A stretch of 64,000 nucleotides of DNA from Candidatus Nanopelagicales bacterium (lineage in GTDB: Bacteria > Actinomycetota > Actinomycetes > S36-B12 > CAIYMF01): positions 62,001-126,000 of the forward strand of contig JAFIHG010000034.1 in assembly GCA_017848795.1 (NCBI GenBank), in the 5' to 3' direction. The position numbers were made by a program, and so were the translations under genes. The notes beneath the pieces were generated by a model. The model ran no database searches. It saw nothing but the letters and a program-made list of their open reading frames with translations, and had not been told where the DNA came from. The first letter of the stretch is position 1; every line of letters starts with the position of its first letter. Below, piece by piece: positions 1 to 64,000 of this stretch.

Positions 1-762
1 TCGCAGACCCTGCGCGACAACCTGGCCGCCTGGGGCGCGTCGATCGAGCCGGGCGCGGCGGTGGTGTCGCTGATGAAGGGCATCGAGCTCGGTACGAGCC
101 TGCGGATGACCGAGGTCGTCGCGCAGGCGGCGGGAGTGGCGCAGGAGCGGTTGGCCGTGGTCTCGGGGCCGAACCTGGCGCGGGAGATCGCCCAGCGCCA
201 GCCGGCGGCGACGACGGTCGCCTGCGCCGACGAGGCACTGGCCCGGGCGCTCGCCGACAGCTGCACGACGGCGTACTTCCGGCCGTACTGGGCGACCGAC
301 GTGCTGGGCACCGAGCTGGGCGGCGCGGTCAAGAATGTCATCGCCCTCGCCACCGGGATGATCGTGGGGCTCGGGCTCGGCGAGAACGCGCAGGCCTCGC
401 TCATCACGCGCGGGCTGGCCGAGATGACCCGGCTCGGGGTCGCGCTGGGCGCGAACCCGTTGACGTTCCTCGGCCTGGCCGGCATCGGCGACCTTGTCGC
501 GACCTGTTCCTCGCCGTTGTCGCGCAACCGCTCCTTCGGGGTGCTGCTGGGGGAAGGGCGTACGACCGAGGAGGCGTCCGCGCTGTCCACGCAGACCTGC
601 GAGGGCGTCAAGAGCTGCCAGCCGGTGCTGGCGCTGGCGAACCAGCACGCGGTGGACATGCCGATCACCGAGCAGGTCGTGGAGGTCGTGCACCGCGACG
701 CCGCGTTGCCGGAGGTCGTGAACCGCCTGATGACCCGGGCTACCAAGTCCGAGTACGCCTGA
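1..762 (+). CDS. gpsA: NAD(P)H-dependent glycerol-3-phosphate dehydrogenase (5' end outside window)
   Basis: Reduces dihydroxyacetone phosphate to sn-glycerol 3-phosphate in the cytoplasm, the head-group precursor of phospholipids. The reading frame is open from base 1, so the N-terminal Rossmann nucleotide-binding part lies outside the window and 253 residues are visible. The family core is clear: GPNLAREIA, then the catalytic-lysine region ELGGAVKNVIALATG, then the C-terminal helical domain with GLAGIGDLVATC and SRNRSFG. The gene ends at TGA 760-762 and faces metB/metC across a short region carrying two copies of repeat family C. In many actinobacteria gpsA precedes the trans-sulfuration gene and ddl, so this order is normal. 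Confidence 0.95.
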   Translation, partial: SQTLRDNLAAWGASIEPGAAVVSLMKGIELGTSLRMTEVVAQAAGVAQERLAVVSGPNLAREIAQRQPAATTVACADEALARALADSCTTAYFRPYWATDVLGTELGGAVKNVIALATGMIVGLGLGENAQASLITRGLAEMTRLGVALGANPLTFLGLAGIGDLVATCSSPLSRNRSFGVLLGEGRTTEEASALSTQTCEGVKSCQPVLALANQHAVDMPITEQVVEVVHRDAALPEVVNRLMTRATKSEYA

Positions 763-777
763 CCCCGCCGCCCGCCC

Positions 778-882
778 GTTGGCGGGTGCAGTGCCGGTAT
801 ACGCGCACCACGCCCGCCAACGAAACCGACCGGTTCGGGTGGCGGGTGCAGTGCCGGTATACGCGCACCACACCCGCCAACG
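778..882. repeat. Repeat family C, two tandem copies (C1, C2) at a convergent gene junction
   Basis: Two copies of a 42-44 bp element start about 60 bp apart (778 and 839) and differ at one position over the 42 aligned bases. Each begins with GGCGGG and ends with CCCGCCAAC, so it can fold on itself around a central GGTATAC. They lie between the converging ends of gpsA and the trans-sulfuration gene. A third copy, inverted and about 84 percent identical, lies at 52263-52306, again at a convergent junction. A role as a bidirectional terminator is inferred from position; no U-tract is present. Confidence 0.8.
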
Positions 883-889
883 TGCCGGC

Positions 890-2029
890 TCACCCTGGAG
901 CGAGCGGCGCGAGCGCGGCTGCCAGGTCGGCCCAGAGGTCTGCGGCGTCCTCGATGCCGACCGAGAGCCGGATCAGGGTCTCGGGGACCTCGGGACTCTC
1001 GACGGGAGACTGCCGGCGGCGCTCGAGGGTCGATTCGACTCCGCCGAGGCTGGTGGCGTGCACCCAGAGCCGTACGCGCTCGCACACGGCCTGCGCGTCG
1101 GCGCCGGTGCCGACGGTCTCGAAGGAGAGCATCGCGCCGTATCCGCGCATCTGTGCGCTCGCCACCGCGTGCCCCGGGTCGCCCGGCAGGCCCGGGTAGC
1201 GCACCCGCGCCACCGCCGGGTGCGCCGCGAGCCGCCCCGCGAGGTCGAGCGCCGTCGCCTGCGCCCGCTCCAGGCGCAGGGCGAGCGTCCGTACGCCGCG
1301 CAGCGCCAGCCACGACTCGGTGGTGCCGGGTACGCCGCCGGTGAGCGTACGGATCCGGTGCAGCCGCGCCGCGAGCTCGGGGTCGGCGGTGACGACGGCG
1401 CCGAGCAGCACGTCGGAGTGCCCGGCCAGGAACTTCGTCGCGCTGTGCACGACGATGTCGCAGCCGAGCGCGAGCGGGCGCTGCAGCAGCGGGGTCGCGA
1501 ACGTCGAGTCGCACACCACCAGCGCACCGACGGCGTGCGCCGCCCGCGCCGCCGCGCGTAGATCGCAGACCTCGAGCGTCGGGTTGGTGGGGGACTCCAG
1601 CCACACCAGCGCCGGGCGGTGCGTAGCGACCGCCGCCGCGAGGGCGGCGGCGTCGTGGACGGGTACGTCGACCCGCTCGACCCGCCCGTCGGCCGCGAGG
1701 TCGGCGAGCCTGTCGCTCACGCCGTTGTAGAGCCGGGTCGGCACCAGGACCCTCGCCCCGGCCGGCACCAGCTCGAGCGCCGCGCAGGCGGCCGCCATAC
1801 CGCTGGCGAAGCCGAGCGCCGCGCCGCCCTCGAGCTCGCCGAGGAGCGCCTCGAAGCCGTCCCAGGTCGGGTTCGCCATCCGTGCGTACACCCGCTCGCC
1901 ACCGGCGTGGAACGTCGACGACAGCGTCAGCTGCGGGTTCAGCGGACCGCCGGGCGTACGGGTAGGGCGGCCGGCGTGGACGACGACGGTGGCGGGGCTG
2001 GACTGCAGCGAGGCGGGCGGGTTCGGCAT
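890..2029 (-). CDS. Cys/Met metabolism PLP-dependent enzyme (cystathionine gamma-synthase/lyase family)
   Basis: A fold-type I PLP enzyme of the trans-sulfuration family, 379 residues from the chosen start. It would make or cleave cystathionine or a related thioether. The PLP lysine is K199 in the motif SATKFLAGHSD, preceded by the cofactor-binding aspartate in VVCDSTFATP and the substrate region ESPTNPTLEV. ATG 2029 was chosen because longer versions (to 2083) would overlap the ddl start. The gene is divergent from ddl with about 38 bp between them. MetB and MetC/CGL activities cannot be separated from sequence alone. It converges on gpsA. Confidence 0.85.
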   Translation of the reverse strand: MPNPPASLQSSPATVVVHAGRPTRTPGGPLNPQLTLSSTFHAGGERVYARMANPTWDGFEALLGELEGGAALGFASGMAAACAALELVPAGARVLVPTRLYNGVSDRLADLAADGRVERVDVPVHDAAALAAAVATHRPALVWLESPTNPTLEVCDLRAAARAAHAVGALVVCDSTFATPLLQRPLALGCDIVVHSATKFLAGHSDVLLGAVVTADPELAARLHRIRTLTGGVPGTTESWLALRGVRTLALRLERAQATALDLAGRLAAHPAVARVRYPGLPGDPGHAVASAQMRGYGAMLSFETVGTGADAQAVCERVRLWVHATSLGGVESTLERRRQSPVESPEVPETLIRLSVGIEDAADLWADLAAALAPLAPG

Positions 2030-2053
2030 GCCTGCGACGCTAGCGGCGTGCCG

Positions 2054-2059
2054 TACGCT
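2054..2059 (+). promoter_or_regulatory. Candidate -10 element of ddl (leaderless transcript)
   Basis: TACGCT lies 8 bases before the GTG at 2068. Transcription from a TAnnnT box normally starts 6-8 bases downstream, so the ddl mRNA would start at or next to its start codon. No Shine-Dalgarno sequence is visible, which fits leaderless translation, common in actinobacteria. No clear -35 is seen. Confidence 0.45.
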
Positions 2060-2067
2060 GCCCGACC

Positions 2068-3192
2068 GTGGCGTCCTCGACACCGCCGGCGTCCGGCCGG
2101 CGCATCCGGGTGGCGGTCGTCTTCGGCGGCCGTTCCAGCGAGCACGCCATCTCCTGCGTCTCCGCCGGGAGCATCCTGCGGGCGCTGGACCGTACGCGCT
2201 ACGACGTGGTCCCGGTGGGGATCACCCCGCAGGGGCAGTGGGTCCTGGCTGCCGACGACCCGGACGCGCTCGCCATCACCGACGGGCGGCTGCCGGAAGT
2301 GCGCGGGGGCGCGGCCGTCTCGCTGCCGGCCGACCCGACCACGCCCGGCGTGCTCGTGCACGCGGCCGCGGACGTGCCGCAGCGGCTGCTCGCGGTCGAC
2401 GTCGTCTTCCCGGTGCTGCACGGCCCGTGGGGCGAGGACGGCACGATCCAGGGCCTGCTCGAGCTCGCCGGCGTGCCGTACGTCGGCTCCGGGGTGTTCG
2501 CCTCCGCCGCGGCGATGGACAAGAGCCGGATGAAGGCCCTGTTCGCCGCCGCCGGGCTGGCGCAGGCGCCGTACGTCGTGGTCGGCGACCGGGAATGGCG
2601 TGCCGACCGCGCCGGGGTGCTGCAGCGCGCGGAGCGGCTCGGCCGCCCGCTGTTCGTGAAACCGGCCCGCGCCGGTTCCAGCGTGGGCATCACCCGGGTC
2701 ACCGCCGACCGGGACCTGGCCGCCGCGATCGAGGCGGCCCGCGCCCACGACCCGCAGGTGGTCGTCGAGGCGGCCGTCGAGGACGCCCGGGAGATCGAGT
2801 GCGGCGTGCTCACCGACCCGGCAGGTCTGCCGCAGGTGGCCGTACCCGCGGAGATCGTGGTCCACGGCCGCGAGTTCTACGACTTCGCGGCCAAGTACCT
2901 CGAGGACGCCGCCGACCTGGTCGTGCCCGCCGCGCTGCCGGACGAGATCGCCGCCCGGGTCGCGGACGTGGCGGTACGCGCGTTCGAGGCGCTGGGCTGT
3001 GAAGGCCTGGCCCGCTGCGACCTGTTCGTACGCCCCGACGGCGAGGTGCTCGTCAACGAGGTCAACACGATGCCCGGCTTCACGCCGATCTCGATGTTCC
3101 CCCGCACCTGGGCCGCCTCCGGCATGGACTACCCGGCCCTGGTGGACCACCTGCTGCAGGACGCGCTGCGCCGGGGCACTGGACTGCGCTGA
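2068..3192 (+). CDS. ddl: D-alanine--D-alanine ligase
   Basis: ATP-grasp ligase joining two D-alanines for the peptidoglycan stem peptide; 374 residues, normal for the family. Visible are the N-terminal motif VVFGGRSSEHAISC, the HGPWGEDGTIQG substrate loop, the ATP-grasp lysine region PLFVKPARAGSSVGI, and the C-terminal metal-binding run DLFVRPDGEVLVNEVNTMPGF. GTG 2068 fits both the N-terminal family pattern and a leaderless promoter. It is divergent from the trans-sulfuration gene. Downstream of it, a glycosyltransferase/sulfotransferase pair separates it from the DUF3515-Lrp-thiL group that often follows ddl in actinobacteria. Confidence 0.97.
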   Translation: MASSTPPASGRRIRVAVVFGGRSSEHAISCVSAGSILRALDRTRYDVVPVGITPQGQWVLAADDPDALAITDGRLPEVRGGAAVSLPADPTTPGVLVHAAADVPQRLLAVDVVFPVLHGPWGEDGTIQGLLELAGVPYVGSGVFASAAAMDKSRMKALFAAAGLAQAPYVVVGDREWRADRAGVLQRAERLGRPLFVKPARAGSSVGITRVTADRDLAAAIEAARAHDPQVVVEAAVEDAREIECGVLTDPAGLPQVAVPAEIVVHGREFYDFAAKYLEDAADLVVPAALPDEIAARVADVAVRAFEALGCEGLARCDLFVRPDGEVLVNEVNTMPGFTPISMFPRTWAASGMDYPALVDHLLQDALRRGTGLR

Positions 3193-3255
3193 GATTCGTC
3201 AACCGGGCGGCGACACCGCTGTCGTCACGACGGCCGCACGACCACGGGAGGCAGC

Positions 3256-4872
3256 GTGAGCGCAGCCGAGCTGAACGGCGGGGCAGCATCACGCGATGCC
3301 ACGTTCGGCCGGGTGGGTGCGATCGTCACCGGCACCTCCTGGGCGGCACCGGTGTCGGTCGGCGTGATCGCGGCGCTGCTCACCGGCCTGTGGTCGTGGC
3401 GGCCGTCGCTCTGGACCGACGAGGTCGCGACGATCGCCATCTCCACACGGACCGTCCCGCAGATCTTCGACTTCGCCTCCCACCGCGACCTGGTCCACAC
3501 CACGTACTACCTGTTCATGCACGTATGGACGTCGGTCTTCGGCATCGGACAGGGCATGCTGCGCCTGCCCAGCACGCTCGCCGTCGGGGCCGCGGCCGCC
3601 GGCGTGGTGCTCGTCGCGCGGCGCTACGCCGGGCCGTGGTTCGCGATCGTCGCCGGGCTCGCGTTCGCGGTGCTGCCGCGCATGACCTGGGCCGGCACCG
3701 AGGCGCGGACGTTCGCGCTGGCGGCGGCGTTCGCGGTATTCGTGAGCCTGGCGCTGCTCGTCGCGCTGCAGCGCGGACGGTGGTGGTGGGTGCTGTACGC
3801 CGCGCTCGCGCTGCTCGGTGTCGCGGTGTACGTCTACGTCGCGCTCGTGGTGGCGGCGCACGCCCTGACCGTGCTGCTGTGGTGCCTGCGTACCCGGAGC
3901 TGGACCCGACCCGCGGTCCTCGGACTCGGCACGATCGCGGTCACCGGCCTTGTGACGGTGCCGTACGTGCTGACCGTCGCCCGCCAGGCCGGGCAGATCC
4001 ACCACGCGGCCCCCGGCCTGCGGCGCGCGAGCTCCCAGGTGCTGGTCTCGCAGTGGTTCCTCGGAGCGATCCCCATCCGGATGCGCGGGTCGGTGCTCTG
4101 GGAACCGCCGTTCAACTGGGGCATCGCGGCGACCGTGATGGCGCTCGCCTGCCTGCTGCTCGTCGTCGTCGCCGTGTTCACCTGGCGCGCCGCGAGCGAG
4201 GGACCCACCCTGCTCGAGCTCGCCCTGCCGTGGCTCGTGCTGCCCACCGTCGTGCTGCTGACCTACTCGATCGTCCGGGCGCCGCTGTACGCGCCGCGCT
4301 ACCTGATCGTCTCGGCGCCCGCGGTCGCGCTGCTCGTGGCGGCCGGTCTCCTCGGGCTGCGCCGGCGCTGGCTGCAGGTCGTGGCGGTGGCGGTCGTGCT
4401 CGTGTCGTTCGTGCCCGTGTACGCCGTGCAGCGGTCGGTGACGGCCAAGCAGGGCTCGGACTGGTCCATCGTCGCGGCGTACGTGCAGGCCGAGGCGAAA
4501 CCCGGCGACGTCGTGCTGTTCACCCGGCTCGCCCACAAACGGTTCCAGACCACGCGCAAGATCGCCGTCGGCTACCCCTGGGCGTTCGCCGACCTGCGCG
4601 ACGTCGGCGTCGGCAAGGACCCGGCGGTGCACGGCGTGCTCTGGACCCGCAGCCGCCCGATGCGGGCGGTCCTTCCCGCACTCGGCCACCCGGAACGGAT
4701 CTGGCTGATCAGCGACAACTCGCGCAAGGCGCGGTGGGCCGCTCCACGGGCGCACGACCTCGCCGTGCTCGCCGCGCACGGCTACCAGCCGGTGTCGAAC
4801 CGCAGCTGGACCGTCACCCGGGTCACCGAACTTGCGCCGTCGCCGGGCGGCGGTACGGCACCGGCCCCCTGA
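3256..4872 (+). CDS. GT-C fold membrane glycosyltransferase (GT39/ArnT-like)
   Basis: A 538-residue polytopic membrane protein. After a short cytoplasmic tail the first membrane segment is followed by the acidic motif SLWTDEVATIAIS. An aspartate/glutamate pair in the first extracytoplasmic loop is the usual catalytic signature of lipid-phosphate-sugar-dependent GT-C enzymes. About 10 hydrophobic segments follow, then a soluble C-terminal domain of about 130 residues. GTG 3256 has a good GGGAGG Shine-Dalgarno. It converges on the sulfotransferase with only 35 bp between stop codons. Sugar and acceptor are unknown; a role in cell-surface glycan or protein glycosylation is inferred. Confidence 0.75.
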   Translation: MSAAELNGGAASRDATFGRVGAIVTGTSWAAPVSVGVIAALLTGLWSWRPSLWTDEVATIAISTRTVPQIFDFASHRDLVHTTYYLFMHVWTSVFGIGQGMLRLPSTLAVGAAAAGVVLVARRYAGPWFAIVAGLAFAVLPRMTWAGTEARTFALAAAFAVFVSLALLVALQRGRWWWVLYAALALLGVAVYVYVALVVAAHALTVLLWCLRTRSWTRPAVLGLGTIAVTGLVTVPYVLTVARQAGQIHHAAPGLRRASSQVLVSQWFLGAIPIRMRGSVLWEPPFNWGIAATVMALACLLLVVVAVFTWRAASEGPTLLELALPWLVLPTVVLLTYSIVRAPLYAPRYLIVSAPAVALLVAAGLLGLRRRWLQVVAVAVVLVSFVPVYAVQRSVTAKQGSDWSIVAAYVQAEAKPGDVVLFTRLAHKRFQTTRKIAVGYPWAFADLRDVGVGKDPAVHGVLWTRSRPMRAVLPALGHPERIWLISDNSRKARWAAPRAHDLAVLAAHGYQPVSNRSWTVTRVTELAPSPGGGTAPAP

Positions 4873-4907
4873 GCAGTCCCGGCTGGCCTCGAACAGGTCC
4901 GGCAGGA

Positions 4908-6056
4908 TCAGCGCGCCGGGCGGCGCAGCCGGCCCCGGACCCGGCCGAGCAGCTGACCCACGACGGCTCGGGTCGGGATGCCGTCGATGGAACGTGCGAG
5001 CGGCGTGGCGCGGCCGGCGCGCTCCTGCTCGCGCACGACGGTCGCGTCGAGCGTGCTGAGCACCGCGTGCGCGGCGAGCCCGACGCTGACCGCGTCGACC
5101 TCCGGCACCTGCTCCGGACCGCTGGCGGACACCCGCAGGTGCGCGAGGTCGCCGATCACCTCGACGCCGGACTCGCGGATGCCGGAGACGATCTGCTCGG
5201 AGATCGCGTCGGCCCGGTCGATCGCCCACTGCGGGGTCGCGATCGCCGGCGCGTCCGGGTCGGCGGGACGTTCCTTGAGCCGGTCGTACAGCGCGAAGCG
5301 GACGTACGACTCGTGCACCCCGCGCGGCCACCCGCGCTCCCGGAACTGCCGGCTGATCTCGCGCGCCAGCTCGGCTTCCGGCAGCGTGAGCGACCGGTTG
5401 CTCTTGCCGTCCGCCGTGAGCAGCCCGGCGGGCAGGTCGAGCAGGGACTCGAAGGACCGCAGGATCATGCCGCGGTCGTTCTCGTCCAGGGCGACGACGG
5501 TGACCCGGTCCAGCCCGACCACGTCGGCCCACCGCCGCACCAGCTCGTCGTGCCGGTGGCGGACCCAGAACGAGGGGGTGTGCGGGCTGGGCGGGGGCTG
5601 GTTGAGCACGCTGTCGAGCCAGGTGGGGTAGTCGACCGTCGCCCAGCTCTGCACGTACTGCTGCCACTGCGACGGCAGCAGCCGCACGAGCGGGCGCAGG
5701 GTGATCACCACGTGGGTGCGCGGGCCGAACGCTTCGGCGACCTTGCGGGCCTGCTCCGCGCCGGCTCCCGCGAACGTCTCCGAGCTGATCACGACCCGGT
5801 CGGCGGTGCTGCCCGCCACCTCCGCGACGAGCCGCGGCCAGGCCGCCATGGACGCCTCGTCGCGACCGGGCAGCGGCGTCCCACGTACCGCGGCCATCGC
5901 GGCGGCGCGCTGCTGGCGGGAGTGGCCGACGTAGTGCACGCCGTGCGCAGCCAGGTCCCTCCGGCTGTGGTGCAGCGCGCCCTGCAGGAACGTGGTGCCC
6001 GTCTTGTGCGGCCCGATGTGCAGCAGCCGGGTGCCGACGGGCAGCGGGACGGGCAC
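4908..6056 (-). CDS. Sulfotransferase family protein
   Basis: A 382-residue PAPS-dependent sulfotransferase candidate. The N-terminal motif LLHIGPHKTGTTFLQ is the 5'-phosphosulfate-binding loop of the family. ISSETFAG and VVITLRPLVRLLPSQWQQ correspond to the second part of the PAPS site, with the 3'-phosphate-binding Arg/Ser pattern. GTG 6056 was chosen: GGAG lies 5 bases upstream and the PAPS loop then begins at residue 14. No membrane segment is seen. Pairing with the convergent GT-C gene suggests sulfation of a surface glycan or glycolipid; the acceptor is not predictable. Confidence 0.75.
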   Translation of the reverse strand: MPVPLPVGTRLLHIGPHKTGTTFLQGALHHSRRDLAAHGVHYVGHSRQQRAAAMAAVRGTPLPGRDEASMAAWPRLVAEVAGSTADRVVISSETFAGAGAEQARKVAEAFGPRTHVVITLRPLVRLLPSQWQQYVQSWATVDYPTWLDSVLNQPPPSPHTPSFWVRHRHDELVRRWADVVGLDRVTVVALDENDRGMILRSFESLLDLPAGLLTADGKSNRSLTLPEAELAREISRQFRERGWPRGVHESYVRFALYDRLKERPADPDAPAIATPQWAIDRADAISEQIVSGIRESGVEVIGDLAHLRVSASGPEQVPEVDAVSVGLAAHAVLSTLDATVVREQERAGRATPLARSIDGIPTRAVVGQLLGRVRGRLRRPAR

Positions 6057-6121
6057 GGGCACTCCTCGAGGGGGCGGGCAGTACGCCCGCACTCTGCCAG
6101 AGCGTGGCCCACGTACCGGCG

Positions 6122-6595
6122 TCAGTCTCCGGCGCGTGGGTCGGCCGCGACGGCGGCGGCGAGCTCGCCCAGCACGGTCGCGGGCTGGTAGTCCTGCGGG
6201 ATCGCGACCTCGACGTACGCCTGCCGGCCGTACGTCGTGAACAGCGACCCTGCGGTGAGCTGTTCGGGGAACCACGACACACCGTCGACGTCGGCGAGCA
6301 CCGACGTCGGTTGCAGCGCGGCCGGGCGGGGTACGCCGCAGCGCAGCACGATCGGCGGGTCGCCCCAGGCGGCGGTCGTGGGCGCCGCGGGCGTGACCGT
6401 CCGGCGCTCGGCGCCCGCGAGGGTGCCCGGCAGGGCGGCTGCAACGCGGGCGCAGACCTCGGCGCTAGCGGCGTCCGGCGTCGGCGCGCTCACCGCGACC
6501 TCCCGGGAGCAGCCCGCCAGGGCGGTTGAGACGACGAGCAGGGCGACCGCGGCCGCACCGGCCGCGCGGCGGCGCCGGCGCCCCGGCCCGGTCAG
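6122..6595 (-). CDS. DUF3515 lipoprotein, apparent CTG start
   Basis: A 157-residue exported protein of the actinobacterial DUF3515 family, function unknown. The N-terminus has an arginine-rich n-region, a hydrophobic core and the lipobox STALAGC. The C-terminal pattern VSWFPEQL...SLFTTYGRQAYVEVAIP is typical of the family. The lipobox requires a start upstream of it, but no in-frame ATG, GTG or TTG exists near it. CTG 6595, overlapping the TGA of the Lrp-type gene (cTGA), is the only well-placed codon, so translation is probably coupled. Neighbours (Lrp-type domain, thiL) match other actinobacteria. The start is uncertain. Confidence 0.75.
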   Translation of the reverse strand: MTGPGRRRRRAAGAAAVALLVVSTALAGCSREVAVSAPTPDAASAEVCARVAAALPGTLAGAERRTVTPAAPTTAAWGDPPIVLRCGVPRPAALQPTSVLADVDGVSWFPEQLTAGSLFTTYGRQAYVEVAIPQDYQPATVLGELAAAVAADPRAGD

Positions 6596-6828
6596 AGGTT
6601 GACGACCGGGCAGGTGAGGGTGCGGGTGATGCCGTCCACCGCCTGCACCTGGGTCACCACCAGGTCGCCGAGTTCGTCCATCGAGCTCGCCTCGGTCCGT
6701 ACGATCACGTCGTAGGGGCCGGTCACGTCCTCGGCCTGCGTCACTCCGGAGATCTCTCGGATCCGTGCGGCCACGTCTGCGGCCCTTCCGACCTCGGTCT
6801 GGATGAGGATGTAGGCCTTGACCGACAT
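6592..6828 (-). CDS. Stand-alone Lrp/AsnC ligand-binding (RAM) domain protein
   Basis: Seventy-eight residues forming only the effector-binding domain of Lrp/AsnC regulators: AYILIQTEVG...GVTQAEDVTGPYDVIVRTEA...DGITRTLTCPVV. There is no helix-turn-helix, so it would not bind DNA alone; such domains assemble into octamers that bind amino acids. ATG 6828 is preceded by AGGAGGG, which decides the start. The divergent thiL lies 111 bp away. DUF3515 follows directly with overlapping stop and start. Regulatory partner unknown. Confidence 0.9.
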   Translation of the reverse strand: MSVKAYILIQTEVGRAADVAARIREISGVTQAEDVTGPYDVIVRTEASSMDELGDLVVTQVQAVDGITRTLTCPVVNL

Positions 6829-6939
6829 GGTCGCCCTCCTGCCGCTTCGGTGGTGGGACACGCGGACGCGCGTGGCGGACGGGCACCCCACGCGTGTCGG
6901 ACACTAGCGGGCGTACGCCCCGGACGTGAGGGAGGGACC

Positions 6940-7896
6940 GTGACGGCCAGCGGTACGGTCGGCGCGCTCGGCGAGTTCGCCCTGATCGACCAGGTCGTCG
7001 CCCGGCTGCCGCAGGGGGAGCACACTCTCGTCGGCCCCGGCGACGACGCCGCCGTGCTCGCGGCACCGGGCGGGCGGGTGGTCGCGACGACCGACCTGCT
7101 CGTCGAAGGCAGGCACTTCCGCCGCGACTGGTCCACCGCGCTCGACGTGGGCCACAAGGCCGCGGCCCAGAACCTCGTCGACGTGGCGGCCATGGGCGCC
7201 CGCCCGACCGCGCTGCTCGTCGGGCTCGGAGTGCCGCCCGAACTGCCTGCGGACTGGCCGCTGGAGCTGGCCGACGGGCTGCGTGAGGAGTGCGCGCAGG
7301 TCGGGGCCGCGGTCGTGGGCGGCGACGTCGTACGCAGCGACCGGGTCGTGGTGTCGGTGACCGCGCTCGGCGACCTCGACGGCTGGGAGCCGGTGCTGCG
7401 CGGCGGCGCGCGGCCGGGGGACGTCGTCGCGGTGGCGGGCCGCCTCGGCTGGGCCGCCGCGGGCCTCGCCGTGCTCTCCCGCGGCTTTCGCAGCCCGCGG
7501 GCGCTCGTCGACGCGCACCGCCGGCCGGAGCCGCCGTACCCGCTCGGACCGGCGGCCGCCCGCGCCGGCGCCACCTCGCTGATCGACGTGTCCGACGGGC
7601 TGCTCGCCGACCTGGGGCACGTGGCCACCGCTTCCGGGGTCACGATCCGGCTCGACAGCGCCGCCGTACCTGTCGCGTCACCGCTCGCCGAGACGGCCGC
7701 CGCCTTCAACCTCGACCCGCTCACCTGGGTGCTGACCGGCGGCGACGACCACGCGCTGGTGGCCACCTTCCCGCCGGACTTCTGGCGTCCGGAGGGCTTC
7801 GTCGTCATCGGCGAGGTCGGCGAGCCGGGCGAAGGGCCGGTGCTCGTCGACGGCCGCGCGTACGAGGCCGCCGCCGGCTACGACCACTTCGCCTGA
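6940..7896 (+). CDS. thiL: Thiamine-monophosphate kinase
   Basis: Phosphorylates thiamine monophosphate to thiamine diphosphate, the last step of cofactor synthesis. The 318-residue protein has the GDDAAVL metal site near residue 28, TTDLLVEGRHF, the ATP/Mg motif KAAAQNLVDVAAMGARP, GGDVVRSD, IDVSDGLLADLGH and the late LTGGDDHAL. GTG 6940 is preceded by GGGAGGGA. The C-terminus ends EAAAGYDHFA. thiD follows 268 bp downstream, so two thiamine genes sit together, though the gap suggests separate promoters. Confidence 0.95.
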   Translation: MTASGTVGALGEFALIDQVVARLPQGEHTLVGPGDDAAVLAAPGGRVVATTDLLVEGRHFRRDWSTALDVGHKAAAQNLVDVAAMGARPTALLVGLGVPPELPADWPLELADGLREECAQVGAAVVGGDVVRSDRVVVSVTALGDLDGWEPVLRGGARPGDVVAVAGRLGWAAAGLAVLSRGFRSPRALVDAHRRPEPPYPLGPAAARAGATSLIDVSDGLLADLGHVATASGVTIRLDSAAVPVASPLAETAAAFNLDPLTWVLTGGDDHALVATFPPDFWRPEGFVVIGEVGEPGEGPVLVDGRAYEAAAGYDHFA

Positions 7897-8164
7897 CCAG
7901 CCGCCCGCTCAGGTTCGATCATGGGATTGTGCGCCCGAACTCCCGTTGATCATGACGGTGTGCGTTCGAAGCGGAGTTTGAGACCGATCACATCATGATC
8001 GCGATCAACGCGCGTTGTGGGATGGGAACGCGTACCGCCGACGGGCGACGCCCGAGCGAAGCGAGGTAGCACGCGCGGGCCCGGGGCCGAGCGCCGCGAG
8101 GCCTCGGTCGCGGAGGCGGGCTGAGCGGCCCTTGGAGGCGAACGGCACCGCGTACGGTGGTCAC
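7897..8164. repeat. Intergenic region thiL-thiD with GATCATG-rich inverted repeats (type D, copy 1)
   Basis: No gene is seen in this 268-bp gap. From 7917 to about 8010 there are several GATCATG or CATGATC words and an inverted pair, CGAACTCC near 7937 and GGAGTTTG near 7973. A GAGCGAAGCGAG word at 8054-8065 is of a kind scattered through many actinobacterial chromosomes. A similar GATCATG-rich stretch occurs at 39397-39512 between ftsY and ffh. Function unknown; the last 12 bp hold the thiD promoter. Confidence 0.55.
8153..8158 (+). promoter_or_regulatory. Candidate -10 element of thiD (leaderless transcript)
   Basis: TACGGT ends 6 bases before the GTG start at 8165 and no Shine-Dalgarno is present, the same arrangement as at ddl and rnhB. 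A leaderless mRNA is inferred. Confidence 0.45.
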
Positions 8165-8989
8165 GTGAACGAGGCCCCGCCCCGCGTGCTGACGATCGCC
8201 GGCTCGGACTCGGGCGGGGGTGCCGGCATCCAGGCCGACCTCAAGACCATGCTCGCGCTCGGCGTGCACGGCATGAGCGTCGTGACGGCGGTGACGGCGC
8301 AGAACAGTCTCGGCGTGCAGGGGGCCTGGGAGGTGCCCGTCGAGGCGGTGCGCGCCCAGTTCCGCAGCGTCGTCGACGACATCGGCGTCGACGCGGTCAA
8401 GACCGGGATGCTCTCGTCCGTACCGCTCGTGGAGTGCGTCGCCGACCTGCTCACCACGCTCCCGCCGGACGTCCCCGTCGTCGTCGACCCGGTGGCGGTC
8501 AGCAAGCACGGTGACACGCTGCTCGCGCCCGACGCCCAGCAGGTCGTACGTGACGTGCTGCTGCCGCGTGCCACGGTCGTCACGCCGAACCTCGCGGAGG
8601 CGGCCGCGCTGACCGGGCTGCGGATCACCGACGCGGCGAGCCAGCGCGACGCGGCGGAGCGGCTGCTCGAGCGCGGACCGCGCTGGGTGCTGCTCACCGG
8701 CGGTCATCTCGCGGGCCCCGCGGTGGACCTGCTCACCGACGGCACGACCGAGGTGCTGCTGGAGGCGCCGCGGCAGGACAACCGCCACACCCACGGGACC
8801 GGGTGCACGTTGGCGTCGGCGATCGCCTCGTGGTTGGCGCGCGGCGACGACGTACCGGAGGCGGTACGGCAGGCCAAGGCGTACGTCACCGGAGCGTTGT
8901 CGCAGGGGTTCGCGCTCGGCACCGGGATCGGACCGGTGCACCACGGATGGGCGCTGGGAGCCGCGGGCGGCGCGCAGCGGGGCGGCTAG
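8165..8989 (+). CDS. thiD: Hydroxymethylpyrimidine/phosphomethylpyrimidine kinase
   Basis: Ribokinase-fold kinase making HMP and HMP-P ready for coupling to the thiazole in thiamine synthesis; 274 residues. Motifs: [19 protein letters not shown] at the N-terminus, [44 protein letters not shown], and the C-terminal anion hole with catalytic Asp in [14 protein letters not shown] (the usual GTGDTLASA-type motif reads GTGCT in ThiD, as here). GTG 8165 gives the standard N-terminus. It converges on rpmB, 21 bp between stops. Confidence 0.95.
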
Positions 8990-9010
8990 CGCCCGTGGGT
9001 CGTACGCGGA

Positions 9011-9199
9011 CTACGCGCGGGTGACCTTGCCGGCCTTCAGGCAGGAGGTGCAGACCGACAGCCGCTTGCGGGTGCCGCCGACGACGGTGCGCACGCTCTG
9101 CACGTTCGGCAGCCAGCGCCGGCGGGTACGGCGGTGGGAGTGCGAGATCGCGTTGCCGAAGCCGGGGCTCTTGCCGCAGACGTCGCAGGTGGCAGCCAC
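9011..9199 (-). CDS. rpmB: 50S ribosomal protein L28, zinc-binding (C+) form
   Basis: Sixty-two residues of the large ribosomal subunit. CDVCGK near the N-terminus and CTSCLK near the C-terminus give two CxxC pairs, so this is the zinc-containing type; many actinobacteria also carry a cysteine-free paralogue induced under zinc shortage. GTG 9199 is preceded by GAGGAG and gives the standard [15 protein letters not shown] start. It is divergent from the DAK2 gene, with a family A palindrome in the shared upstream region. Confidence 0.97.
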
Positions 9200-9278
9200 G
9201 GTCTTCTCCTCGGGGATCACAGGGCGGAACCCGAAGAGGGTATACGACGCCCGCCGCCGTACCCAAACCGCGCCGGCT

Positions 9279-9341
9279 CCGTGTCCCTGCTCGAACTGTC
9301 GTTACCGGAGCCGGTTGACGACGTTTCGAGCAGGGACACGG
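9279..9341. repeat. Repeat family A palindrome, copy A1
   Basis: Outer arms 9279-9295 and 9325-9341 are perfect complements containing GTCCCTGCTCGAA. The inner part (GTCGTTaCCGG and CCGGttGACGAC) pairs imperfectly. It lies between divergent rpmB and the DAK2 gene, so it is not acting simply as a terminator here. Copies A2 (11031-11095) and A3 (38127-38191) share the outer sequence. Confidence 0.85.
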
Positions 9342-9392
9342 GGAACGGGGTGAGGTGATCGCCGGATCGTTACGCTCGGGCCGCGGGCGGAC

Positions 9393-11030
9393 ATGAGCGG
9401 GTTGGAGGCGGCACGGGTGGTGGCTCCCGACGGCGCGCTGCTGCGGTCCTGGGCGCACCGCGGCCTGGCAGCGCTGGGGGAGGCACGCGCCGAGATCGAC
9501 GCGCTGAACGTGTTTCCCGTACCGGACGGCGACACCGGCACCAACCTCTACCTCACCCAGGAGGCGGCCTGCGCCGCGATGGAGCAGGCGCTGGACGGCC
9601 GGCCGGACCCGGACGCTGCGCGCGACGCGGCCGCCGTGGGCGAGGCGTTCGCGCAAGGCGCGCTGCTCGGCGCCCGCGGCAACTCGGGCATCATCCTCAG
9701 CCAGCTGGTACGCGGATTCGTCGACGGGCTCACGTCCGCGACCGCAGCCGGCCGGCCCGCAGCGGTCGCGGTGGCGGACGCGCTCGGCTGCGCTGCACGC
9801 AGCGCGTACGACGCGGTCGCGACCCCGGTCGAGGGGACGGTGCTCACCGTGGCCCGCGAGGCCGCCGAGCAGGCCGCGCGTACCGCCGCGGCGGCGCCCG
9901 AGGACCTGGTCGCGGTGGTCAGCGCGGCGGCCCGGGCCGCGCGCGAGGCGCTCGAGCGCACGCCGCAGCAGCTCGCGGCCCTGGCCCGCGCCGGCGTCGT
10001 CGACTCGGGTGGGCGCGGGCTCGTCGTGCTGTACGACGCGCTGGAGGAGGTCGTCACCGGCGTCGTGCACCCGCCCTCGCCACGGCCGCTGCCGGAGCCG
10101 GTCCGGTCCGCAGCACCGGAGCAGAGCGGCGGCGCGTACGAGGTGATGTACCTGCTCGACGCGCCGGCAGGCCCGGTGTCGGCGCTGCGCGACGCGCTCG
10201 CCGCGCTCGGGGACTCGGTCGTGGTGGTCGGGGCCGACCGGCTGTGGAACGTCCACGTGCACACCGACGACGTCGGCGCCGCGATCGAGGCGGGGATCGA
10301 GGCGGGACGGCCGTACCGCATCCGGGTCACCGCGCTGCGCGAGGTGACCGGGGTCGCGGCACCCGCCGGGCGCGCCGTCGTGGTCGTCACGCACGGCCCC
10401 GGCATGGCCGAGCTGCTCGGTTCGCACGACGGCGTGGTGACGGTGGCCGCCCTCCCGCGCCAGGCGCCCAGTACCGGGGAGCTGCTCGACGGCATCCGGC
10501 GGGCCGGCGCCGCCGAGGTCGTCGTACTCACCAGCGACTCCGACGTCCACCCGGCCGCCGAGGCGGCCGCCCGTGCGGCGCGCGACGAGGGGCTGCGGGT
10601 CGCGGTGATCCCGACCCGTTCGGTGGTGCAGTCGCTCGCCGCCGTCGCCGTGCACCAGGCGGGCCTGGCGTTCGACGACGACGTCATCGGGATGACCCGG
10701 GCCGCGCACGAGACCCGGTACGGCGCAGTCACCACCGCCGTCCGCGCCGCCATCACGATGGCGGGGCCCTGCCGGCCCGGGGACGTCCTCGGCATCGTCG
10801 AGGGCGACGTCGCCGAGATCGGTGCGCACGTCCCCGAGGTGGCGCTGCGGGTGCTCGACCGCCTGCTGCAGGCGGGAGGCGAGCAGGTCACCGTCGTGAC
10901 CGGGCAGGACGAGGACGGGTCGAGCGTGGCGGGCGTACGCCGTCATCTGCGCCAGGCCCATCCGGGCGTCGAACTCGAGGTGTTCCACGGCGGGCAGCCG
11001 TACTGGCCGCTCATCCTCGGCGTCGAATGA
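9393..11030 (+). CDS. DAK2 domain protein (YloV/FakA-like fatty-acid kinase candidate)
   Basis: A 545-residue protein. The N-terminal DAK2 nucleotide/metal domain shows DALNVFPVPDGDTGTNLYLT and LLGARGNSGIILSQLVRGF, and the glycine-rich VDSGGRGLVVLYDALE follows. The middle and C-terminal parts match the FakA organisation. Well-studied relatives are the kinase component FakA, which works with a fatty-acid-carrying FakB (DegV) protein. No FakB gene is in the window. ATG 9393 lies 16 bp after a TACGCT box (9371-9376), giving a very short leader. In many actinobacteria recG follows directly; here 15 kb of accessory genes lie between. Confidence 0.85.
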   Translation: MSGLEAARVVAPDGALLRSWAHRGLAALGEARAEIDALNVFPVPDGDTGTNLYLTQEAACAAMEQALDGRPDPDAARDAAAVGEAFAQGALLGARGNSGIILSQLVRGFVDGLTSATAAGRPAAVAVADALGCAARSAYDAVATPVEGTVLTVAREAAEQAARTAAAAPEDLVAVVSAAARAAREALERTPQQLAALARAGVVDSGGRGLVVLYDALEEVVTGVVHPPSPRPLPEPVRSAAPEQSGGAYEVMYLLDAPAGPVSALRDALAALGDSVVVVGADRLWNVHVHTDDVGAAIEAGIEAGRPYRIRVTALREVTGVAAPAGRAVVVVTHGPGMAELLGSHDGVVTVAALPRQAPSTGELLDGIRRAGAAEVVVLTSDSDVHPAAEAAARAARDEGLRVAVIPTRSVVQSLAAVAVHQAGLAFDDDVIGMTRAAHETRYGAVTTAVRAAITMAGPCRPGDVLGIVEGDVAEIGAHVPEVALRVLDRLLQAGGEQVTVVTGQDEDGSSVAGVRRHLRQAHPGVELEVFHGGQPYWPLILGVE

Positions 11031-11095
11031 CCCGTGTCCCTGCTCGAATCGTCGTCAACGCGCGAAGTTGACGACGATTCGAGCAGGGACGCGGG
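11031..11095. repeat. Repeat family A palindrome, copy A2, abutting the DAK2 stop codon
   Basis: Arms 11031-11059 and 11067-11095 (29 bp, one mismatch that would be G-U in RNA) enclose a 7-nt loop. The element starts at the first base after the TGA of the DAK2 gene, exactly as copy A3 starts after the smc TGA. It could end transcription as a U-less hairpin, but the high identity between copies points to a mobile or spreading repeat. Confidence 0.88.
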
Positions 11096-11115
11096 TAGGT
11101 GGGGCGGGCCGGTTG

Positions 11116-11130
11116 ACATACTCACTATGT
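11116..11130. promoter_or_regulatory. Candidate GntR operator O1 upstream of the regulator gene
   Basis: Perfect inverted repeat ACATA-N5-TATGT. It lies 75-90 bp before the regulator start and overlaps a TTGACA word (11113-11118). The same yATA-N5-TATG pattern recurs at 18908-18922 before the aminotransferase operon. Assignment to the neighbouring GntR protein is inference. Confidence 0.45.
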
Positions 11131-11187
11131 TGTCCGCACGTGGTCCGCGGGCGCGGGCGACACCGCCTGCGGGCCGTAGGAGCCGCC

Positions 11188-11208
11188 ATGACCCCCGAGC
11201 CGCGATGA
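11188..11208 (+). CDS. Six-codon leader mini-ORF overlapping the GntR start
   Basis: ATG 11188 encodes MTPEPR and ends at TGA 11206-11208, overlapping the regulator's ATG (11205-11207) as ATGA. The only good Shine-Dalgarno in the region, TAGGAG at 11177-11182, is 5 bases before this mini-ORF, not before the regulator. A 15-base word starting at each of the two ATGs is repeated 17 bp apart, so a 17-bp tandem duplication, which shifts frame, created the arrangement. Translation of the regulator would depend on re-initiation. Confidence 0.5.
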   Translation: MTPEPR

Positions 11209-12023
11209 CCCCCGAGCCGGCACCGGCCGCCGCGCCGGGCCGGGTGCTGCGCTACCAGCAGGTCTACGACTACGTCGTGCAGCTCGTGGAGGACGAGGGA
11301 CTGCAGGCGGGGGACCGGCTGCCGAGCGCGACCGACCTGGCCGCGCGAACCGGGGTCAGCCTGATCTCGGTACGGCGTGCCCTCGACGAGCTGGAGCGGG
11401 CGGGCAAGGTGCGCCGGCACCAGGGCGTGGGCACGTTCGTGGCGCGCGGTCGCATCCCGTCGCACCCGGCCCGTCCCGGGGAGCTGCTGGAGACCCTCGC
11501 CGACGGCGCCGGCGAGCCTGTCCTCACCACCGAGCTGCTCGGGGTGTCGGTCGGCGTCCCGAGCCACAACATCGTGCGGGCGCTCGCGATCGAGCCGGGC
11601 GAGCCGGTCTGGGAGATCCTGCGGCTGCGTGCCATCGGCACCACCCCGGCCATCCTGGAGCAGGCGGTGCTGCCGCTGCGCCGCGTACCCGCACTCGACG
11701 AGGCGCTGCTCGCCGAGGGCGGCTCGCTCTACCGCTACCTGGCCGAGCGCTACGGGTTCACCGACGACTACGTCGAGCAGTCCCTCGAGGTGGACACCCC
11801 CGACGAGCGGGAGCGGGCGCGGCTCAAGCTGACCCGCCGCGAGCAGGTCGTACGTGTCCGCGGCGTGAGCTTCGACGACGCGGGTGTCGCGTTCGACTGC
11901 TTCCAGCAGACCTACCGGGCGCGCGACTTCGTGTTCTACACGGCCGGGTCGAACAACCGCCAGCTGCTCGCACCGCACGACCTCGGCGAGTGGGTGGTAC
12001 GCCCGCTCAGCCCGCCGTCGTGA
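11205..12023 (+). CDS. GntR family transcriptional regulator (HutC-type, UTRA effector domain)
   Basis: A 272-residue DNA-binding regulator. The winged HTH occupies about residues 14-80: YQQVYDYVVQLVEDEGLQAGDRLPS, then SLISVRRALDELERAGKVRRHQGVGTFVA. The rest matches the UTRA ligand domain of the HutC subfamily, with EPVWEILRLRAIGTTPAILEQAVLP and VEQSLEVDTPDERERARLKL. HutC members often respond to phosphorylated sugars, amino acids or related intermediates. The start at 11205 is the in-frame ATG coupled to the leader mini-ORF. Its 3' end overlaps the convergent importer ATPase gene by 17 bp. It probably controls the adjacent catabolic block. Confidence 0.88.
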   Translation: MTPEPAPAAAPGRVLRYQQVYDYVVQLVEDEGLQAGDRLPSATDLAARTGVSLISVRRALDELERAGKVRRHQGVGTFVARGRIPSHPARPGELLETLADGAGEPVLTTELLGVSVGVPSHNIVRALAIEPGEPVWEILRLRAIGTTPAILEQAVLPLRRVPALDEALLAEGGSLYRYLAERYGFTDDYVEQSLEVDTPDERERARLKLTRREQVVRVRGVSFDDAGVAFDCFQQTYRARDFVFYTAGSNNRQLLAPHDLGEWVVRPLSPPS

Positions 12024-13674
12024 CCGGGTCCGGCCCACGGGACGGGTCGGGGCTCGGCACCGCCGCGAGCAGGGTCCGGGTGTAGTCGGCGGCGGGCTGG
12101 TTCACGACCTGCCAGGTCGGGCCGGTCTCCACGAGCCGGCCCTGGTGCATGACGGCGATGCGGTCGGCGTAGCTCGCCGCCGTGGACAGGTCATGGGTGA
12201 TCATCAGGATGCCCATCGCGGACTGGTCGCGCAGCTCGTCGAGCAGCTCGAGGATGCCGGCGCGTACCGACACGTCGAGCATCGACACCGGTTCGTCGGC
12301 GAGCAGCAGCTCGGGGCCCAGCACCAGCGCGGAGGCGATCGCGACCCGCTGGCGCTGGCCGCCGGAGAGCTGGTGCGGGTAGCGGTCCAGGTAGCGCTCG
12401 GGCGGGGTGAGCCCGACCCGTTCCAGCGCCTCGACGACGAGCGCCCGCCGACCCGCCGCGTTCTTCCCGATCCCGTGGATGCGCAGCGGCTCCGCGAGGG
12501 TCTGGCGGACCCGGAACCGCACGTCGAGCGACTCGTACGGGTCCTGGTAGATCAGCTGGACCCGCCGGCGCAGCGGTCGCCACTGGCGGCGGGTCAGGCC
12601 GGTGACCTCGGTGCCGGCGATCCGCACCGAGCCGGAGGTCGCGGGCACCATGCCGAGCACGCACTGCAGGGTCGTGGTCTTGCCGCACCCGGACTGGCCC
12701 ACGAGCGCGACGAGTTCGCCGCGGTCCACGTGCAGCGAGACGCCGTCGACGGCGGGCGGCGTGGGTTCCCCACCGCGCCGCGCCCGGTAGGTGACCTGCA
12801 GGTCGGAGATCTGCAGCAGCGGCTCGGTCGGTGGCGGCGGGTCGGCCCGCCGTACCGCGGCCAGGTCCGGCGTGGCCTCGAACAGGCGCCGGGTGTACGG
12901 GTGGCGGGCGCCCCGGTACAGCGTGTCGACCGGTCCTTGCTCGACGATCTCGCCCTCGAGCATGACCGCGGCCCGGTCGCAGGTCTGGGCGACGACGGCG
13001 AGGTCGTGGGTCACCAGCACGACGGCGAGGTCCAGCTCGTCGGCGAGCCGTACGAGCGTCCGCAGCACCTGGTCCTGGACCACGACGTCGAGCGCGGTCG
13101 TGGGTTCGTCGGCCAGCAGCACGCGCGGCTCGCAGGACAGCGCCATCGCGATCACCGCGCGCTGGCGCATCCCGCCGGAGAGCTCGTGCGGGTAGCGCGC
13201 GCCCCACTGCGCGGGTACGCCCACCAGTTCCAGCAGCTCGCGGGCCCGGGCACGCGCCGCCCGGCCGCGGCTGACCCCGTGGACCCGCAACGCCTCGACG
13301 ATCTGCCACTCGACGGTCTTGACCGGGTTGAACGCGTTCATCGCGCCCTGGAACACCATGGCGATCTCGTTCCACCGGTGCGGGGCCACGGTGCGTTCCC
13401 CGCCGGCGAGGATGTCGGTGCCGCCCAGCAGGATCCGCCCGCTCACCGTCGCGGTCCGCGGCAGCAGGCCCATGGCCGCGAGGATCGTCGTCGTCTTGCC
13501 CGAACCGGACTCGCCGACCAGCCCGAGCCGCCCGCCCGGTGGGACGGTCAGGTTCACGTCACGCACGGTGTGCACCGGTGCGCCGCGCCGGTGCGGGTGG
13601 TCGAACCAGACGTTCAGGTCCTCGATCGCGAGCACGGGAGCGGGAACGGTCGGTACGGGCGCGCTGGTGCTCAC
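12007..13674 (-). CDS. Peptide-type ABC importer, fused double ATPase (OppD-OppF/DppD-DppF)
   Basis: A 555-residue fusion of two nucleotide-binding domains of the Opp/Dpp family. Domain 1: Walker A GESGSGKTTT, signature LSGGMRQRAVIA, Walker B VLLADEPTTALD. Domain 2: Walker A GQSGCGKTTT, signature LSGGQRQRVAIA, Walker B LLLADEPVSMLD. Each domain ends with the Opp-type HPYTRRLFEATP or ADYTRTLLAAVP tail. GTG 13674 overlaps the stop of the permease gene (GTGA), showing an operon oppB-oppC-oppDF read leftward. Many related systems use two separate ATPase genes; the fusion is known elsewhere. Confidence 0.93.
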   Translation of the reverse strand: MSTSAPVPTVPAPVLAIEDLNVWFDHPHRRGAPVHTVRDVNLTVPPGGRLGLVGESGSGKTTTILAAMGLLPRTATVSGRILLGGTDILAGGERTVAPHRWNEIAMVFQGAMNAFNPVKTVEWQIVEALRVHGVSRGRAARARARELLELVGVPAQWGARYPHELSGGMRQRAVIAMALSCEPRVLLADEPTTALDVVVQDQVLRTLVRLADELDLAVVLVTHDLAVVAQTCDRAAVMLEGEIVEQGPVDTLYRGARHPYTRRLFEATPDLAAVRRADPPPPTEPLLQISDLQVTYRARRGGEPTPPAVDGVSLHVDRGELVALVGQSGCGKTTTLQCVLGMVPATSGSVRIAGTEVTGLTRRQWRPLRRRVQLIYQDPYESLDVRFRVRQTLAEPLRIHGIGKNAAGRRALVVEALERVGLTPPERYLDRYPHQLSGGQRQRVAIASALVLGPELLLADEPVSMLDVSVRAGILELLDELRDQSAMGILMITHDLSTAASYADRIAVMHQGRLVETGPTWQVVNQPAADYTRTLLAAVPSPDPSRGPDPVTTAG

Positions 13675-14627
13675 ACCGCCTCCTTGTCCCGGCCGACGAG
13701 GGGACGCAGCCGCCACGACCACGGGGAGAGGTAGGAGACCTTCAGGCGCGGGTTGAGGGAATCCTCGATCGAGCGGCCGAGCAGGTAGCAGCCCATCACG
13801 AAGAACGCGACAGCGAGGCCCGCGGGCACAATCGCCCACCACGCACCGGCGCTGACCGCGGAGCGCTCGAACGCGCGCTCCATGATCGTGCCCCAGGTGA
13901 TCGCGGTGGGGTCGGACAGCCCGAGGAAGGCCAGTGCCGTCTCGTTGAAGATGGCGACGGTGATCGCCAGCACGGTGTTCGCCACCAGCAGCGGGCCCAC
14001 CTGCGGGACCACGTGCGCCAGCATGATCCGTACGTGTCCGGCGCCCAGCGACTCGACGCGCCGGATGTAGGTGCGCTCCCGGATGCTCTTGACCTGCGCG
14101 CGGATGACCCGCGCGGTGCCCGTCCACATCAGCAGCCCGATCACGACGATCACGTGGGACAGGCTCGGCCCCCACACCGCCGCGGTCACGATCATCAGCA
14201 CGATCTGCGGGATCACGAGGAAGTAGTCGGTGATGCGCATCAGTACGACGTCGGTGGCCCCGCCGAAGTAGCCGGAGAGGACGCCGATCACGGCGCCGAG
14301 CGTCATGGCGATCACCGTCGCGACCACCCCGACGATCATCGAGATCCGCCCGCCCTGCAGGACCAGGCTGAGCACGTCGATCCCGCCGTCGTCGCAGCCG
14401 AGCCAGTGCGCGCTCGACGGCGGTTCGTACACCGCGCAGCTCGGCTCGGTCAGGCTGTACGGCGCCACGAGCGGCCCGAACAGTGCCGCCAGCACGAAGA
14501 AGACGATCACGGCGGTGCCGACGATCGCGCTCGGCTCGCGCATCACCCCGCGCAGGGTCGCCCACAGCCCCTGGTCGGCGTGCAGCTCGACGGCGACCTC
14601 GCCGGTGCTGATCGTGTTGCTGCTCAT
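13671..14627 (-). CDS. ABC importer permease, OppC/DppC type
   Basis: A 318-residue inner-membrane permease with an N-terminal cytoplasmic tail, a first membrane helix (SAIVGTAVIVFFVLAALFGPLVAPYSL), then a periplasmic loop and five further helices. The coupling-helix region RVESLGAGHVRIMLAHVVPQ carries the EAA-type motif that contacts the ATPases. The sequence LGCDDGGIDVLSLVLQGGR corresponds to the LGTDxxGRDVLSR signature of OppC proteins. ATG 14627 overlaps the stop of the upstream permease as ATGA. Confidence 0.93.
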   Translation of the reverse strand: MSSNTISTGEVAVELHADQGLWATLRGVMREPSAIVGTAVIVFFVLAALFGPLVAPYSLTEPSCAVYEPPSSAHWLGCDDGGIDVLSLVLQGGRISMIVGVVATVIAMTLGAVIGVLSGYFGGATDVVLMRITDYFLVIPQIVLMIVTAAVWGPSLSHVIVVIGLLMWTGTARVIRAQVKSIRERTYIRRVESLGAGHVRIMLAHVVPQVGPLLVANTVLAITVAIFNETALAFLGLSDPTAITWGTIMERAFERSAVSAGAWWAIVPAGLAVAFFVMGCYLLGRSIEDSLNPRLKVSYLSPWSWRLRPLVGRDKEAV

Positions 14628-15586
14628 TCGGTGATCCGCGGATCGAGGCTGAAGTAGAGCAGGTCGGCCAGCAGGTTCAGCACGACTACGACGACCGTGA
14701 TGACCAGGAAGCCGCCCTGCAGCATCGGGTAGTCGCGGGCCAGGACCGCGTTGTAGAGCTCACGACCGATGCCGGGCCACGAGAAGATGATCTCGATCAG
14801 GATCGCGCCGGTCACGATCGACCCGAGCGAGAGGGCGACCATCGTGACGGTCGGCAGCATCGCGTTGCGCAGCGCGTACGAACGGATGATCCGCCGCTTC
14901 GGAACGCCCTTGGCGCGGGCCGTCAGGACGTAGTCCTCGCCGAGCGTCTCGAGCATCGCGGACCGCACGATCAGCGTGTTCTCCGCGTAGAGCGTGAGGA
15001 CGAGCGTGGCGACGGGCAGGATCATGTGCATCCCGACATCGCGCCACTGCTCGACCCAGGTCTGGTCTACGGCGAACGGGTCGCTCATGCCGCCGGCGGG
15101 CAGCCGCCCGGCGACGAGGATGAGCAGCATCATCCCGAGGAACTGCGTGGGGAAGGCGTAGAAGAGCACGGCGAGGTTGGTGCCGACGTGATCGCCCACC
15201 GTCCCGCGCCGGATCGCCGAGAGCACGCCGAAGCCGATGCCGATGACGAGTGCCAGCACGGTCCCGGTCGTCACCATCGGCAGCGTGTTGGCGAAGGCGG
15301 TGCGCAGGTTGTCGGTGACCGGTTGCTGGTTGGCGAAGCTGATGCCGAGGTTGCCGTGCACCAGCTCGACCAGGTAGCGCCAGTACTGCTCCCACAGCGA
15401 CTTGTCGAGGCCGAACTGGGCCGCGAGCGCGCGCTTGAGCTCGGGGGTCGCGTTGGGCACCTTGCTGAAACGGTCGACGGCGCTGCCGGGCAGCACCCGG
15501 AACAGCACGAAGTTGAGCGTGATCGCGACGAGGACCGTGACCGCGGCGAACATCGACCGCTTCCACAGGTACCCGGAGCGGCGCAC
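14624..15586 (-). CDS. ABC importer permease, OppB/DppB type
   Basis: A 320-residue permease and the first gene of the leftward importer operon. The N-terminal helix is followed by the long periplasmic segment VLPGSAVDRFSKVPNATPELKRAL...LGLDKS-type region and five more helices. The EAA-like loop reads DYVLTARAKGVPKRRIIRSYALRNAMLPTVT, a hallmark of OppB/DppB. It is divergent from the substrate-binding lipoprotein gene; the 138-bp gap must hold promoters for both. Confidence 0.93.
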   Translation of the reverse strand: MRRSGYLWKRSMFAAVTVLVAITLNFVLFRVLPGSAVDRFSKVPNATPELKRALAAQFGLDKSLWEQYWRYLVELVHGNLGISFANQQPVTDNLRTAFANTLPMVTTGTVLALVIGIGFGVLSAIRRGTVGDHVGTNLAVLFYAFPTQFLGMMLLILVAGRLPAGGMSDPFAVDQTWVEQWRDVGMHMILPVATLVLTLYAENTLIVRSAMLETLGEDYVLTARAKGVPKRRIIRSYALRNAMLPTVTMVALSLGSIVTGAILIEIIFSWPGIGRELYNAVLARDYPMLQGGFLVITVVVVVLNLLADLLYFSLDPRITE

Positions 15587-15634
15587 TGCTCACCCTCTCG
15601 AAACACGTCGCGGTGATCCTTGACGGGCAGACCT

Positions 15635-15640
15635 TATACT
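15635..15640 (+). promoter_or_regulatory. Candidate -10 element of the substrate-binding protein gene
   Basis: TATACT, a near-consensus -10, would start transcription near 15647 and leave a leader of about 78 nt. It is flanked by direct repeats GCAGAC at 15628-15633 and 15643-15648. Its left half resembles operators O1 and O2 but the right half does not, so a third GntR site here is doubtful. Confidence 0.45.
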
Positions 15641-15724
15641 GAGCAGACTGACCCGACCAGGAACTGCGGTCGCGACGTTTGGTCGGGTGCCAGTCCGCTC
15701 GCGCCGTACCAGGGGAGACGGCAC

Positions 15725-17401
15725 ATGGGCAGGATCCGGATCGCACTCGTCGCGGCGCTCGCCGCCCTCGCGCTCGTCACGACCGCCTGCAGCAGCGGCA
15801 GCGCGGGCGGTGGCGGCGCACCCACCGACGGCTCCGGCGGCGGCGGAGACGGCGTGCTGCGCATCGGCGCGACGGCGACGATCGACTCGCTGAACCCGTT
15901 CGTGTCCCAGTCGGACTACAGCTCGGTCGCCTACCAGTACCTCTACCCGCACCTGGTCGAGTACGACGAGAAGCTCGACCTGGTCCCGTCGTTCGCCACC
16001 GAGTGGGAGACCTCGAGCGACGGCAAGACCTGGACCTTCCACACCGTCTCCGGGGCGAAGTGGTCCGACGGCGCGCCGCTCACCGCCAAGGACGCCGCTT
16101 TCACGCTGACGATGATGGTGAAGTTCCAGTCCGGGCCGACCGCGCTGCTGGCCGGGCTGGTGCAGCACCTGAAGACGGCGACGGCGCCCGACGACAACAC
16201 GCTGGTGCTCACCTACAACGCTCCGGTCGCCAACGTGCTCGCCCAGATGCAGGGCGTCCATATCTACCCCGAGCAGGTGTGGGGTCCGCTCGCGGAAGGG
16301 GACGGCAGCAAGATCGCGACCTTCCAGAACCCGGCGCCGATCGTCGCCGGCGGGCCGTTCACGATGACCAAGTACACGAAGAACCAGCTCGCGCTCTTCG
16401 CCCGCAACCCCAACTGGTTCGGTCCGGCGCCGCACATCGACGGGTTCGGGTTCCAGTTCTTCGCCAACGACGACGCGATGGTGACCGCGCTGAAGACCGG
16501 TCAGCTGGACATGATCGGCGAGGCCACGCCGCCGACCGCCATCGAGACCCTCAACGGCGCCGGGATGAAGGTGCTCACCGGCGACAGCCTCACCTTCATG
16601 ACCTTCATCATCAACACCAACCCGAAGAAGAAGGCGCACCACGAGCTGCTCGACCCGAACGTGCGCAAGGCGATGGAGTACGCCATCGACCGCCAGCAGA
16701 TCATCGACACCGCCTGGCTCGGGCAGGCGGTGCCGGGCGCCTCGATCGTGCAGCCGGCGTCGGGGTGGAACGACCCGAGCATCAAGCCGCTCCCGTTCGA
16801 CCTCGACCAGGCGAACCAGCTGCTCGACGCGGCCGGGCTCGCCAAGGGCTCCGACGGGATCCGGGTCGCGCCCGACGGCGAGAAGATGAGCTACGACCTC
16901 GTCTTCCCGACCGAGATCGCCGGGACCGGCGACCGTACCTTCCAGATCATCCAGGGCGACTTCAAGCAGGTCGGGATCGAGCTCAAGCAGCACCGGATGG
17001 ACCCGGACGCCGCGTGGTCGGCGATCGCCGGCGACGACGACAAGTACCAGGACTACGACCTGGCGATGTGGGACTGGGTGCTGCCGCCCGACCCGCAGAC
17101 CGTGCTCGCCGCGATGACCTGCGCCCAGTGGGGCAACCTGTCCGACAGCGGCTACTGCAACCCGGCGTACGACAAGCTGTACCAGAAGCAGAGCACGCTG
17201 CTGGACCGCGACGCCCGTCAGCAGGTCGTCAACGAGATGCAGAAGATCATCTTCGACGACCGGCCCTACATCGTCCTCAACTACCCGAACGTCATCGAGG
17301 CACACAGCCCGCAGTGGGACGGGTTCGTGATGTCGCCACTGGTCGGCTCGGTCAACAACCTCTCCACGCAGACCCTGCTGGCCGTGCACAAGGCCGGCTG
17401 A
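15725..17401 (+). CDS. ABC importer substrate-binding lipoprotein (SBP family 5, peptide type)
   Basis: A 558-residue exported receptor for the divergent importer. The N-terminus has a positively charged n-region, a hydrophobic core and the lipobox VTTACSS, so it is lipid-anchored. A Gly/Ser linker is followed by the family 5 fold: LRIGATATIDSLNPF, LVEYDEKLDLVPSFATEWETSSDGKTWTF, AKWSDGAPLTAKD, and the C-terminal EMQKIIFDDRPYIVLNYPNVIEAH. Family 5 proteins bind oligopeptides, dipeptides and also glycosides or muropeptides, so the ligand is not fixed. ATG 15725 is the only start giving a signal peptide. The M17 peptidase follows after 2 bp. Confidence 0.93.
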   Translation: MGRIRIALVAALAALALVTTACSSGSAGGGGAPTDGSGGGGDGVLRIGATATIDSLNPFVSQSDYSSVAYQYLYPHLVEYDEKLDLVPSFATEWETSSDGKTWTFHTVSGAKWSDGAPLTAKDAAFTLTMMVKFQSGPTALLAGLVQHLKTATAPDDNTLVLTYNAPVANVLAQMQGVHIYPEQVWGPLAEGDGSKIATFQNPAPIVAGGPFTMTKYTKNQLALFARNPNWFGPAPHIDGFGFQFFANDDAMVTALKTGQLDMIGEATPPTAIETLNGAGMKVLTGDSLTFMTFIINTNPKKKAHHELLDPNVRKAMEYAIDRQQIIDTAWLGQAVPGASIVQPASGWNDPSIKPLPFDLDQANQLLDAAGLAKGSDGIRVAPDGEKMSYDLVFPTEIAGTGDRTFQIIQGDFKQVGIELKQHRMDPDAAWSAIAGDDDKYQDYDLAMWDWVLPPDPQTVLAAMTCAQWGNLSDSGYCNPAYDKLYQKQSTLLDRDARQQVVNEMQKIIFDDRPYIVLNYPNVIEAHSPQWDGFVMSPLVGSVNNLSTQTLLAVHKAG

Positions 17402-17403
17402 GC

Positions 17404-18888
17404 GTGCCGTCGCTGCGGCTCGCCACCCGGCCGGGCGCGCGTGGCGAGCTGCTGGTGCTGGGCGCCTGGACCGGGCGCGACGGTGCGGCCCTCGCCGCGG
17501 GCAGCGACGGGCCCGGCCTGCCGGATCCCGCCGTGCTCACCGCCCTGCTGGGCGCGGTAGGCGGCTTCACCGGGGCCGCCGGGCAGCATCTGCTGCTCCC
17601 GGTCGCGGGCAGCGGTGCCCGGAGCGCCACCGTCCCCGTGCTGCTCGTCGGGCTCGGCAGCCCGGACTCGTGGGACCTGCACCGGCTCCGGGAGGCGGCG
17701 CAGCTCGCGGCCGTACGCGCGCTCGCGCACGACCACCGCGCGCTCGCGACCCCGCTCGGGCAGCTGGCCGACGACCCGGGCGCCGGCGTACGCGCGGTCG
17801 CCGAGGGCCTGCTGCTCGGTGGGTACCACCCCGGCAAGGACGGTCGCGAGCTGCGGGCGGCGACGCTGCTCCTCGCACCGGGTACAGCGCGCCACGCGGC
17901 GGTGCGTCGCGGCTTCGACGTCGGCCGGGTCGCCGCCGGGGCCGCCAACCGGGTACGGCGACTGGTCACCGCCCCCGCGGGCGACCTGACCCCGGCGGAC
18001 CTCGCCGACGAGCTGCGTTCGTACGCCCGGGCCGCCGGCGTGGCGAGCAGTGTCTGGACCGGAAAGACTCTCGCGGACAAGGGTTTCGGCGCGGTGCTCG
18101 GCGTGGGCCGAGGCAGCCGGAACGCACCGTGCGTCGTCGAGCTGCGCGCCGGGTCCGGACCGCGCACGAAGGAGTGGGGGCTGGCCGGCAAGGGCATCAC
18201 GTTCGACGCCGGCGGGCTGAACCTCAAGCGCGACCCGCACGAGATCGCATGGATGAAGTCCGACATGGCCGGGGCGGCCGCCGTGGCGGCGGCGGTGGTC
18301 GCCGCGACCGAGCTCGGGGCCGGCGAGCCGGTGCGCGCGGTGCTGCCGCTGGCCGAGAACCTGCCCGGCGGCGCGGCGGTCCGCCCCGGCGACGTGCTGC
18401 GCCACCCGGACGGGCGCACCACCGAGGTGACCGACACCGACTGCGAGGGCCGGCTCGTGCTCGCCGACGCGCTCGCGCACCTGGCCAAGGCGCGTCCGGC
18501 GGCGCTGCTCGACGTCGGCACCCTCACCGACGGCGGCGGGGTCGGCGACGCGCTCTGGGGCTGCTGGGCCAGCGACCGCGCGCTGGCGGCCGCGCTCGTC
18601 GAGGCGGGAGCCGCGGCCGGCGAGCCGGGCTGGGAGCTCCCGCTGCGCCCGGAGTACGCCCGCCTGCTCGCCTCCGACGTCGCCGACTCCGTGAACTGCC
18701 CGCTCGACGTGCCGGACTCCGGCCAGCTCGCGGCGACCTACCTGCGCCCGTTCAGTGCCGGGCTGCCATGGGTGCACGTCGACAACGGCTCGAGCGCGTA
18801 CCTGGAACTGGCCCGCCCGCCCTGGCCGAAGGGCGCCACCGGGTCGCCCGCGCGGGCGCTGCTCGAACTGCTGCTCCGCCGCGGCTGA
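17404..18888 (+). CDS. Divergent M17 (leucyl aminopeptidase family) metallopeptidase
   Basis: A 494-residue cytosolic peptidase removing N-terminal residues from imported peptides. All expected metal ligands are present: K263 and D268 (GKGITFDAGG), D287 (MKSDMAGAAAV), D346 and E348 with R350 (DTDCEGRL). VTAPAGDLTP matches the RDLVNxPANxLTP segment. Several normally conserved spots differ: DAGG for DSGG, DTDCEGR for NTDAEGR, DVGTLTDGG for DVATLTGA, VDNGSSAYL for HLDIAGTAW. This suggests altered specificity with activity retained. It starts 2 bp after the importer receptor, so uptake and hydrolysis are probably co-transcribed. Residues in Met and Lys metal-site loops argue against a dead enzyme. 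Confidence 0.9.
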   Translation: MPSLRLATRPGARGELLVLGAWTGRDGAALAAGSDGPGLPDPAVLTALLGAVGGFTGAAGQHLLLPVAGSGARSATVPVLLVGLGSPDSWDLHRLREAAQLAAVRALAHDHRALATPLGQLADDPGAGVRAVAEGLLLGGYHPGKDGRELRAATLLLAPGTARHAAVRRGFDVGRVAAGAANRVRRLVTAPAGDLTPADLADELRSYARAAGVASSVWTGKTLADKGFGAVLGVGRGSRNAPCVVELRAGSGPRTKEWGLAGKGITFDAGGLNLKRDPHEIAWMKSDMAGAAAVAAAVVAATELGAGEPVRAVLPLAENLPGGAAVRPGDVLRHPDGRTTEVTDTDCEGRLVLADALAHLAKARPAALLDVGTLTDGGGVGDALWGCWASDRALAAALVEAGAAAGEPGWELPLRPEYARLLASDVADSVNCPLDVPDSGQLAATYLRPFSAGLPWVHVDNGSSAYLELARPPWPKGATGSPARALLELLLRRG

Positions 18889-18907
18889 GCGGCAGCTCCG
18901 GTAGTCT

Positions 18908-18922
18908 GTATACAGAGTATGA
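18908..18922. promoter_or_regulatory. Candidate GntR operator O2 and promoter of the aminotransferase operon
   Basis: GTATA-N5-TATGA repeats the half-site pattern of O1 (yATA-N5-TATG) and contains the perfect palindrome TGTATACA at 18907-18914. It lies directly before a TAGGCT -10 candidate (18925-18930), over the expected -35 position, where a repressor would block transcription. The mRNA would start near 18937, leaving a Shine-Dalgarno (GGGAGCGAG) before ATG 18964. Confidence 0.5.
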
Positions 18923-18963
18923 AGTAGGCTGACCGCACCACATCGGCACGACGGGAGCGAGCG

Positions 18964-20310
18964 ATGACCTTCGAGGACGACTACCGGCGGCGCACGGCCA
19001 CCTCGGCGCAGCTGTTCGAGCGCGCCAGCCGCAGCATCCCCGGCGGCGTCGGCAGCACCGCCCGCACCATCAAGCACGGCTGGGCGCCGTACCCGCTGTT
19101 CATCGCCGAGGGGCAGGGCTCGCGCATCACCGACGTCGACGGCAACGAGTACGTCGACTACCTGCTCGGCCTCGGGCCGATGATCCTCGGCCACCGGCAC
19201 CCGGTCGTGACCAAGGCGGTCGCGGACGCGATCGGGGAGTACGGCACCTGCTTCGGGCTGCCGTACGAGCTGGAGGTGCAGGCCGCGGAGAAGGTCGTTG
19301 CGGCGGTGCCGGGCATCGAGCAGGTCCGGTTCACCAACTCCGGTTCGGAAGCGGTCGGCGCCGCGGTGCGGCTGGCCCGGGCGACCACCGGCCGGCGGCT
19401 GGTGGTGCGCTTCGAAGGCCACTACCACGGCTGGCAGGACACCGTGTACTGGTCCAACCACGTCGACCCGGAGCTGGCCGGCCCCGCCGACCACCCCCGA
19501 CCGGTCGCCGCCGGACCGGGGGTGCCGCACGAGCTGTCCGACACCCTGGTCGTGCTGACCTGGAACGACCCGGAGAGCTTCACCCGGCTGATGGCCGAGC
19601 GCGGCGAGGAGATCGCCGCGGTCATCACCGAAGCGGCGGTGTTCAACACCGGCTGCATCCTGCCCGAACCCGGCTACCTCGAGCTGCTGCGCGCGGAGAC
19701 CAAGAAGTACGGCGCGCTGCTCATCTTCGACGAGGTCATCACCGGCTTCCGGTTCGCCCGGGGTGGGGCGCAGGAGTACTTCGGCGTCACCCCGGACCTG
19801 ACCACGCTCGCCAAGGGCCTGGGCGGAGGGTTCCCGGTCGCCGCGATCGGCGGCAGCACCGAGGCGATGCGGATGATCGCCGAGGGCCGCTACTCCCATT
19901 CCGGCACCTACAACGCCAACGTCGTGCAGTGCGCGGCGGTCTCGGCGACCATGGACGTCCTCGCCGAACCCGGCATCTACGACCGGGCCCGCAAGCTCGG
20001 CGACCGGCTCGCCGAGGGGCTGCGCGGGCTCGCGGTCGACAACGGCTTCGACGCGTACGTCGAGGGTCTCGGCACGGTGTTCCAGCTCTGGTTCGCCTCC
20101 CGGCCCATCAAGAACTGGCGCGACGCCGCGGCGTACGCCGACGAGGCGCTGTTCACCCGCTGGTACCAGGAGATGTCGCTGCGCGGCGTGCTGTTCCACC
20201 CGCTGCAGTTCGAGAACCTGTTCGTCTCCCTGGTTCACACCGACGCCGACATCGACCAGACCCTGAACGCCGCAGGCGACGCGCTCGCCGCGATCGCCCG
20301 CACCCGGTGA
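18964..20310 (+). CDS. Class III PLP aminotransferase (glutamate-1-semialdehyde aminomutase-like)
   Basis: A 448-residue fold-type I enzyme. PLP contacts are visible: NSGSEAVGAAVRLARA (phosphate), EGHYHGW, D256 in LLIFDEVITGFRFA and the Schiff-base lysine K284 in TTLAKGLGGGFPVAA. The N-terminal SIPGGVGSTART resembles HemL and D-amino-acid or beta-amino-acid transaminases of the same clade. Genomic context is catabolic, not tetrapyrrole synthesis, so an amino-acid or amino-sugar transaminase is more likely than HemL; some relatives act on D-amino acids. It is the first gene of a rightward operon with the kinase 40 bp downstream. Substrate unknown. Confidence 0.88.
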   Translation: MTFEDDYRRRTATSAQLFERASRSIPGGVGSTARTIKHGWAPYPLFIAEGQGSRITDVDGNEYVDYLLGLGPMILGHRHPVVTKAVADAIGEYGTCFGLPYELEVQAAEKVVAAVPGIEQVRFTNSGSEAVGAAVRLARATTGRRLVVRFEGHYHGWQDTVYWSNHVDPELAGPADHPRPVAAGPGVPHELSDTLVVLTWNDPESFTRLMAERGEEIAAVITEAAVFNTGCILPEPGYLELLRAETKKYGALLIFDEVITGFRFARGGAQEYFGVTPDLTTLAKGLGGGFPVAAIGGSTEAMRMIAEGRYSHSGTYNANVVQCAAVSATMDVLAEPGIYDRARKLGDRLAEGLRGLAVDNGFDAYVEGLGTVFQLWFASRPIKNWRDAAAYADEALFTRWYQEMSLRGVLFHPLQFENLFVSLVHTDADIDQTLNAAGDALAAIARTR

Positions 20311-20350
20311 CGGTGTCGATGCCGTACGGGCGCCTGGGAGGGTGAGCGCC

Positions 20351-21817
20351 ATGGCCGGGGCGGCGGTGGTCGGCGTCGACCTCGGCACGTCGTCGCTCAA
20401 GGTGGTGGCGCTGGACGGGGACGGAGGGGTGCTGGCCCGCGCGCGCGCCGACTACCCGACCCACCGGCCCGAACCGGGTGCCGCCGAACAGGAACCCGCC
20501 GACTGGTGGCGCGCGCTCGATCAGGCGCTGCGCGAGCTGGGGCGCGAGGTGGCCGCGGACCGCTGGTGCGCGATCGGCCTGTCGGGGATGCTGCCGACGC
20601 TCGTCGGGCTCGACCGGGACGCGCAGCCGATCGGTCGCGCGCTGACCTGGCAGGACGCGCGTGCCGACGCCGACGGCGAGCGGTACCGCGAGAGCGCGGG
20701 CACGGGCCTCTACGCCCGGACCGGGCAGTGGGTCGACGGGCGCTACCTCGTCCCGATGATGACCCGGCTGGCGGCGCAGGGCGCTCCGGCCGCCGACGCC
20801 GAATGGCTCTGCGGGGCGAAGGACGCGCTCTTCGCGCACCTGACCGGGCAGCCGGCGACCGACCCGAGCACGGCCAGCGGGTACGGCTGCTACGACCTGT
20901 CGCGCGGTCGCTGGGACGAGGCGATCGCGCCGGCGCGGTGGCGCTTGCCGGAGGTGCTGCCCTCGACCACGGCGCGGCCACTGCGCTGCGAACTCGCGGC
21001 CGCCTGGCGCGCGCCGCAGGGGCTGCCGGTCGTCCTGGGCGCCGCCGACTCGGTGCTCGGCGCGTACGCGCTCGGCATCGACGCTCCCGGCGAGGTCGCC
21101 TACCTCGCCGGCACCAGCACCGTGATCCTCGGCCGGGTGGAGGCGAGCACGCGGGACCCGGCGCACCGGTTCCTCGTCACCCCGCTCGCCGCCGGCGGGT
21201 ACGGCGCCGAGATGGACCTGCTCGCGACCGGCTCGGCGCTCGCCTGGCTCGCCGCCCTGCTGGGCCTGGCCGGGCCGGGCGAGCTGGCCCGCCTCGCCGC
21301 GGACGTCCCGCCCCCCGCAGCGCCGGTGATGCTGGCGTACCTGGCGCCGGGGGAGCAGGGCGCGCTGTGGGACCCGACGCTCACCGGTGCCCTGACCGGG
21401 CTGCACCTCGGTACGACGCGCGGGCAGCTGGCGCGTGCGCTGCGGACCGCGATCGTGGCCGAGTCCGCTCGCTGCGTGGCGGTGCTCGGGCAGCTCGCTC
21501 CCGGTTCCGCAAGCGGGGAGGTTGCGATGGCCGGTGCCGCACTGGACCGCGGGTTCGCGCAGGACCTCGCCGACGCGACCGGCCGCCCGGTGCGGCTGCA
21601 CACCGACGAGCCCGACCAGTCGGCGGTCGGCGCCGCCCGGCTCGCCGCCACCGCTGTGGGGATACGGCTACCAGCGCTAGGTACGGGCGCGGTCGCGCTC
21701 GCACCCGACCCGGACGCGGCAGGGATGTGGCGGCAGCTCGCCGCGCGGCAGGATGCGACCCGGGCGGCACTGTTCGGCGCCCGCCCGGGCGGCTCCGGCG
21801 GGCTCCGGACCGACTGA
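20351..21817 (+). CDS. FGGY-family carbohydrate kinase
   Basis: A 488-residue kinase of the xylulokinase/gluconokinase superfamily. The N-terminal phosphate loop is VVGVDLGTSSLKVVALD. CAIGLSGMLPTLVGLD, ALTWQDARADAD and GAADSVLGAYALG follow, with the second phosphate loop VAYLAGTSTVILG in the C-terminal half. FGGY enzymes mostly phosphorylate ketoses or polyols. ATG 20351 sits 7 bases after GGGAGGG; a GTG at 20342 is too close to it. The SIS gene follows after 13 bp, so the product is probably handed to that enzyme. Substrate not predictable. Confidence 0.88.
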   Translation: MAGAAVVGVDLGTSSLKVVALDGDGGVLARARADYPTHRPEPGAAEQEPADWWRALDQALRELGREVAADRWCAIGLSGMLPTLVGLDRDAQPIGRALTWQDARADADGERYRESAGTGLYARTGQWVDGRYLVPMMTRLAAQGAPAADAEWLCGAKDALFAHLTGQPATDPSTASGYGCYDLSRGRWDEAIAPARWRLPEVLPSTTARPLRCELAAAWRAPQGLPVVLGAADSVLGAYALGIDAPGEVAYLAGTSTVILGRVEASTRDPAHRFLVTPLAAGGYGAEMDLLATGSALAWLAALLGLAGPGELARLAADVPPPAAPVMLAYLAPGEQGALWDPTLTGALTGLHLGTTRGQLARALRTAIVAESARCVAVLGQLAPGSASGEVAMAGAALDRGFAQDLADATGRPVRLHTDEPDQSAVGAARLAATAVGIRLPALGTGAVALAPDPDAAGMWRQLAARQDATRAALFGARPGGSGGLRTD

Positions 21818-21830
21818 GGAGGACGGCACC

Positions 21831-22874
21831 ATGCGACGAGCGGCGAGCGCGATGCTGCGCGAGATGCACGAGCAGCCCGAGGTGCTCGGCCGCCTCGTCG
21901 CCCGCTGGGAGCGGGATGTCGGGAGGGTCCAGGAGCTGCTCGCGGCACCGCCGGTCGGCGTCGAGTTCGTCGGCCGCGGGTCCTCGGACAACGCCGCGAT
22001 GCTCGGGCGCTACGTCGTCGAGCTGTGGGCCGGCGTACCCGGGCTGCTCGCCGCACCGAGCCTGGTGACGCGGTACGGCAGCACGGCGCGCCACGCGGGG
22101 CATCTCGTCGTCGGACTGAGCCAGTCCGGCGCCACCCCGGAGATCGTCACGGTCTGCGGCGCGGCCCGCGCGGCCGGCGGGGCGACCGTCGCCGTCACCA
22201 ACGACCCCGCGGGCCCGCTCGCCGGATCGTGCGCGCTCGCCCTCGCGCTGGCGGCCGGGCCGGAGCGGGCCGTACCGGCGACAAAGACGGTGACCGCGTC
22301 GATGCTCGCGGTCCTCGCCGTCGGCACGGCGGTGGCGCGGTCGGTCGGCCGGCCCGACCCGGTGACGGCGGCGCAGCTGCGCGAGCTGCCGGACGCCGTC
22401 GCGGGGGTGCTCGCTGACGAGGAACCGGTCCGCGACCTCGCCGGGCGGTGGGCCGGGCGTGACCGGCTGCAGGTGACCGGTCGTGGCATCGGCTACGGCG
22501 CCGTGCTCGAGACCGCGCTCAAGGTCAAGGAGACGACCGGCGTCTTCGCGCAGGGATTGTCGGTCGCCGACCTGCTGCACGGCCCGATCGCGGCGCTCGA
22601 CCCGCGCGTTCCGGTCGTCCTGCTCGACACCGGAGGACCCGGCTCGCCGGACGTGCAGCAGCTGCGGCGGCGGCTCGCCGACACGGGAACGGAGTCCTCG
22701 CTCTGGTCGGCCGCTCCGGGCGCCGACATCGCGCTGCCGGCCGCGCTGCCCGAGCCGCTCGAGGTCGTCGCCGCCACGGTGCGCGGCCAGCAGCTGGCGT
22801 GCCACTGGGCGCTCGCGGTGCACCGCGACCCCGACCACCCGGCCGGGCTGTCGAAGGTGACGGTGACCCGGTGA
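21831..22874 (+). CDS. Double-SIS phosphosugar isomerase/deaminase (NagB-II / GlmS isomerase-domain / FrlB-like)
   Basis: A 347-residue tandem SIS protein equivalent to the isomerase half of GlmS without the glutaminase domain. Visible are GRGSSDNAA near residue 49, the sugar-phosphate loop LSQSGATPE near 97, PATKTVTAS, GRGIGYGAVLETALKVKETTG with the catalytic-type K231/E234, and LLHGPIAALD with H250. The N-terminal MLREMHEQPEVL pattern is typical of NagB-II (glucosamine-6-phosphate deaminase), AgaS and fructosamine-6-phosphate deglycase relatives. All release an amine or ammonia from a phosphorylated amino sugar, or isomerise it. Its place after a sugar kinase supports this step order. Confidence 0.85.
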   Translation: MRRAASAMLREMHEQPEVLGRLVARWERDVGRVQELLAAPPVGVEFVGRGSSDNAAMLGRYVVELWAGVPGLLAAPSLVTRYGSTARHAGHLVVGLSQSGATPEIVTVCGAARAAGGATVAVTNDPAGPLAGSCALALALAAGPERAVPATKTVTASMLAVLAVGTAVARSVGRPDPVTAAQLRELPDAVAGVLADEEPVRDLAGRWAGRDRLQVTGRGIGYGAVLETALKVKETTGVFAQGLSVADLLHGPIAALDPRVPVVLLDTGGPGSPDVQQLRRRLADTGTESSLWSAAPGADIALPAALPEPLEVVAATVRGQQLACHWALAVHRDPDHPAGLSKVTVTR

Positions 22875-24157
22875 GCGCCGTGACCGGGCCGCGCGCCGAC
22901 CTCGACCTGTCGCTGTACCCGCCCGGCACCCACCTCGACGGGGCCGGACGCCTGGTCGTCGGCGGCTGCGCGGTCGCCGACGTCGTGGCCGAGCACGGCA
23001 CGCCCGCCTACCTCGTCGACGAGGGCGCGCTGCGGGCCCACGCCCGCGCCTACCAGCAGGCGTTCACGACACGGCATCCGCGCTCCCTGGTGCTGTTCGC
23101 GTCCAAGTCGTTCCCGTCCGCCGCCGTCATCGGGCTCACCGCCTCCGAGGGCTGCGGCACCGACGTCGCCGCCGAGGGCGAGCTGGTGCAGGCCCTCGCC
23201 GGGGGTGCCGACCCAGGACGCATCGTGTTCCACGGGAACGCCAAGACCGACGCCGACATCGCCGCCGCGCTCGCCGCCGGCGTGCGGTACGTCGTCGTCG
23301 ACAACCTCGACGACGTGGACCGGATCTCCCGGCTGGCGCACACGCCCGTACCGGTCCTGCTGCGCGTCAGCCCGGCGGTCGACGCGAGCACCCACAGCGC
23401 GATGATGACCGGCCACGACGCGAGCAAGTTCGGCGTGCCGTCCGGGCAGATCGCCGACGTGATCGCCCGGATCCGGCGTGAGCCGATGCTCGACCTGCAC
23501 GGTCTGCACGCGCACATCGGCTCGGGCATCGGCGACCTCACCCAGTTCGAGGCCGCCGTGGCCGCGCTCGCCCGGCTGGAACGCTTCGGCGTGTACGACC
23601 TCGGCGGCGGTCTCGGCGTGCGCTACGTGCGGACCGACGCCGCACCGGACGTCGAGGAGTACGCCGAGCGGGTGGTGGCCGCGGTGCACCGCCACCTCGG
23701 CACCGACGTCGAGCTGCTCGTCGAGCCGGGCCGGTCCATGGTGGCCCGGTTCGGCATCACGGCGTACCGCGTCGTGACGGTCAAGCGCGGGCCGCGCACG
23801 CACGTCGCCGTCGACGGCGGCATGGGCGACAACCTCGAGGTGTCGCTGTACGGCCAGCCGTTCGAGCCGGCCGTGATCGACCGCACCGGCCCGCTCGAGG
23901 TGTGCGATGTCGTGGGGCGGCACTGCGAGTCCGGTGACACGCTCGCCCGCGACGTACCGCTCGTGACGCCGCGGGTGGGGGACCTGCTCACCGTCCCGGT
24001 CACCGGCGCGTACTGCTTCACGATGTCCAACAACTACAACGCCGCGCGCCGCCCACCGGTGGTCTTCTGCCGCGACGGGCAGAGCCGGCTCGCGGTGCGC
24101 CGCGAGACCTTCGACGACCTGCTCGCGCGCGAGCAGCTGCTGGTCGACCGCACGTGA
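22871..24157 (+). CDS. Diaminopimelate decarboxylase-like fold-type III PLP enzyme
   Basis: A 428-residue protein of the LysA/ornithine decarboxylase group. PLP lysine is K79 (LFASKSFPSAA); the phosphate-binding signature HAHIGSG is at 215-219 (usually HIGSQ); GGGLGV lies near 245-250; EPGRS at 285-289; CESGD at 352-356 supplies the Cys/Glu that reach into the partner subunit; and GAYCF at 379-383. These are the landmarks of meso-DAP decarboxylases. A biosynthetic lysA is normally elsewhere in actinobacteria, so this is probably a paralogue with a degradative role. GTG 22871 overlaps the SIS stop (GTGA), showing tight coupling. Confidence 0.87.
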   Translation: MSAVTGPRADLDLSLYPPGTHLDGAGRLVVGGCAVADVVAEHGTPAYLVDEGALRAHARAYQQAFTTRHPRSLVLFASKSFPSAAVIGLTASEGCGTDVAAEGELVQALAGGADPGRIVFHGNAKTDADIAAALAAGVRYVVVDNLDDVDRISRLAHTPVPVLLRVSPAVDASTHSAMMTGHDASKFGVPSGQIADVIARIRREPMLDLHGLHAHIGSGIGDLTQFEAAVAALARLERFGVYDLGGGLGVRYVRTDAAPDVEEYAERVVAAVHRHLGTDVELLVEPGRSMVARFGITAYRVVTVKRGPRTHVAVDGGMGDNLEVSLYGQPFEPAVIDRTGPLEVCDVVGRHCESGDTLARDVPLVTPRVGDLLTVPVTGAYCFTMSNNYNAARRPPVVFCRDGQSRLAVRRETFDDLLAREQLLVDRT

Positions 24158-25800
24158 CCGGCGACGACTTCGCGGGCCGCCTCGCCCGGTACGCGCGCGA
24201 GCTCTGCCGGCACCACCCGATGCCCGGGGGTGTCCTGGTGGTCGTGGACCGGGCCGGCCCGCGTCACCAGATCCCGTTCGGGGTGGCCGACGTGGCGAGC
24301 GGTCGGGAGCCGGCCGACAACGACCTCTTCCAGATCGCGTCGATCAGCAAGTCGTTCGTGGCGCTGGTGATCCTGGCCCTGGCCGAGGAGGGCCGCGTCG
24401 GCCTCGACGAGCCGGTCGTACGGTGGCTGCCCTGGCTGCAGGCCGGCCGCTGGACCGGGGACATCACCGTGCGACACCTGCTGTCCCACACCGCCGGGCT
24501 GGTCATGGGCGGCGAGGGGCTGCCCGGCGGCGAAGCCCTCACCTGGGCGCTGCGCGAGCGGGCCAGCAGCCCGCCGGGACAACGCTTCCACTACTCCAAC
24601 CATGGCTACCTGCTGCTGGGGCAGGTGATCCGCGCGGCGACCGGCCGCCCGCTCGCCGACGTGCTGCAGGAGCGGTTGTTCGGTCCGCTGGGGATCGAGC
24701 ACGACGCCGTCGGCCGGGTCACCCATGCCGACCGGTCGCGGTTCGCGACCGGGTACTGGCCGGCGTACGACGACCGGCCCTGGCTGCCCGGCGATCCGCT
24801 CGCCCCGGCGGCCTGGGTGGAACTCGACGGCGCGGACGGCTGCATCGCGGTCACGGCGCGCGGGATCGGGCGGTACCTGCGGCTGCTGCTCGGCGACGGC
24901 ACGCTCGACGGCCGCACCGTGGTTGCTCCCGCGGTGCTGTCCCGACTCGGCGAGCCGGCCGCACCCGAGGGCGAAGACGTCCTGGCGCCCGACGGGTATC
25001 CGCCGGTGACCCTCAGCCGGTACGGCCTCGGGCTGAACCACGAGGTGATCGCCGGACGGCCCTGCCTGACCCACGGCGGCGGCAACATCGGCTACGCCTC
25101 GTTCGTCATCGCCGACCCGCAGGCCGACGTGGGCATCGGCGTGCTCACCAACGCGAACGGCGACTGCCTCGCCGCCCAGCACCTGGCGCGGGTCGCGCAC
25201 GGCATCCTCACCGAGGCGGCGCCGTCGTACGACGCGCTGCCGCGTGCCGACCTGCAGGTCCGCGCGGGCGAGCTGCCCAGCGCCCTGCTCGGCGCCTTCA
25301 CCGCGGACGGCACGGATCTCGAGCTGCGGGACGACCAACGAGGCGTACGGCTGCGCGACGCCCGCGGCCGCACCGGCCGGCTCTGGCGCACCTTGCTCGG
25401 TCGTTACGTGACCGACCACCCGCTGCTGCGGCCGTACCTCCTCGACGCGACGAGCGAGGGATGGGACGTCGGTCCGTACCTTTTCCGCCGCGGCGAGGGC
25501 ACCGCGGTCGCTGGCGCCGGTGCGGACCTCGCGCCGTACGTCGGGCACTACCGCTCCTGGACGCCCTGGTTCCCCGACTTCCGCATCGCGCCGCGCGGCG
25601 GCGCACTGCTGCTCTGCGCGCCCGGCGGGGTGGAGGCGCCGATGAGCGACGAGCGGCTCGTACCGGTGGGGGAGGGCCGCTTCCGGATCGGCGCCGACGA
25701 CTGGCTGCCGGAACGGCTGACCGAGCTCGCGCGGGTCGACGGCGCCGTCGTGCTGCTCGACCGCGACGGCGCCCGCTACTCCCGCACCTTCACCCCCTGA
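24154..25800 (+). CDS. Serine hydrolase of the beta-lactamase/D-aminopeptidase (class C-like) fold
   Basis: A 548-residue protein. Active-site motifs are SISK (S63-K66), YSN (147-149) and HGGG (307-310, the KTG position), the set found in DD-peptidases, esterases and D-aminopeptidases. A C-terminal region of about 200 residues follows, as in D-aminopeptidase DAP-type proteins. No signal peptide or membrane segment is seen, so it is cytoplasmic and unlikely to protect against antibiotics. GTG 24154 overlaps the decarboxylase stop (GTGA). In context it could split D-amino-acid-containing or other unusual amide or ester bonds of imported material. Confidence 0.85.
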   Translation: MTGDDFAGRLARYARELCRHHPMPGGVLVVVDRAGPRHQIPFGVADVASGREPADNDLFQIASISKSFVALVILALAEEGRVGLDEPVVRWLPWLQAGRWTGDITVRHLLSHTAGLVMGGEGLPGGEALTWALRERASSPPGQRFHYSNHGYLLLGQVIRAATGRPLADVLQERLFGPLGIEHDAVGRVTHADRSRFATGYWPAYDDRPWLPGDPLAPAAWVELDGADGCIAVTARGIGRYLRLLLGDGTLDGRTVVAPAVLSRLGEPAAPEGEDVLAPDGYPPVTLSRYGLGLNHEVIAGRPCLTHGGGNIGYASFVIADPQADVGIGVLTNANGDCLAAQHLARVAHGILTEAAPSYDALPRADLQVRAGELPSALLGAFTADGTDLELRDDQRGVRLRDARGRTGRLWRTLLGRYVTDHPLLRPYLLDATSEGWDVGPYLFRRGEGTAVAGAGADLAPYVGHYRSWTPWFPDFRIAPRGGALLLCAPGGVEAPMSDERLVPVGEGRFRIGADDWLPERLTELARVDGAVVLLDRDGARYSRTFTP

Positions 25801-26072
25801 CCAGAGCGGCTGACCGCTGGGGCGCTTCCGTGGCCATCCCGCCGAACGGCCCACGGCTGCATGCAGCCATCTGTCACCGGATCACGGACGCCCTCCGCGA
25901 GACAGTCGCTCGGCGCGTGAAAGGTCGGGCGAGTACTCGGTGGTCGAGCGTGGTCGAGACCACTTCGGTGATCATGGGCTCGACCCTCGACCGACGGCTG
26001 GTTGCGTCCGCATCTTTCGGAGCAGCAACGACAGGCGGGATGGGTGTCCGGGTCGGGTGATGGACTGGACCC
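25801..26072. repeat. Gap before recG carrying repeat family E, copy E1 (25970-26026)
   Basis: No gene is seen in these 272 bp. On the minus strand, 26026 to 25970 reads GCTGCTCCGAAAGATGCGG, then GACGCAACCAGCCGTCGG, TCGAGGGTCGAG and CATGATC. Copies E2a and E2b at 56249-56365 share the order CGAAAG, GCGGACGC, GTCGG/GTTGG, GTCGAG. A further GGTCGAGCGTGGTCGAGACC word lies at about 25942-25961, of a type dispersed in many actinobacterial genomes. E1 precedes recG, E2 precedes frr. Confidence 0.7.
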
Positions 26073-28325
26073 GTGGACCGACTCGACCCGCTGCGGCTCA
26101 CCGACACCCTCTCCACCGTGCTGGGCACGTCGGCGAAACCGCTCGCGTCCGAGCTCGGGCTGCACACGGTCGGGGACCTGCTGCGCCACTACCCGCGACG
26201 CTACGTCGAGCGGGGCCAGCTGACCGACCTGGCGTCCCTCGAGCTCGACGAGCACGTCACCGTCGTCGCCACCGTGAAGAAGGCGGTGAACGCCGAGTAC
26301 CGCGACCGCCGTACGGGGCGAAAGAGCCTGCGCCAGGAGGTGGTGGTCACCGACGGGCACGCCACGCTGCAGCTGGTGTTCTTCAAACAGCGCTGGATCG
26401 TGAACAAGCTGCGGCCCGGGCAAGCCGGCATGTTCTCGGGCAAGGTCTCGGCGTTCCGGGGCGTACGCCAGCTCGCGCACCCCGAGTTCCGGCTGTTCGA
26501 CGGTTCCGCCGGCCCGGGCGGCTCCGACGGGTCGGGGGACGGCGACCTCGATCCCGACGTCGTGCTGTCGTTCGCCGGCGCGCTCATCCCGGTCTACCCG
26601 GCCACCACCAAGGTGCAGTCATGGGTGATCGCCGACGCGGTGCGGCTCGTGCTCGACCAGCTCGCGCCCCAGCTCGACGACCCGCTCCCGGTGCTGCTGC
26701 GCGCCGAGCACGGGCTGTCGGGGTTGCGCGAGGCGTTCCAGGCGGTGCACCAGCCGCGGTCGCGGGAGCACGCGGAGGCCGGGCGGTCCCGGCTGCGGTG
26801 GGACGAGGCGTTCTTGATGCAGACCGTGCTCGCGCGGCGCCGGCATGCAGAGTCGGCGCTGCCGGCGACCGCGCGGGTCGACCCGGGAGACGCGATCCTC
26901 GCGGCGTTCGACGAACGGCTGCCGTTCGCACTCACGGCCGGGCAGCGCCGGGTGGGGGAGGAGATCGGCGCCGATCTGGCGCGCACCCACCCGATGCACC
27001 GGCTGCTGCACGGGGAGGTCGGCTCCGGCAAGACGGTCGTGGCGCTGCGGGCGATGCTCACCGTCGTCGACGCGGGCGGGCAGGCGGTACTGCTCGCACC
27101 GACGGAGGTGCTGGCCCAGCAGCATCACCGCTCGATCACGGCGCTGCTCGGCGACCTCGCGGAGCGCGGCCGGCTCGGCGGCACCGACATCGGTACGCGC
27201 GTCGCGCTGGTCACCGGGTCGATGACCGCCGCGCAGCGCCGTGAGGCGCTGCTCGACATCGGTGTCGGCGACGCCGGGATCGTGATCGGTACCCACGCGC
27301 TGCTCGAGGAACGGGTGCAGTTCTTCGACCTCGGCCTGGTCGTCGTGGACGAGCAGCATCGCTTCGGGGTCGAGCAGCGGGCTGCGCTGTCCGAGCGGAC
27401 GCGCCAGGGCACCCGGCCCCATGTCCTGGTGATGACGGCCACCCCGATCCCGCGCACCATCGCGATGACCGTCTTCGGCGACCTGGAGACCTCCTCGCTC
27501 ACCGAGCTGCCCGCCGGCCGCGCTCCTATCACCACACACGTCGTCGACGCCGCGCGGGCGCCGCGGCACCTGGCGCGCGTGTGGGAGCGCATCCGGGAAG
27601 AGGTCGCCGGCGGTCACCAGGCGTACGTCGTCTGCCCGCGCATCGCCGACGAGGCGCTCCCGCCGGAAACGCTGCCGCCGGAACCCGGTGAGGACAGCGG
27701 GCCCGCGAGGCGGCCAGGGGCGGGTGTGCTGGAGACCGCCGAGCTGCTCGCTGCCGGCCCGCTCGCCGGGCTGCGCATCGCGGTCCTGCACGGCCGCCTG
27801 CCCACCGAGGACAAGGACCGGGTGATGCGCGGGTTCGCCGCCGGCGACATCGACGTGCTCATCGCCACCACCGTGATCGAGGTGGGCGTCGACGTCCCGC
27901 GCGCGACGGTCATGGTCGTGATGGACGCCGAGTGGTTCGGGGTGTCCCAGCTGCACCAGATCCGCGGCCGGGTCGGTCGCGGCGGCCATCCCGGGCTGTG
28001 CCTACTGGTGACCGAGCAGCCTCCCGGCTCGGCGGGCTGGGAGCGCCTCGCCGCCGTGGCGAGCACGCTCGACGGGTTCGAGCTCTCCCGGCTCGACCTC
28101 GAGCAACGCCGTGAGGGCGACGTGCTCGGCGTGAAGCAGTCCGGGACCAAGTCCTCCCTGCGGCTGCTGGAGGTGCTGCGTGACGAGGAGCTGATCGCGC
28201 AGGCCCGCGCGTACGCGACCGCGGTCGTCGAGGCCGACCCCGAGCTCGCCGGTGAACCCGCGCTCGCTGCCGCGATCGCCCCGCTCGAGCTCGCCACCGC
28301 CTCCGAGTTCCTCGACAAGGCCTGA
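26073..28325 (+). CDS. recG: ATP-dependent DNA helicase RecG
   Basis: Branch-migrating helicase that rescues stalled replication forks; 750 residues, normal length. The N-terminal wedge/OB domain (GLHTVGDLLRHYPRRYVERGQL, VTDGHATLQLVFFKQRW) binds fork DNA. The helicase core has MHRLLHGEVGSGKTVVALRAM (Walker A), VVVDEQHRFGVEQRAAL (DEQH, Walker B), MTATPIPRTIAMTVFGDLETS and the C-terminal TTVIEVGVDVPRATVMVVMDAEWFGVSQLHQIRGRVGR. GTG 26073 gives the normal N-terminus. It usually follows the DAK2 gene closely; here 15 kb separate them. Confidence 0.97.
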   Translation: MDRLDPLRLTDTLSTVLGTSAKPLASELGLHTVGDLLRHYPRRYVERGQLTDLASLELDEHVTVVATVKKAVNAEYRDRRTGRKSLRQEVVVTDGHATLQLVFFKQRWIVNKLRPGQAGMFSGKVSAFRGVRQLAHPEFRLFDGSAGPGGSDGSGDGDLDPDVVLSFAGALIPVYPATTKVQSWVIADAVRLVLDQLAPQLDDPLPVLLRAEHGLSGLREAFQAVHQPRSREHAEAGRSRLRWDEAFLMQTVLARRRHAESALPATARVDPGDAILAAFDERLPFALTAGQRRVGEEIGADLARTHPMHRLLHGEVGSGKTVVALRAMLTVVDAGGQAVLLAPTEVLAQQHHRSITALLGDLAERGRLGGTDIGTRVALVTGSMTAAQRREALLDIGVGDAGIVIGTHALLEERVQFFDLGLVVVDEQHRFGVEQRAALSERTRQGTRPHVLVMTATPIPRTIAMTVFGDLETSSLTELPAGRAPITTHVVDAARAPRHLARVWERIREEVAGGHQAYVVCPRIADEALPPETLPPEPGEDSGPARRPGAGVLETAELLAAGPLAGLRIAVLHGRLPTEDKDRVMRGFAAGDIDVLIATTVIEVGVDVPRATVMVVMDAEWFGVSQLHQIRGRVGRGGHPGLCLLVTEQPPGSAGWERLAAVASTLDGFELSRLDLEQRREGDVLGVKQSGTKSSLRLLEVLRDEELIAQARAYATAVVEADPELAGEPALAAAIAPLELATASEFLDKA

Positions 28326-28358
28326 CCCCACGCCGACCCGTACCGCACCCCCCTCTTC

Positions 28359-28430
28359 GTTGATCAAGGAGAAGGTGACGTTTTCGATCTTGGGGTAGTG
28401 ATCGAAAACGTCACCTCCTCCTTGATCAAC
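28359..28430. repeat. Repeat family B hairpin, copy B1
   Basis: Two 31-bp arms (28359-28389 and 28400-28430) beginning with GTTGATCAAGGAG pair with one mismatch around a 10-nt loop. Copy B2 at 53121-53192 has the same arms, one mismatch at another place and an unrelated 10-nt loop. B1 lies between recG and rsmD. The conserved-arm, variable-loop design suggests a maintained DNA or RNA structure. Confidence 0.88.
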
Positions 28431-28460
28431 AACGGGTGCCGCGGTGGTAACGTGCGCTGA

Positions 28461-28514
28461 ATGGCCATGCCGTACGCCCTGGTCATCGCGACGACCGAGG
28501 GCCGCGCGCCGTGA
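28461..28514 (+). CDS. Possible 17-codon leader mini-ORF overlapping the rsmD start
   Basis: ATG 28461 opens [17 protein letters not shown] and ends at TGA 28512-28514, which overlaps the rsmD GTG (28511-28513). No clear Shine-Dalgarno lies before either start. It may couple translation to rsmD or may be chance; the arrangement parallels the mini-ORFs before the GntR gene and lepB. Confidence 0.3.
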   Translation: MAMPYALVIATTEGRAP

Positions 28515-29086
28515 CGCGGATCATCGCGGGGGCGGCCCGTGGACGGCGGCTCGCCGTCCCGCACACGGGTACGCGGCCTACCGCCGACCGGGTGCGGGAG
28601 GCGCTGTTCAGCGCGCTGGAGTCTGCGCTCGGCGCCTGGGCCGGCGTGCGGGTGCTCGATCTGTACGCCGGGTCCGGCGCGCTCGGCCTGGAGGCGCTCT
28701 CGCGCGGCGCCGCGCATGCGCTGCTCGTCGAGCACGACCGCAAGGCGCTGGCGGCGCTGCGCACCAATGTGGACCGGACCGGCTTGCACGGGGCGCAGGT
28801 GCGAGCGGGCGAGGTGCGCCGGGTGCTCGCCGACGCGCCGGTGCAGCCGTACGACGTGGTGCTCGCCGACCCCCCGTACGACCTGCCCGACGACCGCCTG
28901 AGAGTCGTGCTGGAAGCGCTGGCGGCACACGGCTGGGTCGCCGACGGTGCGAGCGTCGTCGTCGAGCGGGCCCGCGGGTCGTCGGTGCCGTGGCCGGCGG
29001 GGTACGCGCCGCAGCGCGAGCGGCGGTACGGGGACACCGTGCTGGGGTGGGCGCTTTGGTACCGTCGCGACCCCGATCACGACTGA
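28511..29086 (+). CDS. rsmD: 16S rRNA (guanine(966)-N2)-methyltransferase
   Basis: Uses S-adenosylmethionine to methylate G966 of 16S rRNA in the small subunit. The 191-residue protein begins [16 protein letters not shown] and continues [18 protein letters not shown], the family hallmark. The SAM loop is [20 protein letters not shown] and the catalytic motif is [10 protein letters not shown] (a DPPY type). It sits between recG and coaD, the usual actinobacterial order. Confidence 0.96.
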
Positions 29087-29129
29087 GCACCGCAGAAGCC
29101 CGGACCGGCCGATCACCGAAGGAGTCCGC

Positions 29130-29609
29130 GTGGCGAAGGCTGTGTGTCCCGGCTCGTTCGACCCGGTGACCAACGGGCACGTCGACGTGTTCGGCCGCGC
29201 TGCGGCGCTCTTCGACGAGGTGACGGTCGCGGTCCTGATCAACAAGACGAAGAGCAGCCTGTTCAGCGTCGAGGAACGCATGCAGATGCTGCGCGAGAGC
29301 GTGCGCGCGTACCCCAACGTCGTTGTCGACTCCTTCCACGGCCTGCTCGTCGACTACTGCCGCGCCCACGGCATCCAGGCCATCGTGAAGGGCCTGCGGG
29401 CGGTCAGCGACTTCGACTACGAGCTGCAGATGGCCCAGATGAACCACCGGCTCACCGGCACCGAGACGCTGTTCGTGTCGACCAACCCGCTGTACAGCTA
29501 CCTGTCCTCCAGCCTGGTCAAGGAGGTCGCGACGTACGGTGGTGACGTGTCGGGCCTGGTCCCGGACTTCGTGCTGGACCAGCTGCACGCGCGGGTCCGG
29601 CAGCCCTGA
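29130..29609 (+). CDS. coaD: Phosphopantetheine adenylyltransferase
   Basis: Transfers AMP from ATP to 4'-phosphopantetheine, the penultimate step of coenzyme A synthesis; 159 residues. The nucleotidyltransferase signature [20 protein letters not shown] (TxGH type) is at the N-terminus. [20 protein letters not shown] and the C-terminal [24 protein letters not shown] follow. GTG 29130 is preceded by GAAGGAG. Confidence 0.97.
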
Positions 29610-29639
29610 GCGCGCCCGGCGGAAGCGGAAGGACCGGCA

Positions 29640-30119
29640 GTGGACGTGCATGACAAGCTCGACGAGCTGTCCGCCCTCGTCGAGGGCGCCCGCGCGATGC
29701 CGATGTCGGCGTCGTGCGTGGTCAACCGCACCCAGGTGCTGGACCTGCTCGACGAGGTACGCGCGTTGCTGCCCGGCGCCCTCGCGCACGCCGACGACGT
29801 CCTCACCGACCGCGCGGACATCCTGCGCGAGGCGCAGCGCGACGCCGACCGGCTGCTCGAGCAGGCCCGCGCCGATGCCGCCGAACTGGTGAGCGAGCAC
29901 GAGATCTACCGCACCGCCCTCGGCGAGGCGGACCTGATCCGTACCGAGGCGGCCGAGCAGGCCCACCGGATGCGCCAGGAGACCGACGACTACGTCGACG
30001 CCAAGCTCGCCAACTTCGAGGTCGCGCTGCACAAGACGCTCGCCGCCGTGCAGAAGGGCCGGGAGAAGATCCAGAGCCGCTACGTCGAGGAGGAACCGGC
30101 CGCGCCGCTCCCGTACTGA
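29640..30119 (+). CDS. Coiled-coil DivIVA/AtpF-like protein of unknown function
   Basis: A 159-residue, strongly helical and charged protein. Residues about 60-140 form a long coiled coil (ILREAQRDADRLLEQARADAAELVSEHEIYRTALGEADLIRTEAAEQAHRM) resembling the stalks of DivIVA-type and ATP synthase b-subunit proteins. No membrane segment is visible. It occupies the standard actinobacterial slot between coaD and the DUF177/yceD gene, where homologues are annotated as cell-division-initiation-like proteins. Actual function is unknown. GTG 29640 starts 30 bp after coaD. Confidence 0.75.
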   Translation: MDVHDKLDELSALVEGARAMPMSASCVVNRTQVLDLLDEVRALLPGALAHADDVLTDRADILREAQRDADRLLEQARADAAELVSEHEIYRTALGEADLIRTEAAEQAHRMRQETDDYVDAKLANFEVALHKTLAAVQKGREKIQSRYVEEEPAAPLPY

Positions 30120-30141
30120 CCGGCTCCGCCGCATCCGTCGA

Positions 30142-30171
30142 TTTGGGTCCCGCCCGAGGCTCCGTTAGGCT
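30142..30171 (+). promoter_or_regulatory. Candidate promoter of the yceD-rpmF operon
   Basis: TTTGGG (30142-30147), an 18-bp spacer and TAGGCT (30166-30171) form a plausible -35/-10 pair. The transcript would start near 30178 with a leader of about 110 nt before GTG 30288. Confidence 0.45.
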
Positions 30172-30287
30172 GCCGGGTCGGCTCCGACGGCCGCCGGTGC
30201 ACGCTGCTCGCCATCGATCCGCGTGCTACCGACCCCGCCGTCCACTACCGATCATCCTGTCCGCAACCCGAGCGAAGGCAATACCCG

Positions 30288-30944
30288 GTGACCATGCACG
30301 ATCACCGGCCCGACACCCACCCGTTCGTCATCGACGTACGCGAGCTGGGTCGCCGAGCCGGCGCGATGAGCCGGGTCGAACGGACCGTACCCGCCCCGGC
30401 CGACCTCACCTCGATGGGCGCCACCGTCCCCGCCGGCAGCGACCTCGAGCTGGACCTGCGCCTGGAGTCGGTGATCGAGGGGGTCCTGGTGTCGGGCACC
30501 GCGACCGCGCAGGTACGGGCCGAGTGCAGCCGCTGCCTGGACCCCGTGCACGACGAGATCACCGTCGAGCTGACCGAGCTGTACGCGTACCCGGAGACCG
30601 ACGCCCGCGGTCGGCTGCGGGCCGCGCCCGACGACGGGCAGGCGGCCGCGGACCTGGACGAGCGGCCCTTGGACGGGGACCGGCTCGACCTCGAGCCCGC
30701 GCTGCGTGACGCGCTCGTCGTCGCGCTGCCGCTCGCTCCCGTGTGCCGCGACGACTGTCCTGGGCTGTGCCCGCAGTGCGGCGCCCGGCTCGCGGACGAC
30801 CCCGACCACCGGCACGAGCAGTACGATCCGCGGTGGGCCGCGCTCGGCGCACTGTCGGAGTCGCTCACCGAGCCGACGCGGCCAACCGGGTCCGGTCGGC
30901 CGTCCGAGACCATCAACGGATCCCACGAGAAGGAAGAGGGCTAG
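30288..30944 (+). CDS. yceD: DUF177/YceD family protein
   Basis: A 218-residue member of the YceD family linked in many bacteria to rpmF and to 23S rRNA accumulation. The central TGTATAQVRAECSRCLDPV and the later CRDDCPGLCPQCGARL each carry a Cys-x2-Cys pair, the family's conserved, probably metal-binding, cysteines. EYDPRW-like HEQYDPRWAALGAL ends the core. rpmF starts 4 bp after its stop, so both are made from one transcript. GTG 30288 or ATG 30294 could each be the start. Confidence 0.9.
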   Translation: MTMHDHRPDTHPFVIDVRELGRRAGAMSRVERTVPAPADLTSMGATVPAGSDLELDLRLESVIEGVLVSGTATAQVRAECSRCLDPVHDEITVELTELYAYPETDARGRLRAAPDDGQAAADLDERPLDGDRLDLEPALRDALVVALPLAPVCRDDCPGLCPQCGARLADDPDHRHEQYDPRWAALGALSESLTEPTRPTGSGRPSETINGSHEKEEG

Positions 30945-30948
30945 CGCC

Positions 30949-31128
30949 GTGGCCGTCCCGAAGCGGAAGACCTCCCGCAGCAACACCCGCCACCGCCGTG
31001 CGCAGTGGAAAGCGAAGCTGCCGCAGATCAACAAGGTGATGGGCCGAGACGGCCGGCCCGAGTTCGTCGTGCCGCACCGCGTCGACGCCGACGGCGAGTA
31101 CAACGGCCGCCGGGTCCTCGAGCCCTGA
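30949..31128 (+). CDS. rpmF: 50S ribosomal protein L32
   Basis: Large-subunit protein of 59 residues starting AVPKRKTSRSNTRHRRAQWK, the standard L32 N-terminus. No zinc-binding cysteines are present, unlike the L28 in this window. The AAGGAAGAGGG before the GTG at 30949 serves as ribosome binding site. It is translationally close to yceD and plsX. Confidence 0.96.
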   Translation: MAVPKRKTSRSNTRHRRAQWKAKLPQINKVMGRDGRPEFVVPHRVDADGEYNGRRVLEP

Positions 31129-31138
31129 GCATCCGCCG

Positions 31139-32158
31139 GTGACCGCCCCCGAGCCCGTACGGGCAGCGGCACCGCCGGTCCGCCTCGCCGTCGACCTGCT
31201 GGGCGGTGACGGCGGCACCGACGCCGTCGCGCAGGCGGTCGCCGCCTGGCTCGCCGACGGCTCCTCCGGCGAGCCGACCGACGCCGCCCGGCTCGTGCTG
31301 GTCGGCCCGTCCGAGGACGCACGACGGGCGCTGCGCGCGCACGGCGTGGACCCCGCCCACCCGGGGCTGAGTTTCGTGGAGGCGACCGGCAGCATCGCGA
31401 CGGGTGACCCGCCGGTGACCGCGCTGCGGACCGCGGGCGACACCCGCGCCGCTACCGTGCGCGCCGCGGCCGAGCTGGTACGCGCCGGCGGGGCGGACGC
31501 CCTGGTGAGCGCCGGCCACACCGGTGCTGCCGTCGTCGCGACGAGCCTGGTCTGGGGCCGGCTGCCGGATGCGCTGCGCCCGGTCCTCGCGGTGCTGCTG
31601 CCGGCGCGGCCGCGCCCGGTCCTGCTGCTCGACGTCGGTGCGACCCCCGACGCCTCGGCCGACGTGCTCGTCTCCCATGCGACAGCGGGCGTCCGTCACG
31701 CCATCGCGACCGGGCTGAGCCCGGCCCCGCGGGTGGGGCTGCTGTCCATCGGCTCCGAGACCGGCAAGGGCGACCAGCTGCGGCGCAGCACCGCCCCGCT
31801 GCTCGATGCGGCGTTCGGCGCCGCGTACGTCGGCCTGGTCGAGGGCGGCGACGTGCTCGACGGCGACCGCGCCGACGTCGTGGTGACCGACGGCTTCACC
31901 GGCAACGTCCTGCTCAAGGGGCTCGAGGCGGCGGTGCGCTGGACCCTCGATCTCGCCGGCCCCCCGGCGCGCGCGGCCGTCGGACGGGTGCTCGCGCCTC
32001 CCTACGGCGCAGGGGTCCTGCTCGGCGTTCGGGGTGACGCCGTGCTCGCGCACGGCGCCGCCGACGCGGGCGCCATGGTGACCGCGCTGCGGGTGGCGAG
32101 CGACCGGGTGCAGCGCCGCCGCGCCGCCGCGAGCGGCGAGGTGGGAACGCCCGCATGA
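31139..32158 (+). CDS. plsX: Phosphate acyltransferase PlsX
   Basis: Converts acyl-ACP to acyl-phosphate for phospholipid synthesis; 339 residues. The N-terminal VRLAVDLLGGDGG (AxDxMGGD-like), GADALVSAGHTGAAVVATSL, LDVGATPDASADVLV and VVTDGFTGNVLLKGLE are the family landmarks. GTG 31139 follows rpmF by 10 bp and the stop overlaps acpP (ATGA). Together with the ACP and rpmF this is the classical plsX-acpP neighbourhood, here without fabH, fabD or fabF. Confidence 0.94.
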   Translation: MTAPEPVRAAAPPVRLAVDLLGGDGGTDAVAQAVAAWLADGSSGEPTDAARLVLVGPSEDARRALRAHGVDPAHPGLSFVEATGSIATGDPPVTALRTAGDTRAATVRAAAELVRAGGADALVSAGHTGAAVVATSLVWGRLPDALRPVLAVLLPARPRPVLLLDVGATPDASADVLVSHATAGVRHAIATGLSPAPRVGLLSIGSETGKGDQLRRSTAPLLDAAFGAAYVGLVEGGDVLDGDRADVVVTDGFTGNVLLKGLEAAVRWTLDLAGPPARAAVGRVLAPPYGAGVLLGVRGDAVLAHGAADAGAMVTALRVASDRVQRRRAAASGEVGTPA

Positions 32159-32424
32159 GCCCGTCCGACGCGGTCGCGCCCGATACTGCGGCGCTCGCCG
32201 CGGACGCTCTCGGCCACGTGCTCGACCTGCCGGCCGCCGGGCTGCGCGCGGACACCCCGCTCGCCGACCTCGGCGTCGACTCGATCGCCCGCATCCAATG
32301 GGCCGACGTCGCCGAGGCGCGGTGCCGCGGACGCGGCCTGCGCGTGCACGTCGATGACGACGCGCTCGCTGCCGCCCGTACCCTCGCCGACCTCGCCGCC
32401 GCGCTGACCGCGGGGTGCCGGTGA
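32155..32424 (+). CDS. acpP: Acyl carrier protein
   Basis: Eighty-nine residues with the phosphopantetheine-attachment serine in [18 protein letters not shown] (usually DSLxxVE). Helix I and the acidic helix II are less conserved than in typical AcpP, so it may be a diverged housekeeping ACP. It overlaps plsX upstream (ATGA) and rnc downstream (GTGA), so all three are co-translated. Being beside plsX argues against a polyketide role. Confidence 0.88.
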
Positions 32425-33140
32425 GCGACCGGCGCCGTACCGCCGACGCTGCGGCGCCGACCGGCCTGGTGCAGGCGCTCGGCGTCGACGTGCACCCGCC
32501 GCTGCTCGAACGGGCGCTGACCCACCGCTCGTACGCGTACGAGCACGGGGGACTGCCGACGAACGAACGGCTCGAGTTCCTCGGTGACTCCGTGCTCGGG
32601 CTCGTCGTCACCGATGCGCTGTTCCGCCGGCGTCCCGAGATGCCCGAAGGCCAGCTCGCCAAGCTGCGCGCCGCCGTGGTCAACGCGCGCGCGCTCGCCG
32701 GTGTCGGACGTGCCCTCGGGGTGGGTCCCCACCTCCGGCTCGGGCGGGGAGAGCTCGCGACCGGCGGCCAGGACAAGGACTCGATCCTGGCCGACACCGT
32801 CGAGGCACTGATCGGCGCCGTCTACATCGACCACGGGCTGGCGGTCGCCTCCGCGCTGGTGCACCGGCTGTTCGACCCGCTCATCGCCGAGGCGACCGAG
32901 CTGGGGGCCGGGCTGGACTGGAAGACCAGCCTGCAGGAGCTCAGCGCCACCCGGGGGCTGGGAGTGCCCGAGTACGTCGTCACCGAGAGCGGGCCGGACC
33001 ACGCCAAGACCTTCCGCGCCCAGGTCCGGCTGGGCGGTGCGGACCATGGGGAAGGCACCGGGAGCAGCAAGAAGCAGGCCGAGCAGCAGGCGGCGCAGCA
33101 GACCTACACCCGGCTCGTCGCCGCGGTCGACGACGCGTGA
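32421..33140 (+). CDS. rnc: Ribonuclease III
   Basis: Double-strand-specific endoribonuclease processing rRNA precursors; 239 residues from GTG 32421, which overlaps the acpP stop. The catalytic signature [16 protein letters not shown] lies about 55 residues in, and [18 protein letters not shown] supplies the remaining metal ligands. A C-terminal double-stranded-RNA-binding domain follows: [33 protein letters not shown], ending [19 protein letters not shown]. Confidence 0.96.
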
Positions 33141-33161
33141 GCAGCCCCGGGCCGGACCGCC

Positions 33162-34046
33162 GTGCCTGAGCTCCCCGAGGTCGAGGTGGTACGGCGGGGG
33201 CTCGCCGACCACGTCGTCGGACGCCGGATCACCACCGCGCAGATCTCCCACCCGCGGGCGGCGCGCCGCCATGTGGCCGGAGCCGCCGACCTCGTCGCCC
33301 GGCTCACCGGGCGCACCCCGGTGGCCGCGAGCCGCCGCGGCAAGTACCTCTGGCTGGTCCTCGACGGGCGCGAGGACGCCCTCGTCGCCCACCTCGGGAT
33401 GAGCGGTCAGCTGCTCGTCCGGCCGGCGGGGGCGCCGGACGAGCCCCACCTGCACGCCCGGCTGCGCTTCGCCGACGGCGGGCCCGAGCTGCGGTTCGTC
33501 GACCAGCGCACCTTCGGCGGCATCGCGCTGGAGCCGCTGGTCGACGACGGTGCGGGGGGCCGGGTGCCGGCCGCCGTCGCCCACATCGCCCGCGACCCGC
33601 TCGACCCGGCGTTCGACGAGGCCGCGTTCGTACGCGCGCTGCGCCGTCGGCGCACCGAGGTCAAGCGCGCGCTGCTCGACCAGAGCCTGGTCTCCGGCAT
33701 CGGGAACATCTACGCCGACGAGGCGCTCTGGCGCAGCCGGATGCACTGGGCCACCCCGACCGAGCGCCTCACCCCGGCGCGGACGCGGGCACTGCTGGGC
33801 CATGCCCGCGACGTGATGCGCGAGGCGCTGGAGGTGGGCGGCACCAGCTTCGATGCCCTCTATGTCGACGTCACCGGCGAACGCGGCTACTTCGCGCGGG
33901 AGCTCGCTGTCTACGGACGGCAGGGACTGCCGTGCCCGCGCTGCGGCACCCCGCTGCACCGCGACGCGTTCGCCGGTCGGTCCTCCTACCGCTGCCCGCG
34001 GTGCCAGCGCCGGGCGCCGGCGCGCCGGCCGGCCGATAGCCGGTGA
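33162..34046 (+). CDS. mutM: Formamidopyrimidine-DNA glycosylase
   Basis: Base-excision repair enzyme removing oxidised purines such as 8-oxoguanine; 294 residues. After the start, [13 protein letters not shown] provides the catalytic N-terminal proline and glutamate. [20 protein letters not shown], the H2TH region [20 protein letters not shown] and a C-terminal zinc finger (C-x2-C in CPRCGTP and CPRCQRR) complete the fold. It follows rnc as in many actinobacteria and is followed by a hairpin at 34067-34114. Confidence 0.97.
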
Positions 34047-34066
34047 CCTGCGGCGTCGCACCGCGG

Positions 34067-34114
34067 AGGGTGACAGGAGCCACCTTGACGAAGCCGCGGC
34101 GGCGCTGTCACCCT
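34067..34114 (+). terminator. Hairpin after mutM, candidate terminator
   Basis: AGGGTGACAG (34067-34076) and CTGTCACCCT (34105-34114) are perfect complements with a GC-rich 28-nt interior that can fold further. It begins about 20 bp after the mutM stop. No U-run follows, so termination is inferred from position. Confidence 0.5.
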
Positions 34115-34201
34115 GGGTATCGGAGCGGTGTCGGCACGACCGGCTGCCCCAGGTTTCCCTCTCCGCCTCCACCCGAGGCTTTCGAACGAGGTGTGTACTG
34201 C

Positions 34202-34459
34202 ATGGCGAAGGCTCTTCTGGGCTATCTCGCCGGACCGGATCTCGACATGGCCCGGCTCGTCGCTGACAACGCGTCCCTCCGCTCGCGGGTGTCCGCGCTG
34301 ACCGCCGAGGTCGCCGAGCTCACCGCGGCCCTGAGCGCCGCGAACGCGGTGGCCGACGGGCGGCTGGCCGACCTCGTCGAGACCGACCGCACGACCCGCA
34401 CCGAGCAGGTCGAACTCGAGGCGGCGCTGCGCGAGGTGCCGGAGGGCGCACCGGCCTGA
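34202..34459 (+). CDS. Small coiled-coil protein, unknown function
   Basis: Eighty-five residues. A short N-terminal MAKALLGYLAGPDLDMARL is followed by a heptad-rich helix from about residue 20 to 75 (VADNASLRSRVSALTAEVAELTAALSAANA). No membrane or enzymatic motif is visible. ATG 34202 gives the most natural start. Proteins of this type sit between mutM and smc in several actinobacteria. A role linked to chromosome segregation or division is only suggested by position. Confidence 0.65.
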   Translation: MAKALLGYLAGPDLDMARLVADNASLRSRVSALTAEVAELTAALSAANAVADGRLADLVETDRTTRTEQVELEAALREVPEGAPA

Positions 34460-34529
34460 CGGCCCGGCGGGCGGTTACGCTGGCCGTCTTCCCCGCGCTC
34501 CGTCCCCACGCCTCGCTGGAGTCCGCCGC

Positions 34530-37500
34530 GTGCACCTGAAGAGCTTGACGCTGCGCGGGTTCAAGTCGTTCGCCTCGAGCACCACCCTCGCCTTCGAACC
34601 CGGGATCACCTGCGTCGTCGGTCCCAACGGCTCGGGCAAGTCGAACGTGGTCGATGCGATCGCATGGGTCATGGGGGAGCAGGGCGCCAAAAGTCTGCGC
34701 GGCGGCAAGATGGAGGACGTCATCTTCGCCGGCACCGCCGGTCGCCCGCCGCTGGGACGGGCCGAGGTGGTGCTCACCATCGACAACACCGACGGCGCGC
34801 TGCCGATCGAGTACGCCGAGGTGACGATCTCGCGGACCATGTTCCGCGGCGGCGGGTCGGAGTACGCGATCAACGGGCAGAGCGCCCGGCTGCTCGACGT
34901 ACAGGAGCTGCTCAGCGACTCGGGCATCGGCCGGGAGATGCACGTCATCGTCGGGCAGGGCCGGCTCGACACCGTGCTCTCCGCCACCCCGGAGGAGCGG
35001 CGCGGCATCATCGAGGAGGCCGCAGGGGTTCTCAAGCACCGCAAGCGCAAGGAGAAGGCGCTGCGCAAGCTCGAGGCCATGAACGCGAACCTGACCCGGT
35101 TGCACGACCTCACCGCCGAGCTGCGCAGGCAGCTCAAGCCGCTCGGACGGCAGGCCGAGGTCGCCCGGCGCGCCGTGGTCATCCAGGCCGACGTACGGGA
35201 CTCGCGGCTGCGGCTGCTCGCCGACGACCTGCTCGAGCTGGAGGCGACCCTCGCCCAGGACGTCGCCGACGAGAACGCGGTGCGCGAGCGGCGCGCCGGT
35301 GTCGAGGCCGAGCTGGCGGCGGTGACCGCCCGCGAGAACGAGCTGGACGCGGCGCTGGCCGCCGACGCCCCGGCCGTCAGCCGCGCGCAGGAGGTGTGGT
35401 TCGGGCTCTCCAGCCTCGCCGAGCGGGTGCGTAGCGTCGGCCAGCTCGCCGGCGAGCGGGTGCGGCACCTGGACGCCGAGCCGGAGACCGAACGGCACGG
35501 CCCGGACCCCGAGGAGCTCGAGGCGCAGGCGCGCGAGGTCCGCGCCCAGGAGCGCGACCTGACCGCCCAGGTGCAGGCCACGCGGGCCCGCTTGGAGCAG
35601 GCGGTCGCGACCCGCGCCGACACCGAGCGTGCGCACCAGCAGGAACAGGCCCGGCTCACTGCGCTGGTACGGGCCGCGGCCGACCGCCGGGAGGGGCTCG
35701 CCCGGCTCGCCGGCCAGGTCGGCGCCGCGCGCTCACGGCTCGAGGCGCGCAGCGCGGAGGTGGAACGGCTCACCGCACAGGTCGCCGAGGCCCAGGACCG
35801 CGCCCATGGCGCCGAGGTCGACTTCCACGCGCTCGAGACCCAGGTGGCCGGTCTCGACGAGGGCGAGGTGGGGCTGGACGCCGAGCACGAGCAGGCCACC
35901 GCGGCGCTCGCGAGCGCCGACGCCCAGGTCGCCGCCCTGCGTACCCAGGAGCAGGAGGCCGAACGTGCCCGTACCGGGCTCGCCGCCCGGCTGGAGGCCC
36001 TCGAGCTCGGGCTCGCGCGGGCCGACGGCGGGGCCACCCTGCTGGCGGCGGCCGAGCGGCTCTCCGGGGTGCTCGGCTCGGTCGCAGCGCTGCTGTCCGT
36101 GGAGCCCGGCTTCGAGCCCGCGGTCTCCGCGGCGCTCGGTGCGTACGCCGACGCGGTCGCCGTCGACGGGCTCGACACCGCGCTGCGCGCCTTCCAGCTG
36201 CTCCGCGACGAGGACGGCGGCCGGGCCGCGCTGCTCGTCGCCGGTCCGCCGGCCGGCCTTCCCGCCCGCGGGGCGGCGCCGGACGGCGCGCGCTGGGCGA
36301 TCGACGTCGTCGACGCGCCCGAGGCGCTGCGCGGCCCGCTCGCGCGGCTGCTCGACGGCATCGTGGTGGTGGACGACCTGCGGGCCGCCCGCGCGGTGCT
36401 CGGGAGCGACCCCGCGCTGCGTGCGGTCACCCGTGCCGGTGAGCTGCTGGGAACCGGGCTCGCGCGCGGCGGCTCCCGGGACGCTCCCAGCCTGCTCGAG
36501 GTGCAGGCCGCGGTCGACGAGGCGCGGGCGCGGCTCGGTGAGGCCCAGCACGGTCTGGAACGCACCCGCTTCGAGCTCGCGGCGGCGCTGGAGGAACAGA
36601 CGAGCGCGAGCGAGCGGGTCGAGGCGGCGCTGGTACGCCTGCACGAGAGCGACGCGCGCATGGCGGCGGTCGCCGAGCAGCTCGGTGCGCTCGGCTCGGC
36701 CGCCCGCTCGGCTGCTGCGGAGGCGCACCGGCTCTCCGCCGCAGTCGAGGCGGCGAGCGCCGCGCGGGACGCGGACCAGCGCACCCTGACCGAGCTCGCC
36801 GACCGGCTCGCCGCCGCCGAGCAGGCACCCGACGAGGGCGAGCCGAGCACCGCGGAGCGTGACCGGCTCGCCGCCGCGCTCACCGCCGCGCGGGCCGAGG
36901 AGGTCGAGGCGCGGCTCGCCGTACGCACCGCCGAAGAGCGGGCGCAGGCGCTCGCCGGGCGTGCCGACTCCCTCGAGCACGCCGCCGGGCAGGAGCGGGC
37001 CGCTCGCGAGCGCGTCGCCGCCCGCCGCGAGCAGCGGGCCCGCGCTGCGCAGGTCGCCCGGGCCGTACGCCTGGGCGCGCAGTCCACGCTCGCCCGGCTG
37101 GAGGTGTCGGTGCGGCTCGCGGAGCAGGAGCGCACCCGCGCCGAGCAGTCTCGCACCGCCCGGGAGAGCGAGCTGGTGACCGTACGCGCGCAGGCCCGCG
37201 AGCTGCAGGCCACGCTCGAGGCGCTCACCGACAGCGTGCACCGCGACGAGGTGGTGCGCGCCGAGCAGCGCATGCGCATCGCGGCGCTGGCCGATCGCGC
37301 GCTGGAGGAGTTCGGGATCGAGCCGGCCACGCTGCGCGAGGAGTACGGCCCGGACGTGCCGGTCCCGCCGTCCCCGCCGGCTCCGGGTGACGAGGTCGAC
37401 CCGGACGCGCCTGCGCCCGAGCCGTACCCGTACGTCCGGGCCGAGCAGGAGAAGCGCCTGAAGGTGGCCGAGCGTGAGCTCGCGCTGCTGGGCAAGGTCA

Positions 37501-38126
37501 ACCCGCTAGCGCTGGAGGAGTTCGCGGCGCTCGAGGAGCGCCACGTGTTCCTCACCGAGCAGCTCGACGACCTCAAGCGTTCGCAGGCCGAGCTGCTCGG
37601 CATCGTCAGGGACGTCGACGAGCGGGTGCAGCAGGTGTTCTCGGAGGCGTACGCGGACACCGCACGCGAGTTCGAGGCGATCTTCGCCCGGCTCTTCCCG
37701 GGCGGCGAGGGCCGGCTGGTCCTCACCGAGCCCGACGACCTGCTGCTGACCGGCATCGAGGTGGAGGCGCGCCCGCCGGGCAAGAAGGTCAAGCGGCTCT
37801 CGCTGCTCTCCGGCGGGGAGCGCTCGCTGACCGCAGTCGCGTTCCTGGTGGCGCTGTTCAAGGCCCGGCCCAGCCCGTTCTACATCATGGACGAGATCGA
37901 GGCGGCCCTCGACGACGTGAACCTGGGCCGGCTGCTCGGGATCCTCGTCGAGCTTCGCGCGGCCTCCCAGCTGCTGGTCATCACCCACCAGAAGCGGACC
38001 ATGGAGATCGCCGACGCCCTCTACGGCGTCTCGATGCGCGGCGACGGCGTCACCACCGTGATCGGCCAGAAGCTGCGCGACCCCAACCCCGACCCCGCCC
38101 CAGACCCCACTCCCGTACCCGCCTGA
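34530..38126 (+). CDS. smc: Chromosome segregation protein SMC
   Basis: The 1198-residue ATPase core of condensin, organising the chromosome together with ScpA and ScpB. N-terminal head: FKSFASSTTLAF and Walker A GPNGSGKSNVVDAIAWVMGE. Two long coiled coils flank the hinge near residues 505-660. C-terminal head: signature LSLLSGGERSLTAVAFL and Walker B FYIMDEIEAALDDVN. A TACGCT box at 34476-34481 could drive it with a leader of about 40 nt. GTG 34530 gives the canonical MHLKSLTLRGFKSFA start. A Pro-rich tail ends the protein and the family A palindrome begins directly at its stop. Confidence 0.97.
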   Translation: MHLKSLTLRGFKSFASSTTLAFEPGITCVVGPNGSGKSNVVDAIAWVMGEQGAKSLRGGKMEDVIFAGTAGRPPLGRAEVVLTIDNTDGALPIEYAEVTISRTMFRGGGSEYAINGQSARLLDVQELLSDSGIGREMHVIVGQGRLDTVLSATPEERRGIIEEAAGVLKHRKRKEKALRKLEAMNANLTRLHDLTAELRRQLKPLGRQAEVARRAVVIQADVRDSRLRLLADDLLELEATLAQDVADENAVRERRAGVEAELAAVTARENELDAALAADAPAVSRAQEVWFGLSSLAERVRSVGQLAGERVRHLDAEPETERHGPDPEELEAQAREVRAQERDLTAQVQATRARLEQAVATRADTERAHQQEQARLTALVRAAADRREGLARLAGQVGAARSRLEARSAEVERLTAQVAEAQDRAHGAEVDFHALETQVAGLDEGEVGLDAEHEQATAALASADAQVAALRTQEQEAERARTGLAARLEALELGLARADGGATLLAAAERLSGVLGSVAALLSVEPGFEPAVSAALGAYADAVAVDGLDTALRAFQLLRDEDGGRAALLVAGPPAGLPARGAAPDGARWAIDVVDAPEALRGPLARLLDGIVVVDDLRAARAVLGSDPALRAVTRAGELLGTGLARGGSRDAPSLLEVQAAVDEARARLGEAQHGLERTRFELAAALEEQTSASERVEAALVRLHESDARMAAVAEQLGALGSAARSAAAEAHRLSAAVEAASAARDADQRTLTELADRLAAAEQAPDEGEPSTAERDRLAAALTAARAEEVEARLAVRTAEERAQALAGRADSLEHAAGQERAARERVAARREQRARAAQVARAVRLGAQSTLARLEVSVRLAEQERTRAEQSRTARESELVTVRAQARELQATLEALTDSVHRDEVVRAEQRMRIAALADRALEEFGIEPATLREEYGPDVPVPPSPPAPGDEVDPDAPAPEPYPYVRAEQEKRLKVAERELALLGKVNPLALEEFAALEERHVFLTEQLDDLKRSQAELLGIVRDVDERVQQVFSEAYADTAREFEAIFARLFPGGEGRLVLTEPDDLLLTGIEVEARPPGKKVKRLSLLSGGERSLTAVAFLVALFKARPSPFYIMDEIEAALDDVNLGRLLGILVELRAASQLLVITHQKRTMEIADALYGVSMRGDGVTTVIGQKLRDPNPDPAPDPTPVPA

Positions 38127-38191
38127 CCCGCGTCCCTGCTCGAAACGTCGTCAACTCGCCGAGTTGACGACGTTTCGAGCAGGGACGCGGG
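38127..38191. repeat. Repeat family A palindrome, copy A3, abutting the smc stop codon
   Basis: A perfect 32-bp inverted repeat (38127-38158 with 38160-38191) around a single central base. It starts at the base after the smc TGA, as copy A2 does after DAK2. Its outer 17 bases match A1 and A2 nearly exactly and its inner arm reads CGTCGTCAACTCG. Confidence 0.92.
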
Positions 38192-38246
38192 GCAGGCGCG
38201 GCGCAGCGGAGGGGGCACCGGGCAGCGGATGGGAGGATGGGGCACC

Positions 38247-39380
38247 GTGAACGCTGCTGCCACCTACCTGCTCATCTCCTTCGCCTTCCTGGTGCTGGTC
38301 GTCGTCGCGGCGGTCGCGTTCGTCCGCAACCGCCGCAGCCGCGGCATCGACTACTACGCCGACACCACGGAGCCGGCGGCCGAGCGGCCCGAGAAGCTGC
38401 TCGGCGCACCGCCCGGCGAGCCGGAGGCGCCACCGGTCGGGGTGCTGGAGGCAGAGCGCCCCGCGCCGGTCGCCGGGCGGCTCACCCGCTTGCGCGGGCG
38501 GCTCGCCCGCAGCAACTCCACCCTCGGACACGGCCTGCTCGCGCTGCTGTCACGGGAGAAGCTCGACGACGAGACGTGGGACGACGTGGAGGCGACCCTG
38601 CTGCAGGCCGACCTCGGCGTCGGGCCGGCCCAGGAGCTGGTGGACCGGCTGCGCGCCCGCGCCCGCGCCGAAGGCGTGCAGGACCCGGAGGCCGCCAAGG
38701 CGCTGCTGCGCGACGAACTGCTCACCCTCGTCGACCCGGCGCTGGACCGTTCCCTGGTCACCCATCGGGACGGCGGCCCGGCGGTCGTGCTCGTCGTCGG
38801 CGTCAACGGCACCGGCAAGACCACCACGACCGGCAAGCTCGCCCGCGTGCTCGTGGCGGAGGACCGCCGGGTCGTGCTCGGTGCCGCCGACACCTTCCGC
38901 GCCGCCGCGACCGGCCAGCTGCAGACCTGGGGCGAACGGGTGGGCGCCCCCGTCGTCACCGGGCCCGAAGGCGGTGACCCGGCGTCGGTGGCGTACGACG
39001 CGGTCTCCCGGGCCATCGCCGACTCCGCCGACGCCGTCGTCATCGACACCGCCGGGCGGCTGCACACCAAGGCCGGGCTGATGGACGAGCTGGGCAAGGT
39101 CAAGCGGGTCGTGGAGAAGCAGGCCCCGGTCAGCGAGGTGCTGCTCGTCCTGGACGCGACGACCGGGCAGAACGGGCTGCGCCAGGCGCAGGTGTTCGGC
39201 GAGGTGGTCGAGGTGACCGGCATCGTGCTCACCAAGCTCGACGGGACCGCCAAGGGAGGCATCGTGGTGGCGGTGCAGCGCGAGCTCGGCGTACCGGTCA
39301 AGCTGGTGGGGCTCGGTGAAGGCCCCGACGACCTGGCGCCGTTCGAGCCCGAGGCATTCGTCGACGCCCTGCTCGCCTGA
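38247..39380 (+). CDS. ftsY: Signal recognition particle receptor FtsY
   Basis: GTPase that docks SRP-ribosome complexes at the membrane; 377 residues. An N-terminal membrane segment (TYLLISFAFLVLVVVAAVAFV) and an acidic/Pro-rich linker precede the N domain, the usual actinobacterial form. The GTPase shows VVGVNGTGKTTTTGKLA, GAADTFRAAATGQL, DTAGRLHTKAGLMDEL, TKLDGTAKGG and VGLGEGPDDL. GTG 38247 is preceded by GGGAGG about 10 bases away. ffh follows after 200 bp. Confidence 0.96.
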   Translation: MNAAATYLLISFAFLVLVVVAAVAFVRNRRSRGIDYYADTTEPAAERPEKLLGAPPGEPEAPPVGVLEAERPAPVAGRLTRLRGRLARSNSTLGHGLLALLSREKLDDETWDDVEATLLQADLGVGPAQELVDRLRARARAEGVQDPEAAKALLRDELLTLVDPALDRSLVTHRDGGPAVVLVVGVNGTGKTTTTGKLARVLVAEDRRVVLGAADTFRAAATGQLQTWGERVGAPVVTGPEGGDPASVAYDAVSRAIADSADAVVIDTAGRLHTKAGLMDELGKVKRVVEKQAPVSEVLLVLDATTGQNGLRQAQVFGEVVEVTGIVLTKLDGTAKGGIVVAVQRELGVPVKLVGLGEGPDDLAPFEPEAFVDALLA

Positions 39381-39580
39381 CGGCGCACGCGCCAGCGATC
39401 ATGGAATGCCGACCGACTCCGGCCGGCGATCAAGAGGTTCCGGTCGGCATATCCCGGAATGGCGCCCGGAACCTCATGATCGGCACCGGCATCCGGTGGA
39501 AAGTTCATGATCGGCAGGCCGCAGGCCGGGTTGCCGGGGCCGGTTAGGCTGGAGCGTCCTCGACTCAGAAGGAACGATCC
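39381..39580. repeat. Gap ftsY-ffh with GATCATG-rich inverted repeats (type D, copy 2) and ffh promoter
   Basis: No gene is present. GATCATG near 39397 and CATGATC near 39475 and 39506 are inverted copies. ATGCCGACCG near 39406 pairs with CGGTCGGCAT near 39441, and GGTTCCGG/CCGGAACC add a second possible hairpin. The stretch resembles 7917-8010. TAGGCT at 39545-39550 is a good -10 candidate for ffh. Confidence 0.55.
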
Positions 39581-41155
39581 TTGTTCACCTCGCTCTCCGA
39601 CCGGCTCGCCGCGACGTTCAAGAACCTGCGCGGCAAGGGCCGGCTCTCCGAGGCCGACGTCACCGCGACGGTACGGGAGATCCGTACCGCGCTGCTCGAG
39701 GCCGACGTCGCGCTCCCCGTGGTCACCGCCTTCACCGCACGGGTACGCGAGCGCGCACTCGGCGCCGAGGTGTCCGGTGCGCTGAACCCGGCCCAGCAGG
39801 TCGTCAAGATCGTCCACGAGGAGCTGGTCGCCGTCCTCGGCGGGGAGACCCGCCGGTTGCGGCTGGCCAAGACGCCGCCGAGCGTGCTGCTGCTCGCCGG
39901 TCTGCAGGGCGCCGGCAAGACGACGCTCGCCGGCAAGCTGGCGCTGCTGCTCAAGAACGACGGTCACCAGCCGCTGCTGGTCGCGGCCGACCTGCAGCGC
40001 CCGAACGCCGTCGAGCAGCTCTCGGTCGTCGCCGAGCGGGCCGGGGTGGCGGTGCACGCCCCGGAGCCGGGCAACGGCGTGGGCGACCCGGTGCAGGTGG
40101 CGGCCTCCGGCGTGGAGCTCGCGCGCACCAAGGGGTACGACGTCGTCATCGTCGACACCGCCGGCCGGCTCGCTGTCGACACCGACCTCATGGACCAGCT
40201 CGCGCGGGTACGCGACGCGGTCCGCCCCGACGACACGCTGCTGGTCGTCGACGCGATGATCGGCCAGGACGCCGTCACCACCGCGACCCTGTTCGACGAG
40301 GGGATCGGCATCGACGGCGTGGTGCTCTCCAAGCTGGACGGCGACGCCCGCGGCGGTGCCGCGCTGTCGGTGGTCACGGTCACCGGCAAGCCGCTGCTGT
40401 ACGCCTCGGTGGGCGAGAAGCTCACCGACCTCGAGGTGTTCCACCCCGACCGGATGGCCTCGCGGATCCTCGACATGGGCGACGTGCTCACGCTGATCGA
40501 GCAGGCCGAGCGGGCGTTCGACGCCGAACAGGCCGCCCGGATGGCGGGCAAGGTCGCCAAGGGGGACGACTTCACGCTCGAGGACTTCCTCGAGCAGATG
40601 CAGGCGCTCAAGAAGATGGGCTCGCTCACCAAGCTGCTCGGCATGCTGCCCGGCATGGGGGAGATGCGCGCCCAGCTGGACTCGCTCGACGACCGCGAGC
40701 TCGACCGCGTCGCGGCGATCATCCACTCGATGACGCCGGCCGAGCGCGCCGACCACAAGATCCTCAACGCGTCGCGCCGAGCGCGGATCGCGAAGGGCGC
40801 CGGCGTGGAGGTGCAGGCGGTCAACCAGCTCGTGGACCGGTTCACCGAGGCGCAGAAGATGATGCGCCAGATGGGCAAACGCGGCGGAATGCCGGGGATG
40901 GGCGGCATGCCGGCCATTCCCGGGATGCCGGGGATGCCCGGTATGCCCGGTGCCGGTGGGAAGCGGGCCAAGGCCCGGCAGAAGGCCGGGACGCGCGCGG
41001 CCAAGGGCGCCAAACGGTCCGGGAACCCGGCCAAGCGCGCTCAACAGCAGGCGCAGCGTGCCGGGGAGGACGCCCAGCCGGACGGCGCCGCACCGCTGGA
41101 CCCTGCCGTGCTCGAGGAACTGCCCGAGGCGTTCCGCGGGTTGCTCGACCGCTGA
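39581..41155 (+). CDS. ffh: Signal recognition particle protein Ffh
   Basis: GTPase and signal-sequence-binding subunit of SRP; 524 residues. N domain FTSLSDRLAATFKNLRGKGRL. G domain: LLLAGLQGAGKTTLAGKLA, AADLQRPNAVEQL, DTAGRLAVDTDLM, SKLDGDARGGAALS, GEKLTDLEVFHPDRMASRILDMGD. The M domain carries GMLPGMGEM and a Met-rich run of GMP-type repeats (about residues 435-465) that would line the signal-peptide groove. A basic tail ends the protein. The TTG start at 39581 is preceded by GAAGGAA. It converges on the SPW gene across a hairpin. Confidence 0.97.
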   Translation: MFTSLSDRLAATFKNLRGKGRLSEADVTATVREIRTALLEADVALPVVTAFTARVRERALGAEVSGALNPAQQVVKIVHEELVAVLGGETRRLRLAKTPPSVLLLAGLQGAGKTTLAGKLALLLKNDGHQPLLVAADLQRPNAVEQLSVVAERAGVAVHAPEPGNGVGDPVQVAASGVELARTKGYDVVIVDTAGRLAVDTDLMDQLARVRDAVRPDDTLLVVDAMIGQDAVTTATLFDEGIGIDGVVLSKLDGDARGGAALSVVTVTGKPLLYASVGEKLTDLEVFHPDRMASRILDMGDVLTLIEQAERAFDAEQAARMAGKVAKGDDFTLEDFLEQMQALKKMGSLTKLLGMLPGMGEMRAQLDSLDDRELDRVAAIIHSMTPAERADHKILNASRRARIAKGAGVEVQAVNQLVDRFTEAQKMMRQMGKRGGMPGMGGMPAIPGMPGMPGMPGAGGKRAKARQKAGTRAAKGAKRSGNPAKRAQQQAQRAGEDAQPDGAAPLDPAVLEELPEAFRGLLDR

Positions 41156-41174
41156 GCGGCCCGGGCAGCGGTAC

Positions 41175-41208
41175 GGCCCGCTGCCGGCTGCGAGAGCCGG
41201 CGCGGGCC
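41175..41208. terminator. Bidirectional hairpin terminator between ffh and the SPW gene
   Basis: GGCCCGCTGCCGGCT (41175-41189) pairs with AGCCGGCGCGGGCC (41195-41208), one bulge, 5-nt loop. It lies 20 bp after the ffh stop and 17 bp from the end of the opposite gene, as expected for a shared terminator. Confidence 0.7.
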
Positions 41209-41224
41209 GCCGTGTCGATGCGTG

Positions 41225-41701
41225 TCAGAGGTCGCCGGCGCGGCTGATGCGCACCAGCCCCATCCCGGTGGCGGCGAGGCCGAGGACGACCAGGCACGCC
41301 CCGACGACGATGTTGCTCCAGAGCATCGCCGTGCTGGTCACGACGCCGCTGACGAAGAACGGCGTGATGATCAACCAGACGCCGAGCAACGGGGTCACCC
41401 AGGCGATGCCGTGGGTGCGCTCGTACGCCGCGGCGAAGGTGAGCGCCAGTACGGCGGCGGCGATGCCGACGATGAGATTGCTGGCCGCGAGAGTGGACTG
41501 GCCGTCGAACCCGACGACCCACGGCGAGATGGCCGCGTACAGGCCGGCCAGGAAGGTCAGTCCCAGGACGGTCACGGCGGTGCCGGACGAGCTGCGCTGG
41601 GCGTACTTCTCGCGCAGCGCGACGAGGTCCGGGTGTCCGGCCATGGCGGTCGATGTGAACTCGGATGAACCATGTTGGATAGTCCCGTGTTGCATAGTCA
41701 C
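41225..41701 (-). CDS. SPW-repeat membrane protein
   Basis: A 158-residue integral membrane protein. The motif AAISPWVVGF in the first helix pair is the hallmark of the SPW family; a second related unit (LLGVWLIITPFFVSGV) lacks the exact Ser-Pro-Trp. Four membrane helices are predicted by eye, with a cytoplasmic N-terminus containing HPDLVALREKYAQ. GTG 41701 follows GGAGG at 7 bases and was preferred to internal ATGs. The function of the family is unknown. An iron-box-like site at 41750-41768 lies just upstream, suggesting iron-dependent control. Confidence 0.8.
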   Translation of the reverse strand: MTMQHGTIQHGSSEFTSTAMAGHPDLVALREKYAQRSSSGTAVTVLGLTFLAGLYAAISPWVVGFDGQSTLAASNLIVGIAAAVLALTFAAAYERTHGIAWVTPLLGVWLIITPFFVSGVVTSTAMLWSNIVVGACLVVLGLAATGMGLVRISRAGDL

Positions 41702-41749
41702 TGTCCTACCTCCTACGTAATGCGGATCAGTGCCTGAACACTTCTCACT

Positions 41750-41768
41750 TTAGGCTTGCCTAACCTCA
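41750..41768. promoter_or_regulatory. DtxR/IdeR-like iron box
   Basis: TTAGGCTTGCCTAACCTCA matches the actinobacterial iron box TTAGGTTAGGCTAACCTAA at 15 of 19 positions and contains the perfect inverted repeat TTAGGC-TT-GCCTAA. It lies 49 bp before the SPW start on the minus strand and 208 bp before rpsP on the plus strand, so SPW is the likelier target. Confidence 0.6.
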
Positions 41769-41976
41769 GTTTCCACAGGGCGGTCCGGCGGGCCGGCCGG
41801 TGGGTACGGGGCCTCGGTTTGGGGCCGCGGCGTCCGGTCTGGCACCATGTGGGCGCTGAACCGCGCGGCTCGGCCCTCTACCCGTGCTCGCGCGTGTCCA
41901 TCAAGGACGCACCGGTCCGCAGCCCCACGCGGCGTCGGTACGCGCCCGCCGGCGTCAACAGGGAGAACGCAGCTCC

Positions 41977-42588
41977 GTGGCTGTCAAGATCAAGCTCAAG
42001 CGGCTCGGCAAGATCCGCAACCCGCAGTACCGCATCGTCATCGCCGACGCGCGCGCCAAGCGCGACGGCCGGTCGATCGAGGAAGTCGGCATCTACCAGC
42101 CGAAGGAGGAGCCGAGCCTGATCCGCGTCGAGTCCGAGCGGATCCAGTACTGGCTCGGCGTCGGCGCGCAGCCGACCGAGGCGGTGCTCGCCATCTTGAA
42201 GATCACCGGCGACTGGCAACGGTTCAAGGGCCTGCCGGGCGCCGAGGGCACGCTCAAGGTCGCCGAGCCCAAGCCCGACCGCCGGGCGGCGTTCGATGCG
42301 GCGTCACGCGCGGCGGCGGACGAGAACGACAAGCCGGCGACGACCGCCCGCACCAAGCGCGCCGCCCCGCAGGACCCGACCCCCGAGGTGCCCGCCAAGG
42401 ACGACGCGATCGAGGCCGCCGAGGCGGTCACCGAGGCCGGCCCGGCACCCGCGCAGACGACCGGCGGCACCTCCGCGCAGGCGCGCGAGTCGGGCGCCGA
42501 GGAGGTCGCCGCCGAGACGGTGCCGCAGGACGAGGCCACGATCGAGGCCGGCGCGGCGCCCACGACCGGGCCGGACGCCGGGGACTGA
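41977..42588 (+). CDS. rpsP: 30S ribosomal protein S16 with long C-terminal extension
   Basis: The first about 85 residues ([39 protein letters not shown] ... [23 protein letters not shown]) are ordinary S16. The protein then continues to 203 residues with an Ala/Glu/Pro-rich, probably disordered tail. Actinobacterial S16 proteins often have tails, but usually shorter. GTG 41977 follows a GGGAGAACGC stretch. It starts the rpsP-khpA-rimM-trmD group; khpA begins 1 bp after its stop. Confidence 0.95.
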
Positions 42589-42589
42589 C

Positions 42590-42835
42590 ATGCTCGAGGA
42601 AGCCCTGGAGCACCTGGTCAGGGGCATCGTGGACAATCCCGACGACGTCCAGGTGCGCACCCGGTCCGGGCGCCGCGGCCCCGGCACCACGCTGGAGGTG
42701 CGCGTCAACCCGTCCGACATGGGCCGGGTGATCGGCAAGGCGGGCCGCACGGCGACCTCGCTGCGTACGGTCCTCGGTGCGCTCGCGGGGTCGCGCGCGG
42801 TCCGCATCGACTTCCTCGACGTGCACGAGCGCTGA
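42590..42835 (+). CDS. khpA: KH-domain RNA-binding protein KhpA
   Basis: Eighty-one residues with a single KH domain. LEEALEHLVRGIVDNPDDVQV is followed by the RNA-binding loop GRVIGKAGRTATSLRTVLGA (GxxG = GKAG) and RAVRIDFLDVHE. KhpA binds RNA, often with KhpB/Jag, and affects cell elongation in Gram-positives. ATG 42590 is 1 bp after the rpsP stop, so translation is coupled. Confidence 0.93.
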   Translation: MLEEALEHLVRGIVDNPDDVQVRTRSGRRGPGTTLEVRVNPSDMGRVIGKAGRTATSLRTVLGALAGSRAVRIDFLDVHER

Positions 42836-42841
42836 CCGGCG

Positions 42842-43399
42842 GTGCTGGTTGTCGTGGGCCGGCTGGGCCGCCCGCACGGCATCCGCGGTGAGCTCACCGT
42901 CGAGGTGCGCACCGACGAGGCGGAGGCACGCTTCGCACCCGGCCGGGTCCTGCTGACCGAACCGGAATCCGCCGGCCCGCTGACCGTGCGTACCGCCCGG
43001 TGGCAGGGGCAGCGGCTGCTGGTCGGGTTCGAGCAGGTGCTCGACCGGGCCGCGGCCGAAGCGCTGCGCGGAGTGCTGGTCTCGGCCGAGGTCGATCCGC
43101 GCGAACGCCCGCAGGACCCCGAGGAGTACTACGACCACCAGCTCGTCGGGCTGCGGGTGCGCAGCGCGGACGGCACCACGATCGGGACGGTCGGCGAGGT
43201 GCTGCACCTGCCGGGTCAGGACCTGCTCGCCGTACGCCGGGAGGGCGCGGCGGAGGTCCTCGTGCCGTTCGTGACCCGGTTCGTCCCGCAGGTCGACCTC
43301 GCGGCCGGGCAGCTGGTCCTCACCCCACCCCCGGGACTGCTCGAGGACCTGTCCGAGCCCGCCCCGGACGGTCCGCAGGCGCCGGACCCGGCGGGCTGA
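42842..43399 (+). CDS. rimM: Ribosome maturation factor RimM
   Basis: A 185-residue factor for 30S head assembly that binds S19. The N-terminal VVVGRLGRPHGIRGELTVEVRTD is the family signature; a PRC-barrel follows with EEYYDHQLVGLRV and GTVGEVLHLPGQDLLAV...VLVPFV. GTG 42842 lies 6 bp after khpA. The C-terminal tail is Pro-rich and variable. Confidence 0.95.
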   Translation: MLVVVGRLGRPHGIRGELTVEVRTDEAEARFAPGRVLLTEPESAGPLTVRTARWQGQRLLVGFEQVLDRAAAEALRGVLVSAEVDPRERPQDPEEYYDHQLVGLRVRSADGTTIGTVGEVLHLPGQDLLAVRREGAAEVLVPFVTRFVPQVDLAAGQLVLTPPPGLLEDLSEPAPDGPQAPDPAG

Positions 43400-43402
43400 C
43401 GC

Positions 43403-44113
43403 GTGCGGGTCGACGTCGTCACGATCTTCCCCGACTACCTCGCGCCGCTCGCGCTCTCGCTGGTCGGGCGCGCCCGCGCCGCCGGACTCGTCGACGTGCA
43501 GGTCCACGACCTGCGCGACCACGCGCACGACCGGCACCGCAGCGTGGACGACGCACCGTACGGCGGTGGTCCGGGCATGGTCATGACCCCCGGGCCCTGG
43601 GGGGAGGCGCTCGACGCCGTGCTCGCCCAGGACCCGGGCACGCCGGCGCAGCTCGTGGTGCCCACCCCGAGCGGGCGCCGGTTCACCCAGCCGCTGGCCG
43701 CCGAGCTCGCCACCGCTCCCCGACTGGTGCTGGCCTGCGGGCGGTACGAGGGCATCGACGCCCGGGTCGTCGACCACTACCGCGAGCGGCTACCCGTCGA
43801 CGAGATCAGCATCGGCGACTACGTGCTCGCCGGGGGAGAGGCGGCCGCACTGGTGATCCTGGAAACGGTGATCCGGCTGCTGCCCGGCGTCCTCGGCAAC
43901 GAGCAGAGCGTGCGCGACGACTCGTTCGCCGCGGGCGAGATGGCCGGGTTGCTTGAGGCACCGGCCTACACCCGTCCCCCGGTCTGGCGCGGCCACGCGG
44001 TGCCGGAGGTGCTCTTCTCGGGCGACCACGCCCGGATCGCCGCGTGGCGCCGCGCGCAGGCGCTGCGCCGCACCCGCGAGCAGCGCCCCGACCTGCTCGC
44101 GCCGCCGCCCTGA
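43403..44113 (+). CDS. trmD: tRNA (guanine(37)-N1)-methyltransferase
   Basis: SPOUT-class enzyme forming m1G37 in tRNAs to prevent frameshifting; 236 residues. DVVTIFPDYLAPLALSLVGRA, DDAPYGGGPGMVM, the knot region LACGRYEGIDARVVDHY, and ISIGDYVLAGGEAAALVILETVIRLLPGVLGNEQS with EAPAYTRPPVWRG are diagnostic. GTG 43403 is 3 bp after rimM. Confidence 0.97.
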   Translation: MRVDVVTIFPDYLAPLALSLVGRARAAGLVDVQVHDLRDHAHDRHRSVDDAPYGGGPGMVMTPGPWGEALDAVLAQDPGTPAQLVVPTPSGRRFTQPLAAELATAPRLVLACGRYEGIDARVVDHYRERLPVDEISIGDYVLAGGEAAALVILETVIRLLPGVLGNEQSVRDDSFAAGEMAGLLEAPAYTRPPVWRGHAVPEVLFSGDHARIAAWRRAQALRRTREQRPDLLAPPP

Positions 44114-44204
44114 CCCGCGGGAATCCCCTCGTCCGCCGCCGTCGATTTCGGCGCGCGGTACCGGCTGTGGCAGACTGGCCCGCCGTACGCCGCGTGGGAG
44201 TCCC

Positions 44205-44298
44205 TGCCTCAGGGGGTGCCTCCCGTACGCGCCGGGCCGCTCCGGAGCCGTACGCCCCGACCGTTGCAGTCGTACCACCGTGGGTGACCTGAGGCACC
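44205..44298 (+). promoter_or_regulatory. Possible switching mRNA leader of rplS
   Basis: CCTGAGGCACC just before the rplS Shine-Dalgarno (44288-44298; SD GGGAG at about 44302) can pair with TGCCTCAGG at 44205-44213 through CCTGAGGCA (44288-44296), or with GGTGCCTC at 44215-44222 through GAGGCACC (44291-44298). The two pairings share bases and exclude each other. TGGCAGACT at about 44168-44176 may hold the -10 of the transcript. Autoregulation by L19 is a hypothesis. Confidence 0.4.
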
Positions 44299-44311
44299 GA
44301 CCGGGAGAGCC

Positions 44312-44671
44312 ATGAACAAGCTCGACGCGCTCGACGCCACGTCGCAGAAGAGCGACATCCCCGACTTCCGCGCCGGTGACACGGTCAAGGTGCACGTGAA
44401 GGTCGTGGAGGGCACCCGGTCCCGGATCCAGATCTTCCAGGGCGTCGTCATCGCCCGCCATGGCGGCGGGGTCCGCGCGACGTTCACGGTCCGCAAGGTG
44501 AGCTTCGGGATCGGCGTGGAGCGGACCTTCCCGCTGCACACCCCGATCATCGACCGGATCGAGGTCGTGACGCGCGGGGACGTGCGGCGCGCCAAGCTCT
44601 ACTACCTGCGCGACCGCCGCGGCAAGCGCGCCAAGATCCGCGAGAAGCGCGAGACCTCGGTCAAGGGCTGA
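44312..44671 (+). CDS. rplS: 50S ribosomal protein L19
   Basis: Large-subunit protein at the 30S-50S interface; 119 residues. [65 protein letters not shown] and [21 protein letters not shown] are standard. ATG 44312 follows GGGAG by 5-6 bases. A 198-bp gap after trmD suggests its own promoter and leader. Confidence 0.97.
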
Positions 44672-44739
44672 GCCCGCGCCGCGCCAGGTGTCACCGGCCG
44701 ACGGTCCACCCGGCGACGAGCAGTTATCCTCGCCGCACC

Positions 44740-44781
44740 ATGAGCCCGTACGCGAGCGTCGACCGCGAGCCGCGGGCATGA
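44740..44781 (+). CDS. Possible 13-codon mini-ORF before lepB, near-leaderless
   Basis: ATG 44740 opens MSPYASVDREPRA and ends at TGA 44779-44781, overlapping the lepB ATG at 44778 (ATGA). A TATCCT -10 candidate at 44725-44730 would start transcription about 3 bases before this ATG. lepB itself lacks a clear Shine-Dalgarno, so it may be translated by re-initiation. Confidence 0.4.
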   Translation: MSPYASVDREPRA

Positions 44782-45542
44782 GCCCCGAGCCGCCCCCCGG
44801 CGTCGCGATGCGCTCCGCTGCAGGCCCGCGACACGCACGTGCGCTCCCGATCACCCCACCCGCGCGGCGCTCGTCGTTCTGGCGCGAGCTGCCGATCCTG
44901 CTCGTCGTCGCCTTCCTGCTCGCGTTCCTCGTCAAGACGTTCGTCGTGCAGCCCTTCTACATCCCGAGCGGCTCGATGGAGCAGACCTTGCAGGTCGGCG
45001 ACCGGGTGCTCGTCAACAAGCTCGTCTACCACGTACGCGACGTCGAGCGCGGCGACGTGATCGTGTTCGACGGCACCGACTCCTTCACCCCGGAGGTACG
45101 GATCGCCCGGCCCTCCGATGCGCTGGGCCGGGTCGTCGACTGGTTCGGTCAGCTCGTCGGCGCCTCGCCCGGTGACGAGCGGGACTTCGTCAAGCGGGTC
45201 ATCGGCGTCGGGGGCGACCGGGTCACCTGCTGCGACGCACAGGGCCGGATCACCGTGAACGGGGTGGCGCTCGACGAGCGCTCCTACCTCTACCCCGGCA
45301 ACAAGCCCAGTAGCCAGCCCTTCGACGTGCAGGTCCCGCCCGGCAAGCTCTGGGTGATGGGTGACCACCGCGCGGCCAGCAGCGACAGCCGGGCCCATCT
45401 CGGCGACCCGGGCGGCGGGTTCGTGCCCGTGGACCGTGTGATCGGGCGGGCCTTCCTCGTGGCCTGGCCCTTCGGCCGCGCGCAGCTGCTGCCCATCCCG
45501 GAGACGTTCGACCAGCTCGGACCGGCCGCCGATGGCGGTTGA
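44778..45542 (+). CDS. lepB: Signal peptidase I (first of a tandem pair)
   Basis: Type I signal peptidase cutting exported preproteins outside the membrane; 254 residues from ATG 44778. One N-terminal membrane helix (WRELPILLVVAFLLAFLVKTFVV) anchors it. The catalytic serine is in YIPSGSMEQTL and the catalytic lysine in FVKRVIGVGGDRV. GDRVLVNKL and VMGDHRAASSDSR are the other family boxes. A longer start at 44688 is possible but has no better signal. Its 3' end overlaps the second copy by 11 bp. Paired Cys in VTCCDAQG also occur in the partner. Confidence 0.94.
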   Translation: MSPEPPPGVAMRSAAGPRHARALPITPPARRSSFWRELPILLVVAFLLAFLVKTFVVQPFYIPSGSMEQTLQVGDRVLVNKLVYHVRDVERGDVIVFDGTDSFTPEVRIARPSDALGRVVDWFGQLVGASPGDERDFVKRVIGVGGDRVTCCDAQGRITVNGVALDERSYLYPGNKPSSQPFDVQVPPGKLWVMGDHRAASSDSRAHLGDPGGGFVPVDRVIGRAFLVAWPFGRAQLLPIPETFDQLGPAADGG

Positions 45543-46239
45543 GAAGGATCCGGCGCACGCGCCCCCGCCGGCCACGCCGCGCCGCAAGGGCGGCGCGCTG
45601 CGCGACACCGTCATCGTGCTCGCGATCGCGCTCGCGCTCTCGTTCCTCGTACGCACCTTCCTGGTCCAGGCGTTCTACGTCCCGAGCCAGTCGATGCTGC
45701 CCACGCTGCAGGTCGACGACCGGATCCTCGCCTCGCGCATCACGGGTTCCGACGTCGTACGCGGCGACGTCGTCGTCTTCACCGACCCGGGCGGCTGGCT
45801 GCCGCCTCCGCGCAGCCCGGGAGGCGCGGTGGGTGCACTGCGCACGGTGCTGACGTGGGTCGGGCTGCTGCCCTCCGACGCCGACGACAATCTGGTGAAA
45901 CGGGTGATCGGCCTGGGCGGCGACCGGGTCCGGTGCTGCGATGCCAAGGGCCGCATCGTCGTCAACGGTGACCCGCTCGACGAGCCGTACCTCGCACCCG
46001 GCGGGACCGACCAGGTCCGGTTCGACATCGTCGTACCACCGGGCCGGATGTTCGTCATGGGTGACAACCGCGCCCACTCGGAGGACTCGCGCTTCCACCT
46101 GGAGAAGGCGAACGGCACGGTCCCGCTCGCCAACGTCGTCGGCCCGGTGATCGCCATCGTGTGGCCGATCGGGCACTGGCAGCGCATCGGACCGCCACCG
46201 ACGTTCACCACCGTCCCGGCGCCCACCGCCCCGGGGTAG
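45532..46239 (+). CDS. lepB: Signal peptidase I (second of a tandem pair)
   Basis: A 235-residue paralogue of the upstream gene. A membrane helix near residues 23-45 (LRDTVIVLAIALALSFLVRTFLV) is followed by VPSQSMLPTLQVDDRILAS with the catalytic Ser and by LVKRVIGLGGDRVRCCDAKG with the catalytic Lys; VMGDNRAHSEDSR closes the site. Tandem signal peptidases here are common in actinobacteria and probably differ in substrate preference. ATG 45532 lies inside the end of the first gene, so the two are co-translated. Confidence 0.94.
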   Translation: MAVEKDPAHAPPPATPRRKGGALRDTVIVLAIALALSFLVRTFLVQAFYVPSQSMLPTLQVDDRILASRITGSDVVRGDVVVFTDPGGWLPPPRSPGGAVGALRTVLTWVGLLPSDADDNLVKRVIGLGGDRVRCCDAKGRIVVNGDPLDEPYLAPGGTDQVRFDIVVPPGRMFVMGDNRAHSEDSRFHLEKANGTVPLANVVGPVIAIVWPIGHWQRIGPPPTFTTVPAPTAPG

Positions 46240-46242
46240 CGT
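46237..46242 (+). promoter_or_regulatory. Candidate -10 element of rnhB (leaderless transcript)
   Basis: TAGCGT overlaps the stop of the upstream lepB copy and ends 6 bases before the rnhB GTG (46249). No Shine-Dalgarno is visible. The layout equals that at ddl and thiD. Confidence 0.4.
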
Positions 46243-46248
46243 GCCCCC

Positions 46249-47043
46249 GTGGCGGACAAGTCCGGCGGTTCCCGCGATGCCAGGCGCACCCGGACGACGA
46301 CGCGTCCCACGCTGCGGTACGAGCGGGAGCTGCTGCGCACGGGGCTGCGCTGGCTCGCCGCGGTCGACGAGGTGGGACGCGGCTCGCTCGCCGGGCCGGT
46401 GACCGTCGGCGTTGTCCTCGTCGACCTGTCCGTGCGCACCGCACCCGCCGGACTGCGCGACTCCAAGCTGCTGACCCCGGCCCACCGCGAACAGCTCGCG
46501 CCCCGGCTGCGGCGCTGGGCCCCGGCCTGGGCAGTGGGTCACGCCTCCGCGGCCGAGATCGACGCGATCGGGATCCTGCGCGCGCTGCGCCTCGCGGGTG
46601 CGCGCGCCTTCGCCGACCTGCCCGAGCGGGCCGACCTGGTGCTGCTCGATGGGTCGTACGACTGGATCAGCCGCCCGGAGCCGACGCTGTTCGACGAGCC
46701 GGACGACGCCGCACCGATCCCCGTGCGCACCCGCGTCAAGGCCGACCTCAGGTGCGCGTCGGTCGCGGCGGCGAGCGTGCTGGCCAAGACCACCCGGGAC
46801 GCGCTCATGGTCGAGCTCGCGCGCGACCACCCGCGGTACGGCTGGGAGCTGAACAAGGGGTACGCCAGCCCCGAGCACCGGCAGGCACTGCTCGAGCTGG
46901 GGCCGTGCGAGCACCACCGCCGTTCCTGGAACCTGCTCGGCGGGGCGTTCGCCGCCGACTCCACGGAGGCGGGCGACGACGTCGGGGCCTTCGGTGACCC
47001 GATGCCGGGTGACGCGGTGGTCGCGGGAGCGGGCGAGCCGTAG
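46249..47043 (+). CDS. rnhB: Ribonuclease HII
   Basis: Cuts the RNA strand of RNA-DNA hybrids and single ribonucleotides in DNA; 264 residues. [19 protein letters not shown] carries the catalytic Asp-Glu pair of the type 2 enzymes. [26 protein letters not shown] and [25 protein letters not shown] complete the active site. GTG 46249 gives a basic N-terminal tail of about 20 residues before the core. The C-terminal 35 residues are acidic and variable. Confidence 0.95.
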
Positions 47044-47185
47044 CAGCCCGGCGCAGCAAGGTTTTCCCCAGCCCGCCACGGTGCGGCACCGTCCACAGTT
47101 CTGCTCCGTCGCGCGGCGCGGCGCCGACCCGACCGCTCACTCTTGCCGGCAGCCGGTCCGCGCGGGCCGGCCCGGGAGGTGGCAG

Positions 47186-47542
47186 GTGCGGGCGAAGGAT
47201 GCGTTGGGACGCTACGGGGAACAGCTCGCGGCGGACGCGCTGGTGAATGCCGGGCTGGTGCTGCTCGACCGCAACTGGCGGTGCGAGCTGGGCGAGATCG
47301 ACCTGGTGCTGCGCGAGGGCCACGACCTCGTGGTCTGCGAGGTCAAGACGCGCAGCGGCGTGGCGTACGGCACACCGCTGGAGGCGGTGAACTGGCCGAA
47401 GGTGCAACGGCTCTACCGCCTGGGGTACCGCTGGCTGGACGAGCACGACCAGCACGCCGCGGGGGTACGGGTCGACGTCGTCGCCGTGCTCGTACCGCGC
47501 GGCGGACCGGTCAGCCTGCAGCACCTGCGGAGCGTGGCGTGA
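47186..47542 (+). CDS. yraN: YraN/UPF0102 family endonuclease-like protein
   Basis: A 118-residue protein of the Holliday-junction-resolvase-like fold. LGRYGEQLAADALVNAGLVLLDRNWRCELGEIDLVLREGHDLVVCEVKTRSGVAYG contains the GEIDLV...EVKTR catalytic-type residues of the PD-(D/E)XK group. Function is unproven. GTG 47186 has GGGAGG 6 bases upstream. The stop overlaps comM (GTGA); yraN-comM-dprA is the usual order. Confidence 0.92.
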   Translation: MRAKDALGRYGEQLAADALVNAGLVLLDRNWRCELGEIDLVLREGHDLVVCEVKTRSGVAYGTPLEAVNWPKVQRLYRLGYRWLDEHDQHAAGVRVDVVAVLVPRGGPVSLQHLRSVA

Positions 47543-49110
47543 GCTCTGTCGAAGGACTCGGACGCACCCGGGGAGTCGTGCTGCTGGGTGTCGAGGGGCA
47601 CGTGGTGGACGTCGAGGCGCACGTCTACCAGGCGGTCGTCGGCTTCAGCGTCGTCGGGCTCGCGGACAAGGCGGTGGGGGAGTCGCGGGACCGGTCCCGC
47701 TCGGCGCTGCTCAACAGCGGCCTGCCCTGGCCCACCCTGCGGATCACCATCGGGCTGTCGCCGGCCTGGTTGCCTAAGCGCGGTCCCACGCTCGACCTGC
47801 CCGTGGCGCTGGCCATCGCCGCGACGCAGGGTGCGCTGCCGGCGGACGCTCTTGCCGGAACCGTGTTCGTGGGCGAGCTGGGACTCGACGGCCGGCTCCG
47901 CCCGGTGCGCGGCGTGCTGGTCGCGGCACTCGCGGCACGCGCCGCCGGCGTGCGCTCGCTCGTCGTGCCGGCGGCCAATCTCGCGGAGGCCGAGCTGGTC
48001 AGCGACATCTCGGTCGCCGGTTTCCACACGCTTGCCGGGCTCGCCGCCCAGCTGCGGGACGACCCGCCGCCGGAGATCGAGCTCGCGGCGCAGCTCGACG
48101 CGGGCAGCGCCCCGGCACGGCGGCCGCCCGCGCCGGTGCCGGACCTGCGCGACGTCCGTGGCCAGCTGCCGGCGCGCGGTGCGCTCGAGCTGGCTGCCGC
48201 CGGGGCGCATCACGTCGCCATGGTGGGACCACCAGGCGTTGGCAAGACGATGCTCGCCGAGCGGCTGCCCGGGCTGCTGCCACAGCTCGCCGAGCAGGCG
48301 GCGCTGGAGGTCACCGCGGTCCACTCCGTCGCCGGGACCCTCACCGCCGGCGAGCTGATCCGGGTCCCGCCGTTCGTCGCTCCGCACCACACCGCGACGT
48401 TCGCGGCGATGGTCGGCGGCGGGTCCGGCGTACCGCGGATCGGGCAGGTCTCCCTCGCGCACCACGGGGTGCTGTTCCTCGACGAGGCCCCCGAGTTCGA
48501 CGCGAATGCGATGGAGGCGCTGCGCCAGCCGCTCGAGTCCGGCACCGTCGTGATCGCGCGAGCGGCGTTCACCGTGCGCTACCCCGCGCGCTTCCAGCTC
48601 GTCCTCGCGATGAACCCGTGCGCCTGCGGCAACGACGACTCCGGACGGTTGGGGGCCGGGCGCCGCTGCGTGTGCACGGCCACCCAGCGGCGCCGCTACC
48701 TCGGCCGGGTCTCCGGCCCGCTGCTGGACCGCATCGACGTCCGGGTCGCACTGAGCCGGCCCTCCGCCGCCGAACTCGCCGACGCGTCGGCGGAGGAGAC
48801 GGCGGCGGTCGCGGCGCGGGTACGGGAGGCGCGCGAGCGGGCCGCGCGCCGGTACGCGGGTACGCCGTACCGGGTCAACGGCGAAGTGCCCGGGCCGGTG
48901 CTGCGGCGCCGCTTCCCGCTGCGCGGCGAGGCCGCGGTGCCGATCGAGTCGGCCGTGTCGCGGGGCCTGCTCTCCGCACGTGGCGCGGACCGTGTCGCAC
49001 GGGTCGCCTGGACCGTCGCGGACCTCGCGGGTCGCGACGCGCCGACCCTCACCGACGTCGGGACCGCACTGGCCTACCGCGACCCCGGGACGGGCGCGTG
49101 GGCGGCATGA
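47539..49110 (+). CDS. comM: ComM/YifB family AAA+ ATPase (Mg-chelatase-like)
   Basis: A 523-residue hexameric helicase relative that helps integrate taken-up DNA. The N-terminal LonC-like domain (YQAVVGFSVVGLADKAVGESRDRSRSALLNSGLPWP) precedes the AAA+ core: Walker A MVGPPGVGKTMLAERLPGLLP, Walker B GVLFLDEAPEFD, LVLAMNPCACG with the Cys-rich insert, and GPLLDRIDVRVAL. The C-terminal domain has SARGADRVARVAWTVADLAGRD. GTG 47539 overlaps yraN and its stop overlaps dprA. Confidence 0.95.
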   Translation: MSSVEGLGRTRGVVLLGVEGHVVDVEAHVYQAVVGFSVVGLADKAVGESRDRSRSALLNSGLPWPTLRITIGLSPAWLPKRGPTLDLPVALAIAATQGALPADALAGTVFVGELGLDGRLRPVRGVLVAALAARAAGVRSLVVPAANLAEAELVSDISVAGFHTLAGLAAQLRDDPPPEIELAAQLDAGSAPARRPPAPVPDLRDVRGQLPARGALELAAAGAHHVAMVGPPGVGKTMLAERLPGLLPQLAEQAALEVTAVHSVAGTLTAGELIRVPPFVAPHHTATFAAMVGGGSGVPRIGQVSLAHHGVLFLDEAPEFDANAMEALRQPLESGTVVIARAAFTVRYPARFQLVLAMNPCACGNDDSGRLGAGRRCVCTATQRRRYLGRVSGPLLDRIDVRVALSRPSAAELADASAEETAAVAARVREARERAARRYAGTPYRVNGEVPGPVLRRRFPLRGEAAVPIESAVSRGLLSARGADRVARVAWTVADLAGRDAPTLTDVGTALAYRDPGTGAWAA

Positions 49111-50261
49111 CCCTTCCGGCGGCGGACGGGACCGACCCCGACCCGACCCGCTCCCCACTGGCCGCGCGACTGCTGCTCTCGCGCCTCGCCGAGCCCGGCG
49201 ACGCGCGCGTGGGGGCGGCCCTGCGCGTGCACGGTCCGGCCGGCCTGACCGAACGGATCCTGGCGGGAGCCGACGCCGAGCTCGCGGTCTACCGGGCCCG
49301 CCTGCCCGCCGGACGCGATCCCGCGGACGTCGTCGCGGACGACCTCGCGGCCGCCCGCGACCTGGACGCGCGCATCGTGCTGCCCGACACGGCGGACTGG
49401 CCGACGCAGCTGGACGACCTGGGCGAGCGCCGGCCGCTGCTGCTGTGGCTGCGCGGCACGGCGCCGCTGCGGCTGGCCGCGATGCGCTCGGTCTCGGTCG
49501 TCGGCTCGCGGGCGAGCACCCGGTACGGCACGGAGGTCGCCGCCGACCTCGGCGCCGGGCTGGCCGAGGCCGGCTGGACCGTGGTGTCCGGAGGCGCGTA
49601 CGGCATCGACGCGGCCGCCCACCGCGGGGCGATGGCCGTGGGCGGCACCACCATCGCCGTGCTGGCGTGCGGTGCGGACATCGTCTACCCGCGCGAGCAC
49701 GAGCGGCTCTTCGCGCAGCTGATCGACAGTGGGCTGCTGGTGACCGAGGCGCCCCCTGGCGCGCCGCCGTACCGCGGCCGATTCCTGGTCCGCAACCGGG
49801 TCATCGCCGCGCTCTCGCGCGGCACCGTCGTCGTCGAGGCGGCCCTGCGCAGCGGCTCGCTCGCCACCGCGCGTGAGGCCGAGGGGCTCGGCCGGATCGT
49901 CATGGGGGTCCCGGGCCCGGTGACCTCGACGATGTCCGCCGGGGTGCACGGCGCGCTGCGCGGGGGCGCGTTGCTGGTGTCGAGCACCGAGGAGGTGATC
50001 GAGGCGGTCGGGGAGATCGGGCGCGACCTCGCCCCGGTGCGACGCGGCCCGCAGTCCGCCCTCGACGGGCTCGACGAGCAGAGCCGGCGGGTGCTCGACG
50101 CGCTGCCCGCGCGCGGCGCGGCGCAGGCCGGCGAGGTGGCGACCACGGCGGGCGTACCCGAGGGCGCGGCGCTCGCGATGCTCGGGCTGCTCGAGCTGGA
50201 AGGGTTCGTACGACGCGATCCCAGCGGTTGGCGCGTCGTGCACCGTGCCCGGCAGGCATAG
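49107..50261 (+). CDS. dprA: DNA processing protein DprA
   Basis: Loads RecA on incoming single-stranded DNA during transformation; 384 residues. The Rossmann core reads VSVVGSRASTRYGTEVAADLGAGLAEAGWTVVSGGAYGIDAAAHRGAM, followed by IVYPREHERLF, SEx-like VTEAPPGAPPYRGRFLVRNRVIAALS and VVEAALRSGSLATAREAEG. A winged-helix-like C-terminus follows. ATG 49107 overlaps the comM stop. Its TAG lies inside the first unit of a 17-18 bp periodic repeat array. Confidence 0.95.
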   Translation: MTLPAADGTDPDPTRSPLAARLLLSRLAEPGDARVGAALRVHGPAGLTERILAGADAELAVYRARLPAGRDPADVVADDLAAARDLDARIVLPDTADWPTQLDDLGERRPLLLWLRGTAPLRLAAMRSVSVVGSRASTRYGTEVAADLGAGLAEAGWTVVSGGAYGIDAAAHRGAMAVGGTTIAVLACGADIVYPREHERLFAQLIDSGLLVTEAPPGAPPYRGRFLVRNRVIAALSRGTVVVEAALRSGSLATAREAEGLGRIVMGVPGPVTSTMSAGVHGALRGGALLVSSTEEVIEAVGEIGRDLAPVRRGPQSALDGLDEQSRRVLDALPARGAAQAGEVATTAGVPEGAALAMLGLLELEGFVRRDPSGWRVVHRARQA

Positions 50262-50354
50262 CGGCGCGCCAGGTGCAGCGGCGCCTGACGCATAGCGGCG
50301 CGTCGGGCACAGCGGCGATGTGGGTCACAGCGGCTGCGGGCAGGCGCAGCGGGC
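50260..50354. repeat. 17-18 bp periodic direct repeats between dprA and xerC
   Basis: AGCGGCG-type words start at 50260, 50277, 50294, 50311, 50329 and 50347, i.e. at steps of 17, 17, 17, 18 and 18 bp. The first three units fit AGCGGCGCgycrggyrc; later ones drift. The array starts on the dprA stop codon and fills most of the gap. No open frame continues through it. Confidence 0.75.
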
Positions 50355-50400
50355 GGCGTGGGACGTTGACCGGTCGGTGTGCACCCTGCAACGTGAGGGC

Positions 50401-51342
50401 GTGACCGCGACCGCCCCCGCCGCCGACCCGCTCCCGGCGGCGTTCGCGTCCGCGAGGGACGGTTTCGCGCGGCACCTGGCAGACGAGCGGGGGCGCAGCC
50501 CGCACACCGTCCGCGCGTACGTCGGCGACGTCACCGCGCTGCTCGCGTACGCGCACGACGCGGGCCTGACCGGGCTCGACGACCTCGATCTGGCGCTGCT
50601 GCGGTCCTGGCTCGGCCGGCAGGCCGGGCGCGGGCTGGCGCGCGCGACGCTGGCCCGGCAGGTCGCCGCGGCCCGTACCTTCACGGCGTGGGCACACCGT
50701 CGGGGGCTCACCACGGCCGACAACGGCCAGCGCCTGGCGGCGCCCCGGGTGGCCCGGGAGCTGCCCGCGGTGCTGGACCGCGGCGCGGTCGATGCGCTCA
50801 TGGACGTCGCGGCCCTGGCCGCCGACGACGCGAGCCCGCTCGGGTTGCGCGACCGGGCGATGCTCGAGCTGTTGTACGCGACCGGGATCCGGGTCTCCGA
50901 GCTCGCGGGGCTCGACGTCGGCTCGCTCGACGAGGGCCGCCGTACGGTGCGCGTGCTGGGCAAGGGCGCCAAGGAGCGCACCGTGCCGTACGGCATCCCC
51001 GCGGGCCGGGCGGTCGACCTCTGGCTCGCGCACGGCCGTCCGCCGCTCGTCACGGCGCGCAGCGGGGCGGCGCTGTTCCTCGGCGCGCGTGGTGGCCGGG
51101 TCGACGTACGGACGGTGCGGAGCGTCCTGCACCGGCTGCTACGGCACGTCCCGGACGCCCCGGATATCGGTCCGCACGGGCTGCGCCACTCCGCGGCGAC
51201 GCACCTGCTGGAGGGTGGCGCGGACCTGCGTACCGTCCAGGAGCTGCTGGGGCACGCTACGCTCGCGACGACACAGGTCTACACGCACGTCAGCGTCGAG
51301 CGGTTGAGGTCAGCCTATGAGCAGGCGCACCCACGTGCCTGA
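50401..51342 (+). CDS. xerC: Tyrosine recombinase XerC
   Basis: Resolves chromosome dimers at dif with XerD; 313 residues. The N-terminal SAM-like domain includes [20 protein letters not shown]. Catalytic residues: R164 (GIRVSEL), K188 (GKGAKER), H259 and R262 ([12 protein letters not shown]), H285 (LLGHA) and the nucleophile Y294 (VYTHVS). Since it lies in a housekeeping block with no att-like repeats nearby, it is the chromosomal enzyme, not a phage integrase. GTG 50401 gives the normal length. whiG overlaps its 3' end by 26 bp. Confidence 0.93.
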
Positions 51343-52237
51343 CCAGGACGAGCCGAAGCCGCGGGCGCGGGAGGGGACTGACGACGGGATGACCGAGCTC
51401 GACTTCGAGGCCCTCGACTCCATGGATCTCACGCCCACCGAGGAGGAGCGCGAGCGTGCTCGCGCCGACAGCGAGGCGGAGCTGCGGGCGGTCTGGGAGC
51501 GCTTCAAGCAGACGGCCGACCCTGCGCTGCGCGAGCGGCTGATCCTGCACTACTCGCCGCTGGTGAAGTACGTCGCCGGCCGGGTCGGCGTCGGCCTGCC
51601 GCCGAACATCGAGCAGAGCGACCTCGTCTCGTACGGCATCTTCGGGCTCATCGACGCGATCGAGAAGTACGACCTGGAGCGCGCGATCAAGTTCGAGACG
51701 TACGCGATCAACCGCATCCGCGGCGCGATCATCGACGAGCTGCGCAGCATCGACTGGATCCCGCGTTCGGTGCGCTCCAAGGCGCGGGAGGTCGAGAAGG
51801 CGTACCAGGCGCTCGAGGGCCGGCTGCAGCGCACCCCGACCGAGGCCGAGGTCGCGGCCGAGATGGAGATCGCGCTCGAGGACCTGCACGCCATCTTCAG
51901 CCAGGTGTCGTTCGTCAACGTCATCGCCCTGGACGAGTTGTTGCACGCGGGCGGTGAGAAGGGCGACAAGGTCACGCTCGGCGACACGCTCGAGGACACG
52001 AAGGCCGACGACCCGGTCGCGCTGTTCGAGACCGAGGAGACCAAGTACCTGCTCGCGCGTGCCATCAACACGCTCCCGGAGCGGGAGAAGATCGTCGTAA
52101 CGCTGTACTACTACGAGGGCCTGACCCTGGCGGAGATCGGCAAGGTGCTCGGCGTGACCGAGTCCCGGATCTGCCAGATGCACACCAAGGCGGTGCTCCA
52201 ACTGCGCGCCAAGCTCTCCGACGCGCCCGACGGCTGA
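51317..52237 (+). CDS. whiG: RNA polymerase sigma factor of the FliA/WhiG family
   Basis: A 306-residue sigma-28-type factor. Region 2 reads [78 protein letters not shown]; region 3 follows; region 4 ends [45 protein letters not shown]. In Streptomyces, WhiG starts sporulation; in motile actinobacteria the homologue drives flagellar genes. Which role applies is not visible here. ATG 51317 has GAGG 7 bases upstream; the acidic first 60 residues are variable. ATG 51389 is an alternative. Confidence 0.92.
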
Positions 52238-52262
52238 GCCCCACTCATCGCCCCGCCAGGTT

Positions 52263-52306
52263 CGTTGGCGGGTGCGGCGCCGGTATAGCGGGACTGCGCC
52301 CGCCAC
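52263..52306. repeat. Repeat family C, inverted copy C3, at a convergent gene junction
   Basis: Read on the minus strand, this 44-bp element matches copy C2 at 37 of 44 positions. It lies between the converging whiG and M23 genes, as C1/C2 lie between gpsA and the trans-sulfuration gene. Confidence 0.75.
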
Positions 52307-52347
52307 AGGTCCTTTCACGCCGCGCAGGCGCGTACGCGCACCCGTGG

Positions 52348-53019
52348 TCAGCGGGGGATGGGCAGCAGGATCGGGTGGGTGAGCCCGAGCAGCGCGAGCG
52401 GGTCCAGGTAGGTCTGCCCGCGCAGCAGTCCCCAGTGCAGGCAGCTGGGGTAGCCACCGCAGTGGCTGGCACCGGAGGCGAGCGTGCCGATCTGCTCGCC
52501 GGCGTCCACCCGCTCACCGACGTGCACCGTCGCGGTCACCGGTTCGTACGTCGTACGCAGCTCGCCGTGGGTCACCGTGACCACGCCGCGTCCGGCGAGC
52601 GGGCCGGCGAAGGTGACCGTCCCGGCACCCGCGGCGACGACGGCGTCGCCGGGTATGGCCGCCAGGTCGACGCCGCGGTGGCCGGGCAGCCAGCGCTGTG
52701 GCGGGGGCTCGAACCCACGTACGACCCGCGGCGTGCCGCGCAACGGCCAGCGCCAGGTCGCCGCGGTGCGGGTGGCACCGCTGCGTGACGGACGGGCCGC
52801 TGCCGGTGCGCCGGGCGCGGTGCCGGCGATGGCGTGGACAGGGCCGCCGTACGCCGCGGCGGGCGGGGCGGCCATCGCGTGGACAGGGCCGCGGTACGCG
52901 GCGGCGGACGGGGCGGCCGCGGTCGGGGTGGACCCGGGAGCGCTGGCGATCGCGGTGAGCCCGGTCAGTCCACCCATCAGACCGGCGGCTCCGAGCAGTA
53001 CGAGCGTGGCAGAAGGCAT
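52348..53019 (-). CDS. M23 (LytM-like) peptidase-domain protein with degenerate active site
   Basis: A 223-residue secreted protein. A signal-peptide-like segment (SATLVLLGAAGLMGGLTGLTAIA) is followed by an Ala/Pro-rich linker holding a doubled AAAYxGPVHAxA motif, then a LytM domain: VVRGFEPPPQRWLPGHRGVDLAAIPGDAVVAAGAGTVTFAG. HRGVD gives the HxxxD zinc ligands, but the usual HxH reads CLHWG, so the first, catalytic histidine is replaced by cysteine. It may bind rather than cut peptidoglycan. This variant is placed next to rpsB in many actinobacteria. ATG 53019 was chosen to start at the signal peptide. Confidence 0.85.
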   Translation of the reverse strand: MPSATLVLLGAAGLMGGLTGLTAIASAPGSTPTAAAPSAAAYRGPVHAMAAPPAAAYGGPVHAIAGTAPGAPAAARPSRSGATRTAATWRWPLRGTPRVVRGFEPPPQRWLPGHRGVDLAAIPGDAVVAAGAGTVTFAGPLAGRGVVTVTHGELRTTYEPVTATVHVGERVDAGEQIGTLASGASHCGGYPSCLHWGLLRGQTYLDPLALLGLTHPILLPIPR

Positions 53020-53120
53020 GGGTGGACCCTGCCCCGGCCCGAGCGCCGCCCGCCCGGTCCAGCCGCGGACCTGTGGACCAGCGAACGACCACCGCCGCTG
53101 TGGAAACCCCACTGCCCCTC

Positions 53121-53192
53121 GTTGATCAAGGAGAAGGTGACGTTTCCGATCATCGAACCAAGATCGAAAACGTCACCTTCTCCTTGATCAAC
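53121..53192. repeat. Repeat family B hairpin, copy B2
   Basis: Arms 53121-53151 and 53162-53192 (31 bp, one mismatch) around a 10-nt loop. The arms equal those of B1 at 28359-28430 except for single bases; the loops are unrelated. It sits between the divergent M23 gene and rpsB, upstream of the rpsB promoter. Confidence 0.88.
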
Positions 53193-53236
53193 AACGCGGG
53201 GCCGTCGGGCGATTCGGCGGCACCGCCGCGTACGCG

Positions 53237-53446
53237 TAAGATGCCCGTGCGTCCCGCTGTGCGCGGGTCGACATCGCATGACCGTCCCCGAACCGCTCCT
53301 CAAGGGTTCGGCGGGTGCTGGTCGGTCCCTTCGGGGTCCGGCACCTGTCGGTCATCAGGGCCGAGCGCCGACCGGCGCGCGGCAGGAACCGAGTGAAGGG
53401 CGTCGCGTACGGTCCGCCGTGCGTGACGTGCGAAGGAGCGAGCGGC
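53237..53446 (+). promoter_or_regulatory. rpsB promoter (-10 TAAGAT) and long mRNA leader
   Basis: TAAGAT at 53237-53242 is a strong -10; the transcript would start near 53249 and leave about 200 nt before rpsB. A stem-loop can form from GGTGCTGG (53314-53321) and CCGGCACC (53338-53345) with one mismatch, and GAACCG/GGTTCG near 53290-53310 add another. S2-binding leaders are known before rpsB in other bacteria; this one is not a recognised match. The rest of the M23-rpsB gap (53020-53236) holds only repeat B2. Confidence 0.45.
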
Positions 53447-54394
53447 ATGGCCGTCGTCACCATGAAGCAGCTGCTGGAGAGCGGCGTGCACTTCGGGCAC
53501 CAGACCCGTCGGTGGAACCCGAAGATGAAGCGCTACATCTTCAACGAGCGCAACGGCATCTACATCATCGACCTGCAGCAGTCGTTGACCTACATCGACC
53601 GTGCGTACGAGTTCGTCAAGCAGACGGTCGGTCACGGCGGGACGGTGCTGTTCGTCGGGACCAAGAAGCAGGCGCAGGAGCCGGTCGCTCAGCAGGCGAC
53701 CCGGGTCGGCATGCCGTTCGTGACCCAGCGCTGGCTGGGCGGGATGCTCACCAACTTCGGCACCGTGCACAAGCGGCTGCAGCGGCTCAAGGAGCTCGAG
53801 GAGATCGACTTCACCGACGTCGCGGGCTCAGGCATGACCAAGAAGGAACTGCTCGTCCTGGAGCGGGAGAAGGACAAGCTCGCCCGGACGCTCGGCGGCA
53901 TCCGCGACATGGCCAAGGTGCCGAGCGCGGTGTGGGTCGTCGACACCAAGAAGGAGCACATCGCGGTCGGTGAGGCCCGCAAGCTGGGCATCCCGGTCAT
54001 CGCGATCCTCGACACGAACTGCGACCCCGACGAGGTCGACTACCCGATCCCCGGCAACGACGACGCGATCCGTGCTGTCGCCCTGCTGACCCGCGTGGTG
54101 GCCGACGCGGTCGCCGAGGGTCTGATGACCCGCGCCGGTCGCGGGGAGGCGGCCGACGGCGCCCTCGCGGGCGATGAGCCGCTCGCCGAGTGGGAAGCCG
54201 AACTGCTCGCCACCAGCGAGACCGGCCAGTCCGCACCGGCCGCCGACGCCGAGCCCGCGGACACGACCCCGCAGGCCGACGCGACGACCGCGACACCGAG
54301 TGAGCCGGCAGCGGCGAGTGAGCCGGCTGCGGCAGGCGACCAGCCGGCCGACGCCGCTTCCGCGCCGGCGAGCGACGAGGCGCCCAGCGCGTAA
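53447..54394 (+). CDS. rpsB: 30S ribosomal protein S2
   Basis: Small-subunit protein needed for S1 and mRNA binding; 315 residues. The core [44 protein letters not shown] to [31 protein letters not shown] is standard. About 70 extra C-terminal residues, rich in Ala, Glu, Pro and Thr, form a disordered tail as seen in other actinobacteria. ATG 53447 follows GAAGGAG. Confidence 0.97.
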
Positions 54395-54477
54395 CCGGCT
54401 GCTGCGGCGGGCACCCCGCTGCGCACGCCGTTCCGAGATCGAGCGCGTCCGATCGGGCGCTGTACGAAGGAGAACCA

Positions 54478-56155
<1,678 letters not shown>

Positions 56156-56494
56156 CCGCCCGGCACTCCGGGGGTGAACGCATCGCCTCACCCGCGCTGA
56201 ATGACCCCCGCGTCGGTCGAACGTAGTGGGAACGACCGTAACGAAAGGTGCTCCGAAAGAGCGGACGCAATCAGCGGTCGGCCGAGCCTGGTCGAGACTC
56301 AGGAAGGTCTGAGTCGAAAGCGGACGCACCCGTCCGTTGGTCGAGCGTAGTCGAGACCATGATCGGTCACGACGGCGCGAGGCAGCGACGGCTTCGGTAG
56401 CGGTGATGGAACAGACTGATCGTCTGCACTTTCGCGTAGGTGGGTAGGCTCGTGCCGAAGGTCTGCCCGATCCGTCGTTGCCGAGGAGCCACAG
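56156..56494. repeat. Gap pyrH-frr carrying repeat family E copies E2a and E2b (56249-56365)
   Basis: No gene is seen in 339 bp. E2a (56249-56298) reads GTGCTCCGAAAGA, GCGGACGCAATC, GGTCGG, CCGAG and GTCGAG. E2b (56313-56365) reads GTCGAAAGCGGACGC, CCGTTGG, TCGAGCGTAGTCGAGACC and ATGATC. Both align with E1 at 25970-26026, read on its minus strand. TAGGCT at 56445-56450 is a -10 candidate for frr. Confidence 0.7.
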
Positions 56495-57052
56495 TTGATC
56501 GACGACACGCTGCTCGAAGCCGAGGAGAAGATGGACAAGGCGGTCGTGGTCGCGAAGGAGGACTTCGCCACCATCCGCGCGGGCCGCGCCACGGCGGCGA
56601 TGTTCGCGAAGATCACGGCGGACTACTACGGCACGCCCACCCCGGTGACCCAGATGGCCGGCTTCCAGGTGCAGGACGCACGGCTCGTGGTCATCTCGCC
56701 GTACGACCGCAGCTCGATGGCCGGCATCGAGAAGGCCATCCGCGACTCCGACCTCGGGGTCAACCCGACCAACGACGGGCACGTCATCCGGGTGTCGTTC
56801 CCGCAGCTCACCGAGGAGCGGCGCAAGGACTACATCAAGGTCGCGCGGCACAAGGCCGAGGAGGCGCGGGTCGCGATCCGCAACATCCGCCGGCACGCCA
56901 AGGACACGCTCGACAAGCTGGCCAAGGACGGCGAGGCGGGGGAGGACGACGTACGGCGGGCGGAGAAGGCGCTGCAGGACGTCACCGACAAGTACGTCGC
57001 AGGGATCGACGAGCTGCTCAAGGCCAAGGAAGCCGAGCTGCTCGAGGTCTGA
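56495..57052 (+). CDS. frr: Ribosome recycling factor
   Basis: Splits post-termination ribosomes with EF-G; 185 residues, standard size. [68 protein letters not shown] and [32 protein letters not shown] are diagnostic. TTG 56495 follows GAGGAG. The family E repeat gap separates it from pyrH, so it probably has its own promoter. Confidence 0.97.
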
Positions 57053-57082
57053 CCTCGCTGCCCGCCTCGCACCGACGCCATC

Positions 57083-57931
57083 GTGGACGAGCCTGTCGCT
57101 GACACCGGTACGGGCAGGCACGGACGTGCCGGGCGGAACCTGTGGTCCGCGATCGCGGTCGGGGTCCTGCTCGGCGTCGGGCTGGTGCTGCTGCCGATGC
57201 TGTACCTGCCGTGGCTGTTCACGATCATCGTCGCGCTCGCGCTGCTGATCGGCTGCTACGAGCTCGAGCAGGCGTTCGCGGCATGCGGCGTGCGCCTGGT
57301 CCGGTGGCCGCTGGCGATCGGAACCCCGGCGCTGGTGCTGCTCGCATACTTCTACGGCATCGTGCCGATGGCGGCGGCGTTCGCGGTGACGGTCCTGCTC
57401 GCGATGGCCGTACGGCTGGCCGGCCCGACCGAGGGGTACACGAGCGACGTGGCCACCACCGCGTTCGTCCTGTCGTACACCGGGCTGATGGGCGGTTTCG
57501 TCGGCCTGACCCTCGCGGCGGGTGACGGGCACTGGCGGGTCCTGGCCTTCATCATCCTCACGATCTGCAGCGACATCGGCGGGTACGCCGCCGGGGTGCT
57601 CGCCGGGCGGCACGCGATCCTGCCGCGGATCTCGCCGAAGAAGTCATGGGAGGGCCTCGCCGGTTCGCTGGTGCTGCAGGCCGCCGCCGGCGTGTTGCTG
57701 TTCGTCTACCTGCTGGACGCGCCGTGGTGGCAGGGGCTGGTCAGCGGGCTCGTGCTGACCGTCACGGCCACGTTCGGCGACTTCGCGGAGTCGGCGCTGA
57801 AGCGCGACCTCGGCGTGAAGGACCTGGGGACCATCCTGCCCGGTCACGGCGGGTTCATGGACCGGCTGGACTCGTTGCTGCCCAACGCGTTTGTCTCGTG
57901 GGCGCTGTTCACCTTGTTCCTCGGGTCGTGA
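57083..57931 (+). CDS. cdsA: Phosphatidate cytidylyltransferase
   Basis: Makes CDP-diacylglycerol, the branch-point of phospholipid synthesis; 282 residues with about 7-8 membrane helices. The C-terminal signature runs from SPKKSWEGLAGSLVLQAAAG through FGDFAESALKRDLGVKDLGTILPGHGGFMDRLDSLL, the CDP-alcohol-synthesising motif with the metal-binding Asp residues. GTG 57083 begins a short soluble N-terminus. It lies between frr and rlmN as usual. Confidence 0.95.
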   Translation: MDEPVADTGTGRHGRAGRNLWSAIAVGVLLGVGLVLLPMLYLPWLFTIIVALALLIGCYELEQAFAACGVRLVRWPLAIGTPALVLLAYFYGIVPMAAAFAVTVLLAMAVRLAGPTEGYTSDVATTAFVLSYTGLMGGFVGLTLAAGDGHWRVLAFIILTICSDIGGYAAGVLAGRHAILPRISPKKSWEGLAGSLVLQAAAGVLLFVYLLDAPWWQGLVSGLVLTVTATFGDFAESALKRDLGVKDLGTILPGHGGFMDRLDSLLPNAFVSWALFTLFLGS

Positions 57932-58005
57932 GGCGGCGCCGCGCGTCCCCGACCGGAACTCGGGCCGGCACAGCACGGTGAGAGGCCGTGGGAGAATCGG
58001 GAGTC

Positions 58006-59157
58006 ATGGCCATCGATCTCGAGGCGCCGCGCCGCCCACGTCCGGGGGAGTTGACGTTCGAGGCGCCGCGCCGCGGCAAGCCGCCGCGGCACGTCGCAGA
58101 TCTGACGCCCGCACAACGGCGTGCCGTCGTCGCGGAGGCGGGTTTCCCGGCCTACCGTGCCGAGCAGGTCGCCCGGCACTACTTCGCCCGCCTCGAGCCC
58201 GACCCACAGCGTTGGACCGACGTTCCCGTGCGGGAGCGAGCTGGTCTAGCGGCCGCGCTCACCCCGCAGCTGCTGACAGCGGTGCGCGAACTCACCGCGG
58301 ACGGAGGGACGACCCGCAAGACGCTGTGGCGGCTGTTCGACGGAGCGCTGGTGGAGAGCGTGCTGATGCGCTACCCGGACCGCGTGACCATGTGCATCTC
58401 GAGCCAGGCGGGCTGCGGCATGAATTGCCCGTTCTGCGCGACCGGGCAGGCGGGCCTGACGCGCAACCTGTCGACGGCCGAGATCGTCGAGCAGGTCGTC
58501 GCGGGCGCTCGGGAGCTCGCCGCCGGTGAGGTACCCGGCGGTCCGGGAAGGGTCTCCAACGTCGTGTTCATGGGCATGGGCGAACCGATGGCGAACTACC
58601 GTGCGATGGTCGCGGCCGTACGTCGCCTGACCGAGCCGTTGCCGTCCGGGCTCGGCATGTCGGCGCGCGGCGTCACGGTCTCCACGGTCGGGCTGGCCCC
58701 GCGGATCCGCGAGCTGGCGCAGGAGGGGCTACCGGTCACGCTGGCGGTGTCGCTGCACGCGCCCGACGACGAGCTGCGCGACACCCTCGTACCGGTCAAC
58801 AACCGTTGGCGGGTCGACGAGGTGCTCGACGCCGCCTGGGAGTACGCCGCGCGTACCCGGCGACGGGTGTCCATCGAGTACGCGCTGATCAAGGACGTCA
58901 ACGACCAGGCGTGGCGCGCAGACCTGCTGGCGAAGCGGCTGCGCGGCAAGCTCGTGCACGTGAACCTGATCCCGCTGAACCCGACTCCAGGGTCGAAGTG
59001 GACAGCCTCTCGTCCGCAGGACGAACGCGAGTTCGTGCGCCGGCTCGAAGCCGGCGGCATCGCTGTCACGGTCCGGGATACCCGTGGACGCGAGATCGAC
59101 GGTGCCTGCGGCCAGCTCGCCGCAGCTTCCCCACAACAGGCTGCGGCACGCGGCTGA
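58006..59157 (+). CDS. rlmN: 23S rRNA (adenine(2503)-C2)-methyltransferase, radical SAM
   Basis: Methylates A2503 of 23S rRNA and A37 of some tRNAs; 383 residues. The radical-SAM cluster is [11 protein letters not shown] (CxxxCxxC). [20 protein letters not shown]-like [35 protein letters not shown] and [13 protein letters not shown] are typical. [15 protein letters not shown] holds the C-terminal catalytic Cys. ATG 58006 follows a CGGGAG stretch; an upstream GTG (57988) is possible. It converges on the minus-strand accessory region. Confidence 0.97.
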
Positions 59158-59254
59158 GGGGATCGCGGGGCGGGCAACTCGGAGCGCGAGGGACGGCGCG
59201 CACCGCGACGCGGGCAGGCGCCTCCCGACCTGGCCATCGTCGCTGCGCCCCGCG

Positions 59255-59640
59255 TCAGATGGCGTCGGCGGTCGGCCGACGCGCGGCACGCGGCTTTTGT
59301 CCGAGGAAGGCCCAGCTGATCCATCTGACCCCGCCGAGACGCTGTTCGAAGACAATGGGAAGTCCGAGCGCCGCGAACATACACGCGACGAAGACAACAA
59401 CAGGTTCCTCGATGCCGAGCTTGGACAACAGGATCCGCATTCCCGCGGCACCAAAGACGTGCAACAGGTAGATCGTGTCCGCGTAGCAGCCCAGCCGCGC
59501 GAGGAAAACACTCTTGAGCGGTTCGCGGAAACGCATCAGGACGGTCAACGCCGTCAACCGACGAGCAAGATCAACAGTCGGATCCCGGACGGCGAAAACC
59601 AGTTGCGGCCATGTAAGCCCGTTGTTGGCGAATGGTGGTC
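59255..59640 (-). pseudogene. 3' fragment of an acyltransferase-3 (OafA/WecH-type) membrane protein
   Basis: Open frame on the minus strand from about 59638 to the stop at 59255. The residues FLARLGCYADTIYLLHVFGAAG followed by a long hydrophobic helix resemble the last two membrane helices of acyltransferase-3 proteins, where GxxSYxxYLxH is typical. The expected N-terminal 250-300 residues, including the catalytic His-rich loop, are missing, and a stop codon lies at 59639-59641. The fragment lies directly behind the giant PKD gene and looks less GC-rich than the neighbouring housekeeping genes. A short intact protein starting at TTG 59557 cannot be excluded. Confidence 0.5.
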
Positions 59641-59674
59641 ACTGACAACGGCCGTACTCCGTATCCAGCGTCTC

Positions 59675-62600
59675 TCACGCAGGTGTGATGCCGAGGGTCC
59701 AGGCGACGGCGTTGCCGGCGGGGTTGTTGCTGGTGGCGCTGCGGGCGGGGTAGGTGCCGGTGGTGAGGGGTGCGCCGGTGTCGGCGATGGCGGTGCTGAT
59801 GGCGCCGCCGCCGCTGCCGTAGGAGTCGTTGCGCTTGGTCAACGTGCTGGGCAGGGTCCAGGAGGTGGTGGTGGCGGCGGACTTGTCGGTCCACCAGGAG
59901 ATCACCCAGGTGCCTGCCGTGGTGATGGGGGTGGCCGGGGCCTGCCGGGTCGTGCCGGAGCTGTTGTAGGTGGTGTTCGCGCTGGTGAGGAACGCTCCAG
60001 TGCTCACGCCGCGGTAGGCGAGCAGGTCGATGGCGGTCTTGGCGTAGCCGCCGGTGTAGGGCACGGTCAACGCGCTGCCGGCGTCGGTGCCGGTGGCGGT
60101 TCTGGTGTAGACGTAGCTGCTCATGCCTCTGGTGGTCGCATGATCGGCCAGGGTCCAGCCGCTCGGGGTGGTGGGGGTGGTGGCGGTCGAGTTCATCGCG
60201 AGCAGCAGCACCAGCCCGTCACCGCCCTTGACCGTGGCCGGGATGGTGAGCCGGGCGGTGTTCATGTTCCCGTTCGCGCCGGTGCTGGCAACGAAGCTCA
60301 CGTCCCCGACCGGGGCGGGCGCGCTGGCGCTGACCTGCTTGGTGATCCGGGCCGCTCGGTCCAGGGAGTCGGTGACCGTCAAGGTCACTGCGTAGCTGCC
60401 TGCGGCACGGTAGGTGTGGGACGGGCGCACTGCATCGCCGACCGCGCCGTCACCGAAGTCCCACTCGTACTGCAACGCCCCCGGTGCCCCGCTGCTGCTG
60501 GCGCGTGCGTCGAAGGTGCAGGTGAGCTGGTCGCAGTCCGCGTCGAACGCCGCCACGGGTAGCGCCGGCGCCGGCGCCCCGGTGCTGGCCGGGGCGAGCA
60601 CGAGCGTCCAGGCATCGGCCTTGTTGCCGCTGGCGTTGCGGGTAGCAGTACGAGCCGGATAGCTCCCGGTCGCAACCGGGCCGGCGGAGTCGGCCAGCAG
60701 CGAGGACAACGCCCCGCCGCCGGTCCCGAACGAACTGGCGCGTACCGTCACCGAGCCCGGCGCGTTCCACCCGGTGGTGCTGCCCGGACCCTTGTCGGTC
60801 CACCAGGAGACCACCCACGACCCATCGACGGCGATGTCCGCTGCCGGCGCTTGCCGGGCGGTGCCCGCACCGTAGAACGCCCCGGTCGCCGTCACGAAAT
60901 CACCATCAGCGACCCCTCGATAGACAGCCACGTCCAACGCTGCCTTGGCCCGCTTGCTGAACGCGAAACGCACGCTCGAGCCGGCATCGACACTTGTCGC
61001 GGTACGGCGGTAGACGTGGCTGAACAGTCCGTTGTTCCGCCCGCTCGACTCCAGCGCCCACCCCGACGGTGTCGTGACAGTGGCGTCAGTGTTCAACGAC
61101 AACACCGCCAACAACCCATCACCGGAACGCGTCGCATCCGGAACCACAACCTGAGCACCCGTCACGTTCGCATTCGCCCCCACCGACGACACGAACCCGA
61201 TCGGCGTCACCGGCGCCGCGGTGCTCACCGTCACCTGGTGCGTGACTGTCGCGGCCCGGGCCAGTGAGTCGGTGATCGTCAGCTTCACCGGGTACGTGCC
61301 GGGTTCTTCGTAGGCATGCTGGGGCCGCGCACCGGAGCCGGTGCCGCCGTCGCCGAAGTCCCAGGCGTAGGCCAGGGCACCGGGCGCACCGCTGGTCGAT
61401 CCGGAGCCGTCGAACGAGCATGCGAGTTCCGTGCAGTCCGATGTGAAGATCGCCGCAGGGCCGGCGGCGGAAGCGCTGACGGTTCGTTGTGCAGTGTTGG
61501 TGAGCCCGGAATCGTCGGTGACGCTGAGCGTCACGGTGTAGGACGCCGGGTTGACGTAGGCGTACGTCACTGTGCCGGGCATCCCCGTCCCGACCTCCGT
61601 CCGCCCGTCACCGAACGACCAGAGGTACGAGACGATCTCGCCGTCCGGGTCGACCGAGGCAGAACCGTCGAACGTGCACGTCATCTGGTCGCAGGATGCG
61701 GTGAACGACGCGTTCGGCGGCTTGGGAGGTTGCGGTCCGTCCGGCCCCGGAGCCATGAAGACGGCGCGGGCGCGCCAGTCATGTCCGTCCACATCCGGGC
61801 CGCTCACGACGCTCGCCGATCCGCTTGTGCCGGTCTCGGTGAATGCGATGCGGGAGAGCGTTCCGGTACCGCGATCGGCGAAATAGAGCGAGTCATCAGA
61901 GATCAACAGTGCGGGCGATCCGAGCGGGAGAGTGGCCGCGACCTGGAACTGGCTCGCCCCGATGATTCCGCTGTCGGGACTGAACAGGCGGTAGTAGAGG
62001 CCGCTCTTGCCCAGGAGGGTGTAGTAGAGCCGACCGTTCTGGTAGGCCATCGCCGAGACATTCGAGATCGTCAGGTTCGGATCGGCGCCGCAGTAGGTGT
62101 CACCCGAGCCGGTTGCGACGTCGCACCATGCGGGATCGTGGTACGGATCCAGGGTCTGCGGGGTGCCGAAGGCGTGGCCGTCGAAAGAGACCTGATGGAG
62201 GTTGCCGTCGGTGGCGCCGTAGAACAAGGTGCCATCGATCTGCACCGCGCCCCTGACCTTTGCCCAGTCGATACCGCTACTGCTGATCGGGGTGTCCGAT
62301 GACGCTGTTGTGCCGTCGAACCAGCGCCGCGACAGCGTGCCGGGCCGCGGTGCGGGTGCGTCGCCAGCCTTCACGATCTCGATCGCGTTGACGAGCGGGT
62401 TCTCCACGACGTTGGAAAGGGCGATGTCGATCACGCCGTCACTGGTGATGGTGAAGGATTTCATGGTGCCGCGCTGGTCGCCGACGTCGGCGACGATGTC
62501 GTAGTTCTTCAGTGCGGTGGCACCCTCGATCGACACGTCGAAGACACGTTGGCCGACAGCGGACGTTCCGGAGTAGCGGTTGGCGAAGTACAACCGGACC

Positions 62601-64000
62601 GTGACCTGCTCCCCGGCGGGCACCGGGAACTGCCAGTTCTGGGCGCCCCACAGCTCGGAGTTGAAGACAGCACGAGGGGTGCTGGCCGGAACGGACGCGT
62701 CAACTGGGATGGTTCCGTCCCAACCCGCCGAGCTCCCGCCGGAGCGATACGTTCCGTCGTCCGCGCTCCAGTCGGGGCCGTCGTCGATCGCGCCCAGCAT
62801 CTCTCCGCCGGCGTCGACGCGGTAAAGCACCTTCGAGTCGACCGATCCGCCCAGCGTGCCGCCGAGGTACACATTGGACGGCAGGTCCATCGCCTGGCCT
62901 GCGGGCAGCGCCGAGCCACCCGCGAGCGGGAAGAATGCGAGCTTCGGCCGAAGGTAGCGGCGGTTGCCGATGTAGTCCGTGTCGGCCCCGAGCCAAAGGC
63001 CGGCGGGCGTCGCATAGAGCGCCGTCACCCCATAGCCGCGTGGGTTGCGGCCAGGATTCCAGGCGAGCGGGGAGCCTGTCAGCGGATCGAGCGCGGCAAG
63101 GCCGGCCCGCGGCACTGCACCGGCGGCTGCATGGTCGCTGCCGAAGTCGTTGTTGAGCCACCGCATGTGGCCACCGGTGTAGATGGCCGCGCCAGCAACC
63201 TCGACCGCTGTGAATGTGTCACCACCCGCGTACTGTGACCAGGTCGGCTGCACGTCCTGACCGCGGTCCGAAGTGGCGAAGCGTGCCGCGGTATCACAGT
63301 GCGTGCCGCCGGGACGCCCACCGTTGGAGCCGCCGGTCGTGGCTACGACGAAGTAGGAGCCGTCCGGGGACATCGCAAGGCCCCGCATGTACGTGTCGAA
63401 CGCCCAGTCATAGCAGCGTGCGGTGTATGCGTTGGAGTTCCAGTCGGCGCGCACGCGGGACGTGACCCCTGTCAGGTCTATGTTCACGATCTGATCACGG
63501 GTGTAGCCGTCGACCAACTTGAAGTTTCCGGTGGCGATCAGGGTAGATCCGTCAGCGGATACGGCGAGGTTCTTCACCTGCACGGCGCCACGCGCGCAGC
63601 CGGTGCAACCCTCGTACCAATTGTGGTTTACGCTGAACTGGTTCCCCACGAACGGGTCTACTGCGCCGGTGCGCAAGTCGAGCGAGGCCAACCGGGAATG
63701 GGTCTTGCCCCCGACGTTCGTGAAAGTGCCGCCGATGTAGAGCCGATCCCCGTGGACCGCCATGTCGTTGACGTTGCCGTTCATCGAGGCGGTGTTGAAG
63801 CTCGGGACCACTGAGCCGTTGCTCAGGTTGAGCAAGGCGACTCCGCGTCGCGCCGTTCCGTTGACGGTGCTGAACGCGCCTGCGGCCAGGACGGTGCCCG
63901 CGATCGGACCCGGGAGGAGCTTGTTGACGGTGCCGTTGAGCGTCGGGGCGAACGTGGTGCTGATGGCACCGGTGGTCGCGTCCATCGCTGCCACAAAGCG
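59675..64000 (-). CDS. Very large secreted beta-propeller/malectin/PKD-repeat protein (5' end outside window)
   Basis: 1441 residues are visible; the start and any signal peptide lie beyond the right edge. From the N-terminal side: a WD/delta-60-like propeller (TVLAAGAFSTVNGTARRGVALL, LYIGGTFTNVGGKTHSRLASLD, up to about residue 380); a malectin-like carbohydrate-binding domain (about 62380-62680; NWQFPVPAGEQVTVRLYFANRY); a second propeller-like stretch with LFYGATDGNLHQV; PKD domain 1 (about 61470-61712); PKD 2; a module of about 155 residues; PKD 3; and a second copy of that module ending the protein. Each PKD begins with a C-x4-C pair (CDQMTC, CTELAC, CDQLTC). No LPxTG, membrane anchor or Ig tail ends it, so it is probably released. 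Binding to a polysaccharide is inferred. Confidence 0.85.
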   Translation of the reverse strand, partial: RFVAAMDATTGAISTTFAPTLNGTVNKLLPGPIAGTVLAAGAFSTVNGTARRGVALLNLSNGSVVPSFNTASMNGNVNDMAVHGDRLYIGGTFTNVGGKTHSRLASLDLRTGAVDPFVGNQFSVNHNWYEGCTGCARGAVQVKNLAVSADGSTLIATGNFKLVDGYTRDQIVNIDLTGVTSRVRADWNSNAYTARCYDWAFDTYMRGLAMSPDGSYFVVATTGGSNGGRPGGTHCDTAARFATSDRGQDVQPTWSQYAGGDTFTAVEVAGAAIYTGGHMRWLNNDFGSDHAAAGAVPRAGLAALDPLTGSPLAWNPGRNPRGYGVTALYATPAGLWLGADTDYIGNRRYLRPKLAFFPLAGGSALPAGQAMDLPSNVYLGGTLGGSVDSKVLYRVDAGGEMLGAIDDGPDWSADDGTYRSGGSSAGWDGTIPVDASVPASTPRAVFNSELWGAQNWQFPVPAGEQVTVRLYFANRYSGTSAVGQRVFDVSIEGATALKNYDIVADVGDQRGTMKSFTITSDGVIDIALSNVVENPLVNAIEIVKAGDAPAPRPGTLSRRWFDGTTASSDTPISSSGIDWAKVRGAVQIDGTLFYGATDGNLHQVSFDGHAFGTPQTLDPYHDPAWCDVATGSGDTYCGADPNLTISNVSAMAYQNGRLYYTLLGKSGLYYRLFSPDSGIIGASQFQVAATLPLGSPALLISDDSLYFADRGTGTLSRIAFTETGTSGSASVVSGPDVDGHDWRARAVFMAPGPDGPQPPKPPNASFTASCDQMTCTFDGSASVDPDGEIVSYLWSFGDGRTEVGTGMPGTVTYAYVNPASYTVTLSVTDDSGLTNTAQRTVSASAAGPAAIFTSDCTELACSFDGSGSTSGAPGALAYAWDFGDGGTGSGARPQHAYEEPGTYPVKLTITDSLARAATVTHQVTVSTAAPVTPIGFVSSVGANANVTGAQVVVPDATRSGDGLLAVLSLNTDATVTTPSGWALESSGRNNGLFSHVYRRTATSVDAGSSVRFAFSKRAKAALDVAVYRGVADGDFVTATGAFYGAGTARQAPAADIAVDGSWVVSWWTDKGPGSTTGWNAPGSVTVRASSFGTGGGALSSLLADSAGPVATGSYPARTATRNASGNKADAWTLVLAPASTGAPAPALPVAAFDADCDQLTCTFDARASSSGAPGALQYEWDFGDGAVGDAVRPSHTYRAAGSYAVTLTVTDSLDRAARITKQVSASAPAPVGDVSFVASTGANGNMNTARLTIPATVKGGDGLVLLLAMNSTATTPTTPSGWTLADHATTRGMSSYVYTRTATGTDAGSALTVPYTGGYAKTAIDLLAYRGVSTGAFLTSANTTYNSSGTTRQAPATPITTAGTWVISWWTDKSAATTTSWTLPSTLTKRNDSYGSGGGAISTAIADTGAPLTTGTYPARSATSNNPAGNAVAWTLGITPA

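Follow-up and report, generated by a model that had tools for sequence, protein, structure and literature searches.

An actinobacterial decarboxylase subfamily labelled lysA carries an acidic residue in place of the diaminopimelate-binding arginine and may serve, in part, an uncharacterised catabolic operon

The window analysed here, a 64,000-nucleotide stretch of the genome of Candidatus Nanopelagicales bacterium, contains a genuine gene of the diaminopimelate-decarboxylase (LysA) fold family. With a probability of roughly 0.6, we read its product as a working LysA-fold PLP decarboxylase whose specificity has moved off meso-DAP and which carries out one step of a catabolic operon. The protein is very probably not a DAP decarboxylase, its substrate is probably cationic, and the food of the pathway may, more tentatively, be an amino-sugar/peptide conjugate. 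The informative difference from LysA, overlooked by the initial annotation of this DNA, is a glutamate, Glu323, that replaces an arginine on the specificity helix.

The decarboxylase gene starts with GTG and encodes 428 residues (Table 1). Its product scores 385.7 bits against the TIGR01048 lysA model, above the cut-off of 297.9, and among the NCBIfam curated models no other reaches its cut-off with this protein. The PLP lysine K79 and the EPGR (285-288), CESGD (352-356) and GAY (379-381) motifs, all listed in the initial annotation, were found in the protein together with HIGSG, and by these motifs PLP would be held in LysA fashion by K79, EPGR, CESGD and GAY. An AlphaFold2 model (34 sequences; monomer without ligand) reached a pLDDT of 92.9 and a pTM of 0.91. 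Its best structural match is the DAP decarboxylase (DAPDC) 4xg1_D (Z 47.2, rmsd 1.6 over 386 residues); M. tuberculosis LysA 1hkw_A gives Z 45.7 and rmsd 1.9 over 407 residues, and the match that follows the DAPDCs is the D-ornithine/D-lysine decarboxylase 9cpz_B (Z 42.7, rmsd 2.1 over 411 residues). In the model, Glu323 lies within a helix spanning residues 318-327, which is taken to be the specificity helix.

Table 1. Coordinates of the decarboxylase gene, its Glu323 codon and the neighbouring genes in the window.
Feature	Coordinates	Strand	Basis
GntR/UTRA regulator, convergent with the transporter genes; candidate regulator only	11034..12023	+	profile
Fused Opp/Dpp ATPases, two ABC domains	12007..13674	-	read from sequence
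Opp/Dpp permease C, divergent	13671..14627	-	named by position and similarity to related-locus permeases
Opp/Dpp permease B, divergent	14624..15586	-	profile/related loci
Oligopeptide/nickel-type substrate-binding lipoprotein (N-terminus ...LVTTAC)	15725..17401	+	profile/sequence
M17 (leucyl) aminopeptidase	17404..18888	+	profile/sequence
HemL-like class III PLP aminotransferase/aminomutase	18964..20310	+	TIGR00713 405 bits, below cut-off 527.3
FGGY-family sugar kinase	20342..21817	+	best model XylB 181.6 bits, below cut-off
SIS-domain protein, NagB-II/GlmS-isomerase-like	21831..22874	+	best model NF046059 154 bits, below cut-off 430
LysA-fold (alanine-racemase-fold) PLP decarboxylase, acidic specificity-helix residue Glu323	22871..24157	+	ORF, profile score, alignment, predicted structure
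Glu323 codon (residue counted from 22871), replaces the DAP-distal-carboxylate Arg of LysA	23837..23839	+	alignment; Arg role from PMC8277567
Beta-lactamase-family serine hydrolase (SISK, YSN), D-aminopeptidase/AmpH-like	24154..25800	+	profile/sequence

The source genome (G000; 3.4 Mb in 57 contigs, rated 98% complete) holds one other TIGR01048 match, a canonical lysA on contig C24. Since this gene, at 461.9 bits, is the stronger match, the window decarboxylase is a paralogue, about 38-39% identical to the C24 protein. The initial annotation had described a LysA paralogue within a catabolic-looking operon and had called for a search for a second lysA in the genome, and both this gene and the families of the neighbouring genes bear the description out. 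It had also remarked that lysine-synthesis genes are absent nearby, and we recognised none among the neighbours tested, a subset of the window ORFs comprising ThiL, ThiD, the FakA-like protein, the GntR/UTRA regulator, the Dpp and operon genes, RecG, RsmD and PlsX.

The same arrangement recurs in related genomes. Searched with a DNA pattern of this motif, 8 of the 296 genomes of the class gave a match, the source genome included. The pattern, written for the acidic signature, demands GA at the Glu/Asp codon, so that the acidic residue of the seven other genomes is given by construction; a second lysA is not, and all seven also carry a higher-scoring one. With a canonical lysA in 8/8 tested genomes of the acidic signature, lysine synthesis is covered by another gene. 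The seven acidic-motif paralogues all pass TIGR01048 too, and this model does not separate the paralogue group from lysA. That the window protein clears the cut-off of this equivalog model is, taken by itself, an observation against altered specificity.

The role of the replaced arginine is known from the T. maritima DAPDC, in which, according to PMC8277567, DAP is held at its distal carboxylate by salt bridges to Arg249 and Arg285 and at its distal amine by Glu315, contributed by the partner subunit. The spacing of these residues as given there (36 and 30 residues) compares with 35 and 30 residues for Arg288, position 323 and Glu353 of the window protein, which by spacing and motif are their putative counterparts. 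The window protein keeps Arg288, within EPGR, and Glu353, and the middle position of the trio is Glu323. At this position an arginine is found in 11/11 canonical LysA proteins, namely those of the source genome, seven other genomes, E. coli, M. tuberculosis (DNIRTALYG) and C. glutamicum (DNIRPALYG).

To describe the subfamily of the window protein, we took from a species-level genome collection the best 80 of 578 relatives by likeness to it. Position 323 is Glu in 64 and Asp in 15 of the 79 readable relatives, L056 being left out of the count as its frame ends before this position; the figure of 79/79 applies to this subfamily, not to LysA-like proteins at large, and one of the six search peptides (VDGGMGDN) stops two residues short of Glu323. 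In a decarboxylase tree of 51 rows, one branch parts the 40 acidic-site proteins from the nine canonical ones, with a support of 94/88 and presence in 98% of 200 bootstrap trees; the E. coli LysA branch in this tree is long. The initial annotation had instead singled out HIGSG as departing from the HIGSQ of LysA. This distinction fails, and we dropped it as a sign of altered function, because E. coli K-12 LysA reads HIGSG too and the residue after HIGS is Q in 79/79 readable close relatives; G is found in the window protein and in L108, a protein of the same order outside the 79.

A glutamate in place of the arginine that grips DAP should repel the distal carboxylate, which makes DAP an unlikely substrate. 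According to PMC11866407, the specificity helix of carboxyspermidine decarboxylase brings Asp276 to the terminal substrate amine, and the position and composition of this helix are described in PMC7857480 as a route of substrate change within the alanine-racemase fold. An acidic residue on the specificity helix suits a substrate with a cationic far end. This charge rule has exceptions, since the T. maritima DAPDC shows low D-ornithine activity with its arginine in place, as stated in PMC8277567. A separate observation that speaks against altered specificity is the retention of Arg288, whose by-spacing counterpart in T. maritima likewise binds the distal carboxylate according to that paper.

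By their families, the partner genes resemble a set for the breakdown of peptides and amino sugars. The decarboxylase gene overlaps both the SIS gene upstream and the beta-lactamase-family gene downstream by 4 bases, so that translational coupling to both neighbours, as first proposed, is plausible. Opp/Dpp importer genes occupy 12007-15586 on the opposite strand, divergent from the binding lipoprotein, and the metal-site motifs of the M17 aminopeptidase are presumably intact. Furthermore, the HemL-like protein passes the broader PRK00062 subfamily model (427.3 bits against a cut-off of 398). Related proteins encoded on plasmids of Roseomonas, Aureimonas and Azospirillum (about 56-59%) adjoin acetyltransferase, hydrolase and phosphatase genes in two annotated records, a context that does not identify the reaction; a third record, and the corresponding stretch for a relative from Embleya, carry no annotation.

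We considered this aminotransferase as the genome's own hemL and rejected the idea. No hemL passes the cut-off in the source genome, yet hemA and hemB were not found there either, and an assembly gap or loss of the whole pathway is the likelier account of its absence. The relatives G361 and G561, which have the same aminotransferase, also have a canonical hemL.

Among the best 80 of 578 loci, the operon recurs in two forms. Type A, the window set without the SIS gene, is found at six named loci (L003-L007 and L012), five of them from Mycolicibacterium or Mycobacterium, and the hydrolase was found in five of the six. Type B comprises seven named loci (L017, L043, L046, L048, L052, L057 and L060) together with G361, which has the same aminotransferase and kinase sequences as L057. 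Here the aminotransferase (79-84%) and the kinase (49-51%) are retained, and the Opp/Dpp importer is less closely related (permeases 35-42%). The place of M17 is taken by an ArgE/DapE-family M20 peptidase (204.5 bits, cut-off 217.6; succinyl-DAP desuccinylase models score lower), and a NagB-fold deaminase-like protein (249 bits for PRK00443-4 and 206 bits for TIGR00502, both below the cut-offs) is present in 6/7 named loci; with TIGR00502, no NagB-fold match was found in the source genome. The type B decarboxylase is only 53-56% like that of the window. A further locus, L123 of G561, which belongs to the window's own order, combines aminotransferase, kinase, GntR/UTRA regulator, importer, M20 peptidase, decarboxylase (69%) and hydrolase with a divergent SIS gene.

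Two unrelated folds, SIS and NagB, therefore fill the slot between kinase and decarboxylase, and both are nearest to glucosamine-6-phosphate deaminases. No deaminase-like gene was found in this slot at 7 of the 13 operon loci (the six of type A and L017). In trees of the aminotransferase and of the kinase, a single branch sets each type apart, and type B lies beside mycobacterial type A. In the decarboxylase tree, type A and type B rows fall in two different halves of the acidic-site group; the type B rows are only L017, L043 and the copy of G361 (L112), and the type B decarboxylases outside the tree are 77-92% identical to that of L043. Taken together, the trees indicate that the operon kept its core and that a decarboxylase from another branch of the acidic-site subfamily took the slot. 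The aminotransferase and kinase thus form a fixed core around which the peptidase, the deaminase and even the decarboxylase have been exchanged for analogues, a pattern that identifies the decarboxylase as a functional component of a catabolic pathway not yet characterised. That one equivalent takes the place of another gives good grounds for assigning a decarboxylase with the specificity of the window protein to this pathway. Relatives of the GntR/UTRA regulator of the window or of L123 were absent within 7 kb at the best 80 of 578 loci, several of which end near the importer, so that the link to this regulator comes from the window and L123.

Beyond the operon, the context of the best 80 of 578 loci, counted with the operon loci included and with Pfam labels taken from representatives, favours amino-acid catabolism. 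APC permease, family-3 amino-acid ABC or Opp/Dpp-like genes lie within 7 kb at 42/80 loci, a count in which the Opp/Dpp class is inflated by ABC-ATPase cross-hits; the remaining 38 have none of the tested amino-acid or peptide transporters within that distance. More specifically, APC permeases are near at 18/80, family-3 amino-acid ABC systems at 8/80 and PucR-type regulators at 19/80. A gene resembling D-serine dehydratase or D-threonine aldolase is nearby at two loci, and this context agrees with a D-amino acid without proving one. At 16/80 loci the neighbour is malQ (4-alpha-glucanotransferase), which is uninformative about amines.

We propose the following scheme, drawn from the gene families and their conserved context. 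The Opp/Dpp importer would take up a peptide-like conjugate, which the M17 or M20 peptidase and the D-aminopeptidase-like serine hydrolase may cleave. The amino-sugar part could then pass through the HemL-like aminotransferase, the FGGY kinase and the deaminase-like protein into central metabolism, and the decarboxylase would strip CO2 from the freed basic amino acid. In its active site, Glu323 and Glu353 (CESGD) of the other subunit would form an acidic pair that grips a distal amino or guanidino group in place of a carboxylate. The likely substrate would be an amino acid of the lysine, ornithine or arginine type, basic and reaching about as far as DAP, and the products would be a diamine and CO2. 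A D-form is quite possible, because LysA attacks the D centre. HemL chemistry converts a 2-amino aldehyde into a 1-amino ketone, so it is tempting, as a candidate scheme, to let the HemL-like enzyme turn glucosamine into 1-amino-1-deoxyfructose and an FGGY ketose kinase act next.

Of the alternatives, the one that survives best, though we consider it unlikely, has the enzyme act on a modified amino acid connected with the sugar part of the pathway, for instance a basic amino acid that is glycated or N-acylated, with CO2 lost either before or after the sugar comes off. FslC/FigC and SbnH, of the same fold, act on citryl-amino acids, and alanine-racemase-fold decarboxylases take large N-substituted substrates through a shift of the specificity helix, as PMC7857480 describes. 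The operon itself holds an FGGY kinase and SIS or NagB deaminase-like proteins, and fructosamine operons, according to PMC12632257, similarly bring together an importer, a kinase and a deglycase with a repressor compared there to NagR of the GntR type. Against this stand the low FslC score (74 bits, cut-off 500), the score of the SIS protein with the E. coli-type FrlB model NF008481 (18.9 bits, cut-off 430) and the 66/80 loci, among the best 80 of 578 and some of them short, with no HemL-like gene within 7 kb.

The model of the initial annotation, a second meso-DAP decarboxylase that turns DAP released from peptidoglycan into usable lysine, is less likely still. The score above the lysA cut-off, the retained PLP-site motifs and the adjoining peptide importer, aminopeptidase and D-aminopeptidase-like hydrolase agree with it, and the membership of the type B M20 peptidase in the ArgE/DapE family, though at 204.5 bits it passes none of the curated cut-offs, hints at a possible link to DAP-like compounds. 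However, the arginine for the distal carboxylate is Glu in the window protein and Glu or Asp in every readable near relative, canonical lysA is already present in all eight tested genomes, and no peptidoglycan-recycling gene was recognised among the annotated neighbours. We therefore do not favour this model. Of the two outcomes that the initial annotation had set against its own proposal, a sole lysA in the genome does not apply, and a substrate unrelated to DAP is now the favoured one. A polyamine-making decarboxylase (for cadaverine, putrescine or agmatine synthesis) placed in the operon by accident is highly improbable: its acidic specificity-helix residue would match that of the amine-binding relative in PMC11866407 and an AAT-fold Orn/Lys/Arg-type decarboxylase is also nearby at 5 of the best 80 of 578 loci, but the gene set is kept at 13 named loci with decarboxylases of two subclades, too regular for chance, and no spermidine-synthesis genes were seen among the annotated neighbours of the representatives.

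Returning to a decarboxylase moved off meso-DAP, we found no account of the subfamily or the operon in the open-licence literature, as judged by titles and the starts of abstracts. We put at slightly under even the chance that a widespread actinobacterial subfamily labelled lysA consists of cationic-amino-acid decarboxylases that act partly within an undescribed pathway for amino-sugar/peptide conjugates, with its aminotransferase, FGGY kinase and exchangeable sugar-phosphate deaminase. If so, a curated equivalog model mislabels a recurrent subfamily as the final enzyme of lysine synthesis, which would distort pathway reconstructions and counts of 'redundant' lysA, and residue 323 alone would be a simple marker dividing two functions. 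The operon, with three exchangeable parts set around a constant aminotransferase-kinase core, points to a so far undescribed route of catabolism among environmental mycobacteria and their relatives.

Compared with known systems, the window protein shares with LysA (TIGR01048; PDB 1hkv, 5x7m) the fold, the PLP lysine and the HIGS, EPGR, CESGD and GAY motifs, and is 34-42% identical to the four canonical sequences aligned with it. It differs in the Glu/Asp that replaces the DAP-binding Arg, in its place on the opposite side of the tree branch and in its catabolic-looking operon. DokD, a D-ornithine/D-lysine decarboxylase (NF052544; PDB 6n2h, 9cpz), has the same fold and is an instance of a LysA-like enzyme that acts on a basic amino acid, whereas the window protein scores 121.7 bits against the NF052544 cut-off of 700 and is about 26% identical. 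Carboxyspermidine and ornithine decarboxylases of the alanine-racemase fold share the acidic specificity-helix residue, the amine-binding Asp276 of the former being described in PMC11866407; ornithine decarboxylase chains are farther off, with 22-24% identity over 335-360 residues and Z of 34.6-37.2. As a whole, the operon resembles the catabolic operons for fructosamine (frl) and N-acetylglucosamine (nag) in its importer, sugar kinase and SIS- or NagB-type deaminase/deglycase-like protein, and in a GntR/UTRA regulator that lies beside the operon in the window and inside it at L123. Unlike those operons, its SIS and NagB-like proteins score below the curated cut-offs, its kinase is of the FGGY family, and it includes in addition a HemL-like aminotransferase and a decarboxylase of the amino-acid type.

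A single operon slot, between the FGGY kinase and the decarboxylase, is occupied in different lineages by deaminase-like proteins of either the NagB fold or the SIS fold, and the two are non-homologous.

Coordinates of the operon features discussed
Feature	Locus	Position
HemL-like class III PLP aminotransferase/aminomutase	window	18964-20310
SIS-fold deaminase-like protein	window	21831-22874
Acidic-site LysA-like gene	window (+)	22871-24157
NagB-fold deaminase-like protein	L043	9243-9983

The surroundings of the acidic-site gene were also surveyed at the best 80 of 578 loci, picked by likeness to the window protein. Within 3 kb of this gene, five loci (L028, L045, L070, L073 and L082) carry an AAT-fold decarboxylase, designated Orn/Lys/Arg-type for all five from the Pfam label at L070, and three of them also have an APC permease close by. 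At 16 mycobacterial-type loci (L018-L022, L024, L026, L027, L030, L034, L038, L039, L042, L050, L071 and L079), malQ, encoding 4-alpha-glucanotransferase, lies at most 2.5 kb from the acidic-site gene, with no obvious metabolic link between the two.

In the whole genome to which the window belongs, with completeness rated 98%, neither hemA (TIGR01035) nor hemB (PF00490) was matched, and no hemL scored above its cut-off, indicating either a missing stretch of the assembly or a haem auxotroph.

The HemL-like enzyme is itself rare, being found in 4 of 396 phylum genomes (E <= 1e-130, own genome included). Despite this rarity, it is 79-84% conserved across the type A operons, which are window-like with an M17 aminopeptidase, and the type B operons, which have an M20 peptidase instead. 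Relatives with about 56-59% identity are encoded on plasmids of Roseomonas, Aureimonas and Azospirillum, where, in two annotated records, acetyltransferase and HAD-phosphatase genes adjoin them.
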